Positions 1-44,459 of a DNA stretch of 44,459 nucleotides are shown one piece after another (positions within the stretch are counted from its first letter, which is position 1; every line of letters starts with the position of its first letter). A model generated the notes under the pieces. The model made no database searches and was not told the origin of the DNA. It worked only from the letters and a program-made list of their open reading frames with translations. A program made the position numbers and the translations under genes. Source of the DNA: Thermodesulfovibrionia bacterium (GTDB lineage: Bacteria > Nitrospirota > Thermodesulfovibrionia > UBA6902); assembly GCA_020057065.1 (NCBI GenBank), contig JAGVGM010000328.1, forward strand, positions 1-44,459, written 5' to 3'.

Positions 1-1808
1 ACCTGATCGCCGTCTGAACACTGAGCACTCGGGTATGTACCGATATTCCTGACTACCTTGTATGCGTTAAGACCACTGCCGTCGCTGTCTAAAATGCCGG
101 ACCAGCTCAGCGTAATCTGTGCATTGCCTGCTGTAGCTTTGATTGTGCCATTTGAAGGCGCTGTAGCGTCATAGTAGAGGATAGTCGATGCACTGTTTTC
201 GTAGCTTGTATTATCCTGACCGTCTTTCAGCCATACATAAATGGTCTGTCCGCCCTGAGCTGTAGCAGAAACATTAAATGGCTTGCTTGTTGTATAACCA
301 TCATAATCTGCATTTGATGCCAGAGGAGTTCCACGTTTGTAATACGCTCCTGCGATACCTGAGAAATCTGATGGATTAGTCCAGTTAATAGAAAATGAGT
401 TTGTATTCGTATATGAACTTGGAGTCACATTAATCCCGTCAGGAGCTGGTGGGGGAGTAACATCATAATTATAAGCTTCGAGAAGATCAAGTCGGGGCGT
501 TGTGATCCCATATACAGGAGTGCCACTATTGACTAAGCGCTCTACAATTTGATCTACGGTTTCATCCTTATGGGCTGAATTGTTTGATCTGAGTACAGCT
601 ACTGCTCCGGCAACATGCGGAGCAGCTTGGGATGTTCCTCCTTCTGTAATTCCCGAAGCGGTTATCATTGCCCCAGGTGCAAGCATCGTTAAGAAAGACG
701 CGCGATTTGAAAAACATGTCACCAAATCAGCATAAGTTACTGGATCATCACATGTAATTGAACAGGTAGAATTAAGGCACCAACCATATCTCGCGCCAAC
801 ATTTGAATCATAAACAGCTCCGACTGATATCGCTGCCGGAACACAGGCGGGAGATGATATTGCATCTATATATCCATTATTCCCTGAGGCTATGGCTGCA
901 AGAATGCCCGCGTTCCGAGCGTTGCTTATAGGAGAAACATAAACATCGGTTGTGCAGGGCGATGTAAAGTTGCCGGATGCAATGCTTAAATTCATAGCGA
1001 CTATGTTAGTGTCTTTTTTCTTTGCGTCAATCACCCAATCAATGGCATCGATAACATCCGAACTGTAGGCTAACCCATCAGTTCGAAATACATCTAATGC
1101 TATGATTCTGGTGCCCGGAGCGACACCGAGTACAATTCCGGCAACATTAGTGCCATGACCAGTATCATCCAACGAATAGTCTTGAGGGGCAAACTCATAT
1201 GCGGCTATCACTTTACATCCTGCGGGGTATCCTGCACTGCTGCATGAACCAAATGCTGCTTTTGTGTAATCTACTCCTGTATCAAGCACGGCAACTATGG
1301 TTCCCGTTCCGGTAAATCCCGCTGCTGCAACTGGTAGCTGATTAATGAGAGGCAGACTTTCCGTTAGGGAAAGTGCCCGTGTTTCATTTTTGTAGACCCT
1401 GATAATGGATGGATGCCTCAGGAGCGCTTGCAGGCCGTTCATCGTCTTCAATTCCAGGAACATTATTGGGAGATGGCTGTAATCCTGTAATATTTCAATG
1501 TCATTAATAGACATGCTATTCATGACACTCTGCTTCAGCGACTTGTACATTGATGCCTTTGTCTCCAGGATAGCAGCGGTATCATGCACAGCTTTGGCCT
1601 TTTTTCGTAAAGCGGATGCGGTCTGTAAAACAGTGGATTCATCGAAGAGCACCAGTACCTCTTGTGCTTGTCCGCCTGCAAGGGCCTCATTGATTTCCAG
1701 GTGCTGCACTTTTTCTTCGCCAATGACCCCAGCAAGTGCAACAGCATCCAGGAAGATTGTAAACAGCAGTGTCTGCATGACTGCTTTGGCAACTCGAATA
1801 GATATCAT
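1..1808 (-). CDS. Subtilisin-family (S8) secreted serine protease, 3' end cut by window edge
   Basis: 602 codons are visible and no stop is reached, so the C-terminus lies outside the window. The ATG at 1808 is followed by a hydrophobic signal-like segment (residues 8-27) and then a pro-region. The S8 catalytic residues are all present: Asp176 in VAVLDTGVD, His218 in DDTGHGT, oxyanion Asn310 in ASGNNG and nucleophile Ser393 in GGTSQAAPHVAG. After about residue 425 come fibronectin-III-like stretches (a Ser/Thr-rich module with SFSINW, then another with QITLSW), which usually mediate cell-surface or polymer binding. Several Cys pairs in the catalytic domain suggest disulfides and export. The product is probably an extracytoplasmic protease that matures by removal of the pro-region. 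The substrate is unknown. No operon partner is visible; the next gene is 130 bp away on the same strand. Confidence 0.93.
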   Translation of the reverse strand, partial: MISIRVAKAVMQTLLFTIFLDAVALAGVIGEEKVQHLEINEALAGGQAQEVLVLFDESTVLQTASALRKKAKAVHDTAAILETKASMYKSLKQSVMNSMSINDIEILQDYSHLPIMFLELKTMNGLQALLRHPSIIRVYKNETRALSLTESLPLINQLPVAAAGFTGTGTIVAVLDTGVDYTKAAFGSCSSAGYPAGCKVIAAYEFAPQDYSLDDTGHGTNVAGIVLGVAPGTRIIALDVFRTDGLAYSSDVIDAIDWVIDAKKKDTNIVAMNLSIASGNFTSPCTTDVYVSPISNARNAGILAAIASGNNGYIDAISSPACVPAAISVGAVYDSNVGARYGWCLNSTCSITCDDPVTYADLVTCFSNRASFLTMLAPGAMITASGITEGGTSQAAPHVAGAVAVLRSNNSAHKDETVDQIVERLVNSGTPVYGITTPRLDLLEAYNYDVTPPPAPDGINVTPSSYTNTNSFSINWTNPSDFSGIAGAYYKRGTPLASNADYDGYTTSKPFNVSATAQGGQTIYVWLKDGQDNTSYENSASTILYYDATAPSNGTIKATAGNAQITLSWSGILDSDGSGLNAYKVVRNIGTYPSAQCSDGDQ

Positions 1809-1938
1809 AACTGTCCCATCTCTTTATGCATAATTATCGGAACTTCTGAATTATTACTTTAAGATTCTTTCTGAAGCAGAATTTTCAGTAATGCATGTGG
1901 AGGGTCAAACCTACATACATGCTTGACAACTGGAGGCA

Positions 1939-2724
1939 TTATAAGGGTTGTCTGTTCACTTCTGATACTGGAACTGTTATTATTCTGCTTAATATTTCTT
2001 CGAATGGTGTTACTATATTATGTTTAGCCCGATTTAGGATTTCTTTATCCGAAATATCTATATACTCCCTGGTTTTCTTGAAACCTTTTCTGTGTTCCCA
2101 ATAATATGGATCTGTTGTTTTTTTATTAAATAATGGAAAAATTTTGCAAAAAGGAAAATCTATTAGTCGTGGCTTGGGTTTCTGTAGCTCTCTATCCCAA
2201 AACTTGTCCTCAAACTCTTCATTTACATTACTGTGCTCTTCAAAAATGTATATAATGTTTTCTGGGGAAACGTCGAAATTAGTTGACAATTTAGTTATTC
2301 TCTCTCTATTTTTTTCGTATGGGTCATTTGCTTTTGGATCAGGTCTGTCCCAGCCAATAGTAGTTTTTATTTCGATTAAGAAAACATACTTGTTGCCCCG
2401 TTTTATTGCAATGTCAGGTTGAGTTTTTCCTTTCTTCGGACCTTCCTTCGGCTCTAATTCAATTGTAAAATCACTTGGTAATGCGGCTTTTAGATAAAAT
2501 GCAATAATATCTTGGAAGAACTCTGAGAAAGAATGTTTACGATGTCTCTTAAAGTTAACTCTATGTCGCCATCCAGCATATTTCATTTTACAGATGTGAA
2601 AGTAAATAGCTTCACTAATGACTGTACTGTTTAAATCTACGTCTAATTTTTCGTTACGTGAAAAACTGTCAAGAAGTGCTGAATAATGTTTTGAAGCTTC
2701 AAATATTTTGATACTGTCATCCAT
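1939..2724 (-). CDS. PD-(D/E)XK nuclease-like hypothetical protein
   Basis: A 261-residue protein starting at the ATG at 2724, preceded by AAAGGAAA at good spacing; a TTG further upstream (2748) is less likely. Residues 102-120 read as a PD-(D/E)XK core: QPDIAI, then a hydrophobic strand, then FLIEIKTT, giving Asp104 and Glu118-x-Lys120 as candidate metal and catalytic residues. This fold occurs in restriction enzymes, Holliday junction resolvases and defence nucleases. I do not recognise the specific family. There is no methyltransferase partner, so a classical restriction-modification pair is not supported. The adjacent DUF4143 ATPase (2998, opposite strand) carries a similar C-terminal fold but is not co-transcribed. 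A DNA-end or defence role is only inference. Confidence 0.7.
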   Translation of the reverse strand: MDDSIKIFEASKHYSALLDSFSRNEKLDVDLNSTVISEAIYFHICKMKYAGWRHRVNFKRHRKHSFSEFFQDIIAFYLKAALPSDFTIELEPKEGPKKGKTQPDIAIKRGNKYVFLIEIKTTIGWDRPDPKANDPYEKNRERITKLSTNFDVSPENIIYIFEEHSNVNEEFEDKFWDRELQKPKPRLIDFPFCKIFPLFNKKTTDPYYWEHRKGFKKTREYIDISDKEILNRAKHNIVTPFEEILSRIITVPVSEVNRQPL

Positions 2725-2876
2725 GGCAATTTCCTTTACAGACAACAAATTATTATATGGTTTCTGTATATCATCAAAAATATACCTTATGTTTATAAGA
2801 ATTCACAAGAATTATTTCATCTTTCGGGGACGGGAGAGGGACACAGAGCCTGTCTAAAAACTGCCATTTTTATTTT

Positions 2877-2908
2877 TGTCATGCCCGAAGTCTGTAATTG
2901 GGCATCCA
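2877..2908. repeat. Hairpin repeat in the 249-bp intergenic region
   Basis: TGTCATGCCCG is followed by a short loop and GGGCAT, forming a 6-bp stem (ATGCCC/GGGCAT). The same pattern (TGTCAT, NCCCG, NAGTC, NGTAA) recurs at 7414, so it belongs to a dispersed palindromic family. Nothing else was recognised between 2749 and 2997. Confidence 0.55.
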
Positions 2909-2997
2909 GAAGGCATTGAAAAGAATAGCATGAATTACTTAAACCGGAACCACAGAATGTCCTTGCAAATTAGAAATAATATTTCTATAATGTAAAC

Positions 2998-4158
2998 ATG
3001 CCTTTGGTAAAGCGTTCAATTTCAAAAAAACTGACCCGATATCTCAAGCTGTTCCCTATTGTGGTCATTGTAGGACCGCGGCAGTCCGGAAAAACCACCT
3101 TTGCAAAGATGGAATTGCCGGAATGGAGATATTTTGACATGGAGAAACCTTCGGACTACGGCAGGGTCTCGGCTGATATTGAATTTTTCCTCGGCCAGTA
3201 CGGCGAGTATTGCGTAATTGATGAAGCGCAGATTTTACCCGCATTATTCCCGGCGCTGAGAAGTCATGTGGACCGCCGGAGGGCCAGGAAAGGCCGTATT
3301 GTTTTGTTGGGTTCGGTCAATCCGATGCTTGTAAAAAACATCTCGGAGACATTGGCCGGCAGGATAGGATTCATTGAACTCACTCCCTTCAGTTATTCCG
3401 AGGCAAAGGCCCTTCGGAAAATGGAGGTGGAAGAATTCTGGCTTCGCGGAGGTTATCCTGAACCGCTTCTGTGGAGTGAAAAAGACAGGCTTATCTGGAT
3501 GGAGCAATATGTAAAAACATTTGTAGATAGGGATGTCTTAAACCTTTTAAAGACATCCCTATCTCCCCAGCAGCAGATACGGTTATTGACCATGATAGCC
3601 CATAATCATGCAAAGCTGTGGAATGCATCTCAGACGGCCTCGGCATTCGGGGTCAATTATCATACTGTCAACAGGTATGTTGAATTGATGGAAACGTTTT
3701 TTCTTGTTGATAAGCTTGTCCCTTATCATCAGAATGTAGGCAAGCGGCTGGTAAAGAGTCATAAGCTGTATTTCCGTGACACAGGGTTGCTTCATTATTT
3801 ATTGAATATTCCATCCATAGAGGCTTTAAGGACGTCGCCGTACCGGGGCTTCAGCTTTGAAGGGCTTGTGATAGAGCAGCTTAAACGGAAATATACGCAG
3901 GAATCATCCGGCCGCACGGATTTTTATTTTTACAGAACCTCGCAGGGCGATGAAATAGATTTTCTCGTTCAGAACGAGAAGGGATTGCATGCCTATGAAA
4001 TCAAGACTTCAACAACGATAGACGCGTCGGTCTTAACAGGCTTTAAGAGAAGTCTTGATCAATTGGGTTTGAAGAAAGGGACAGTAGTTTATTTCGGAAG
4101 GGAAGATTTCCGGCTTGACAGGCAAATTGAAATTAAGGCAATGAAGAACCTGATATAG
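2998..4158 (+). CDS. AAA-type ATPase with DUF4143 C-terminal domain
   Basis: A 386-residue protein of the widespread ATPase family annotated as AAA_14 plus DUF4143. Walker A is GPRQSGKT at residues 26-33, and Walker B is CVIDEAQ at 72-78. A winged-helix-like middle part is followed by a C-terminal PD-(D/E)XK-like core (GDEIDFLV, then AYEIKTS), normal for the family. The sensor-like position usually written GSSN/GSSS reads GSVNP here. Members act on unknown substrates; links to DNA handling, toxin-antitoxin-like behaviour or mobile islands have been suggested. Length is typical. The ATG at 2998 has no strong ribosome binding site. It stands alone, divergent from the nuclease-like gene. Confidence 0.9.
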   Translation: MPLVKRSISKKLTRYLKLFPIVVIVGPRQSGKTTFAKMELPEWRYFDMEKPSDYGRVSADIEFFLGQYGEYCVIDEAQILPALFPALRSHVDRRRARKGRIVLLGSVNPMLVKNISETLAGRIGFIELTPFSYSEAKALRKMEVEEFWLRGGYPEPLLWSEKDRLIWMEQYVKTFVDRDVLNLLKTSLSPQQQIRLLTMIAHNHAKLWNASQTASAFGVNYHTVNRYVELMETFFLVDKLVPYHQNVGKRLVKSHKLYFRDTGLLHYLLNIPSIEALRTSPYRGFSFEGLVIEQLKRKYTQESSGRTDFYFYRTSQGDEIDFLVQNEKGLHAYEIKTSTTIDASVLTGFKRSLDQLGLKKGTVVYFGREDFRLDRQIEIKAMKNLI

Positions 4159-4219
4159 CACAGGGTTCATAAAATTCGTAAGTTCATAAGGTTCTTAAAG
4201 TTAGAGGTTATTGATTACA

Positions 4220-4558
4220 TTAGGTAAGCCAATACCGTTCCCGCAACGATTTGAATCTGAAAACAAGCGCTGAACACATTGTCAGTAATGCTACCCCTCC
4301 GAGTATCAGGGCCAGCCGCATCCATGGCCCTCCAGACATCTGACGTAAATTTACTATAGCTAAGAGTGTTCTGACCCACTCAAGCCCGCCAATAATAAGA
4401 GCAACCTGTACCAACCGGACAACCCATGATCGGCGTATCAGGAGCATGAAAAGGATTACAATAACAAGCAGAACCAGAACGATTATCCCGGCTCTGAAAA
4501 AATGCGCACCAAGAAGAAGAAGGCTTAATATTACCGGCAAAAGCTTTATGAAATTCAT
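4220..4558 (-). CDS. Small integral membrane protein coupled to glnE
   Basis: A 112-residue hydrophobic protein with about four predicted membrane segments (residues 2-22, 23-42, 50-68 and 80-102), ending in a basic cytoplasmic tail rich in Arg. Its ATG overlaps the glnE stop codon as ATGA at 4555-4558, so the two are almost certainly co-transcribed and translationally coupled. I do not recognise the family. The arrangement suggests a membrane function read at low level with the glutamine synthetase adenylyltransferase, but no motif supports any activity. Confidence 0.7.
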   Translation of the reverse strand: MNFIKLLPVILSLLLLGAHFFRAGIIVLVLLVIVILFMLLIRRSWVVRLVQVALIIGGLEWVRTLLAIVNLRQMSGGPWMRLALILGGVALLTMCSALVFRFKSLRERYWLT

Positions 4559-7362
4559 TGTATTACCTCCAAGACCATTCTCCTTAATTTTCTCAGATGT
4601 TCCAGAAACTCTTCCTTGTCTTTATGTCCCATAAAAATGGCAGCCAACTCTGTAACGCCTGAATCCTCTGCGATCACATGTTCTTCATTCAGCCGTACAA
4701 AAGTTTCGAGGGTCCTTAAGTATTTATAAGAGCTCAATAATATCCCCGCATCATTAAAACTGAGAACCCCTTTTTTTGCAAGACGACCTGCAGCAGCGAT
4801 TGTATCCTGCACAAGTATTTCAGGGACTTCTCTCGCATGATGAAGCTGCAGCCACTGGATATAGAACTCTATCTCCTCAATGCCTCCGGGCCCGAGTTTT
4901 ATATCCATACCTTCTGACTCAAGAGACAGCTCTTTCATTATCCTCTCCCTCATTGCTGCTACGTCATCTCTTTTGAGTTCTGAACCTCTTTTTATAACAG
5001 CCTCTCTCGCCATTTCCATGAATAACTTTCCGAGATTCATATCTCCCGCAACCGGTCTGACTTTGAGAAGCGCCTGAATTTCCCATAGATGTGCATTGTG
5101 AAAATAATAATTTCTATAGCCTTCTATATCTTTTAACAGCGCGCCTCTGGCGCCGTCGGGTCTGAGCCTTGTATCAATACGATATATGATGCCCTTATCA
5201 GTATATGCGGTTAAAGTTCTCAGGACCTTTTCTGCTGTCTTTAAATCACCTGGATTTTCCGAAAGGAAAATGATATCAAGATCGGAACCGAATGTAATTT
5301 CCCTGCCTCCCAGTTTGCCCATGCCAAGGACGGATAAACCGCTGCAACCTGCAGGTGTTGTTCGCGAACCGCCCCTGCAGGTTTCCATAATCATCCCGAT
5401 AATAGCATCTGCAAGATGCGACAGGCATTTTACGAGATAATTTCCTCTTATTACATGCATAAGAAAGAAACTGCCGAGCCGTATCTCTTCAACATTCTTG
5501 TATTCAGCGATCTTTGTCTCACAATGTCCCTGTGAAATATTTCTGTATAGTTCCTGCCTTGTTTTTCTGAATGTCTTTCTTATTATGTTCCCTTCGAGAA
5601 GAAGATCGAGATATATTGTATTGCTAAGAAAGACCCTCGTAAGATAGGGGCTCAGGGAGAATATTTTAATGATACCGTCCGCCAATTCCTTTCTCTCTGT
5701 CAGCCCTGTAAGATAAGTCTCTTTAATGCCTGTTGCAGTAAAAAAACTCTCCAAGCCGCTAAGCGCCCTGTCAGAACTTTCTGCATTAAACGTCTTTTCG
5801 ATAAGCATAGGTATTGCCTTTCGCATAATATTGCGCTCATGCTGTGTTCTGAAAAGACTGAACTGTTCTCTTATGCTTTTGAGATTTTTAACGCCTGAAA
5901 GCGGCATTTTTAACCCTCTGAAAGAGAGATAGCCTGCGCATTCATCATCGCTGAGGTCTCCTTCGAGCAGTGTAAGCGCCTGAGCATGGACATCTTCTTC
6001 CGTGCCGAGCAGAGAGTTGTACATATTCCTTGTTTCCATCCTTTTCATTCTCAGGTCTGACAGAAAATCATTTATAGAAGAAAAACCCGTTTTTGCTGCA
6101 AGTGCTTTTAGATCGTCCTCTGACTTTGGCAAAGAATGTGTCTGAAGGTCATCCTTCATCTGAAGAAAATGTTCAACCCTTCTCAGGTAAAGATAATTAT
6201 CCCAGAGCGTTATAAGGTCTTTTCCGGGGACCAATCCTGTCCATCTCAAGGATTGTATGGCATTCAAAAGTCTGTGAGTCCGCAGCCCTTCATGTTCATG
6301 ACCATATATCAACTGAAAGGTCTGTATAAAAAATTCTGCCTCTCTTATCCCCCCGTAGCCTCGTTTTAAATCATCCTTTGAAAAGGAGGAATCTATCTTT
6401 TTTTTCAGCGCTTTTATCTCTTCGATATCCGAGTAATCCGCAGATTTTTTCCATACAAAAGGCTCTATTGTTTCCATAAACATCCTGCCGAGCATTGAGT
6501 CGCCGGCAACGGGCCTGGTCCTTATCAACGCCATGCGCTCCCAGGTCTGTCCCCATGTTTCATAGTAGGTCTTGTATGCATTGAGAGGAAGTGCGATCTC
6601 CCCCTTCTGCCCCTGCGGTCTCAGACGCAGATCTACCCTGTACGCAATACCGTCCTCTGTATTTTTTGAAAGCATTGTGTTAAAGAGTTCCATGACCTTG
6701 GCATAAAACTCACCGTTGCTTATCCTGTTAACCCTTACCCCTGACGGGCTGATGATGCCGGAAGTCTGTCCTTCCTCATCGCCGTAAACAGCCATAAGAT
6801 CAACATCAGAGCTGTAATTAAGCTCCTCACCCCCAAGTTTTCCAAGGGCAATCAGGGTTAGTCTTCCTTCAGACGGTTCTCCGAACTTCATGAAATTAAT
6901 TCTCATAGAACGCTGAAGCGCCAGATGAATGATGATCTCTGCAAGGCAGGTAAGTTCATCCATGGAGGTGAGCATATCGGTTATTCTCATAATATCTCTC
7001 AAGGTAATGCTGAGGAGATAGCGTTTTTTGAACAGTCTTACCGATTTCATAATGTCTGATATATCTACTGCTTCATGAAGTGCAGGTTCTGTGCTGCTTC
7101 TTGCAGAAAGAAGTTTTTTTGTAACAGGTTCTCTTATATCCTTTAACACACTAATAAGTTCCTTAGGGTTCGAAATACAGTAATTTGCAAGGAACTGGCT
7201 TATGGCAAAGAGCTTTGCAATTTCCAGGATATGAGGAATAAGCCGTTCCCTTTCAGATGCTGTCTCAAAAAGCCTGCACAGATTTGCTTCAGCCCTTTTG
7301 GGGTCCGGTGTGGCGTGGGCAGCTTCGACTATGCTTTTATGTATTTCCTTATCAGAAGGCAT
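4555..7362 (-). CDS. glnE: Bifunctional glutamine synthetase adenylyltransferase/adenylyl-removing enzyme
   Basis: A 935-residue GlnE, close to the usual length. It attaches or removes AMP on the regulatory tyrosine of dodecameric glutamine synthetase in response to PII and glutamine. Both nucleotidyltransferase domains are intact: the first at about residues 172-193 (ALGKLGGEELNYSSDVDL) and the second after residue 673 (GMGKLGGREITFGSDLDI). The substrate, GlnA, is encoded nearby with its Tyr site intact, and three PII genes lie within 5 kb. Oddity: about 12 residues just before the second catalytic motif (CRGGSRTTPAG, near residue 661) are encoded by a palindromic repeat, read in frame. The ATG at 7362 lacks a clear Shine-Dalgarno sequence. 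A membrane protein overlaps its 3' end. Confidence 0.97.
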   Translation of the reverse strand: MPSDKEIHKSIVEAAHATPDPKRAEANLCRLFETASERERLIPHILEIAKLFAISQFLANYCISNPKELISVLKDIREPVTKKLLSARSSTEPALHEAVDISDIMKSVRLFKKRYLLSITLRDIMRITDMLTSMDELTCLAEIIIHLALQRSMRINFMKFGEPSEGRLTLIALGKLGGEELNYSSDVDLMAVYGDEEGQTSGIISPSGVRVNRISNGEFYAKVMELFNTMLSKNTEDGIAYRVDLRLRPQGQKGEIALPLNAYKTYYETWGQTWERMALIRTRPVAGDSMLGRMFMETIEPFVWKKSADYSDIEEIKALKKKIDSSFSKDDLKRGYGGIREAEFFIQTFQLIYGHEHEGLRTHRLLNAIQSLRWTGLVPGKDLITLWDNYLYLRRVEHFLQMKDDLQTHSLPKSEDDLKALAAKTGFSSINDFLSDLRMKRMETRNMYNSLLGTEEDVHAQALTLLEGDLSDDECAGYLSFRGLKMPLSGVKNLKSIREQFSLFRTQHERNIMRKAIPMLIEKTFNAESSDRALSGLESFFTATGIKETYLTGLTERKELADGIIKIFSLSPYLTRVFLSNTIYLDLLLEGNIIRKTFRKTRQELYRNISQGHCETKIAEYKNVEEIRLGSFFLMHVIRGNYLVKCLSHLADAIIGMIMETCRGGSRTTPAGCSGLSVLGMGKLGGREITFGSDLDIIFLSENPGDLKTAEKVLRTLTAYTDKGIIYRIDTRLRPDGARGALLKDIEGYRNYYFHNAHLWEIQALLKVRPVAGDMNLGKLFMEMAREAVIKRGSELKRDDVAAMRERIMKELSLESEGMDIKLGPGGIEEIEFYIQWLQLHHAREVPEILVQDTIAAAGRLAKKGVLSFNDAGILLSSYKYLRTLETFVRLNEEHVIAEDSGVTELAAIFMGHKDKEEFLEHLRKLRRMVLEVIQ
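5348..5381. repeat. Palindromic repeat inside glnE (in frame)
   Basis: A 34-bp imperfect palindrome centred on TTCGCGAA (5361-5368), with outer arms CCTGCAGG on both sides. The right half matches the GGCGGTTCGCG core of the intergenic repeat at 12752. It is read through by glnE without a frame change and encodes CRGGSRTTPAG. The left arm has drifted (three mismatches against the right arm), as expected for an old insertion under coding constraint. Confidence 0.75.
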
Positions 7363-7413
7363 AATGTAGTATATATTACATTATTAAAGTGATCATAAAT
7401 AAAGCCGCATGTT

Positions 7414-7519
7414 TGTCATTCCCGCAGTCAGTAAGCGGGAATTCAGGCAGTTAAAAGAACTGGCTGCCCGATTAAAAACCCCCGCTTACAACCTGCGGGG
7501 GCAGGCTTCGGGCATGACG
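7414..7519. repeat. Long inverted-repeat element between glnE and the divergent PII gene
   Basis: TGTCATTCCCG at the left is matched by CGGGCATGAC at the right; inside, GTAAGCGGG pairs with the CCCCCGCTTAC arm and GGCAG with CTGCC. The whole forms a roughly 105-bp cruciform or hairpin with no coding potential, resembling small non-autonomous elements. It fills most of the 221-bp region between divergent glnE and the PII gene, so it could affect both promoters. No sigma-54 GG-N10-GC match was seen just upstream of the PII gene. Confidence 0.6.
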
Positions 7520-7580
7520 GCTAAATTTTACGAGGCGCTGCAAATGACAGCTTTAGCAATTTTTTAACAAGAAAGGATAA

Positions 7581-7922
<342 letters not shown>

Positions 7923-8041
7923 AGGAATATTTTTCATGTGCATGGAAATTCCTGCATGTTGTATGTGTTTTGCTTCAGTGATCTGAATTCATCCAACCCA
8001 AAAACCGTTCAGTTTCATATGGTTATTAAAAGATAAAATTG

Positions 8042-8057
8042 AGGCATATAAGTTGCA
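8042..8057 (+). promoter_or_regulatory. Candidate sigma-54 promoter for the Cys-rich small protein
   Basis: AGGCATATAAGTTGCA shows GG (8043-8044), exactly ten bases, then GC (8055-8056), with a full TTGCA -12 box. The -24 box (AGGCAT) departs from TGGCAC at two positions. The predicted start is near 8068, giving a leader of about 57 nt before the AAGGAG ribosome binding site at 8110-8114. No TGT-N10-ACA site was found just upstream. Confidence 0.5.
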
Positions 8058-8124
8058 GTATGCTTATTGGTTTTTGCAGTATGAAGCAAAAATATCAGAT
8101 CAGATTTATAAGGAGAACGTAGTT

Positions 8125-8277
8125 ATGACGTTAAAAGAACTGACAGAAAAAATATCAAGGGCCTGTTATGGGTGTAAACAATGCGACCCATGCTGTACAG
8201 GATATATATTGAAAAAATGTATTGAGAACAACAGGTTTATCATGCCGCTTGATGAGCAGATAGTGATATCAAATTAA
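8125..8277 (+). CDS. 50-residue cysteine-rich protein between PII and glnA
   Basis: A short reading frame starting at the ATG at 8125 behind a strong AAGGAG. It has six Cys in 50 residues, five clustered as Cys14-x2-Cys17-x2-Cys20-x2-Cys23-Cys24, then Cys32. Such spacing could bind Fe-S, zinc or copper, but it matches no family I recognise; it is not a standard ferredoxin (CxxCxxCxxxCP) because the last spacing is short and the Pro is before Cys23. An N-terminal helix (LKELTEKISRA) precedes the Cys cluster. It has its own sigma-54-like promoter and a strong terminator right after the stop, so it looks like a single-gene unit expressed under nitrogen control. Function unknown; a redox or metal-responsive partner of PII or GlnA is speculation. 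Confidence 0.75.
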   Translation: MTLKELTEKISRACYGCKQCDPCCTGYILKKCIENNRFIMPLDEQIVISN

Positions 8278-8282
8278 AGTAA

Positions 8283-8309
8283 GGGGGGCGCAATGCCCCC
8301 CCTTCTTCT
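8283..8309. terminator. Bidirectional intrinsic terminator between the Cys-rich gene and glnA
   Basis: GGGGGGC (8283-8289) and GCCCCCC (8295-8301) form a perfect 7-bp stem with a 5-base loop, followed by CTTCTTCTTT on the plus strand. It sits between two convergent genes; the minus-strand side has only a weak T-rich tail. Confidence 0.8.
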
Positions 8310-9722
8310 TTAAATATCAAAATACAGGAAGAACTCATAGGGGTGCGGCCTTAATCTCAGCGCATCAACCTCGTTCGTTCTTTTGTAGCTTATCCATTTC
8401 TCAATGGCGTCTTTTGTAAATACATTCCCTTTCATCAGGAATTCATGATCAGCTTCAAGATGATTCAGGGCCTCTTCAAGGGTTCCCGGCATTGTAGGCA
8501 CATTTGCAAGTTCTTCCGGTCCAAGTTCGTAAATGTCCTTATCAAGGGGCTCGCCCGGATGGATCTTGTTCTCTATCCCGTCCAATCCAGCCATCAGCAT
8601 TGCAGAGAATGCCAGATAGGTATTGCATGACGGATCAGGGAATCTCACCTCAACCCTCTTTGCCTTCGGACTTGCGGAATAAGTCGGTATTCTTATGGAA
8701 GCTGAACGGTTTCTTGCAGAGTATGCAAGATTAACAGGGGCTTCAAATCCCGGGGTCAGTCTCTTGTAGGAATTTGTGGTCGGGTTTGTAAGAGCTGCAA
8801 GTGCTTTTGCATGTTTCAACACGCCGCCGATGTAATAGAGCGCCATATCGCTTAATCCGGCATAGCCGCTGCCTGCGAACAGAGGCTTGCCGCCCTTCCA
8901 TATACTCTGGTGAACGTGCATCCCTGAGCCGTTATCGCCGAATAATGGTTTCGGCATGAATGTCGCTGTCATATTGTGCCGTCTTGCAACATTTTTAACT
9001 ATGTATTTAAAGAGCATGTTCTTATCAGCCATGTTGACGAGGGAGTCGAATCTCATATCAATCTCTGCCTGTCCTGCTGTTGCAACCTCATGATGCTCTC
9101 TCTCAACATAGATGCCGCATTTCTGCATCTCCATGACCATCTCTGTCCTGAGATTCACCTGACTGTCAGTCGGCGGAACAGGGAAATAGCCTTCCTTGTG
9201 ACGCGGTTTATATCCGAGATTCGGGTTTTCTTCTTTACCGGAATTCCAGATGCCTTCCACAGAGTCAATGAAATAGTAACCGCTGTGCGAGTTCTGGTCA
9301 AACCTTACCCCGTCAAAGATAAAGAACTCCGCTTCGGGACCAAAATATGCGGTATCTCCCACGCCGGTTGATTTGAGATATGCCTCAGCCTTCTGAGCAA
9401 TAAATCTCGGATCCCTTGTGTAAAATTCCTTTGTAATCGGGTCCACGATATTGCAGATAAGGCTGATGGTCGGATACTGCATAAACGGATCCATGAATGC
9501 AGTCTTAGGATCCGGGATTATCAGCATGTCCGATGTGTGTATCGCCTGCCATCCCCTGATCGAAGAGCCGTCAAAACCGAGCCCTTCCTCGAATATCTCC
9601 TCTTTCAATTCTGCTATCGGCACTGCAAAATGCTGCCAGATGCCGGGAAAATCAAGGAACTTGAAATTTGCCATAACCGCCTTGTTTTCCTGCGCCATCT
9701 TGATTACGTCTTTTGGTGTCAT
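8310..9722 (-). CDS. glnA: Type I glutamine synthetase
   Basis: A 470-residue GSI, full length, that condenses ammonium and glutamate to glutamine with ATP. Hallmarks: [10 protein letters not shown] near residue 50, FGPEAEFF (metal ligands), [10 protein letters not shown], the ATP-binding [27 protein letters not shown] region, and [12 protein letters not shown] at the end. Tyr398 in [11 protein letters not shown] is the adenylylation site, which places it in the GSI-beta type regulated by GlnE, encoded 1 kb away. The start is fixed by AGGAGGAAAC just before the ATG at 9722. It is the last gene of the leftward amt/glnK set. No sigma-54 motif was seen in the 115 bp upstream, so it may be transcribed by read-through as well as by a sigma-70 promoter. 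Confidence 0.98.
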
Positions 9723-9750
9723 GTTTCCTCCTTTTGTTAGTGTTATTATT

Positions 9751-9828
9751 AGCCGCAGATTTACACAGATTCACACAGATTTTTATAAAAACAAATTTAA
9801 TCCGCGTAATCTGCGTAAATCTGTGGCT
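9751..9828. repeat. Inverted repeat upstream of glnA
   Basis: AGCCGCAGATTTACACAGAT at the left is answered by an inverted copy ending CTGTGGCT at 9828 (arms about 21 bp, a few mismatches, with a second CACAGATT copy). It would form a long hairpin in the glnA leader or spacer and resembles dispersed non-autonomous repeats. Confidence 0.6.
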
Positions 9829-9836
9829 TCATTCTT

Positions 9837-10511
9837 CTACGAGAAAAATATTTTGTAAAATTTTTCCGCCCTGCTTCTATATTCTTCAAAAAACGTTTCT
9901 GTCTCTCTTTCAATCTGTTTGAAATCCTGGTCATCCTTCAACCATTCCAATATCATCTCCTTTCTCACCTCTATGTGGAACTGAAATGCATATGCTTTAT
10001 AGCCATGCCTGAAGGCCTGATTCGGATAGAGCGCTGAGGACGCGAGACTGACCGCGCCTTCCGGTATATCAAAAGTTTCACCATGCCAGTGAAAAACAGT
10101 TGAGAGTTTAGAGTTATGAGTTAAGAGTGAAGAAAAGACTGCATCTCTCAATCCATCTTCAGTAGCAGATATAGCATACCAGCCTATTTCCTCTTTGTGC
10201 CCTTTATAAACTTTTGCGCCCAATGCCTTTGCCATTATCTGGGCGCCGAGACAGATACCTAAAATCTTCTTCCCTTTTGAGATGAAATCCCTGACGAGTT
10301 TTTCTTCATCTTTTATATAGGGATAGATCTCATCTTCATTAACGCTCATCGGTCCGCCCATCATGATAAGTGTATTGAAATTGTCAGGATTTAAGATTTT
10401 CTCCCCGCTTGCAAGCTCAATAATTGTGTAAGGAATATTATTCTTTATTAGATAATCTTCTATCGTCCCGGGACCTTCGGTTTTTATGTTTTTACAAATA
10501 AGCACTGACAT
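9837..10511 (-). CDS. Class I glutamine amidotransferase-like protein
   Basis: A 224-residue single-domain GATase of the type related to the N-terminal part of GMP synthase. The triad is visible: Cys87 in LGICLGAQ, His179 and Glu181 in FQFHIE; GGPMSV (residues 52-57) supplies the oxyanion turn. It would hydrolyse glutamine, or a gamma-glutamyl compound, to release ammonia or glutamate; the acceptor is unknown because no synthetase domain is attached. The stop of glnK lies three bases before its ATG, so it is in the amt-glnK operon, just before glnA. Oddity: residues near 127-138 (SSLLTHNSKLST) are encoded by a low-complexity repeat of the GAGTTAAGAGT type, apparently inserted in frame before the conserved FHWHGE. 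Confidence 0.9.
   Translation of the reverse strand: MSVLICKNIKTEGPGTIEDYLIKNNIPYTIIELASGEKILNPDNFNTLIMMGGPMSVNEDEIYPYIKDEEKLVRDFISKGKKILGICLGAQIMAKALGAKVYKGHKEEIGWYAISATEDGLRDAVFSSLLTHNSKLSTVFHWHGETFDIPEGAVSLASSALYPNQAFRHGYKAYAFQFHIEVRKEMILEWLKDDQDFKQIERETETFFEEYRSRAEKFYKIFFS
10100..10134. repeat. Low-complexity repeat inside the amidotransferase gene
   Basis: A run of degenerate GAGTTTAGAGTTATGAG/TTAAGAGTGAAG units, all variants of GAGTTA. It lies within the coding sequence without breaking frame, at a point where relatives normally pass directly from a short helix to the FHWHGE motif. The comparison is from memory of the family, not an alignment. Confidence 0.5.
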
Positions 10512-10514
10512 ATG

Positions 10515-12202
<1,688 letters not shown>

Positions 12203-12236
12203 TTTACCTCCATTCTGGACATTTTGAATGGAGGTA

Positions 12237-12252
12237 TGCAAAAGTCATACCT
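12237..12252 (-). promoter_or_regulatory. Possible sigma-54 promoter upstream of amt
   Basis: On the minus strand AGGTATGACTTTTGCA gives GG-N10-GC with a good TTGCA -12 box but a weak -24 box. The predicted start would lie near 12226, 24 nt before the amt ATG. It may provide an internal promoter in the long nitrogen operon. Confidence 0.35.
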
Positions 12253-12295
12253 TTCCTAACCTCCTGTTTTCATTAGTGATTTCTCAGCCAGTTCC

Positions 12296-12397
12296 CTACA
12301 ATTTTGTAGGAAACTAAGGCCGATAGAATCATTTTCCATTAAATAACAAAAGGTTATAAAATTAAGCTACAAAATTGTAGCTCCTACAAAATTGTAG
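12296..12397. repeat. Three 14-bp CTACAAAATTGTAG palindromes
   Basis: Copies at 12296-12309 (CTACAATTTTGTAG), 12367-12380 and 12384-12397 (both CTACAAAATTGTAG). The last abuts the stop codon of glnK, and the last two are four bases apart. This is a second palindrome family, distinct from the GTAGGGGCGGG repeats. The copies lie between glnK and the second amt and could attenuate read-through. Confidence 0.7.
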
Positions 12398-12784
<387 letters not shown>

Positions 12785-12787
12785 TTA

Positions 12788-14137
12788 TTAAAGTGTGTAC
12801 CCGCTTTCTCCATGCTGTGCATGGTCCAGTCCTACAAATTCGCTCTGGTCGTCAACCCTCAGTCCCATTGTTGCATCAAGCGCCTTCAGTATAATGAGTG
12901 TAATTACAAAGGAATAGACCCATGCAGCGCCAATGCTTATCAGCTGATTCATTAAGAGAGACGGATTTCCAAAAAACAGACCGTCATTGCCTGCCGAATT
13001 AATCGCCTTTGATGCAAAGAGACCGGTCGCAATTGCGCCCCAAGTGCCGCCTACTCCGTGAACACCAACTACATCGAGAGAGTCATCGTATCCGAATTTT
13101 GACTTGAGATTAATTGCCAGGTAGCAGATAACCCCTGCAGCAAGCCCGATAATAATTGATGCCATGGGTCCGACAAAACCGGATGCAGGAGTAATTGCAA
13201 CAAGTCCCGCAACCGCGCCTGATGCTGCGCCGAGCGCAGTCGGTTTTCCCCTGTGCTTCCATTCTGTAAACATCCAGGACAATGCCGCTGCTGCCGTTGC
13301 GATATGCGTAACAACAAAGGCTGATGTTGCAAGAGAGCCTGATGCGACTGCGCTGCCGCCGTTAAACCCAAACCAGCCGAACCACAGCAATGCAGCCCCT
13401 ATTAAAGTCATGGTAATGTTATGCGGCATCATCGGTTCTTTGCCGTATCCCTTTCTTTTCCCGACAACAATTGCTGCAGCCAGAGCCGATACACCTGAGC
13501 TGATATGCACTACAAGACCTCCGGCGAAATCAAGCGCTCCGAGGTTTCTTATCCAGCCGCCGACACCCCAGACCCAGTGTGCAAGAGGAAAATATACAAA
13601 TGTCGCCCAGAGCACAAGAAATACGAGATATGTGCTGAATTTAAACCGTTCAGCAATCGCTCCTGTTATGAGTGCAGGAGTGATAACAGCAAACATCATC
13701 TGGAATATCATGAACGCCTGATGCGGGATAGTTGCCGCATAATCAGGATTCGGCTCAAGCCCAACACCCTTTAGTCCTATCCAGTCAAGATTCCCTATAA
13801 CGTGTCCAACATCAGGGCCGAATGCCAGGCTGTACCCGTAAAGCACCCAAATAATAGTGATAACACCAAGCGCTATAAAGCTCTGCATTATTGTCCCTAA
13901 TACATTCTTGCGCCGGACCATCCCGCCGTAAAAGAGTGCAAGCCCCGGCGTCATCAGCATAACAAGGGCGGTGGAGATTAAAACCCACGCGGTGTCTCCT
14001 GTATCAACTTTTGGAGCAGGCGCAGTCTGTTCAACCGCTGCCGTTACAGAAGGGGACAAACCCGCCTCTTCTGCAAAAGCAAAATTTGCCAATGCCAATA
14101 AACCCATTACTACTAAAATACTCAATAGTCGTTTCAT
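12788..14137 (-). CDS. amt: Ammonium transporter (second paralogue)
   Basis: A 449-residue Amt protein with a cleavable-looking signal peptide (residues 1-22, ANFAFA then EEAG), a Pro-rich stretch, then about eleven membrane helices. Pore His residues are in LAHWVWGVGG and GVHGVGGTWG. Clear AAGGAGGGATAAC precedes the ATG at 14137. It lies 15 bp downstream of the outer-membrane protein gene and 51 bp upstream of glnK. It differs from the amt at 10907 in the signal region and several loops, so the pair are diverged tandem paralogues rather than a recent copy; they may differ in affinity or in GlnK preference. Confidence 0.97.
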   Translation of the reverse strand: MKRLLSILVVMGLLALANFAFAEEAGLSPSVTAAVEQTAPAPKVDTGDTAWVLISTALVMLMTPGLALFYGGMVRRKNVLGTIMQSFIALGVITIIWVLYGYSLAFGPDVGHVIGNLDWIGLKGVGLEPNPDYAATIPHQAFMIFQMMFAVITPALITGAIAERFKFSTYLVFLVLWATFVYFPLAHWVWGVGGWIRNLGALDFAGGLVVHISSGVSALAAAIVVGKRKGYGKEPMMPHNITMTLIGAALLWFGWFGFNGGSAVASGSLATSAFVVTHIATAAAALSWMFTEWKHRGKPTALGAASGAVAGLVAITPASGFVGPMASIIIGLAAGVICYLAINLKSKFGYDDSLDVVGVHGVGGTWGAIATGLFASKAINSAGNDGLFFGNPSLLMNQLISIGAAWVYSFVITLIILKALDATMGLRVDDQSEFVGLDHAQHGESGYTL

Positions 14138-14152
14138 GTTATCCCTCCTTAG

Positions 14153-14884
14153 TTAAAAGTCTATATCCAACTGTACGGTTGCAGTCGGTTTGTAAGTGCT
14201 TTTATTAAATATATCATAGCCGAATATCACGCCAACATTCGGTGCAAATTTCCAGGCAACGCCAACACTCAATGCGCCGTAGCCGTTGTCGCCGCCCTGA
14301 TAATCGACTGCAGCCCAGAGCTTGTCCGATATCTCCGAAATCGTCCTGTCCCATGAAAGAAGCACCCCATTGTTATCCTTATTGCCATCGATGTCTACTA
14401 AAAGGTCTTTATTCCCGGTGTAATATCCGGCTGAAAATCTCCCGAAATTTCCGAATGTCTTTGCTACAAGACCATAGTACAGATTGTAGTTAGTTATATC
14501 ATTCTTTGTGCCGAAATCATATCCTCCCAACGCTATGGCCGGGGAACCTGTGAACAGGGCATTTTCGGGAGTCCCGATCTTTGCATTAAACAAGAGGGGG
14601 TATGTGTGATCGCCGCCGGTGTCCCTGTAATCAACTCCAAGTTCCACCTGAACCTTCTCATACGGTAATATACCGGCGGTTAACCCTATATTAGAAACAG
14701 TAGGTTCTGTAACGCCGTTCTGACTCTGAGTCTTAATATAACTGTCAAGACCGAAATGCACCTTCTTATACGGCTGTATATCTGTAGACGGGATCCATAT
14801 CTGTGTAGACGGTGTGGCATATGCAATTCCGGCCAACAAAACAAGCAATATTGTTTTTACTGCAACGACTCTAAAGATTTTCAT
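14153..14884 (-). CDS. Putative outer-membrane beta-barrel protein of the amt operon
   Basis: A 243-residue protein with a signal peptide (residues 1-23, cut near AYA/TPST). The remainder shows alternating amphipathic strands with Gly and aromatic residues, and the protein ends in QLDIDF, with a terminal Phe as in many outer-membrane barrels. GGAGGGTAAC precedes the ATG. It sits 15 bp upstream of amt and downstream of the HTH gene, so it is probably co-expressed under nitrogen limitation. A porin for ammonium or small nitrogenous solutes is a reasonable but unproven role. I do not recognise a named family. Confidence 0.75.
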   Translation of the reverse strand: MKIFRVVAVKTILLVLLAGIAYATPSTQIWIPSTDIQPYKKVHFGLDSYIKTQSQNGVTEPTVSNIGLTAGILPYEKVQVELGVDYRDTGGDHTYPLLFNAKIGTPENALFTGSPAIALGGYDFGTKNDITNYNLYYGLVAKTFGNFGRFSAGYYTGNKDLLVDIDGNKDNNGVLLSWDRTISEISDKLWAAVDYQGGDNGYGALSVGVAWKFAPNVGVIFGYDIFNKSTYKPTATVQLDIDF

Positions 14885-14925
14885 GTTACCCTCCTAATTT
14901 TTTTGTATGGCAGGCTGATGCCTGC

Positions 14926-14955
14926 TGATGGGCGAGGCACCGCCTCGCCCCTACA
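14926..14955. repeat. Palindromic repeat, GGGCGAGGC variant
   Basis: GGGCGAGGC (14930-14938) and GCCTCGCCC (14942-14950) form a 9-bp stem with a 3-base loop; the outer sequence CCCTACA links it to the GTAGGGGCGGG family. It lies in the 80-bp spacer between the HTH gene and the outer-membrane protein gene. Confidence 0.75.
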
Positions 14956-14964
14956 ACTCTGTCT

Positions 14965-15132
14965 CTACCCCTCCTCCTTTCTTATTCCATATTTTTTAAC
15001 CTTGTACCCTATCATCCTTTCAGTAATGCCAAGCTTACGTGCAGCTCTTGCCATCACCCAGTCGCATTCTTTTAAGGCCCTGATTATTTCTTCCTTCTCA
15101 ATTTCCCTTATCTGTTCCTTTAATGAATTCAT
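14965..15132 (-). CDS. Stand-alone NifA-type (Fis-family) helix-turn-helix protein
   Basis: A 55-residue protein starting at 15132 behind AAAGGAAT. It consists of only a Fis-type HTH domain: helix EKEEIIRALKE, then WVMARAARKLGIT, then RMIGYKVKKYGI. By eye about 25 of 41 residues match the C-terminal HTH of the NifA-like activator at 28213 (WVQAKAAKLLGIT, RQIGYKIKKYGL). There is no AAA+ or sensor domain. It should bind NifA-like sites as a dimer without activating sigma-54 polymerase, so it could act as a competitor or an architectural factor. A near-consensus sigma-54 promoter lies just upstream and the amt operon just downstream. It is not a decayed nifA remnant by appearance: it has its own ribosome binding site, start and stop, and no upstream AAA+ debris. 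Confidence 0.85.
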   Translation of the reverse strand: MNSLKEQIREIEKEEIIRALKECDWVMARAARKLGITERMIGYKVKKYGIRKEEG

Positions 15133-15156
15133 GAATGATTCCTTTGAATTTTATAT

Positions 15157-15172
15157 TGCTAAAATCGTGCCA
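15157..15172 (-). promoter_or_regulatory. Sigma-54 promoter of the HTH-amt-glnK operon
   Basis: On the minus strand TGGCACGATTTTAGCA matches the consensus TGGCACG-N4-TTGCA with one mismatch and has GG and GC exactly ten bases apart. The predicted transcription start is near 15146, some 14 nt before the HTH ATG, leaving just enough room for AAAGGAAT. Confidence 0.8.
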
Positions 15173-15277
15173 GAGCGTAACTTATTGATATAATTAATAA
15201 CAAACCTTATGCTGGCAACATAATTGTAACTATAACGACATAATTGTCCGACAAATTTGTTTGGGATTATTTGTTAA

Positions 15278-15293
15278 TGTTTGACGAAATACA
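15278..15293. promoter_or_regulatory. Candidate NifA-type upstream activator site
   Basis: TGT, then TTGACGAAAT, then ACA: an exact TGT-N10-ACA element centred about 140 bp upstream of the predicted start, within the usual range for enhancer sites. Two ACATAATTGT repeats and a palindrome ACAAATTTGT (15251-15260) lie between it and the promoter. The motif is short and could occur by chance in AT-rich DNA. Confidence 0.45.
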
Positions 15294-15413
15294 GTCTGAT
15301 AATTGAGTGCACGGGGGAAGGATTCTTATATTCTATCCTTATCAATATAATGGGAAAGGGGATTGTTCTCGCTTGCCTGTTAAAATACGATCTTCAACTC
15401 TATTGGTATTTTG

Positions 15414-16907
15414 TTACAGAAAAAGTTTTTTCTGATCATCACGCAGTTGAGTAACGCATTCTTCAGGAAAGTAAAATCTGCTCTTAAATACCCTTCTCAT
15501 TAACGACACTAACTGGCGGAATTTGTATGCGTCATGGTTGGAGTCTCCTTTCTGCTCAGAGAGCTGCCAGCTATGCTCATCAGATATTCTCAGTTCTAAG
15601 GCAAGGGTATGCTGTTCGGTTTTTTTATCGATCTTGTTTCTCTCCAGAAATTCTGCGGTGCCGGGAATTATAATTTTGTTTGTTGCCGCACTCCTGTGAA
15701 TCGGAATGGATATATTCAACTTACATTGAAACTTATTGTGACCCATTGCAGAATATGGGTTCTTTGCAGCATTAATGCTCAAAGCTTCATAAAAGTTCCT
15801 GGCATATCCGGTCAATTCCACATCCGTAGGTATTTCTCCACGGCCCTCACTTTTTGAGAGACTTAGTATCAGTTTTTTCACAGCGCTAAGCATGCTTTCA
15901 GGGGAGTCAAAAAGTGTCTGGGTGATAGTCTGGGAAAGGGTATTCTCCTGCAGTATGACCCCTCTTTTCTGTAAGGCGTGAAACAGCATCAACGTATCAT
16001 CCCTGTTTTTTAGAATGAAAGTAATAGCAAGAATATCTCTGATAATGTGGGCTTCACCTTCAATATTCACTCCTAATTTTGTAAACATGCTGTTAGGGCT
16101 TTTCAATCTGGACTCTATACTGACAATGTCCACCTCAACACCGTCTCCGCTTTTAAAAACAAGGCATCCCTTGCTGATATCATAGCTGACAAGCTCCTTA
16201 AGCTTGAGGAAAAAAGTGGAAATCTTTACAAAAGCCCTTTGTGCAGCATCGCTTTCAGGAATGTAAGGTGGAGTATGCCAGTCATAGTTGTATAGATTAT
16301 GAAGCCCTTGCCCTTTAATTTCAAAGAACAAGCCCAGTTGTCCGTAATCATTAATGTCCTGACTGTCTTCCTCTATGGACTTCACCAGATAGGCAACTTT
16401 GAGAATGGAGCAGGCTGTCTGTTGCCAGTCAGGAGCAACATCCATATTTTTGTCTTTATAACCATGAAAGACATGGGGATACTTTATTGATGAAGCCATG
16501 AGAAACAGATGACGAGGGTCCTCAAACACTATGTCTCTGAATTCGCGGTTATCGAGTATCATTTCAATTGCAGCGATAACCTGCAGACAGTTCCTGTATA
16601 CCTGGTAATTTAATGAATTCAGGGCTTCGAGCTTGTTAAGCTGTACTTTTATAGAAGGAAATAGAAAATTATAACAATAACGATATGCTTCCCTTATGTA
16701 CTTTACTGCCCTCTCTTTTTCGGATAGTTCCAGATCATTGCCTTCTAAAGTATCAAAGCCACGGTTTCCCATTATTTTTGTGGCCTGCCTAAGTGCAGTC
16801 GCATAATTATAAGTCTTCAATAAGAGATATGGAGTCATGTTAATTCTATCGAGAACAGAGCCGAAAATATCATGATATAGCTCATGACCTGATGATATGT
16901 TGTTCAT
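15414..16907 (-). CDS. Hypothetical protein with possible RelA/SpoT-like nucleotidyltransferase region
   Basis: A 497-residue soluble protein starting at the ATG at 16907 with AAGGAGAAATTT before it. The N-terminal 220 residues are alpha-helical with no known motif. Around residues 255-330 (VDIVSIESRLKSPNSMFTKLG, then IIRDILAITFIL with RDDTLMLFHAL) the pattern recalls the RelA/SpoT (p)ppGpp synthetase core (Arg-x-Lys-x-x-x-Ser, then Asp and hydrophobic strand). I recall uncharacterised TIGR04552-like families with this look, but could not verify this. It may therefore be a diverged nucleotidyltransferase or an inactive relative. It is transcribed alone; its upstream 370 bp carry no gene. Confidence 0.6.
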   Translation of the reverse strand: MNNISSGHELYHDIFGSVLDRINMTPYLLLKTYNYATALRQATKIMGNRGFDTLEGNDLELSEKERAVKYIREAYRYCYNFLFPSIKVQLNKLEALNSLNYQVYRNCLQVIAAIEMILDNREFRDIVFEDPRHLFLMASSIKYPHVFHGYKDKNMDVAPDWQQTACSILKVAYLVKSIEEDSQDINDYGQLGLFFEIKGQGLHNLYNYDWHTPPYIPESDAAQRAFVKISTFFLKLKELVSYDISKGCLVFKSGDGVEVDIVSIESRLKSPNSMFTKLGVNIEGEAHIIRDILAITFILKNRDDTLMLFHALQKRGVILQENTLSQTITQTLFDSPESMLSAVKKLILSLSKSEGRGEIPTDVELTGYARNFYEALSINAAKNPYSAMGHNKFQCKLNISIPIHRSAATNKIIIPGTAEFLERNKIDKKTEQHTLALELRISDEHSWQLSEQKGDSNHDAYKFRQLVSLMRRVFKSRFYFPEECVTQLRDDQKKLFL

Positions 16908-17211
16908 TTAAATTTCTCCTTGCACATACTTTTGCTAATGTTATCAATATTGAAATATTGTTTTATTAAAAGTATGGATAACGCGATTATATGCCTAATT
17001 GTAATAATATCCTCTATCCGCAATTAATAGCAGAAACCGTACCAATTAGCAACCTCTTGAATTTTAAAAAAATATGCGTATATTCTTGACTGACAATTAA
17101 ACCCATATTGTCACTCTACGTACATAATTGTGATGCCTGAATTATTTATTCCTTATATTTTCTAAACAATCAAAACTCAGTTCTTAAATGGTTTTGTGGA
17201 AATTGCCTGAT
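16908..17211. other. AT-rich intergenic region without a gene
   Basis: About 300 bp, more AT-rich than its surroundings, holding no convincing reading frame. It should contain the promoter of the leftward 497-residue gene. A CATAATTGT motif near 17121 repeats the sequence seen twice near 15225-15245. Nothing else was recognised. Confidence 0.4.
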
Positions 17212-17245
17212 AAAAAAGGCGGGATACCCAAATGAGATATCCCGC
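17212..17245 (-). terminator. Intrinsic terminator of the small leftward gene at 17278
   Basis: On the minus strand GCGGGATA (17245-17238) pairs with TATCCCGC (17226-17219), with a short loop, and is followed by CTTTTTT. It ends the transcript of the 67-residue gene. Confidence 0.8.
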
Positions 17246-17277
17246 TTTAGGAGGTGGGGAGAAAATCCGGTTATCTT

Positions 17278-17481
17278 CTAATTTTCCAAAAACTTATTAG
17301 TATGCTCTATATATTTTCGTATCTGCTCTTCTTCTCTCATGTCCAAAAACAAATTGATATGGTTACACTCCTTTAAATCTATCAATTCAGTTGCGAACAA
17401 CAGCAATGAATCCTCATAGTCTGATCTTGCGATCATGGCCAACCTGTATTTCTTATATGCTGAGTTATTGATTGTATTCAT
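17278..17481 (-). CDS. Small hypothetical protein, 67 residues
   Basis: A short, charged, probably soluble protein without a signal or membrane segment; helix-forming pattern with an acidic middle and a KYIEHTNKFLEN end. The Shine-Dalgarno sequence is weak. What supports it as a gene is the clean intrinsic terminator 33 bp downstream. No family recognised. It is divergent from the HD-GYP fragment. Confidence 0.5.
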   Translation of the reverse strand: MNTINNSAYKKYRLAMIARSDYEDSLLLFATELIDLKECNHINLFLDMREEEQIRKYIEHTNKFLEN

Positions 17482-17539
17482 AAAGGTAAGATATCATCTC
17501 AATGTGAAGAAATTATGAAAAAACCTCCTGCAGCTTCCA

Positions 17540-17956
17540 TTGAAAAAAACACTCACAAAAGAAGAAATGGCTGTCATGAAATCGCATACGTATTACACCT
17601 ATGCGGTAATCAACACTATCGGGGGAATTAAACATATTGCCGAATGGGCGGCTTATCATCATGAAAGGCTCGACGGCTCAGGCTATCCGTTTCATTGTAA
17701 AGCGGACTACCTCAGCACGGGCGCAAGGATTTTAGGTGTGGCGGATATATTTACGGCATTGGCCGAAGATCGGCCCTATAGAAAAGGGATGCCCAGAGAA
17801 GGAATTGTTCAGATTCTAAAACAATTTTCTGAGGGACAGCTTTTGGATAAAAAAATAATTAATGTACTTTTTGAAAATTACGACGAGATATTTTCATACG
17901 TAACAGAGAAGCAGTCCGTTGCCAGAGAGTTCTATGAAAAACAGGTTGCTTTATAA
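17540..17956 (+). pseudogene. 5'-truncated HD-GYP domain (remnant)
   Basis: About 138 codons match the C-terminal part of an HD-GYP cyclic-di-GMP phosphodiesterase: MKSHTYYTY, HHERLDGSGYPF (the GYP signature), ARILGVADIFTAL and EDRPYRKGM are all clear. The N-terminal portion with the catalytic HD metal site (usually LHDIGK) is absent; an in-frame TGA lies eight codons upstream of the first usable codon (TTG at 17540), and no other frame upstream continues the domain. It therefore cannot be an active phosphodiesterase and is best read as a remnant, though a short non-catalytic protein starting at ATG 17567 is possible. It abuts, convergently, a diguanylate cyclase gene. Confidence 0.75.
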
Positions 17957-17977
17957 TCATGTTTTAACCACTTTATT

Positions 17978-19279
17978 TTATTGCTTTTTAGGCGTGGAAC
18001 TGCCAAGTAAGCCTGGTATCTTCTTTTTCTTCTTCTCTACGTACAGGGCGTCATCCGCTGCTTTGTAGATGTCCTGATACCTTTTCAATCCTTTTAGTGT
18101 AGAACGTGCGATGCCGATACTGACGGTCGGGTTTAGATCGAGACCGCTAAACTTAGCCATTGCTAAGCTCTCTTTTATTCTCGTTGCAAATTTATGCGCA
18201 TCTCTTTTGTGGGCTTCAATCAGGACATATCCGAATTCATCACCGCCGATTCGCGCAATCACGTCGCCTTTCCTTCCCAGCTTTTTTAAAACCCTTGCAA
18301 GTCCCTTTATGACCCTGTCACCTGCTAAATGCCCGTAAGTGTCGTTTATCGGTTTCAGATTATCTATGTCGAGAATGAGCAGTGAAAAATGCTCGTGATA
18401 TCTGATTGCTCTTGAAAATTCCTCTTCAAGACGGGTAGAAAAAAATCTCCTGTTGTAAAGCCCGGTAAAAGGATCGCTCACTGCAATTTTCTGCAACTCC
18501 CTGTTCTTTTTTACTAATTCCCGTGTTTTCCCCTGAACTTCTTTTTTCAATGTCTCGTTCCAGTTTGCTATTTTGTTGTGAAGCCCTGTCAGTGTTATCA
18601 TCTGTCCCACAAAATTTGAAAGAAGGAGCATAAGGTTAATCCTGTTTTCATCGAAGGCCTCTAAAAGGGGATGGCTGAAATTGATAACGCCTATTATTTC
18701 GTTTTCGCTTTTCAGCGGGACAGAGAGCAGAGAAGTGACGTTCACTTTCATTTTGAAATTTGTAAATCTGCTGTCCTTGGTCACATCCGATACAAATATG
18801 TACTCTCCTGTTTTTGCTACCTGTCCGGCAATCCCCTCGCCGATCTTTATCCTTCTCCCCTTTTCCCAGGCTCTTGTCAAATACCTGTCTCCGCGTCCTC
18901 TGCCAGCCATTAATAAAAGGTGTTCGCCGTCCGGGTCTTTGAGCATTAACGAGCAATTTTCGAATTCAAGTTCCTGAGAAAATACTTCAAGGGTATTCTT
19001 GCATAATGTATTTACATCTCTTGCTTCTTCTCCAAGTTTGCCGACTTTTATTAATGCAGAAAGAGCCCTTATTGATACTTCATAAAACCCTTCTGTTCTG
19101 TTAAGCGCCTGAAGATAAACTTTTGAGCGGTTCTCGTAATTTCCGGCTTTATTACAGAGATCTGTTATTTTTTCTGCCAATATTTTTTCTTCAGGTCGCA
19201 ACCCCTCATATGAAGAGGGGATATAACCCTCTTTTGTAAATACGTTATTCAACCATGTTAATAAAGAGTCGTTACCCAT
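17978..19279 (-). CDS. GAF-GGDEF diguanylate cyclase
   Basis: A 433-residue cytoplasmic protein: helical N-terminus (1-80), GAF sensor domain (about 85-230), coiled-coil linker (235-265), GGDEF domain (266-425). The active-site loop GGDEF is intact at residues 345-349 and the inhibitory I-site RKGD (336-339) lies exactly five residues before it, so it should make cyclic-di-GMP from GTP with product inhibition. The catalytic metal Asp is in LILDIDNLKPIND. Its ATG overlaps the HDOD gene stop as TAATG, so the two are translationally coupled. The GAF ligand is unknown. Confidence 0.95.
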   Translation of the reverse strand: MGNDSLLTWLNNVFTKEGYIPSSYEGLRPEEKILAEKITDLCNKAGNYENRSKVYLQALNRTEGFYEVSIRALSALIKVGKLGEEARDVNTLCKNTLEVFSQELEFENCSLMLKDPDGEHLLLMAGRGRGDRYLTRAWEKGRRIKIGEGIAGQVAKTGEYIFVSDVTKDSRFTNFKMKVNVTSLLSVPLKSENEIIGVINFSHPLLEAFDENRINLMLLLSNFVGQMITLTGLHNKIANWNETLKKEVQGKTRELVKKNRELQKIAVSDPFTGLYNRRFFSTRLEEEFSRAIRYHEHFSLLILDIDNLKPINDTYGHLAGDRVIKGLARVLKKLGRKGDVIARIGGDEFGYVLIEAHKRDAHKFATRIKESLAMAKFSGLDLNPTVSIGIARSTLKGLKRYQDIYKAADDALYVEKKKKKIPGLLGSSTPKKQ

Positions 19280-20124
19280 TAATTAAATATTTCATCAGAA
19301 AGCATTTCTTTGTTTATTGTTGTCTCAATTTCATTGAAATCATTCTCGGATATCCCGAGGATATCAAATGTTGACATATCCAGAGGATAGTCCGGGTCGG
19401 TTTCGGTTATATTGAAGACATTTTTAGTCGTTATATAGTCTGCTATGTGCATAAGCGCAACATGATCCTGATTTGATCTTGCGAGTAAAGGTGTATGATG
19501 ATAGAGGGTCGTGTCTATAATATCTTCGGGCAAATTCCACTTGTCGGCAAGCCACATGCCTATATCGGCATGAGTGAAGCCGAGAATCTTTTTCTCAGCC
19601 TCAAGAAGACATTTTATTTTTCTGAATTCACCTAACACGTTCAAAAACATCTGGGGGAAGTACCTGTTCAGGACCATAAATCCGAGATCATGCAATATCC
19701 CATTAATAAAAATCTCATCAGAGATATTTATCTTTAATTCTCTTGATAATTGTCTCGCAACCATTCCTACTGCTAAAGAATGTTTAAAGATTCTCTGGTA
19801 TTGAGCATCAACCGTACGGATAGGCTTCTCATCAATAAAAACGGTCATCAAAGATATTCCGAGGGCGATATTTCTTACATTATTGACACCTATTCTTATT
19901 ATTGCATTGGTAACAGTGACGGATGGAGTTTGATAACCAAAGAACGCGGAATTGGCAACGCTTAAAATCTTCGCTGATATGGCGGGGTCTTTCTCAATAA
20001 TATTCTCCAGCTTGTTAATTGAGGCGAGATCATCATCAACGATATTTAATATCTCCTGCGCTATAATGGGGATAGTGGGGAGTTTTGAGATCTTTTGCAC
20101 ATATAATCTTAAAGAGTCATTCAT
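19279..20124 (-). CDS. HDOD-domain signalling protein
   Basis: A 281-residue protein starting at the ATG at 20124, which has AAGGAAAT upstream; an earlier in-frame codon at 20163 is less likely. The HDOD core runs from LPTIPIIAQEIL to the helix with GILHDLGFMVLNRYFP and HADIGMWLADKWNLPEDI. HDOD proteins are HD-superfamily relatives that mostly lack nucleotide hydrolysis and work in signalling to motility, biofilm or stress pathways. It is co-transcribed with the downstream diguanylate cyclase (1-nt overlap), suggesting one c-di-GMP input module. Confidence 0.93.
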   Translation of the reverse strand: MNDSLRLYVQKISKLPTIPIIAQEILNIVDDDLASINKLENIIEKDPAISAKILSVANSAFFGYQTPSVTVTNAIIRIGVNNVRNIALGISLMTVFIDEKPIRTVDAQYQRIFKHSLAVGMVARQLSRELKINISDEIFINGILHDLGFMVLNRYFPQMFLNVLGEFRKIKCLLEAEKKILGFTHADIGMWLADKWNLPEDIIDTTLYHHTPLLARSNQDHVALMHIADYITTKNVFNITETDPDYPLDMSTFDILGISENDFNEIETTINKEMLSDEIFN

Positions 20125-20237
20125 TATTACTATTTCCTTTTTCTTGCACAGCAACAGTATCAATTGGGGAAGTAATTTTATTAAACCACAATAGTGCTGT
20201 CAATATCTGAATTCCGTTTGAATTCCAGCTATTTCAC

Positions 20238-20540
20238 TTATGGTTTATATTTCTGCCCGGGTTTTAACAGGATGAACTTGTCGCCCCCTTCTTCCTGTTT
20301 AACTGTTTTGAAAAAGTCGCAAGACATGCACGATACAAACTTTTGTGCATAACGACCCTGAACCTTCCCCCCGCAGAATGTACCGGCAACAGCCCAACAA
20401 ATACGGCCTGCGTTCTTACCACCGTTCAAACCACTGCAGGAAGCTTCTGTGGTAGCCGGACATACTCCCATTTCTTTGATTTTTAATCCTCCAGTCTCTC
20501 GTCCACATTTCTTGAATTCCCAACAGTTTAAATTAGCCAT
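20238..20540 (-). CDS. Two-CW domain protein
   Basis: A 100-residue Cys-rich cytoplasmic protein with paired Cys-Trp motifs: NCWEFKKCGRE at residues 5-15 and RICWAVAGTFCGG near 46-58, plus VSCMSCDFFK near 69-78. This is the pattern of the 'two-CW' family, common in anaerobes and thought to be metal or Fe-S binding; the biochemical role is unknown. AAAGGAGC precedes the ATG. It is divergent from the XRE regulator, and the intervening 170 bp hold three operator-like repeats that could control both genes. Confidence 0.85.
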   Translation of the reverse strand: MANLNCWEFKKCGRETGGLKIKEMGVCPATTEASCSGLNGGKNAGRICWAVAGTFCGGKVQGRYAQKFVSCMSCDFFKTVKQEEGGDKFILLKPGQKYKP

Positions 20541-20621
20541 GTCTTAGCTCCTTTCAGATTCTAATCTTATTAATCCGTAACCTGATAGTCAGTTATCCCT
20601 ACACTATCACACAAATATGAT

Positions 20622-20691
20622 ACAACCGTAGGTTGTTAATAATCAAGAATAGACAACCTGAGGTTGGTAGACAGTTACAGCCCGGAGTTGT
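20622..20691. promoter_or_regulatory. Three 15-bp inverted-repeat operators before the XRE gene
   Basis: Sites ACAACC-GTA-GGTTGT (20622-20636), ACAACC-TGA-GGTTGG (20653-20667) and ACAGCCCGGAGTTGT (20677-20691). The first is perfect and the others progressively degenerate; starts are 31 and 24 bp apart. The last lies 22 bp from the regulator ATG, as expected for autoregulation by the XRE protein. Confidence 0.7.
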
Positions 20692-20713
20692 AATTTGAGG
20701 AGGAAGGGAAAAT

Positions 20714-21103
20714 ATGCTTGTATATAACAAAACGATCGGTTACAGAATCAAGCAGAGGAGAGAGCAACTTAACATTTCTCAGGAGAGACTTGGAGAAATG
20801 ATAGGGGTAACCTACCAGCAGATACAAAAATATGAAAAAGGGACAAACAAGGTAAACGCTGAGAGGCTCTTCATCATCGCTAAAAATTTAAAGGTTCCAA
20901 TTAGTTTTTTCTTTGAAAGCACAAAAGAGTTCCTTGTATCTGAAGAACGGGAAGATAAAAACTACTCCATCCAGGGAGAAAAGACTCTGTCCCTTCAGGA
21001 GCAGGAGCTGTTAAACTGTTTCAGATTTCTTCCGGATAAAGATGCAAGGTCGAATCTTATCGGGTTTTTAAAGTCTGTGTGTAAGAAGAAAAAAACTTCT
21101 TAA
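20714..21103 (+). CDS. XRE-family transcriptional regulator
   Basis: A 129-residue protein with a Cro/C1-type HTH at residues 8-62 (GYRIKQRREQLNISQERLGEMIGVTYQQIQKYEKG in overall pattern) and a hydrophilic C-terminal part that includes SLQEQELLNCFRFLPD. The latter recurs in chromosomal XRE regulators of alpha- and deltaproteobacteria. GGAGGAAGGG precedes the ATG. Three inverted repeats just upstream suggest negative autoregulation and perhaps control of the divergent two-CW gene. Signal and regulon are unknown. Confidence 0.92.
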   Translation: MLVYNKTIGYRIKQRREQLNISQERLGEMIGVTYQQIQKYEKGTNKVNAERLFIIAKNLKVPISFFFESTKEFLVSEEREDKNYSIQGEKTLSLQEQELLNCFRFLPDKDARSNLIGFLKSVCKKKKTS

Positions 21104-21259
21104 TGATAAAAAAGGCGTGGTTCTCAGGCGTGGTTCTCACATGAGACACCCCGCAGCAAGTCGTTTTGATTTTTCTTTCTGAATTATCTAATATAAATAG
21201 TCGTTGATGTCCTCGCATTATTCATAACAACTCATAATGAAGAAAGAAAGAGGTAATTT

Positions 21260-22024
21260 ATGGTGAAAGTAGGAATTATAGGCGGATCCGGGCTTGATGA
21301 TCCAAAGATCCTTAAGAATACAAAAGAAGTTAAATTTGATACCCCTTACGGTTCACCTACCTCCTTGCTGACATGCGGTACAATTGACGGAGTCGATGTG
21401 GTTATCATTGCGCGGCATGGAAGGGACCATTCAATTTTTCCATCCAAAGTAAACTTCAGGGCAAATATATGGGCATTAAAAGAGCAGGGCTGTACACATA
21501 TACTTGCATCAACCGCGGTCGGCTCTCTGCGTGAAGAAATAGCCCCGGGGCACCTTGTATTTCCAAATCAGTTCATAGATCATACAAGAAAGAGGGAAAC
21601 CACCTTTTTTGACGAGGATGTTGTAGTACACACCCCGATGGCGGAACCGTTTTGTCAGAACCTTATTGATTTGCTTGCTTTGTCTGCAGGGGAACTGAAT
21701 TTAACCTATCACAAAAACAAAACAGTTATCACGATAGAAGGCCCGCGTTTCTCAACCAAGGCTGAAAGCCACATGTTCAGGAGCTGGAATGCGGATGTAA
21801 TAAACATGAGCACGGTCCCTGAAGTTGTACTTGCAAGGGAGAAGAAAATACATTATGCCGCAATAGCAATGTCCACCGATTATGATTGCTGGCATGAAGA
21901 AGAGGAGCCGGTGACATGGGAAATGATCCTGGGGACCATGAAGAAAAATTCAGGTAATGTTATAAAGCTCTTTTTAACTGTTATTCCCAGAATAAAAGAA
22001 TATGATGATATTTGTGTGAAATAG
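21260..22024 (+). CDS. mtnP: S-methyl-5'-thioadenosine phosphorylase
   Basis: A 254-residue PNP/MTAP family enzyme that splits methylthioadenosine with phosphate to adenine and methylthioribose-1-phosphate. Motifs: GGSGLDD (phosphate loop), ARHGRDHSIFPSKVNFRANIW, NMSTVPEVVLARE (purine-site Met) and STDYDCWHEEEEPVTWE, the last typical of MTAP rather than inosine phosphorylases. The apt gene follows, and recycling of the released adenine fits this pairing. Position 196 region reads NMS where many members have NMT, a conservative change. Confidence 0.93.
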   Translation: MVKVGIIGGSGLDDPKILKNTKEVKFDTPYGSPTSLLTCGTIDGVDVVIIARHGRDHSIFPSKVNFRANIWALKEQGCTHILASTAVGSLREEIAPGHLVFPNQFIDHTRKRETTFFDEDVVVHTPMAEPFCQNLIDLLALSAGELNLTYHKNKTVITIEGPRFSTKAESHMFRSWNADVINMSTVPEVVLAREKKIHYAAIAMSTDYDCWHEEEEPVTWEMILGTMKKNSGNVIKLFLTVIPRIKEYDDICVK

Positions 22025-22046
22025 TATGAACATGGTTTAAGGTTCT

Positions 22047-22077
22047 TGTAGGGGCGGGTTTAAAACCCGCCCCTACA
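22047..22077. repeat. Perfect palindromic repeat between mtnP and apt
   Basis: Arms TGTAGGGGCGGGTTT and its inverse around a TTTAAA centre; 31 bp, same family as the copy at 10869. It would form a strong hairpin between two co-directional genes and could act as partial terminator or mRNA stabiliser. Confidence 0.85.
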
Positions 22078-22113
22078 TTACCCTCGAACCCTTTAAAGAA
22101 AGGAGAACAGCAT

Positions 22114-22647
22114 ATGCCGATTAAATCAAAAATAAGAACTATTCCGGATCATCCCAAGAAAGGCATTATGTTCAGGGACATAACCACTCTTATCAAAGAC
22201 CCTGTAGGCTTCAGATTGGTTATCGATAATCTCACCCAGAGATATATAAAGGGTGATATAAATTTCGATATTATTGTCGGGATAGAGGCAAGAGGTTTTA
22301 TTATAGGCGGCGCATTATCCTATACGCTCGGGAAAGGATTTATTCCTGTGAGAAAAAAGGGCAAGCTGCCCGCAGAAGTTGTAAGGCATGAATATCAGCT
22401 TGAATACGGAACTGATACAGTTGAGATCCATAAGGATGCAATAGCTAAGGGGGTAAAAGTCCTTCTTGTCGATGATTTACTTGCAACGGGCGGTACGGCA
22501 TTAGCTGCTGCAACGCTGATCGAAAAGCTTGGCGGTGTTGTCGCAGAAATGGCCTTTATCGTCAATCTCCCCGATGTCGGAGGAGAGAAAAAGTTGAAAG
22601 AAAAAGGTTATAAGGTTTATTGTCTTACCGAGTTTGAAGGAGACTGA
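22114..22647 (+). CDS. apt: Adenine phosphoribosyltransferase
   Basis: A 177-residue type I phosphoribosyltransferase of usual length, converting adenine and PRPP to AMP. The PRPP loop VLLVDDLLATGGTA is at about residues 114-127; the hallmark GIEARGFI and RKKGKLP segments are present. AAAGGAGAACAG precedes the ATG at 22114. It probably salvages the adenine released by MtnP upstream. Confidence 0.96.
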   Translation: MPIKSKIRTIPDHPKKGIMFRDITTLIKDPVGFRLVIDNLTQRYIKGDINFDIIVGIEARGFIIGGALSYTLGKGFIPVRKKGKLPAEVVRHEYQLEYGTDTVEIHKDAIAKGVKVLLVDDLLATGGTALAAATLIEKLGGVVAEMAFIVNLPDVGGEKKLKEKGYKVYCLTEFEGD

Positions 22648-22650
22648 AAA

Positions 22651-22786
22651 TTTACCACAGAGGTCACAGAGAATAGAAGATGAGAAGTTAAGAAGATGAG
22701 TAAAAGAATAGTATTTTTTCTCAACTTCGCAGCGTCTTATCTTCTTAACTTCCTGATTTAAAACCCTCTGTGTTCTCTGTGGTAAA
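22651..22786. repeat. Nested inverted repeat between apt and the DUF1015 gene
   Basis: TTTACCACAGAGG with CACAGAGAA at the left is mirrored by TTCTCTGTGGTAAA at 22773-22786; inside, AAGTTAAGAAGATGAG is mirrored by CTTATCTTCTTAACTT. It has the form of a small folded non-autonomous element of about 136 bp. Confidence 0.7.
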
Positions 22787-22796
22787 AAATATTTTT

Positions 22797-24065
22797 ATGG
22801 CGAAAGTAATTCCATTTAAAGGTACTCTGTATGATCCTCAGAAGGTGAACGCCAATGAGACAATGGCGCCGCCGTATGATATTGTTACGCCTGAGTTCAA
22901 GGATGTTCTTTACAGGCGAAGCTCTTACAATGTCATCCGTATTGATTTTGGTAAAGACGAGGACGGCGATAACGAGGGCAGGAACCGTTATACACGGGCT
23001 TCAGGTTTTTTGTCAGCATGGCGTGATGAGGGGATCCTGATAGACGATACTGAGCCGGCATTTTATTGTTACGAGATAAATTACGTTATAAATGATCAGC
23101 AGAAAAAAACAAGGGGCTTTCTCGGCGCGGTCAAGATCGAGGAATTAGGTTCAGGGAGGATCCATCCGCATGAGATGACATATTCAAAGCCCAAATCGGA
23201 CAGGCTGAATATCCTTCGGTACTGCCAGGCAAATACAAGCCCTATATTTTCCCTGTACAGCAGTGAAGAAAAGATCACTTCATCGATTATTGATAATGTT
23301 GTCAAACAAGAGCCCTTCATAGAAGCAAAAAACGGTGACGGATTTATTCACAGGCTCTGGCGTATAAATGACAGGGGTGCAATCGATGCGATCATAAAAG
23401 AAATGTCTGATAAAGATATTTTTATTGCAGACGGCCATCACCGCTATGAGACATCTCTCAAGTTCAGGAAAGAGATGGAAGATAAAGGTCTTGCCAGGAC
23501 AGGGGAAGAGCCTTTTAATTATACTCTGATGTTTCTTGCCAACATGGAAGATGACGGGCTTACTCTCCTGCCAACACACAGGCTTGTCGAGATAAATTCA
23601 GAGATCAACATAAAAGAGACTATCAGGCAGTATTTTGACATACAAAAAATAAACTCCAGCGCAACATCTGAAAAACAGGCAAGGCAGCAGATGTTTGAAG
23701 CCATGCATAATAGTGCACATTCTTTTGGAATGTTTCTCACTAATGCTAATACATATTACTCTCTGGTGTTTAACGGTTCAAAGATGGAAACAGATATGCC
23801 TGAATGCCTGAAAGATCTTGATGTAACGGTACTCCACAAATTGATATTTGAAAGGCTTCTGAAGATAGATCATTATGAATATGAGATGGATCCTGACATC
23901 GCAGTGGAAAGGGCCAGGAAGGGTTTGTTTGAGGCAGTTTTTTTCCTGAATCCCACAAGCGTCAAAGACGTCAAGGAAGTCGCTCTCGCCGGACAACGAA
24001 TGCCGCCGAAGTCAACCTATTTTTATCCTAAGCTCCTGACCGGGATGGTTATTTACAGGTTTTAA
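22797..24065 (+). CDS. DUF1015 family protein
   Basis: A 422-residue conserved soluble protein of unknown function, recognised by MAKVIPFKGTLYDP at the start, MAPPYDIV, YYCYEINY-like pattern, GRIHPHEMTYSKPKSDR, IADGHHRYETSLKFR and NPTSVKDVKEVALAGQRMPPKSTYFYPKLLTG. Family members are near-universal in several anaerobic phyla and often lie near serine or one-carbon genes. The His-rich motifs suggest a metal or phosphate site, but no activity is established. The start is taken as ATG 22797; an upstream GTG (22770) lies inside the repeat and is unlikely. Confidence 0.9.
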   Translation: MAKVIPFKGTLYDPQKVNANETMAPPYDIVTPEFKDVLYRRSSYNVIRIDFGKDEDGDNEGRNRYTRASGFLSAWRDEGILIDDTEPAFYCYEINYVINDQQKKTRGFLGAVKIEELGSGRIHPHEMTYSKPKSDRLNILRYCQANTSPIFSLYSSEEKITSSIIDNVVKQEPFIEAKNGDGFIHRLWRINDRGAIDAIIKEMSDKDIFIADGHHRYETSLKFRKEMEDKGLARTGEEPFNYTLMFLANMEDDGLTLLPTHRLVEINSEINIKETIRQYFDIQKINSSATSEKQARQQMFEAMHNSAHSFGMFLTNANTYYSLVFNGSKMETDMPECLKDLDVTVLHKLIFERLLKIDHYEYEMDPDIAVERARKGLFEAVFFLNPTSVKDVKEVALAGQRMPPKSTYFYPKLLTGMVIYRF

Positions 24066-24199
24066 TTTCAAGGCAGTTCGATTGGAGACACAGCCTCATT
24101 GCCGAAGAACAAACCCTTTCCGAAAAGTTTTTGATTTATAAATTCACATTGGTTTAAAATGTTAACAGATAAATTATCTTTAAGGGAGTCGATTACACC

Positions 24200-24685
24200 A
24201 TGAAAATCGGGATAATGTCGGATTCACATGACCACTTTGAGAATATCAGGAAAAGCATAGGACTTTTCAAGGGAAGAAAGGTCGATCATGTAATTCACCT
24301 CGGTGATTTTGTTAATCCCGGTTCAGTGAATCTTTTCAAAGAAATAAAATTAGTGGGCATTTTCGGCAATAATGATGGAGACAAGTTCAGATTGATCTCC
24401 GCGTTCAATGAAGCAGGCGGTGAGATCAAAGGGGATTTCTATGAGTTTGAAACAGAAGGCTGCAGGTTTGCCTGTTACCATGGCACAGAGCTGCAAATAA
24501 AAGATGCCTTAATAGAGTGTCAAAGGTACGATGTGGTACTGTATGGGCATACACATCAATGTGAAAATGCAGTGGTCGGAAAGACCATCGTGCTGAATCC
24601 CGGCACTGTGCACGGTTTCGGAGATAAAGCAACAATTATTGTGTTCGACACTAAAACTAAACAGCATGAATTTATCAGCTTGTAA
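24200..24685 (+). CDS. YfcE/MJ0936-type metallophosphoesterase
   Basis: A 161-residue calcineurin-like phosphodiesterase. All metal motifs are present: MSDSHDHFEN (residues 6-15), HLGDFV, FGNNDGD, CYHGTE and YGHTHQ, ending in VLNPGTVHGF. Members hydrolyse phosphodiester bonds using Mn or Ni; the physiological substrate is unknown. AAGGGAG precedes the ATG. It stands alone between DUF1015 and rpmH. Confidence 0.93.
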   Translation: MKIGIMSDSHDHFENIRKSIGLFKGRKVDHVIHLGDFVNPGSVNLFKEIKLVGIFGNNDGDKFRLISAFNEAGGEIKGDFYEFETEGCRFACYHGTELQIKDALIECQRYDVVLYGHTHQCENAVVGKTIVLNPGTVHGFGDKATIIVFDTKTKQHEFISL

Positions 24686-24800
24686 CATGCGGATAAAGCT
24701 TGGAATCTGAACAATTTGATTTTTTTATGACTCATAAGTAAAATATTATGTTAATTTAAAAACCTGGAATATTTTCTTTTACTCTAAACAGGAGATCATC

Positions 24801-24938
24801 ATGACATACACAACATACCGCCCACATAATAAGAAGCGTAAAAGGACGCATGGCTTTCTTGTAAGAATGAGCACAAAAGGCGGCCGTAATGTAATTAAAA
24901 GAAGACGTGCCAAAGGCCGGAAAAAATTGTCTGTGTAA
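24801..24938 (+). CDS. rpmH: 50S ribosomal protein L34
   Basis: A 45-residue, very basic protein with the L34 signature: [19 protein letters not shown], then [23 protein letters not shown] lies at 24789-24793, just before the ATG. Its TAA overlaps the ATG of yidD (TAATG). In most bacteria rnpA (RNase P protein) follows rpmH at once; here it is missing. Confidence 0.97.
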
Positions 24939-25165
24939 TGAAAACACTTGTAATTTCTGCAGTTAAACACTACAAGAAATACATTTCACCATTCCTGCCT
25001 CACTCATGCAGATTTTATCCATCCTGCTCTACCTACTGTATTGAGGCAGTAGAAAGATATAGTTTATTTAAGGGATTACGGCTCTCTGCAAAACGGATCA
25101 TGAAATGTCATCCACTGCATCCCGGTGGATATGACCCTGTAGAAAGTCTTAATAACCCCCGTTAA
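24938..25165 (+). CDS. yidD: Membrane protein insertion efficiency factor YidD
   Basis: A 75-residue protein with the family pattern YKKYISPFLPHSCRFYPSCSTYCIEAV and HPLHPGGYDPV, including three conserved Cys. YidD is an amphipathic inner-membrane-associated factor that helps YidC-dependent membrane insertion. The ATG overlaps the rpmH stop by one base, and yidC follows 21 bp downstream, so these form one operon. Confidence 0.97.
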   Translation: MKTLVISAVKHYKKYISPFLPHSCRFYPSCSTYCIEAVERYSLFKGLRLSAKRIMKCHPLHPGGYDPVESLNNPR

Positions 25166-25186
25166 TTTTTTATAAAAAGGAACTAA

Positions 25187-26716
25187 ATGGAAAAACGTAC
25201 GCTTTTAGCTGTTGTCTTATCACTCGGTATATTGTTAGGCTGGTCCTATTTTTTTCAGAAACCTGTGCCACAGAAACCAGCGCCTGCGGGACAGTCCGAT
25301 CTGTCAAAAGATCAGGCTGTTAAACCCGAAACTGTCCAGCCGGCAGAGCAGGTTCCTTCAGAAATTGCACCGGCAATGCAAGCATCCGCAGCGAGTGACA
25401 TTATTGTTGAGACAGAACTGTACAAAGCCGTTTTTTCGACTCAGGGGGCGATAATCAAATCATGGGAGCTGAAAAATTTCAAAGACAACAGCAAAATGCC
25501 TGTTGTTCTTTTAAAGTCACCCGGCGTGGTCCCGCCACTTGGAATGTTATTGGAAGGTGATAAACGCAGTCTGCCGCTAAAAGCGATCTATGAACCTGAT
25601 ACCAAACAACTCACGCTTTCAAAAGCCAACAACAGTGCAGAACTTGTTTTTACTTATAGTGACAACGCTATTTCCATAAAGAAGAAATTTACCTTCCATA
25701 ATGATGATTATAAGGTTGATCTTTCCATAGAAACTGTAAACATACCTTCTTACACCCTGCCTGTAGGAACAGACTTTGGTCTTTTTGACAAAGCACAGAG
25801 CGAACATAAAGGACCGGTTCTCCTGATCGAATCAGACAGGAAGGAATTTGATGATAAGTTAATAGAAAAATTAAATTTTACAGGCAACATCCATTGGATC
25901 GCCCAGGAGGATAAATATTTTACCGCAGCCCTTATCCCTCTTGCTCAAAGTGATGGGGCAGAAGTTTGGAAAGAAGGCGCTTCCTCAGAGATCGCATTTA
26001 AGGTAAAGCAGCCAAAGCAGGATTTCATTTTTTATGCAGGACCCAAGGAATATGACAGGCTTAAGAACTTAAACAAAGGCCTGGAACATATAGTCGATTT
26101 TGGCTGGTTCACAGTTGTTGCGATGCCCCTCTTCTGGGTACTGAAATTCTTTTACAAGTTTCTGGGTAACTACGGTTGGGCCATAATTCTTATAACAATT
26201 GTTGTCAGGATACCATTTATTCCCATTCTGAATAAGAGCCAGCAATCGATGAAGAAGATGCAGAAGATCCAGCCCATGATGGCTGATATAAAGGAGAAAC
26301 ACAAGAAAGACCCGCAGAAGATGCAGCAGGAAATGATGGCTCTGTATAAAAAACATAAGGTCAATCCTGTCGGCGGCTGCCTGCCGATGTTACTGCAGAT
26401 ACCTGTCTTCATTGCTCTTTATAATGTCCTTAATAAGGCAATTGAGCTGAGGGGTACGCCGTTTGCATTATGGATAACAGATCTCGCTGCAAAAGATCCT
26501 TATTATGTATTACCAATCATTATGGGAGTAACAATGGTAATACAGCAAAAGATGACCCCCACGACCATGGAACCTTCACAGGCAAAGATCATGATGTTTA
26601 TGCCGATCATATTTACTTTTATGTTCCTGTCCTTTCCCTCGGGTTTGGTCCTTTACTGGCTTGTAAACAATGTCCTTGGAATTGTACAGCAGTACTTTGT
26701 GAATAAAAAGGCATAA
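25187..26716 (+). CDS. yidC: Membrane protein insertase YidC
   Basis: A 509-residue Gram-negative-type YidC: first membrane segment at residues 5-24, Pro/Gln-rich linker, large periplasmic beta-domain (about 60-300), then the five-helix insertase core from residue 310 (FYKFLGNYGWAIILITIVVRI) with the cytoplasmic coiled loop SQQSMKKMQKIQPMM and NPVGGCLPMLLQIPVFIALYNVL. An Arg in the first core helix (VVRI) provides the hydrophilic groove. It inserts proteins into the inner membrane with or without Sec. AAAAGGAAC precedes the ATG. No jag/khpB gene follows; mnmE is next. Confidence 0.98.
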   Translation: MEKRTLLAVVLSLGILLGWSYFFQKPVPQKPAPAGQSDLSKDQAVKPETVQPAEQVPSEIAPAMQASAASDIIVETELYKAVFSTQGAIIKSWELKNFKDNSKMPVVLLKSPGVVPPLGMLLEGDKRSLPLKAIYEPDTKQLTLSKANNSAELVFTYSDNAISIKKKFTFHNDDYKVDLSIETVNIPSYTLPVGTDFGLFDKAQSEHKGPVLLIESDRKEFDDKLIEKLNFTGNIHWIAQEDKYFTAALIPLAQSDGAEVWKEGASSEIAFKVKQPKQDFIFYAGPKEYDRLKNLNKGLEHIVDFGWFTVVAMPLFWVLKFFYKFLGNYGWAIILITIVVRIPFIPILNKSQQSMKKMQKIQPMMADIKEKHKKDPQKMQQEMMALYKKHKVNPVGGCLPMLLQIPVFIALYNVLNKAIELRGTPFALWITDLAAKDPYYVLPIIMGVTMVIQQKMTPTTMEPSQAKIMMFMPIIFTFMFLSFPSGLVLYWLVNNVLGIVQQYFVNKKA

Positions 26717-26751
26717 TTTGCCATTGAACCTTCTGTCCTCTGTGCTTAATC

Positions 26752-28161
26752 ATGCATACTGACGACACAATAGCCGCTATATCAACGCCGTTAGGCAGCA
26801 GCGGTATCGGCATTGTGAGACTCAGCGGCAAAGACGCAGTAAAAATCGCTGATAAAAATTTCATCTCCCCCAAAAAGAAAAAAATCAAACAAACGCCTTC
26901 TCACAGGATCGTCTACGGTCATATCGTTAATCCTAAAAATAAAGAGATAGTTGATGAAGCGCTTGTCTCGGTGATGAAAGCACCGAATACTTATACTAAA
27001 GAAGATATCGTTGAAATAAACTGTCATGGAGGCATTGTGCCTTTGAGAAGGGTTCTGGAGCTTGTTATAAATTCAGGGGCAAGACTTGCGGAACCGGGAG
27101 AGTTCACGCAAAGGGCTTTTCTAAACGGCAGGATCGATCTTGCACAGGCCGAGGCAGTGCTTGACACTATTAACGCAATGACAGAGCAAAGCCAAAAGAC
27201 CGCAATAGCACAGCTAAGGGGAGGACTTTCAAAAAAACTGGGAATGATAAGGGAGGAGCTTATCGAACTGACCGCATTTGTTGAGGCACACATCGATTTC
27301 CCCGAAGAGGATATAACATCCCTGTCATTAAAAGACATGAAAAAGAAAGCGCTCAGTATCCAGCATTCGCTGAAGAAACTTATAAACAGTTCACGGTATG
27401 GCATTATACTGCGGGAAGGTCTTAAAACCGCTATCATAGGCAGGCCGAATGTCGGCAAATCATCTTTACTCAATGCACTGCTTGAACATGACAGGGCTAT
27501 TGTAACAGAAACCCCCGGGACTACAAGGGATGTTATTGAAGAATATTTAAACATCAGTGGAATTCCTGTAAAGATCATGGATACCGCCGGGATACGGGAG
27601 GTTAAGGACATTGCTGAGAAAGAGGGAGTTAAAAGAAGCCTTAAGGCCATGGAAGATGCAGATCTGGTTCTGCTGATCCTTGACGGAAGCAGCACTTTGC
27701 ACAATACTGATAAAGAGCTGATCGAAAAATCGCTTTCAAAGAATGTTATCTTAGTCATAAACAAGACCGACCTTTCACAAAAAATAGAATGGAATGATGT
27801 AGGGGCGGGTTTTAAACCCGCCCTTACAAAAAAGGCAACCGGGAATTCTCAGGTCGTCAGCATCTCCGCCAAAGAAGGAACGGGACTTGATGAATTAAAA
27901 AACAGGATAGCAGATACTGTTTTACACAGCAACACCGAAAGCAGCGTGAATATAGTCACTAACCTCAGACATGTACATGCCCTTGAAAAAGCCCTTTTAT
28001 CCATTGAAGCCTTCATAAAAGCTGTTGTGAGGAAAACCTCTCCGGAATTCCTCTCAGTTGAATTAAGAGAAGCGCTTGATGCAATCGGTGATATTACCGG
28101 TATTACTACGCCGGAAGACGTTCTCAACAGGATATTCAGCAATTTCTGTATCGGGAAGTGA
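26752..28161 (+). CDS. mnmE: tRNA modification GTPase MnmE
   Basis: A 469-residue MnmE that, with MnmG, modifies the wobble uridine of certain tRNAs. The N-terminal folate-binding domain (DTIAAISTPLGSSGIGIVRLSG) is followed by a helical part, the G domain with GRPNVGKSS (about residues 230-238), DTAGI, NKTD (about 337-340) and SAKEG, and the C-terminal FCIGK that carries the catalytic Cys. Oddity: between NKTD and SAKEG, residues about 349-359 ([10 protein letters not shown]) are encoded by a palindromic repeat at 27798-27828, read in frame. All catalytic motifs are otherwise intact. Confidence 0.97.
   Translation: MHTDDTIAAISTPLGSSGIGIVRLSGKDAVKIADKNFISPKKKKIKQTPSHRIVYGHIVNPKNKEIVDEALVSVMKAPNTYTKEDIVEINCHGGIVPLRRVLELVINSGARLAEPGEFTQRAFLNGRIDLAQAEAVLDTINAMTEQSQKTAIAQLRGGLSKKLGMIREELIELTAFVEAHIDFPEEDITSLSLKDMKKKALSIQHSLKKLINSSRYGIILREGLKTAIIGRPNVGKSSLLNALLEHDRAIVTETPGTTRDVIEEYLNISGIPVKIMDTAGIREVKDIAEKEGVKRSLKAMEDADLVLLILDGSSTLHNTDKELIEKSLSKNVILVINKTDLSQKIEWNDVGAGFKPALTKKATGNSQVVSISAKEGTGLDELKNRIADTVLHSNTESSVNIVTNLRHVHALEKALLSIEAFIKAVVRKTSPEFLSVELREALDAIGDITGITTPEDVLNRIFSNFCIGK
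27798..27828. repeat. Palindromic repeat inside mnmE (in frame)
   Basis: Arms TGTAGGGGCGGGTTT and its inverse with one substitution (CCCTTACA instead of CCCCTACA), 31 bp. It is essentially the intergenic element found at 10869 and 22047, here inside a conserved gene and encoding [10 protein letters not shown] in a surface loop of the G domain. Confidence 0.9.
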
Positions 28162-28212
28162 TCTGAAACAGTTTATAGTTATTAAAATCCTTCATTTCGT
28201 GTAGAATTTACC

Positions 28213-29745
28213 ATGACTGAAAAGCATCATAAAACAGATCTGATCGTTCATAAGAACAGGGAACTTGCCGCTATTCTCGAAGTCAGCAAGGTTCTGACCG
28301 CATCTTTCGATCTCGAGAAAAACCTTTCCTCTGCAATGGCGGCTCTCGGGAATCTTCTTGAGATGCAGAGAGGATGCGTGTTCCTGCTGGACCCGCTGTC
28401 ACAGGAACTGCGCATTGCTGCTGCCCACGGACTTACAAAACAAAATATCGAAAAAGGCAAATATCGGATCGGGGAAGGCATTGTTGGAAGAGTTCTCGGT
28501 AAAAAAACGCCTATGGTGATCCCTAATATCGGGAAGGAACCTCTCTTTTTGAACAGGACAGGTTCACGTCCTGAAAAAGACGGGATCTCTTACCTGAGTG
28601 TCCCGATAGAATTTAAGAATGAGGTGTTGGGCGTATTAAGCGTAGACAGGATCTATTCAATAAAACACGGGAGTGTGGATGATGACCTCAGGGTTTTAAA
28701 AATTGTTGCCTCCCTTATAGCACAGTTTGTCAGGCTGTGGGAAAGCTACGAAAAAGTCGAAAAAGAAAAAGAGATTTTAAAAAGGGAACTAAAGGGAAAA
28801 TACAGCATAGATAATGTCATCGGTCAATCAGACAGGATGCAGGAAGTATTTGCGGCTGTCCACCGCGTAGCTCCGACAAAGGCAACGGTAATCTTACGGG
28901 GAGAGAGCGGCACAGGGAAAGAGCTCATCGCCAGGGCGATCCATTATATGAGCCCAAGGAGCAAGTACCCGTTCATTAAATTTAACTGTGCATCGATACC
29001 TGAAGGACTTCTTGAATCAGAACTTTTTGGCCACGAGAGGGGCGCGTTTACAGGCGCCATATCTTCAAGAAAGGGCCGGTTTGAACTTGCTGACAAAGGG
29101 ACAATTTTTCTTGATGAGGTCGGCGACCTGCCATTGACGCTGCAGCCGAAAATCCTGCGGGTACTGCAGGAAAGAGAATTTGAGCCGGTCGGCGGTGAAA
29201 AGACCATCAAGGTCGATGTCAGGATAATTACCGCGACAAGCAGGGATCTGGAGCACTATGTATCACAGGGAAAATTCAGGGAAGACCTGTATTACCGGCT
29301 AAATGTTATCCCGGTTTTTCTTCCGCCGCTCAGGGAAAGAAGTGAAGACATCAATACACTGATTGAGTATTTTCTGGCAAAGTTCAATAATGAACATAAC
29401 CGTTCTGTACATCCTGATAAAAATGCCCTGCAAATTCTCCTGAACTACGATTGGCCCGGAAATGTCCGGGAACTGGAAAATACCATTGAGCGGTTGGTGA
29501 TCATGTCAACTTCAGATATAATTGCCCCGTCAGATCTGCCCGATTCACTGAGTGTTCGCCGCCTAAAAGTTTTAAATAAATCCGTTTCATTAATCACTAA
29601 TATCGAGGAGATAGAAAAGACAAATATCCGCGACGCCCTCGAAAAGTCGGGATGGGTTCAGGCCAAAGCGGCAAAACTTCTGGGAATTACGCCGCGCCAG
29701 ATAGGGTATAAGATAAAAAAATACGGATTGGAAGAAAAAAGTTGA
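28213..29745 (+). CDS. NifA-like sigma-54-dependent activator (GAF-AAA+-HTH)
   Basis: A 510-residue enhancer-binding protein: GAF domain (about 20-175), AAA+ domain (195-430) and Fis-type HTH (465-508). Walker A GESGTGKE starts at residue 230; the sigma-54 contact loop GAFTGA is at 277-282; Walker B GTIFLDEVGDL follows. The domain order and the HTH (IGYKIKKYG) match NifA and related nitrogen regulators. The Cys-rich linker of oxygen-sensing alphaproteobacterial NifA is absent. It is a plausible activator of the sigma-54 promoters at 8042 and 15157. Whether it is true NifA depends on nif genes elsewhere. Its TGA overlaps the start of the next gene. Confidence 0.92.
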   Translation: MTEKHHKTDLIVHKNRELAAILEVSKVLTASFDLEKNLSSAMAALGNLLEMQRGCVFLLDPLSQELRIAAAHGLTKQNIEKGKYRIGEGIVGRVLGKKTPMVIPNIGKEPLFLNRTGSRPEKDGISYLSVPIEFKNEVLGVLSVDRIYSIKHGSVDDDLRVLKIVASLIAQFVRLWESYEKVEKEKEILKRELKGKYSIDNVIGQSDRMQEVFAAVHRVAPTKATVILRGESGTGKELIARAIHYMSPRSKYPFIKFNCASIPEGLLESELFGHERGAFTGAISSRKGRFELADKGTIFLDEVGDLPLTLQPKILRVLQEREFEPVGGEKTIKVDVRIITATSRDLEHYVSQGKFREDLYYRLNVIPVFLPPLRERSEDINTLIEYFLAKFNNEHNRSVHPDKNALQILLNYDWPGNVRELENTIERLVIMSTSDIIAPSDLPDSLSVRRLKVLNKSVSLITNIEEIEKTNIRDALEKSGWVQAKAAKLLGITPRQIGYKIKKYGLEEKS

Positions 29746-30140
29746 CCAAAAAGAAACTTCCGCATACAGTCCCGGGTTATATAAGCTACAGCTTCTTTTT
29801 TCTTGGCATTCTTTCAGCCATTGCATTCAGAATAATTATAATTTTTCAGCGTCTTGAGCCTGCATGGGTGAGGCCTGTCTGGTATATAGGGGTAATCGGG
29901 TATATCGGTTTCTTTATGTACCGCTATGTTATTGCAAGAAAAAGAAAGAACGTGATCAGGGACTTCGAACTGATTGAAAAGGTCCGGGCCAACGCCTGCC
30001 TTTCGGATGAAGAAAGAGAGGTAACAACATATCTTCTGTCGTCATTAAAAAAATCTCATGAGGACATTAATTATTTAATTATTTTTATTCTGTCAATAGT
30101 TGCCATATTTATAGATTTGTTATTGAGTCTGTACAAATGA
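29742..30140 (+). CDS. Small membrane protein coupled to the NifA-like activator
   Basis: A 132-residue protein with membrane segments near residues 13-32, 43-62 and 108-128 and a charged cytoplasmic middle (RKRKNVIRDFELIEKVRANACLSDEEREVTTYLL). The most likely start is TTG at 29742, overlapping the preceding TGA (TTGA), with GGAAGAAA upstream; no ATG is well placed. I do not recognise the family. The coupling hints at a linked function, such as a membrane signal for the activator, but nothing shows this directly. Confidence 0.65.
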   Translation: MTKKKLPHTVPGYISYSFFFLGILSAIAFRIIIIFQRLEPAWVRPVWYIGVIGYIGFFMYRYVIARKRKNVIRDFELIEKVRANACLSDEEREVTTYLLSSLKKSHEDINYLIIFILSIVAIFIDLLLSLYK

Positions 30141-30152
30141 CGGAGAGACAGT

Positions 30153-31082
30153 ATGGTTGCTTTTAACATCACTAAAAATTACAATAAAATCTATCAGTAC
30201 TCTGCATGTAGATTTATGACTGTTATCTTAAAGAAAATCAGAGATTATTTAAGACTTATTAAATTTTCCCATTCCATTTTTGCGCTTCCTTTCGCATTCA
30301 CATCAGCGCTTATCGCTGCCGACGGCATCCCATCACGTTATCAGATATTATGGATAACAGTAGCAATGGTTGGCGGCCGGTCAGGCGCAATGGGAATGAA
30401 CAGGATCATCGACAGGAGAATTGATGCATTAAACCCAAGGACAGAAAACAGGGAGATCCCCAAAGGAGTTGTTAAAACTCAGGAGGCGCTTATTTTCACT
30501 GTGATCGCTTTTGGGCTCTTATTGTTTGCCGCATACAAACTCAACCCGCTTTGTTTGAGGATCTCACCCTTGTTTGTACTGGTACTGCTTATTTATTCGT
30601 ATACGAAAAGGTTTACCTGGCTTTGCCACATAATACTTGGGATAGCGCTTGCACTTGCTCCGCTCGGCGCATGGATTGCCGTAAGGGGAGAGTTTGATTT
30701 TAACATTCTGCCGCTTTGCCTTGCAGTAATGTTCTGGGTTGCCGGCTTTGATGCCCTATACGGCCTGCAGGATATGGATTTCGATAAAAGACACGGCATT
30801 TATTCGATACCGAGCATATTCGGTGTAAAGGTTTCACTATGGACAGCAAGGATATTTCATATAATCACGATCGGTCTCCTTTTAAGCCTTATACCCCTGT
30901 TTAATTTAAGCAGCATTTATCTCCTTGGAGTTATTATAGCTTCCGGGCTTTTGCTATATGAACACGCCATGGTAAAATCTACCGACCTCAGTAAACTTAA
31001 CATTGCTTTCTTCAATATGAACGGTTATATCAGCATCACCGTATTCGTATTTACATTGTTTAATTACCTGATCCCGCACTGA
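30153..31082 (+). CDS. ubiA: UbiA-type aromatic polyprenyltransferase
   Basis: A 309-residue integral membrane enzyme with about eight helices. The two prenyl-diphosphate/Mg motifs are present: NRIIDRRIDALNPRT and DALYGLQDMDFDKRHG. This subfamily attaches a polyprenyl chain to an aromatic acid in quinone biosynthesis; in bacteria using the futalosine route the enzyme is called MqnP and is often annotated as 4-hydroxybenzoate polyprenyltransferase. Start 30153 has GGAGAGACAG upstream; an internal ATG at 30216 matches the usual family N-terminus but lacks a ribosome binding site. Confidence 0.88.
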   Translation: MVAFNITKNYNKIYQYSACRFMTVILKKIRDYLRLIKFSHSIFALPFAFTSALIAADGIPSRYQILWITVAMVGGRSGAMGMNRIIDRRIDALNPRTENREIPKGVVKTQEALIFTVIAFGLLLFAAYKLNPLCLRISPLFVLVLLIYSYTKRFTWLCHIILGIALALAPLGAWIAVRGEFDFNILPLCLAVMFWVAGFDALYGLQDMDFDKRHGIYSIPSIFGVKVSLWTARIFHIITIGLLLSLIPLFNLSSIYLLGVIIASGLLLYEHAMVKSTDLSKLNIAFFNMNGYISITVFVFTLFNYLIPH

Positions 31083-31139
31083 TCTTTCTTATCATCTAGG
31101 CTTCAAGGGGTCCAGGGGTTAAGGATTCAAGTGGTAAAT

Positions 31140-31180
31140 GTGTCAGTGAATAGTGACAGTTATCTTTTACTGACACTTTT
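31140..31180. terminator. Possible terminator between convergent ubiA and lptG
   Basis: GTGTCAGT (31140-31147) pairs with ACTGACAC (31169-31176), followed by TTTTC. The loop is long (21 bases), so efficiency is uncertain. The 192-bp convergent region holds no gene. Confidence 0.45.
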
Positions 31181-31274
31181 CTCAGACACAAGCTTTCACC
31201 TCCTGGAACCTTTTGGAACTGAGTTTGTCATTAATAATGGAGATTAGCTTCCCTTGTAAAATCCGGGAAAATTT

Positions 31275-32345
31275 TTATTCTTTAATATTCTTATACATTA
31301 TGCTCCCGGTGATGCCGAATACAACCGGACAGATCAATGAAGCAAGCCACGGAGGCAGAAAACCCATATTCCCAAGTGATATGCCTGTTGAGTAGATCAC
31401 CCAATATATTATACTGACAATAACTCCAAAACCTGCCGCCTTGATACCGCCGCCCCATCTTGAATGTAACGCGAGTGAGATGCCAAAAAGCGCCATGAAA
31501 AAATTTATGGTCGGGTATGAAAGCTTTTCGTATAAACGCACTATATATTTAAGGTTCTTAAATCCGGCTTTCTCAAGGCGTTTGTAGTATGCATAAAGTT
31601 CGACAAAGTTCATCTCTTCAGGCTTTCTCACTTCCTCTTTGAATATTCCAGGTTCCTCTATTACAGTAGATCTGAGAGAATCATATCTTTTTGTGGTTTT
31701 GTTGCTGAAATCAAAAACCGTCACGTTTTTAAGGTTCCAGCCCCCGTTCATCCATACAGCTTCTTCCGCCTCTATTCTTTTTTCCAACCCGAAAGATGTA
31801 TTGAAATTAAAGATGCTTGTCTTTAATATTTTATTTTCATCTGCTACAAAACCATCAATACGAATCAAGCTTTTATCAAGTCCTTTCAGCCATAAGGCCT
31901 CTTCTTTATAAATGATCTTTGGCTCTTCCTTCATTATCTTCACCTTTCTTATCCAGTCAGCCCTTCTTGCAAAATCAGGAACAACTGTTTCTCCTATAAG
32001 TACCGACAGAAGAGTAAAAACAAATCCAAGTACAAGGAAATGCGTAAAAAATATTTTTACGCTGCCGCCGGATGCCTTGATTATTACTATCTCTTTCCAT
32101 TTTGAAGCTATTCCGATAGTGATAAGTATGGAAAACAATATTGCAAATGGCAAAGCATATAACATTACGCCGGGAGCCTGTAACAACAGGTATTGAATTA
32201 TTAAATAGATAGAAGCTTCATGGCTGTAAAAAACGTTTGCCTTGTCAAAGAACTCTGCTACAATCGAGAGCGCTGTAAAACAGAAAAGGAAAACAAGTAA
32301 AAACTTGATAAATTCCTTTAAAAAATATCTCCTGAGAATCTTCAT
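31275..32345 (-). CDS. lptG: LPS export ABC transporter permease LptG
   Basis: A 356-residue YjgP/YjgQ-family permease: three N-terminal membrane helices, a periplasmic beta-jellyroll (about 125-260), three C-terminal helices. With LptF and LptB2 it extracts lipopolysaccharide from the inner membrane. MKILRRYFLKEFIKFLLVF is a typical family start. It follows lptF by six bases on the same strand, so order and length support the assignment; discrimination of G from F rests mainly on operon order. Its presence indicates a Gram-negative envelope. Confidence 0.9.
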   Translation of the reverse strand: MKILRRYFLKEFIKFLLVFLFCFTALSIVAEFFDKANVFYSHEASIYLIIQYLLLQAPGVMLYALPFAILFSILITIGIASKWKEIVIIKASGGSVKIFFTHFLVLGFVFTLLSVLIGETVVPDFARRADWIRKVKIMKEEPKIIYKEEALWLKGLDKSLIRIDGFVADENKILKTSIFNFNTSFGLEKRIEAEEAVWMNGGWNLKNVTVFDFSNKTTKRYDSLRSTVIEEPGIFKEEVRKPEEMNFVELYAYYKRLEKAGFKNLKYIVRLYEKLSYPTINFFMALFGISLALHSRWGGGIKAAGFGVIVSIIYWVIYSTGISLGNMGFLPPWLASLICPVVFGITGSIMYKNIKE

Positions 32346-32351
32346 AATTAG

Positions 32352-33434
32352 TTAAAATCTTTTTATGGGCCTATCCTTATAAGCCCTGTAGAAAAATATC
32401 CAGGCAAAAACGCCAAGAAATAAATTAGGGGCCCAGCCTCCCAGAAAGGCCGGTATCTTTCCTGTCTTTGCAAAAGACTCTCCGATAATAAGAAGCAGAT
32501 AATAAAATATAAGGATCGCCAGACTCATAGAAAGACCGCCAAGCCTTCCTATTTTCCCCATTCTGTTGGAAAGCGCCGGCCCTAGAATGCCAAAAATAAT
32601 ACATGCAAAGGGCAAAGCCAATCTCCTGTGCAATTCGATCGCCCAAGGTATTCTTTTTCTCCCCTTCCAAAGCTTGCCGGTAAGGATTTCTTCGGGTCTT
32701 ATTTTCTCCTGGTCTATTTCTGCAGTAAGCACCAGTTCATACTTGGAGAAAGTGATTTCAGATGACGTGTTATTGTTGTATGTATGAATAACTCCTTTAT
32801 TCATTGTCATATTTATTAACCCCTCTTCCGGATTAGAGCTTATCATACCGTCTTCTGCAACAATCACCATAGGGGACTTAGGTTCTTTAACTGTCTTGTC
32901 CGCCGCCCTGAAAATAAAGATCCCTCTGAATTTATTCGCAGATACTACATCTCTTACATAGATGATATTCCCCTGAAATACATCTGAAAAAGCCTCTTCC
33001 TGAAAAGTCATAGAGGCCTTTCTTACAATTGTTTCGTACAATGTCTTCTTAAAGGAAGACATGCCTCTCGGCAATAAATAAAGACTGACAAATAAAAGAA
33101 TTACGAAAAGCACTAATGAAAGCATAAGGGCCGCTCTGGAAACTCCCCAAAAACTCATGCCGCATCCCTTCAGTACAACTATTTCACTGTCATTAGACAT
33201 CCTGCCGTATGTAATAAATATGGAGACCAGGATCGACATAGGGATAGAGATCAATAAAATAGATGGCTGTAAATAAATAAATATTTTTAAAATATCGCTT
33301 AAATCAGCCCCTGTTCCAATTAGAACACTTGTGATCTTGACAAATTTCTCCATGAAAAGAATAATGGAAAGGGAAAAAACAATAACTGTTAAATTAATGA
33401 GCAGTTCCTTTAATATTGTCCTGTGAATTATCAT
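32352..33434 (-). CDS. lptF: LPS export ABC transporter permease LptF
   Basis: A 360-residue partner permease with the same 3+3 helix plan and periplasmic domain. MIIHRTILKELLINL start, SILVSIFITYGRMSNDSEIVVLKGCGMS (cytoplasmic coupling segment to LptB) and ALPFACIIFGILGPALSNR near the end are family-typical. It is the first gene of the lptFG operon; an inverted-repeat element lies between it and the divergent exported-protein gene. Confidence 0.9.
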   Translation of the reverse strand: MIIHRTILKELLINLTVIVFSLSIILFMEKFVKITSVLIGTGADLSDILKIFIYLQPSILLISIPMSILVSIFITYGRMSNDSEIVVLKGCGMSFWGVSRAALMLSLVLFVILLFVSLYLLPRGMSSFKKTLYETIVRKASMTFQEEAFSDVFQGNIIYVRDVVSANKFRGIFIFRAADKTVKEPKSPMVIVAEDGMISSNPEEGLINMTMNKGVIHTYNNNTSSEITFSKYELVLTAEIDQEKIRPEEILTGKLWKGRKRIPWAIELHRRLALPFACIIFGILGPALSNRMGKIGRLGGLSMSLAILIFYYLLLIIGESFAKTGKIPAFLGGWAPNLFLGVFAWIFFYRAYKDRPIKRF

Positions 33435-33472
33435 TTTGAGTTCTTTATTGTTAATGTTATCGAATAATAATC

Positions 33473-33606
33473 AGAGTCTGTTTGTAATTACAAAATAATA
33501 CGAAGTCGGGGAATGCCCGAGTATTTAGTGTTTGTTTATAAATTACCCTTTGCTTCATTCCAAACAAGCCGCAATGACAGACAAGCAGAGTTTATAAACA
33601 GACTCT
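33473..33606. mobile_element. MITE-like element with terminal inverted repeats
   Basis: AGAGTCTGTTTGTAA at the left and its near-perfect inverse TTTATAAACAGACTCT at the right bound 134 bp with no reading frame. It contains GGGGAATGCCCGAG and GCAATGACAGA segments seen in other dispersed repeats here. It fills the lptF/33632 intergenic region. No transposase is present, so it would be non-autonomous. Confidence 0.6.
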
Positions 33607-33631
33607 AATTATAGCAACTAATGAAAGCAAA

Positions 33632-34186
33632 ATGTATCAGATGCGGAAACTGAAAAGGGCTTTAAAAATCAGGTGTGAACTCGGGATTTACTTCCAGAGT
33701 AAAATAAGAATCAGCATTATAATATGTTCTATTCTATTTCTATCCCTGGATAGCATTTCTGCAAAAGTTGTTCATCAAGTCCATCCACCACCCCCTCAAA
33801 TATTCCCTGGCCCACCGAGACAGGTTTTGGAGAGAGCATATTTTTATAAATGGGAGTGTAAAGATGTTGTAAAGGCACTTAACGATAGCGGCCTGGAGGT
33901 TGTCGATGTTACGGGAGGGATCACTATCGGTTCACCTGCAGCGGCTGAGAGTACAGTATTTTTAATGCCTTTTTATGGTGAAGAAATTGGAGGGGTCGTA
34001 TCCAGTTATGACTCGGGAAGAAAACTTCTTGATTCTTTAAACTACTACTCATCGATGAATAAAGACCCTCAGTCCCCTGCATGGCGGATATTCAGAAAGG
34101 ATAATATCCTGCTTTTAATCAGCGGTACGGTGCCTGAAGAGAAAGCCCTTGAGTATGATAAGGCATTGAGCAGGATGAAAAAGTAG
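33632..34186 (+). CDS. Exported hypothetical protein
   Basis: A 184-residue protein with a basic N-terminus followed by a hydrophobic segment (residues 27-44) that works as a signal peptide or anchor, then a Pro-rich stretch (VHPPPPQIFPGPPRQV). The remainder is mixed alpha/beta, with the FKWEC-like and DVVKALNDSGLEVVDV segments. No family recognised. Start at the first ATG is uncertain because the ribosome binding site is weak (GAAAGCAAA). Probably periplasmic. The PilZ gene follows 51 bp later. Confidence 0.6.
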   Translation: MYQMRKLKRALKIRCELGIYFQSKIRISIIICSILFLSLDSISAKVVHQVHPPPPQIFPGPPRQVLERAYFYKWECKDVVKALNDSGLEVVDVTGGITIGSPAAAESTVFLMPFYGEEIGGVVSSYDSGRKLLDSLNYYSSMNKDPQSPAWRIFRKDNILLLISGTVPEEKALEYDKALSRMKK

Positions 34187-34237
34187 TGTTAAAAAAATAG
34201 CTAAAGGTTTTATATTTTTGTGCCGTATTAATTCAAT

Positions 34238-34825
34238 ATGCAGGAAGAAAATCCCAACAATACGGCAAACAATGAAGATATCATTGATTTAGCCATGAAA
34301 AAAGCTCACTCTTCAACAGGAGATGTTATAAATGGCGATGATAAAGAGAACAACGGGGCTTCTCATTATGAAGACGAACTTATTACTTCTGAGACCGACG
34401 ATGTTGAAGATGATGTAAGAGACAGGAGAAAATACCCACGCTCTGAATTTGCCTATCCCGCTGAGTTTAAAGTATTTTTTCAAAATTTAGAGCACATATC
34501 TTTCAATGGATACTTGAAGGATATTTCCATAAGCGGCGCGTGTCTTCAGCTTGATGATAAATATGGAAGATTCAATATAAAAAATACGAATAATGTAAAA
34601 ATCAAGATATCTTTCAGCATACCAAATGAGGATAAGGTAAGTATCTTTGCTATTATCAGGTGGATAACGAAAATGGACCCAAGAACATTTTCTATCAAAA
34701 TGGGGATTGAATTCAAAGACCTGGAAGGCTGGCAATTAGATATTATCGAAAAATTAATAGGAATGAAAAACAAAGACCACAATATGATGTGGAATCTCTG
34801 GGAGCAATATAATAATTGGAGATAA
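34238..34825 (+). CDS. PilZ-domain protein
   Basis: A 195-residue protein: acidic disordered N-terminus (1-60), then a PilZ domain (61-185). Both cyclic-di-GMP binding motifs are intact: RRKYPR (Arg64, Arg68 of RxxxR) and DISISG (Asp95-x-Ser97-x-x-Gly100). It should bind c-di-GMP, made perhaps by the GGDEF protein at 17978. It is directly upstream of a MinD/FlhG-like ATPase (8 bp apart), so the pair may link c-di-GMP to spatial or motility control. Confidence 0.92.
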   Translation: MQEENPNNTANNEDIIDLAMKKAHSSTGDVINGDDKENNGASHYEDELITSETDDVEDDVRDRRKYPRSEFAYPAEFKVFFQNLEHISFNGYLKDISISGACLQLDDKYGRFNIKNTNNVKIKISFSIPNEDKVSIFAIIRWITKMDPRTFSIKMGIEFKDLEGWQLDIIEKLIGMKNKDHNMMWNLWEQYNNWR

Positions 34826-34833
34826 AAGGGAAT

Positions 34834-35793
34834 ATGGACGACATTAAGAACAAACTATGGGCTATAGGAGGCGGTAAGGGAGGCGTAGGGAAAAGTATTG
34901 TTACCCTGATGGTCGGCGCCTCACTGGCAAGACTGGGGAATAAAGTGATACTTGTAGATGCGGACCTTGGCGGCAGTAATCTCCATACCCTTGTCGGTAT
35001 AAGATATCCAAAATATACGCTGGCAGATTTCATTAATAAAAAAGTTGAGGCAATTGAAGATGTAATAATGAGCACTCCCATAGAAAACATGAGTATAATT
35101 TGCGGTGCTGACGATATACTGGGCATGGCCAATCCAAAATATACACAGAAAACGCGCCTGCTTAATCACTTAAAAAGACTTGATGCAGACTTCATGCTTC
35201 TGGATCTGGGCGCCGGAACATCCTTTACGACGATGGACTTCTTCCTGTATGCGCCTAATAAAATAGTTGTGCTTACCCCGCAGATCACATCCATACAAAA
35301 TGCTTATGGGTTTATCAAGGCAAGCCTTTTCCGCCACTTAAATGATACATTCAGTAAAGAAAGTGGGCCCCTGGAACTTATTAAACGGGCCTGTTCACCG
35401 GTTAATGGTGAACCCATTGACTCTATCGCAAAACTTTACGATGAGTTCAAGGTCCTTGGAGAAGAGCAGCAGGAAAACCTGATGAACTGCATTAATGCGT
35501 TAAATATAAAACTTATTATCAACATGGTTAAAGATACCAAGGAAAGAAATGTATGCAAAATAGTTAAATCCGTAGCAAAGAACTACCTTGGGCTCACCAT
35601 TGAAGATCTGGGCATTATACAGTTTGATAATATATTGAATTCATCAATTAATAATATGGCGGATTTTTTTACTAAGAGACGTGACAGCATGGCAAGTATC
35701 AATTGTTATGACATTGCTACAACTATAATAAAAAATTGTCAGAAAATTACCACGCAGCCTTCTGTATTTGCTGCTCCCAAGATACCTGCTTAA
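34834..35793 (+). CDS. MinD/FlhG-like ParA-family ATPase
   Basis: A 319-residue P-loop ATPase with deviant Walker A GGGKGGVGKS near residues 14-23, DADLGGSNLH (Walker A') and the switch segment LLDLGAGTSF. This looks most like the MinD/FlhG branch that positions flagella, pili or other polar structures. The ATG at 34834 behind AAAGGGAAT is preferred to a TTG at 34816. It forms an operon with the PilZ gene; no flagellar genes are visible, so the partner is unknown. Confidence 0.85.
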   Translation: MDDIKNKLWAIGGGKGGVGKSIVTLMVGASLARLGNKVILVDADLGGSNLHTLVGIRYPKYTLADFINKKVEAIEDVIMSTPIENMSIICGADDILGMANPKYTQKTRLLNHLKRLDADFMLLDLGAGTSFTTMDFFLYAPNKIVVLTPQITSIQNAYGFIKASLFRHLNDTFSKESGPLELIKRACSPVNGEPIDSIAKLYDEFKVLGEEQQENLMNCINALNIKLIINMVKDTKERNVCKIVKSVAKNYLGLTIEDLGIIQFDNILNSSINNMADFFTKRRDSMASINCYDIATTIIKNCQKITTQPSVFAAPKIPA

Positions 35794-35818
35794 TTTGATC
35801 TCAAGTCGGAAAATTGAT

Positions 35819-36292
35819 TTAAACAACGATATAGAGATATAACTCGTAACCAACTACTATCAGGTATATATTTATAATAACCGGCAGGCATATTCTCGTA
35901 ATATTAACATTTTTTAAAAGGCACATGACAATCAATGATAAGGATGTTATTGTAAATTTTATTAAAGAAAATTGAAAAACGCCCTTATCCAGAAAAAAAG
36001 CCATAACCGGGTTTGCTTCATACACAACGCCCTTATTTATTAATTCAAGTGTTAAAAATGCATCCAGACAACTCAGGCTTAAAAGGAATAAGACCGCGAC
36101 CAACAGTCTTGTGCTGTATAGATCCACAAAAATATGATCTTTCTTATCTCCGTCCCTCCTTGCCTTCCTTCTTCTGCCACCCCAAAGAGTATATCTGCCG
36201 ATGATCGGCGTTGGGCCCCTGCGCCTGTCAGGAACCGCCCTCAGGTCTCCGCTTATTGATAGTTCAGTTATGTCATTATAACTGCAATTCAT
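35819..36292 (-). CDS. DUF5658-type membrane protein
   Basis: A 157-residue protein: basic, Arg-rich soluble N-terminus (RRRGPTP, GGRRRKARRDGDKKD), then three membrane segments (about 60-78, 100-125 and 130-155). CLDAFLTLELINKGVVYEANPVMAFFLDKG is the DUF5658 hallmark. Function unknown. It converges on the PilZ/ParA operon. Confidence 0.8.
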   Translation of the reverse strand: MNCSYNDITELSISGDLRAVPDRRRGPTPIIGRYTLWGGRRRKARRDGDKKDHIFVDLYSTRLLVAVLFLLSLSCLDAFLTLELINKGVVYEANPVMAFFLDKGVFQFSLIKFTITSLSLIVMCLLKNVNITRICLPVIINIYLIVVGYELYLYIVV

Positions 36293-36312
36293 CTTTTAAT
36301 TGCCTTTTAAGT

Positions 36313-36358
36313 AAGCTGACAAGCTATCAGGCCTGCAAGCTTTCAAACTGGTCAGCTT
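36313..36358. repeat. Short inverted repeat in the 218-bp intergenic gap
   Basis: AAGCTGAC (36313-36320) and GTCAGCTT (36351-36358) with AAGCT-rich sequence between. It has no T-tract at either side, so it is not a clear terminator. The rest of 36293-36510 is AT-rich with no gene seen. Confidence 0.45.
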
Positions 36359-36510
36359 CTTGCTGCCAACACAATACCAGATACTAAAATCCTTGCAAAC
36401 CTCGTGCCACAGCATAACATGTTGATTTAATGGATAATATATTTTAAAACATAAAATAAACTGTAAAATAAAGCGACATATATGTAATTTTTTTCTTTTT
36501 ATATTACTGA

Positions 36511-37266
36511 TCAGTTTTTCAGTATCCTGCTCAGAAAGGCCTTGGTCCTTTCCGTCTTTGGGTTTGTGAATATCTCTTCAGGAGAGCCTGTCTCTATTAC
36601 ATCCCCTTTGTCGAATACAACCACTCTGTCTGCAATTTCTCTTGCAAAGCCCATCTCATGTGTAGCTATAAGCGTGGTCAGACCCTCAGTTACAAGGTCC
36701 TTAATTACCGACAGGACTTCCCCGACCATTTCAGGGTCAAGCGAAGACGTCGGTTCATCAAAGAGCATTGCCTCGGGCTTCATTGCAAGCGCCCTTGCTA
36801 TAGCTACCCTTTGCTGCTCTCCGCCTGACAGCTCTTCAGGGTAACTCTGCACTTTCATTTGCAGATTGACCCTTCTCAGCAGGGCCAGAGCCTTTTCCGT
36901 TGAAGTGCTTTTATCCAAACCGAGAACTTTGATAGGCGATTCAATGATATTTTCTAAAACTGTCATATGCGGGAAAAGATTAAACTGCTGAAATACCATT
37001 CCAACCTTTCTCCTGATCTTCCTGACAGCATCGATATCACCTCTGCCGGGATTCTTTCTGTTAATGGATCGCAGTTCAATATCATCCACGATTATTTCAC
37101 CCTTCTGAAAATATTCAAGACCATTAACACATCTCAAAAAAGTGCTTTTGCCGCTCCCTGATGGGCCTATTAATACAACTACCTCGCCTTTATGCACTTC
37201 AAGGTCAATCCCCTTGAAAAGATGCCGTTCTCCATAATATTTATGTAAATCCCGGACACTTATCAT
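36511..37266 (-). CDS. Polar amino-acid ABC transporter ATPase (GlnQ-like)
   Basis: A 251-residue ABC ATPase: Walker [10 protein letters not shown] (residues 33-41), Q-loop [17 protein letters not shown], signature LSGGEQQR, Walker [13 protein letters not shown] and H-loop THEM. It belongs to the GlnQ/HisP group that powers uptake of glutamine, glutamate, aspartate or other polar amino acids. Its ATG overlaps the stop of the upstream permease-fusion gene (ATGA). Given the nitrogen genes nearby, uptake of glutamine or glutamate is plausible but not shown. Confidence 0.95.
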
Positions 37267-38759
37267 TGTTTTGAACCTTTCAACTTATTTTCCAATTTTC
37301 TTGATAGAAGCGATAACGGATAACTCATGGCAAAATAGAGAACGGCAACGATCAGCCCAAGTTCAAAGAACCTTAGAGTGCTTGCAGCTAGTATGCTGTA
37401 GGTCTTGGTCAGTTCAACCATTGCAATAACTGATACAAGTGATGAGTCCTTGAAGAGCGCGATAAAATCATTGGTAATACCGGGAGTCGCTATCCTCAGG
37501 GCCTGAGGCATTATTATCCTTCTCAATGCAAGGTGTTGTGTCATACCGAGTGAAAATGCCGCTTCCAATTGTCCTTTCGGCACAGACATTATTCCTGCTC
37601 TGTAGATCTCTGCCTCATATGCAGCGTAGTTCATCCCCAGCCCTAAAAATGCGGCAATAACAGGACTGAATGAAATGCCTATATTAGGAAGCCCGTAATA
37701 CAGTATATAGAGCTGTATGAGAAGTGGCGTCCCCCTGTATATTTCAATATACGCAGATGCTATAGAACTTAAAGGGGGCTTACCGTACAGTTTGCATATC
37801 GTAAGGATAAGCCCAAGTGTAACTGCCAGCGCCATTGAAATAGAAGAAATGAATATGGTTATGCCCGCTCCTTTTAAAAGCATCGGTATAAAAGTATGCA
37901 CAGGCGTGCTTTTGCTTGCTTCAATGCTTATGTGATCAGAAGATTTATCGGAATTCAGAAAAAGCTTTTCCTGGGTCTCATTCCAGAGATCCCATTTTTC
38001 GTATATCTGCTTTAACTCGCCTGTCCTGAGAAGTTTGATAAGTATTTTGTCGAGCGCTTTTTTAAGTTCTTCATCCTCTTTTCTGAGCGCGATCCCGTAA
38101 AACCCCTCACCTATCGTCTGCCCCGCATATCGCAGCTTCGGATCAGGCTTTGCATAGTAAGCCGCTATCGGGAGATCCATCAACACCGCATCAAGCCTGC
38201 CTAATACAAGATCTTCGTAGGGCTCTGCCTGACCGGAATAAATTTTTATGTCCACGCCCCCCATATTCGTCAGGATGTCCTGTGCGACTGCTCCCGAAAG
38301 AGTTCCGACCTTTTTGCCTTTTATATCATTTATATCACGTATCCGTGTTTCATTTTTCCTTACCACAAGCTGTTCGGTATAAACGTAATAGGGAACAGAA
38401 AAGAGGATCTCCTGTTCTCTAAGCGGTGTTATTTCCAATCCATTCAAAGCTATGTCAAAATCCCCCCTTTTAAGTGCTGGGATCAAACTGTCCCATGCAT
38501 TTTGCGACTGTCTTGCTGTAACACCAAGTTCTCTCGCTATCACATTTGCAAGATCAACTTCAAAGCCTACAAGCTTTGAAGGATCCTCAGGGGCAGGGAA
38601 AACATAAGGGGCTCCGCCTTCCGCATCAGAGCCCCATAACAGATAACCTCTCTTCTTTATTTTTTCAATGCAGTTCTCCTCAGGCTGAGAAGGCGCCGCC
38701 CAGCAGATCAAAACAATCAGCCCGATCACGAGTGAAATAGTTCCAATTAAACGTTTCAT
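37263..38759 (-). CDS. Fused amino-acid binding protein and ABC permease
   Basis: A 498-residue fusion: signal or anchor segment (1-22), SBP_bac_3 domain (about 32-260; [35 protein letters not shown]), linker, and a HisM/GlnP-type permease domain (about 285-495) with [17 protein letters not shown] and the EAA loop [24 protein letters not shown] that contacts the ATPase. Such fusions tether the receptor to the transporter and replace a free periplasmic protein. It is co-translated with the ATPase. Substrate not determinable from sequence alone. Confidence 0.95.
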
Positions 38760-38966
38760 TTTCGAACAGTCATATTAGTTTTGTTAGTTGCATTGGTTTA
38801 ATTAGTTCTATTAGTTAACCAATTCAACCAATCAAACTTTTTTCAACAAGTCTTAAGAAGAAAAAGAACTGGATTCTCCGGTCAATCCGGAGGCGAGAAT
38901 GACAGAATTTTGGTTTGGCCTTTACGCCCTGCTCTCTTGGCGCAAAATTCTTAACTATGACAAAGT

Positions 38967-39443
38967 TTAACTTCGTTTCCACTCCCCGCTTTTGCCGCCG
39001 CGTTTTTCCATCAGCATAATGTCGCCGATGATCATCCCCTTGTCAACGGCTTTGCACATATCATAAATTGCGAGCGCCGCGATCGACGCGGCAGTAAGCG
39101 CTTCCATTTCAACGCCAGTCTGTCCCGTGCATTTTGCCCGGGTCTCTATCACGACTTTATTTCTTTTCTTGTCTATGTTGAAATCAACTGAAACATTATG
39201 AAGGTTAAGTTGATGACATAATGGTATAAGTTCACATGTCCTCTTAGCCGCCATGATACCGGCAAGCCTTGCTGTGTCAAACACATTGCCCTTAGCGATC
39301 TTTCCATCAGTGATAAGGCGCAGCGTTTCCTTTTTCATGTAAACAGCTCCGCTTGCCACAGCCTCCCGCAAGGTTGACGGCTTACTGCCCACATCAACCA
39401 TTTTCGCCCGGCCTTTAGCATCAATATGCGTAAGTTTTGCCAT
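38967..39443 (-). CDS. moaC: Cyclic pyranopterin monophosphate synthase
   Basis: A 158-residue MoaC of normal length; it forms cyclic pyranopterin monophosphate from the MoaA product in molybdenum cofactor synthesis. [33 protein letters not shown] and [22 protein letters not shown] are diagnostic. The start is set at ATG 39443 with GGAGGG upstream, not the in-frame codon at 39512. The 207 bp to the transporter gene carry TTAGTT-rich low-complexity repeats and a hairpin near CCGGTCAATCCGG. Confidence 0.96.
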
Positions 39444-39539
39444 CTGAATTACCCTCCTACCGTCATTCCAAGTGTAACGAAAAATCTTTCTTCCAGTAAT
39501 TGAGATTGCCACGTCGCTTTGCTCCTCGCAATGACACTT

Positions 39540-39976
39540 CTAACTCTCCAGTATTTCTTCTAAGATCTCCGCTGCATCTGTAATATATTTTGGACACCTC
39601 TCAATAATGGTCATCCATGCGTCAGGATTTAGATCTTTTTTTGCACACAGGTCAAAATCTATAAGCTCTCTGCAAATAATTGAGTCGTTCCTGACCTTAA
39701 ATCTTTCTGTAAATTTTTTAACAAGCTCATTTATCTTTGCCTTGGACGCTTTGTTCCCTGCATCTGCTGCTCCATTTTTAAGCCCAATGACCATAAAAGC
39801 CCCTGTGACTGCCCCGCAGGTTTCACACATAAGCCCCATTCCGCCCCCAAAAGACTCCCTATCCTCAGAGCTGTTTCATGGTCCATTCCCAGCTTAACAC
39901 CGTAAGCTGCAAGTATGGACTGGGCTCAGTTGAAACCCTTATTGAACAATAATATTGCGTGCTCTATTTCTGTCAT
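39540..39976 (-). pseudogene. C_GCAxxG_C_C family protein with in-frame UGA (probable Sec) and one apparent frameshift
   Basis: Reading from ATG 39976: MTEIEHAILLFNKGFN, then TGA (39928-39926), then AQSILAAYGVKLGMDHETALRIG. The UGA falls exactly where the family has its first conserved Cys (GFNCAQ), and a bSECIS-like hairpin follows, so this is likely selenocysteine. After SLLG a single base is missing in a run of five G (plus-strand C at 39844-39848); adding one G restores GGGMGLMCETCGAVTGAFMVIGL and the remaining 90-odd residues with the GCAxxG-like CGAVTG and two C-terminal Cys. The restored protein would be 145 residues. The homopolymer slip may be a sequencing error or a real decay; hence the pseudogene label. 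The family is thought to be redox active. Start lacks a strong ribosome binding site. Confidence 0.75.
39881..39920 (-). promoter_or_regulatory. bSECIS-like hairpin after the UGA codon
   Basis: Lower stem GTCCAT/ATGGAC, an asymmetric internal loop (ACTTG and GGA), upper stem CAGCTTA/TAAGCTG, apical loop CGGTGT. The loop begins 23 nt after the UGA and has G among its first two bases, both within the pattern known for bacterial SECIS elements. Confidence 0.7.
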
Positions 39977-40066
39977 GTTTGTATGATACCTGCTGGTGAG
40001 AAAATTTTCAATTTTTCAACACTATCAGGATATTATCACAAATCATTTGTGCTAATATAAATTCCT

Positions 40067-41356
40067 ATGAGACGGGTTGTAATTACCGGGATCGGCGCCG
40101 TAACGCCGCTGGGCAATGATATTCAAACTACATGGAAAGGATTAACTGAAAAACGCTCCGGTATAGGCCTAATAACAAAATTTGATCCCTCCGGATTAAC
40201 CAGCCGTATTGCAGGTGAATTAAAATATTTCCCTTCGGAAAATTATATCTCCAAAAAAGAAATTCAGAGGCTTGATCCATTTATACACTATGCAATTGCT
40301 GCGGCGATAATGGCTGTGGAGGATGCAGGGCTGATAAGCGCGGAAGTGCGGAAGTGCGGAAGTGCAATAGCCTCTGTAGGGGCAATTCATGAATTACCCC
40401 TACAGCAAACTCTCCTAACCAATTCAGGCGTTATCATTGGTTCAAGCAGGGGGGGGGTAACAAGCATGGGGAACGCCCTGCAAAAACATCTGTTAACCGG
40501 CAAACCATTCTCAGCATACTTAATGTCTTCAAGCACCATTAACATGGCGTCTTCCCAGATATCAATGAAATTCAGCATAAAAGGACCTTCCCTTGGTATA
40601 TCAACTGCTTGTGCCTCCGGGACCAATGCGATCGGCGAAGCTGCACGAATGATCAGATACGGTGAAATAGACCTTGCCTTTGCAGGAGGCTCGGAAGCGC
40701 CCATTTGCAGACTGGCTGTAGGGGGATATGCAGCATCAGGAGCTCTTTCAGGAAGAAATCATGAACCTCTGAAAGCAAGCAGACCCTTTGATAAAGACAG
40801 GGACGGCTTTGTAATTTCAGAGGGTGCAGGCATTCTTGTGCTTGAAGAGCTTGATCATGCAATGAGAAGAAGAGCCAGGATATACGCAGAACTTGCAGGC
40901 TACAGCACATCTTCAGATGCATTCCATCAGACAAAGCCCGACAGCGAAGGCGAGGCCTTTGCAATTAAAAAGGCATTAAAAGATGCGGGAATTTCTGCTG
41001 ATGAGGTTGACTACATAAACGCTCATGCTACATCAACCCTTCTTGGCGATCATGCTGAGTCAGATGCAATAAGAAAAGTCTTTGGCAAAAAAGCTGATGA
41101 CATTTATATAAGTTCATCCAAATCAATGTTGGGACATATGCTCGGCGCTGCCGGCGCAGTGGAAGCAGCGATAACCGCAATGTCAATTGACAGAGGCATG
41201 ATCATTCCCACAACCAATCTTGAAAAACCCGACCCCGCCTGTAAACTTAATCATGTGACCACGACAATGAAAAAAGATATAAATGCTGCAATTACGAATT
41301 CTTTTGGTTTCGGCGGAGTAAATGCTGTACTGGTGTTGAAGAAATTTAGAGGGTAA
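40067..41356 (+). CDS. fabF: Beta-ketoacyl-ACP synthase II
   Basis: A 429-residue KAS enzyme that extends acyl chains with malonyl-ACP. The triad is intact: Cys182 in ISTACASG, His in NAHATSTLLGD and His in SSKSMLGHMLGAAGA. It is about 20 residues longer than usual: between AVEDAGL and GVIIGSSRGG the protein carries extra sequence made of an 8-bp tandem repeat and a 32-bp palindrome, both in frame (VRKCGSAIAS then VGAIHELPLQ). The insertion falls in a surface region after an N-terminal helix, and the downstream core is unbroken, so the enzyme may still work. No clear ribosome binding site precedes the ATG. It stands alone, divergent from the Sec gene. Confidence 0.94.
   Translation: MRRVVITGIGAVTPLGNDIQTTWKGLTEKRSGIGLITKFDPSGLTSRIAGELKYFPSENYISKKEIQRLDPFIHYAIAAAIMAVEDAGLISAEVRKCGSAIASVGAIHELPLQQTLLTNSGVIIGSSRGGVTSMGNALQKHLLTGKPFSAYLMSSSTINMASSQISMKFSIKGPSLGISTACASGTNAIGEAARMIRYGEIDLAFAGGSEAPICRLAVGGYAASGALSGRNHEPLKASRPFDKDRDGFVISEGAGILVLEELDHAMRRRARIYAELAGYSTSSDAFHQTKPDSEGEAFAIKKALKDAGISADEVDYINAHATSTLLGDHAESDAIRKVFGKKADDIYISSSKSMLGHMLGAAGAVEAAITAMSIDRGMIIPTTNLEKPDPACKLNHVTTTMKKDINAAITNSFGFGGVNAVLVLKKFRG
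40341..40405. repeat. Tandem octamer plus palindrome inside fabF
   Basis: Three perfect copies of CGGAAGTG (40341-40364) are followed at 40374-40405 by a palindrome with arms CTGTAGGGGCAATTCA and its inverse (one mismatch). The GTAGGGGC outer arm ties it to the GTAGGGGCGGG family with a different core. The reading frame stays open throughout. Confidence 0.85.
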
Positions 41357-41370
41357 AAAAATATCTGGCA

Positions 41371-41480
41371 AACCCCGTTAGAAAACCTTTGTCCTTCTAA
41401 TGGGAAGGCTCATATGGGGCATTAAACTCTATGTGAGCTTTAGATGACCGCTGCAAGCAGCGGGGCTTTCTAACTGGGTA
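41371..41480. repeat. Complex hairpin repeat downstream of fabF
   Basis: Ends ACCCCGTTAGAAA and TTTCTAACTGGGT are inverted copies. Inside are a second TTCTAATGGG arm, an inverted pair GCTCATAT/ATGTGAGC, and a perfect hairpin CCGCTG-CAAG-CAGCGG. A compact relative is at 43419. It lies in the 301-bp gap 41357-41657, where no gene was seen; the remaining part upstream of 41658 should hold the promoter of the CBM48 gene. Confidence 0.65.
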
Positions 41481-41657
41481 AAGCATCCCAATAATTCTGT
41501 TTAATAATCTCATTAATATTATTTAGTGGACAGTTGTAAGAATTGGAGTTAAAAGAATATTGGAATCTGAGTCAGACTATAAAGCTATATCCCTTTCTAT
41601 CAAGAGCCGGGATAAGGCAATACATAATTAACATTTCAATTTATAGCGAGGAATTTT

Positions 41658-42053
41658 ATGAAAAAAATAATTGAGAAAAAAATATACGGTGAAGATGCTG
41701 CTGCCAGGAAGAGTTCATCGGCAGGATCGAATAAGGTAGTAAAGGACAAGAGCCTGAACAGGCATTACTTAACATCTGACAATTTATGCAGGATCACTTT
41801 TAGACTGCCCAAAGAGGCGGCACATAATGCTGAGACAGCAACCGTCGTCGGTGATTTTAATAACTGGAACCCGACTGAACACGAAATGAAAAAACTGAAA
41901 AACGGTGATTTTACGTTGACCCTTGAACTGCCTTGCAACAGAGAATACAGTTTCAGGTATCTTATTGATGCAAAACGCTGGGAAAATGACTGGTTCGCAG
42001 ACAAATATGTTCCTAATGAGTTTCACACTGAAAATTCAGTGGTTATAACATAG
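41658..42053 (+). CDS. CBM48/AMPK-type glycogen-binding domain protein
   Basis: A 131-residue cytoplasmic protein: a charged, flexible N-terminus (1-38), then a single early-set (isoamylase N-terminal/AMPK beta) domain. The core FRLPKEAAHNAETATVVGDFNNWNPTEHEMKKLKNGDFTLTLEL, with the Trp and following Asn of DFNNW, is the carbohydrate-binding face. It has no catalytic partner domain. AGGAATTTT precedes the ATG. It may bring another enzyme to glycogen or act as a regulator; neighbours do not reveal which. Confidence 0.88.
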   Translation: MKKIIEKKIYGEDAAARKSSSAGSNKVVKDKSLNRHYLTSDNLCRITFRLPKEAAHNAETATVVGDFNNWNPTEHEMKKLKNGDFTLTLELPCNREYSFRYLIDAKRWENDWFADKYVPNEFHTENSVVIT

Positions 42054-42100
42054 AATTAAAGATCATGCTGTTTCATCGCTTAATTCATAAATTTGAGACT

Positions 42101-42233
42101 CCTCAGTTACAGGGGGGAGACTGGATGATTCCCCTCTTTGTAAAAGAGGGGTTAGGGGAGATTTTTTAAAATGAATTGAACCCCCCCTCGCCCCCCTTTA
42201 CCAAAGGGGGGATAATACCCCCCGTAACTGAGG
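42101..42233. repeat. MITE-like inverted repeat with G-runs
   Basis: CCTCAGTTAC plus GGGGGG at the left and CCCCCC plus GTAACTGAGG at the right bound about 133 bp. Internal CCCCTCTTTGTAAAAGAGGGG and CCCCCCTTTACC/AAAGGGGGG hairpins are present. There is no reading frame. It occupies most of the gap between the CBM48 gene and the secreted Zn protein gene. Confidence 0.65.
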
Positions 42234-42316
42234 GATTACGCATCGTCCCACTTTTTTCTTCACTAAATATTGATATTTTGATAAACTCTTTTTATCAATG
42301 ACTGTTTGAGTAATTT

Positions 42317-43024
42317 ATGATCAAGAAATCCCTCTTAATAGGTATGTTCGGGCTGCTTTTAGTCATTTCTTCCTTTAAATGCTATGCATGGTTTGATGAA
42401 ACTCACCTCGCTGTAGCAAAGGCAGCCGGGTATTATAAGTGGTATAATGCCGTCGGAGCGGATATGCTTAAGGTTAAAGCAGGCGATAGTGAAAAATATA
42501 ATCACTTTTTTGACAATTTTAATGATGTAAAAGTAACCACTGAAATGGTTTTGAAACAGGCAGGGGAATACGATAATCCTGTTGATACGGAAGGACATCT
42601 TTACGGAGCCATCATTGCTTCAATAAGACAATATGAGAACAGGAAAAATGATAATAAATATGCAGAATATCATCTTGCTTTTTGCTCCCACTATATAGGT
42701 GATCTATCAGCCCCTTTCCATAATGTTATTTATGATGATTTCAATAAAAAACATCACGCTGTAAATGATGGGATAGTAGATAATGAGGTGTTGGAGAATA
42801 TTAACAAGGTAAAAGAGAATATGACCCGGGTTAAACTGGGAACAGATAATTTTGAAAAGGACCTTGCAAGAGAGATTGCCAAGATCGCAAACAATGCAAG
42901 ACAATTGGGTCACAAATTGCAAAAAGAAAAAAGGGACATGACAAAGGAAGAGGCATATAAACAATTAGGGCAAAGCGCATCTTTACTTAATGCTGTGTTA
43001 AAGCATTTAGGCAAGGGCAATTAG
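42317..43024 (+). CDS. Secreted zinc-dependent phospholipase C/S1-P1 nuclease-like protein
   Basis: A 235-residue protein with a signal peptide (residues 1-24); predicted cleavage at CYA/WFDETH leaves Trp at the mature N-terminus, which is a zinc ligand in this superfamily. Further ligand candidates are in WFDETH (His), DTEGHLYGA (His), FCSHYIGDLSAPFHN (His, Asp, His) and KKHHAVNDG (His), the order expected for the three-zinc site. It could hydrolyse phospholipids or single-stranded nucleic acids outside the cytoplasm; the branch cannot be told from sequence. No close operon partner. Confidence 0.82.
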   Translation: MIKKSLLIGMFGLLLVISSFKCYAWFDETHLAVAKAAGYYKWYNAVGADMLKVKAGDSEKYNHFFDNFNDVKVTTEMVLKQAGEYDNPVDTEGHLYGAIIASIRQYENRKNDNKYAEYHLAFCSHYIGDLSAPFHNVIYDDFNKKHHAVNDGIVDNEVLENINKVKENMTRVKLGTDNFEKDLAREIAKIANNARQLGHKLQKEKRDMTKEEAYKQLGQSASLLNAVLKHLGKGN

Positions 43025-43051
43025 AGCATTAATTTATATTGGATCGTTCTG

Positions 43052-43309
43052 TCAGGAAACCTTAGAACTCAGCTTCTTCTTCCTGATAAGTTCTTCTAAA
43101 ACTACAGCTATCTGCTCCGGCGTCATCCGTTTTTGCTCAAGCAAGATCTCCCCGATCAGTTTGTGGTGACTATTAGAGTTGTCACAAGCGATTTGCTCGT
43201 CTAATGCCTCTTCTAACTGCTGTGAGGTTATAAAGCCTTTTTTTATTGCGATCTCGCCGAATCGGAAGAAATACTCTATTGCTGAATTCATCTCATCGTC
43301 ATCCATCAT
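43052..43309 (-). CDS. Small stand-alone MshEN-like protein
   Basis: An 85-residue acidic protein containing two short helical repeats of the type RFGEIAIKKGFITSQQLEEALDEQ and LIGEILLEQKRMTPEQIAVVLEEL. The same 'G-E-I-L-x-x-x-x-x-I/M-T' units occur in the N-terminal domains of GspE/PilB/MshE ATPases, where some bind cyclic-di-GMP. Here the units stand alone. Start ATG 43309 follows GGAGGG at good spacing; an upstream GTG (43318) overlaps that site and is less likely. Role unknown; a c-di-GMP sensor is only a hypothesis. Confidence 0.7.
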   Translation of the reverse strand: MMDDDEMNSAIEYFFRFGEIAIKKGFITSQQLEEALDEQIACDNSNSHHKLIGEILLEQKRMTPEQIAVVLEELIRKKKLSSKVS

Positions 43310-43418
43310 TGTTGACACCCTCCTAAATAAGTCAGCATCTTTGATATCTTATCGGCTAACTCTCTGGATAGCATAAGCAGGAGTGAAAATCTCTCTTGCC
43401 TGCACCAATTTCAGGTAA

Positions 43419-43464
43419 ACCCAGTTAGAAGACCGCTGCAAGCAGCGGGGCCTTCTGACGGGGT
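43419..43464. repeat. Compact hairpin repeat related to 41371
   Basis: ACCCAGTTAGAAG and CTTCTGACGGGGT form the outer stem and CCGCTG-CAAG-CAGCGG the inner hairpin, 46 bp in all. The inner part and the outer ends match the repeat after fabF. It lies in the 448-bp gap 43310-43757, which otherwise holds the RNA-like fragment and the Fic promoter described below. Confidence 0.7.
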
Positions 43465-43535
43465 AAATAAAATGATTGCATAGTCAGACAGGAAGTTATT
43501 AATTATAAATGAAGACACGTGCTTGAAAATAAAAA

Positions 43536-43566
43536 GTGGAGCTGAACTGGATCGAACCGGGGGAAG
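43536..43566 (-). other. tRNA/tmRNA 3'-end-like fragment
   Basis: On the minus strand CCCGGTTCGATCC, then CAGCTCCAC, then TTTTT recalls the T-loop and 3' acceptor of a tmRNA (ending CAGCTCCACCA) or tRNA. The T-stem pairs poorly and no D-arm or anticodon arm lies upstream, so it is not a complete gene. It could be a leftover attachment site at the edge of the AT-rich Fic region. Confidence 0.3.
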
Positions 43567-43633
43567 TCCAGACAATATCTGGGATTGGAATATATTAATA
43601 CAATGGATTGATTTTTAACAGTTTTCAATGTTC

Positions 43634-43716
43634 AAATACTACTAAATACTATTTCATGCATAATTAGTATTTGGCTTGACAATCACCAAATACTAATTTA
43701 TACTAAATTAGTATTT
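43634..43716 (+). promoter_or_regulatory. Sigma-70 promoter with five phased AAATACT operators before the Fic gene
   Basis: -35 TTGACA (43676-43681), a 17-bp spacer and -10 TATACT (43699-43704) form a near-ideal promoter. Heptamers AAATACT or their inverse AGTATTT are centred at 43637, 43647, 43669, 43691 and 43713; the last four are exactly 22 bp apart with alternating orientation. The middle pair forms a 13-bp perfect inverted repeat (AATTAGTATTTGG/CCAAATACTAATT) around the -35 box. A repressor bound here would block the promoter. Confidence 0.8.
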
Positions 43717-43757
43717 AACTTTAATAATTTAAAAAACGTGTAGTTAGGTAAGTAAAA

Positions 43758-44459
43758 ATGAAAATGCTAGAGACAGCTCCTAATTGGAAAGAAATTATAA
43801 AAAAAAATTTAGAAGAATATGCTGAGATATCATCAAATCCAGATGTTTCAGAATTTATTAATAAATGTAATAAAGACTATATCTATTGGGACAAGTTTAA
43901 ATATGTATGTAAGTTAGATTTAACTTCTCCAGAGATTGCTTGGTCATTTTTGAGAGTAAGTCGGAATAATCGAAAGAGGAAAATACCTCTAATAGATACA
44001 AATGGTAATTATTTTGGATATTGGTTGCCAGATTCACTTTTAAAAGAACTTCATTATTTAGATCAACATGCTTCAGGAGAGATTCTTGTAGATCATCCTG
44101 ATATACCAGCAAGGGAGAAAGATCGCTTTCTGGTTAGTTCCCTTATGGAGGAAGCTATTGCTTCAAGTCAATTAGAGGGAGCGGTAACAACAAGAAAGGT
44201 TGCAAAAGAAATGTTAAGATTTGGGAAAAAACCTGAGAACCATGCTCAGCAAATGTGTTTTAACAACTACTTGACCATAAGGCACATTAAAGATACCATT
44301 GACAAACCACTATCCATTGAACTATTGAATTCATTTCAAGCCTCTATGACCAAAAACACACTTGATGATCCTGATACTTCGGGAAGATTCAGGACTAATA
44401 AAGACGATCCTATAGAAGTAGTAAGTCAGGAAGGTGAAACATTACATATACCACCGCCA
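43758..44459 (+). CDS. Fic family protein, 3' end cut by window edge
   Basis: 234 codons are visible and no stop is reached. The N-terminal part contains the inhibitory motif SSQLEG at residues 136-141 ((S/T)xxxE(G/N), with Glu140 as the residue that blocks ATP binding), in the sequence MEEAIASSQLEGAVTTRKVAKEML. This marks a class II Fic enzyme, which AMPylates target proteins when inhibition is relieved. The catalytic HPFxxGNGR loop lies beyond the window. Base composition is clearly more AT-rich than neighbouring genes, and an RNA-like fragment lies 190 bp upstream, consistent with acquired DNA. The strong promoter with phased operators suggests tight, perhaps autogenous, repression. The RBS is weak. 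Confidence 0.9.
   Translation, partial: MKMLETAPNWKEIIKKNLEEYAEISSNPDVSEFINKCNKDYIYWDKFKYVCKLDLTSPEIAWSFLRVSRNNRKRKIPLIDTNGNYFGYWLPDSLLKELHYLDQHASGEILVDHPDIPAREKDRFLVSSLMEEAIASSQLEGAVTTRKVAKEMLRFGKKPENHAQQMCFNNYLTIRHIKDTIDKPLSIELLNSFQASMTKNTLDDPDTSGRFRTNKDDPIEVVSQEGETLHIPPP

Follow-up and report, generated by a model that had tools for sequence, protein, structure and literature searches.

The DNA-binding domain at the C-terminus of the activator NifA (TIGR01817) is of the HTH_8 type, as is the 55-residue protein analyzed here (the mini-protein, product of the mini-gene). Unlike NifA, the mini-protein has no GAF or AAA+ domain, carries methionine in place of a glutamine, and is encoded by a gene of its own under a separate promoter. 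E. coli Fis likewise is a stand-alone protein with the same fold. Fis is a global nucleoid protein with N-terminal arms and an extra dimerizing helix; it is the known precedent for an activator-type DNA-binding domain standing alone, and Morett and Bork reportedly proposed in 1998 that it derives from an NtrC-type DNA-binding domain. In contrast to Fis, the mini-protein comprises 55 amino acids, is tied to ammonium gene clusters and is nearer to NifA. Its best structural matches, which are also among its best sequence matches, are domains of A. aeolicus sigma-54 activators (2m8g; NtrC1, 4l5e; NtrC4, 3e7l), which we take to be fragments of full-length activators and not natural stand-alone proteins.

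The microProteins of eukaryotes are small single-domain relatives of multidomain regulators that exert dominant interference. The mini-protein is also a small single-domain relative of a multidomain regulator, and we propose that it interferes as well; it differs in being bacterial and would act at DNA, not by dimerization. Ammonium operons with a leader gene have a described counterpart in nlmA-glnK-amtB of Herbaspirillum seropedicae, a nitrogen-limited amt-glnK operon that is NtrC-dependent and begins with a membrane-associated protein (PMC3023670). Unlike for the operon described here, the parts of that report considered name no HTH leader gene (PMC3023670). A search of the open-licence full-text literature, judged by titles, abstract starts and term counts, found no description of a stand-alone NifA-type domain before amt.

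The stand-alone HTH gene and its neighbourhood

The window, the whole stretch of 44,459 nucleotides that was analyzed, contains the mini-gene at 14965–15132 (−) as a complete ORF of 55 amino acids with an ATG start, a stop codon and the string AAGGA directly 5′ of the ATG, in agreement with the ribosome binding site and stop of the original prediction. Residues 8–48 match Pfam HTH_8 (PF02954; profile positions 2–42 of 42) at 52.1 bits against a cut-off of 22, and GAF and AAA+ families are absent from the Pfam matches, which bears out the claim that the protein consists only of a NifA-type HTH. The top NCBIfam match is the C-terminus of NifA (TIGR01817, positions 488–530) at 39.5 bits, below the whole-protein cut-off of 528.85 for the equivalog. 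The Fis model is absent among the 14 NCBIfam matches to E 0.1, and a protein from another class (L248) reaches 20.7 of 99 bits on the Fis equivalog model. The window also encodes a full-length NifA-like activator (GAF-AAA+-HTH) at 28213–29745 (+), the presumed user of the promoter boxes described below, which scores 575 bits on TIGR01817, above the cut-off. The mini-protein is identical to this activator at 28 of 48 positions (E 1e-15) and, over the HTH span, at exactly 25 of 41, the number that had been estimated by eye.

The AlphaFold (AF2) model of the mini-protein has a mean pLDDT of 93.4 and predicts three helices (residues 4–22, 27–34 and 38–48), with helix A missing from the fold. Foldseek ranks activator DNA-binding domains best, followed by E. 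coli Fis structures, and recovers the Fis-like three-helix HTH core with a TMq of ~0.8 to Fis chains, at E values of 0.04 and above. In its own assembly, which spans 4.16 Mb at 98.67% completeness and 6.04% contamination, the mini-gene is the only stand-alone gene of such length; each of the 17 further matches to E 1 lies in an open frame of at least 194 amino acids.

Seven genes follow 3′ of the mini-gene on the same strand (−). The first is an ORF for a 243-aa exported protein (14153–14884), beta-barrel-like by eye and with no Pfam or NCBIfam family match. It is succeeded by a first ammonium transporter gene amt (12788–14137) and glnK-type PII gene (12398–12736), a second amt (10907–12241) and glnK-type gene (10515–10853), a gene for a class-I glutamine amidotransferase (9837–10511) and glnA, encoding glutamine synthetase (8310–9722). 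The expected amt, glnK and glnA genes are thus all present downstream, and we infer that the mini-gene through glnA forms one transcript. Judged by its sequence and setting, the mini-gene encodes a DNA-binding-domain-only relative of NifA, kept as the leading gene of an amt-glnK cluster. Upstream of the operon, a 497-aa ORF at 15414–16907 (−) weakly resembles TIGR04562/TIGR04552 (~60 bits, below cut-off), and five of the fetched loci (L063, L087, L096, L106 and L127) contain a homologue of it close to the mini-gene.

The neighbourhood was counted for 85 stand-alone copies, found in 79 of the best 80 loci. Nine of the 85 lie too close to a contig end; among the 76 informative copies, 69 are followed by amt on their own strand within 2.5 kb, and amt is in turn followed by glnK in 53 cases. 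The seven informative copies without amt within this distance belong to L095, L102, L062, L082, L067 (both copies) and L108. The stand-alone gene of L095 and L102 precedes the amidotransferase gene and glnA, with amt just upstream, and that of L062 and L082 has amt ~6 kb beyond it, while no amt was seen around either L067 copy or around L108. Four loci (L096, L111, L119 and L127) contain two stand-alone copies each, every copy with its own amt unit. Comparable units occur in two genomes from another class of the same phylum. In G121, two small HTH genes (79 and 71 aa) lie among three amt genes, two glnK genes and an NAD synthase gene. The order in G178 is HTH, a homologue of the 243-aa protein, amt, glnK, glnK, NAD synthase and glnA; this homologue (39% identity) lies directly 3′ of the stand-alone HTH.

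Distribution and conservation

We searched 120 genomes, namely the own genome and 119 relatives, for homologues of the mini-protein. Matches at E 1e-8 occur in 103 of the 120, a number in which stand-alone proteins and full NifA proteins are mixed. A hand count by frame length among the matches listed gives a short-frame homologue (<200 aa) in at least 77 of the 120 genomes (76 relatives and the own genome), excluding a 123-aa frame in G057 that is probably a NifA fragment. The original prediction had named absence of the gene from close relatives as evidence against it; the mini-gene is present in nine of nine genus-mates. A phylum-wide sample yields matches at E 1e-14 in 114 of 395 genomes, again with stand-alone and full NifA proteins mixed. 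The contig scan was restricted to close relatives, and its best 80 of 132 loci are mostly titled Nitrospirota or Thermodesulfovibrionia. These best 80 of 132 loci, the L019–L047 loci and the window together provided the 94 different small ORFs compared below. A plasmid search returned 41 records, all below 60% identity and none reaching 80% query cover, and 11 of the 15 rows shown carry a nifA annotation.

An SD-like string lies 5′ of 51 of the 93 unique stand-alone genes. In 39 of 39 NG86 comparisons with the window gene, some of them within the same species, dN is 0.03–0.15 and dS is >1 or saturated, values which indicate that the mini-gene is under purifying selection. Conservation and dN/dS together exclude a chance or spurious ORF.

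With a match at E 1e-150 taken as presence of NifA, a hand count over the 119 relatives gave 66 with both mini-gene and NifA, 10 with the mini-gene only, 17 with NifA only and 26 with neither; the equivalent count for mini-gene and nifH found neither in 31 of the 119. The ten of 76 mini-gene-bearing relatives without a NifA match at this threshold include G003, which is 97% complete. Two of them (G047 and G050) encode a full-length homologue of lower similarity (38–39% identity), and four (G001, G003, G007 and G044) have no homologue over the full length, which may reflect assembly gaps.

The promoter and its boxes

The sigma-54 promoter of the original prediction is confirmed by a −24/−12 element at 15157–15172 (−), which reads TGGCACGATTTTAGCA, lies 24 nt 5′ of the ATG and falls within a genome-wide pattern match. 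Further upstream on the same strand are an IHF-like site, TATCAATAAGTTA, at 15178–15190 (−) and three boxes of the form ACA-W4-TGT, all (−). The proximal box at 15218–15227 and the middle box at 15238–15247 both read ACAATTATGT and were found by pattern search; the distal box, ACAAATTTGT, at 15251–15260 lies 13 bp from the middle box and follows the family-wide pattern. The 20-bp spacing of the proximal and middle boxes creates a TGT-N10-ACA sequence, the canonical NifA site, which was considered as the enhancer. We rejected this description, as TGT-N10-ACA is found in only 12 of 83 stand-alone promoters and 15 of 29 nifH promoters. When the best box pair was sought in each promoter, all four arms matched equally well (0.93–0.98), and we therefore took the ACA-W4-TGT box as the unit, which describes the enhancer better. 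A second tandem pair, ACAATTTTGT-N7-ACAATTTTGT, is located before the second amt at 12369–12395 (−). Exact box pairs with a gap of 5–14 bp occur in the 4.16-Mb assembly only at 15218–15247 and 12369–12395, both in this cluster, and no reversed-pattern pair occurs there. Within 12240–12400 of the window, two boxes and a third further down precede the second amt, with no obvious −24/−12 element by eye.

This layout is conserved in relatives, where the palindromic ACA-W4-TGT boxes and, in many cases, an IHF-like site are followed by a sigma-54 −24/−12 element and then by the mini-gene. Of the 94 upstream regions, 83 were kept as stand-alone promoters, having a −24/−12 score of at least 11 of 14.5 at 8–50 nt from the start and enough upstream sequence; the remaining 11 were excluded from the promoter counts. 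The −24/−12 element lies 11–46 nt from the start in these 83 promoters and 11–27 nt in 79 of them, and in site-aligned promoters the box centres are mostly near −70 and −51, often also near −83, relative to the −24 element. Of these 83 promoters, 78 contain at least one exact box (mean of 0.76 in dinucleotide shuffles) and 48 at least two (0 in shuffles). Box spacing varies between 13/14 bp and 17–20 bp; the best spacing is 18–19 bp in 48 and 13–14 bp in 19 of the 83 mini-gene promoters, compared with 20 bp in 20 of 29 nifH promoters.

The boxes are shared with nitrogenase genes. Of 30 nifH loci fetched (L130–L159), 29 had usable promoters, and these carry at least one exact box in 24 cases (0.36 in shuffles) and at least two in 10, boxes which resemble those upstream of the mini-gene. 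A sigma-54 promoter and boxes in common with nifH, the features by which we recognize a NifA-regulon target, are both found at the mini-gene, and the same boxes at relatives' nifH suggest that the operon probably belongs to the regulon of the NifA-like activator. Across the 120 genomes nifH occurs in 54, and this search did not find it in the own genome (G000); the NifA-like protein here may therefore serve ammonium assimilation only. Seven of the nine genus-mates have nifH, and four of these carry it on the contig of the mini-gene, at a distance of 9–13 kb.

A combined box-plus-sigma-54 pattern has matches in 10 of 10 genus genomes, and the reversed pattern has 0. Nine of the ten have a match at the mini-gene (G009 being the exception) and five have one at nifH; further matches lie at nifB (L204 was read, and two other loci are similar) and before the second amt in G003 and G005. 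The own assembly contains the pattern in three places, one of them at the mini-gene. Another, at 1501–1572 of L190 (G000:C224), precedes a gene whose 369-aa product matches PurF at just 13 bits; by eye this protein has the look of an Ntn-type glutamine amidotransferase and is a possible extra member of the nitrogen regulon. The remaining one, at 36395–36485 (−) of the window, precedes a gene for a DUF5658 protein (35819–36292), and a pattern match in the genus-mate G009 is similar to it in sequence.

We also considered amt loci in 16 genomes without a detected stand-alone gene. From 15 of them 27 amt loci were fetched (G063 gave none), of which 25 were readable. Sixteen of the 25, in 12 of the 15 genomes, carry at least one exact upstream box; no exact box was found upstream of amt in G049, G095 and G097. 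Among 11 of the 16 box-bearing loci that were read closely, 10 have a pair, eight of these at 18-bp spacing. The next ORF encodes a porin-like protein in L260 and is glnK in L254 and L264. Four g35 genomes (G058, G060, G064 and G112) encode a full-length NifA-like protein with 57% identity, with no mini-gene detected. Two candidate signatures of the mini-protein were rejected on this comparison. CTACA/TGTAG half-sites make up 87 of 268 at stand-alone promoters versus 7 of 68 at nifH, but also 20 of 40 at amt without a detected stand-alone gene, and the 18-bp spacing recurs there at the frequency just given. Since boxes, flanks and spacing all persist at these amt loci, none of them marks the promoter as a target of the mini-protein. 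It is most likely the NifA-like activator that uses the boxes, presumably by binding them, and the mini-protein is not needed for this.

Regulatory readings of the mini-protein

Without an AAA+ domain, the mini-protein cannot by itself activate sigma-54 polymerase, and a co-expressed domain placed on the activator's own boxes would hinder the activator. This leads to the reading that the mini-protein may serve the ammonium cluster as an intrinsic brake or tuner, and among several readings we consider negative feedback the likeliest, with a probability of about one half. Under nitrogen limitation, the NifA-like protein would bind the boxes, IHF would bend the DNA, and the NifA-like protein would fire sigma-54 RNA polymerase. 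The mini-protein would be the first product and, as it accumulates, would occupy the same boxes, with two protomers meeting on the palindrome. Devoid of GAF and AAA+ domains, it would cap or damp the operon that encodes it, and perhaps further promoters with boxes, and the outcome would be negative feedback tied to each ammonium operon. The four loci with two copies, each beside its own amt unit, fit such operon-tied feedback. The co-occurrence of mini-gene and NifA in 66 relatives also speaks for this reading, and the ten relatives with the mini-gene but no NifA match speak against it. The isolated DNA-binding domain of G. diazotrophicus NifA is reported to bind its UAS alone with a Kd of ~20 µM and, like others without helix A, to be monomeric according to the authors (PMC10590331). 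The three-helix model of the mini-protein appears to be of the same type as this monomeric, weakly binding domain.

The mini-protein could instead assist the activator, as a Fis-like architectural factor that sits beside or between NifA-like dimers, bends or organizes the enhancer and raises activation of the ammonium operon. The rank of E. coli Fis structures directly after activator domains is consistent with such a role, as are the many promoters with two boxes, or with three when one mismatch is allowed (24 of 83), whose variable spacing leaves room for two proteins; the leading position of the mini-gene would then yield positive feedback. However, bending may already be supplied by the IHF-like site. 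Its consensus WATCAANNNNTTR, presumably that of IHF, is exact at −18 or −17 in 27 of 83 stand-alone promoters (1.1 in shuffles) versus 1 of 29 nifH promoters, and in 29 of 83 versus 5 of 29 under relaxed matching. Moreover, the model has only three helices, N-terminal arms such as those of Fis do not fit 55 residues, and boxes remain at amt where no stand-alone gene was detected. We regard this role as unlikely.

The recognition helix raises a further alternative. Residue 40 is methionine in 92 and isoleucine in two of the 94 stand-alone proteins, whereas it is glutamine in 33 of 33 readable NifA-like proteins; the NifA-like set comprised 40 loci, and the HTHs of the seven not readable by script also read RQ. 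The Arg-Gln of NifA-like recognition helices is absent from the stand-alone proteins, 94 of 94 of which read T[ED]R[MI], and the copies from another class also have methionine or isoleucine at the glutamine position. The residue before the arginine is glutamate or aspartate in the stand-alone proteins and Pro (17), Glu (5), Gln (4), Ser (4), Ala (2) or Asp (1) in the NifA-like proteins; glutamate at this position was dropped as a mark of the mini-protein, since six of the 33 readable NifA-like proteins are acidic there too. In a tree of 89 HTHs, a subset of 26 stand-alone proteins groups together (82/87; seen in 84% of bootstrap trees) and joins the NifA-type HTHs apart from those of other activators (95/89), with support that is rough given 47 columns and an unsettled bootstrap.

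The replacement of glutamine by methionine or isoleucine means that the DNA preference may differ from that of NifA. Together with glutamate for the usual proline, it could direct the mini-protein to DNA targets of its own elsewhere; the mini-protein would then be a nitrogen-responsive regulator in its own right that merely happens to be encoded in this operon. The uniformity of the altered position, unlike NifA in every sequence, suggests a specific DNA site. Against this, Arg34, Ile36, Gly37, Tyr38 and Lys39 of the aligned domain are unchanged from NifA (both sets being motif-filtered), an acidic residue before the arginine does not in itself imply a new address, and the loci with two copies, each next to an amt unit of its own, point to a local task. 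A distant address is therefore, in our view, improbable. Least probable by far is a decoy that contacts the NifA-like protein or GlnK instead of DNA with a KEVRWIE-type tail as docking peptide in a subset: 19 of 93 unique stand-alone proteins (L062, L071, L079, L097, L103 and others) carry a C-terminal KE[VI][RQ]W motif beyond the HTH, and an alignment of 17 proteins selected for this motif shows invariant E54 and W57, but the window protein and most relatives have no tail, the tail region is of low confidence in the predicted model, and the recognition-helix region is the best conserved part of these proteins.

Negative feedback thus remains the preferred reading. That the mini-protein competes with the activator for its enhancer sites, as originally proposed, is plausible on sequence grounds: nifH-type boxes stand at the promoter, where both proteins could plausibly meet. 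The simple form of this competition fits less well with the methionine or isoleucine in place of glutamine, the three-helix fold of a weak binder and the boxes at amt in genomes without a detected stand-alone gene. Our estimate for feedback stays at about one half because the affinity is probably weak, glutamine is replaced by methionine and the promoter shows no mark of the mini-protein. Somewhat more tentatively, the parts may combine into a microProtein circuit that extends over a class of Nitrospirota and some genomes beyond it. The first gene of NifA-type ammonium operons would supply a version of the activator reduced to DNA binding and bearing a fixed, altered recognition helix; this protein would limit enhancer occupancy and cap ammonium uptake in proportion to operon expression, independently of any signal-sensing domain.

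The box grammar itself, ACA-W4-TGT with an IHF-like site and a −24/−12 element, predicts which genes of these genomes belong to nitrogen regulons. Should the feedback reading prove right, the mini-protein would be a naturally occurring equivalent, maintained by selection over much of a bacterial class, of the isolated NifA DNA-binding domains produced in the laboratory, and another case, beside Fis, of the DNA-binding domain of an enhancer-binding protein turned into a separate protein. It would also offer a simple genetic brake for NifA-driven promoters and give insight into the nitrogen regulation of these mostly uncultured Nitrospirota.
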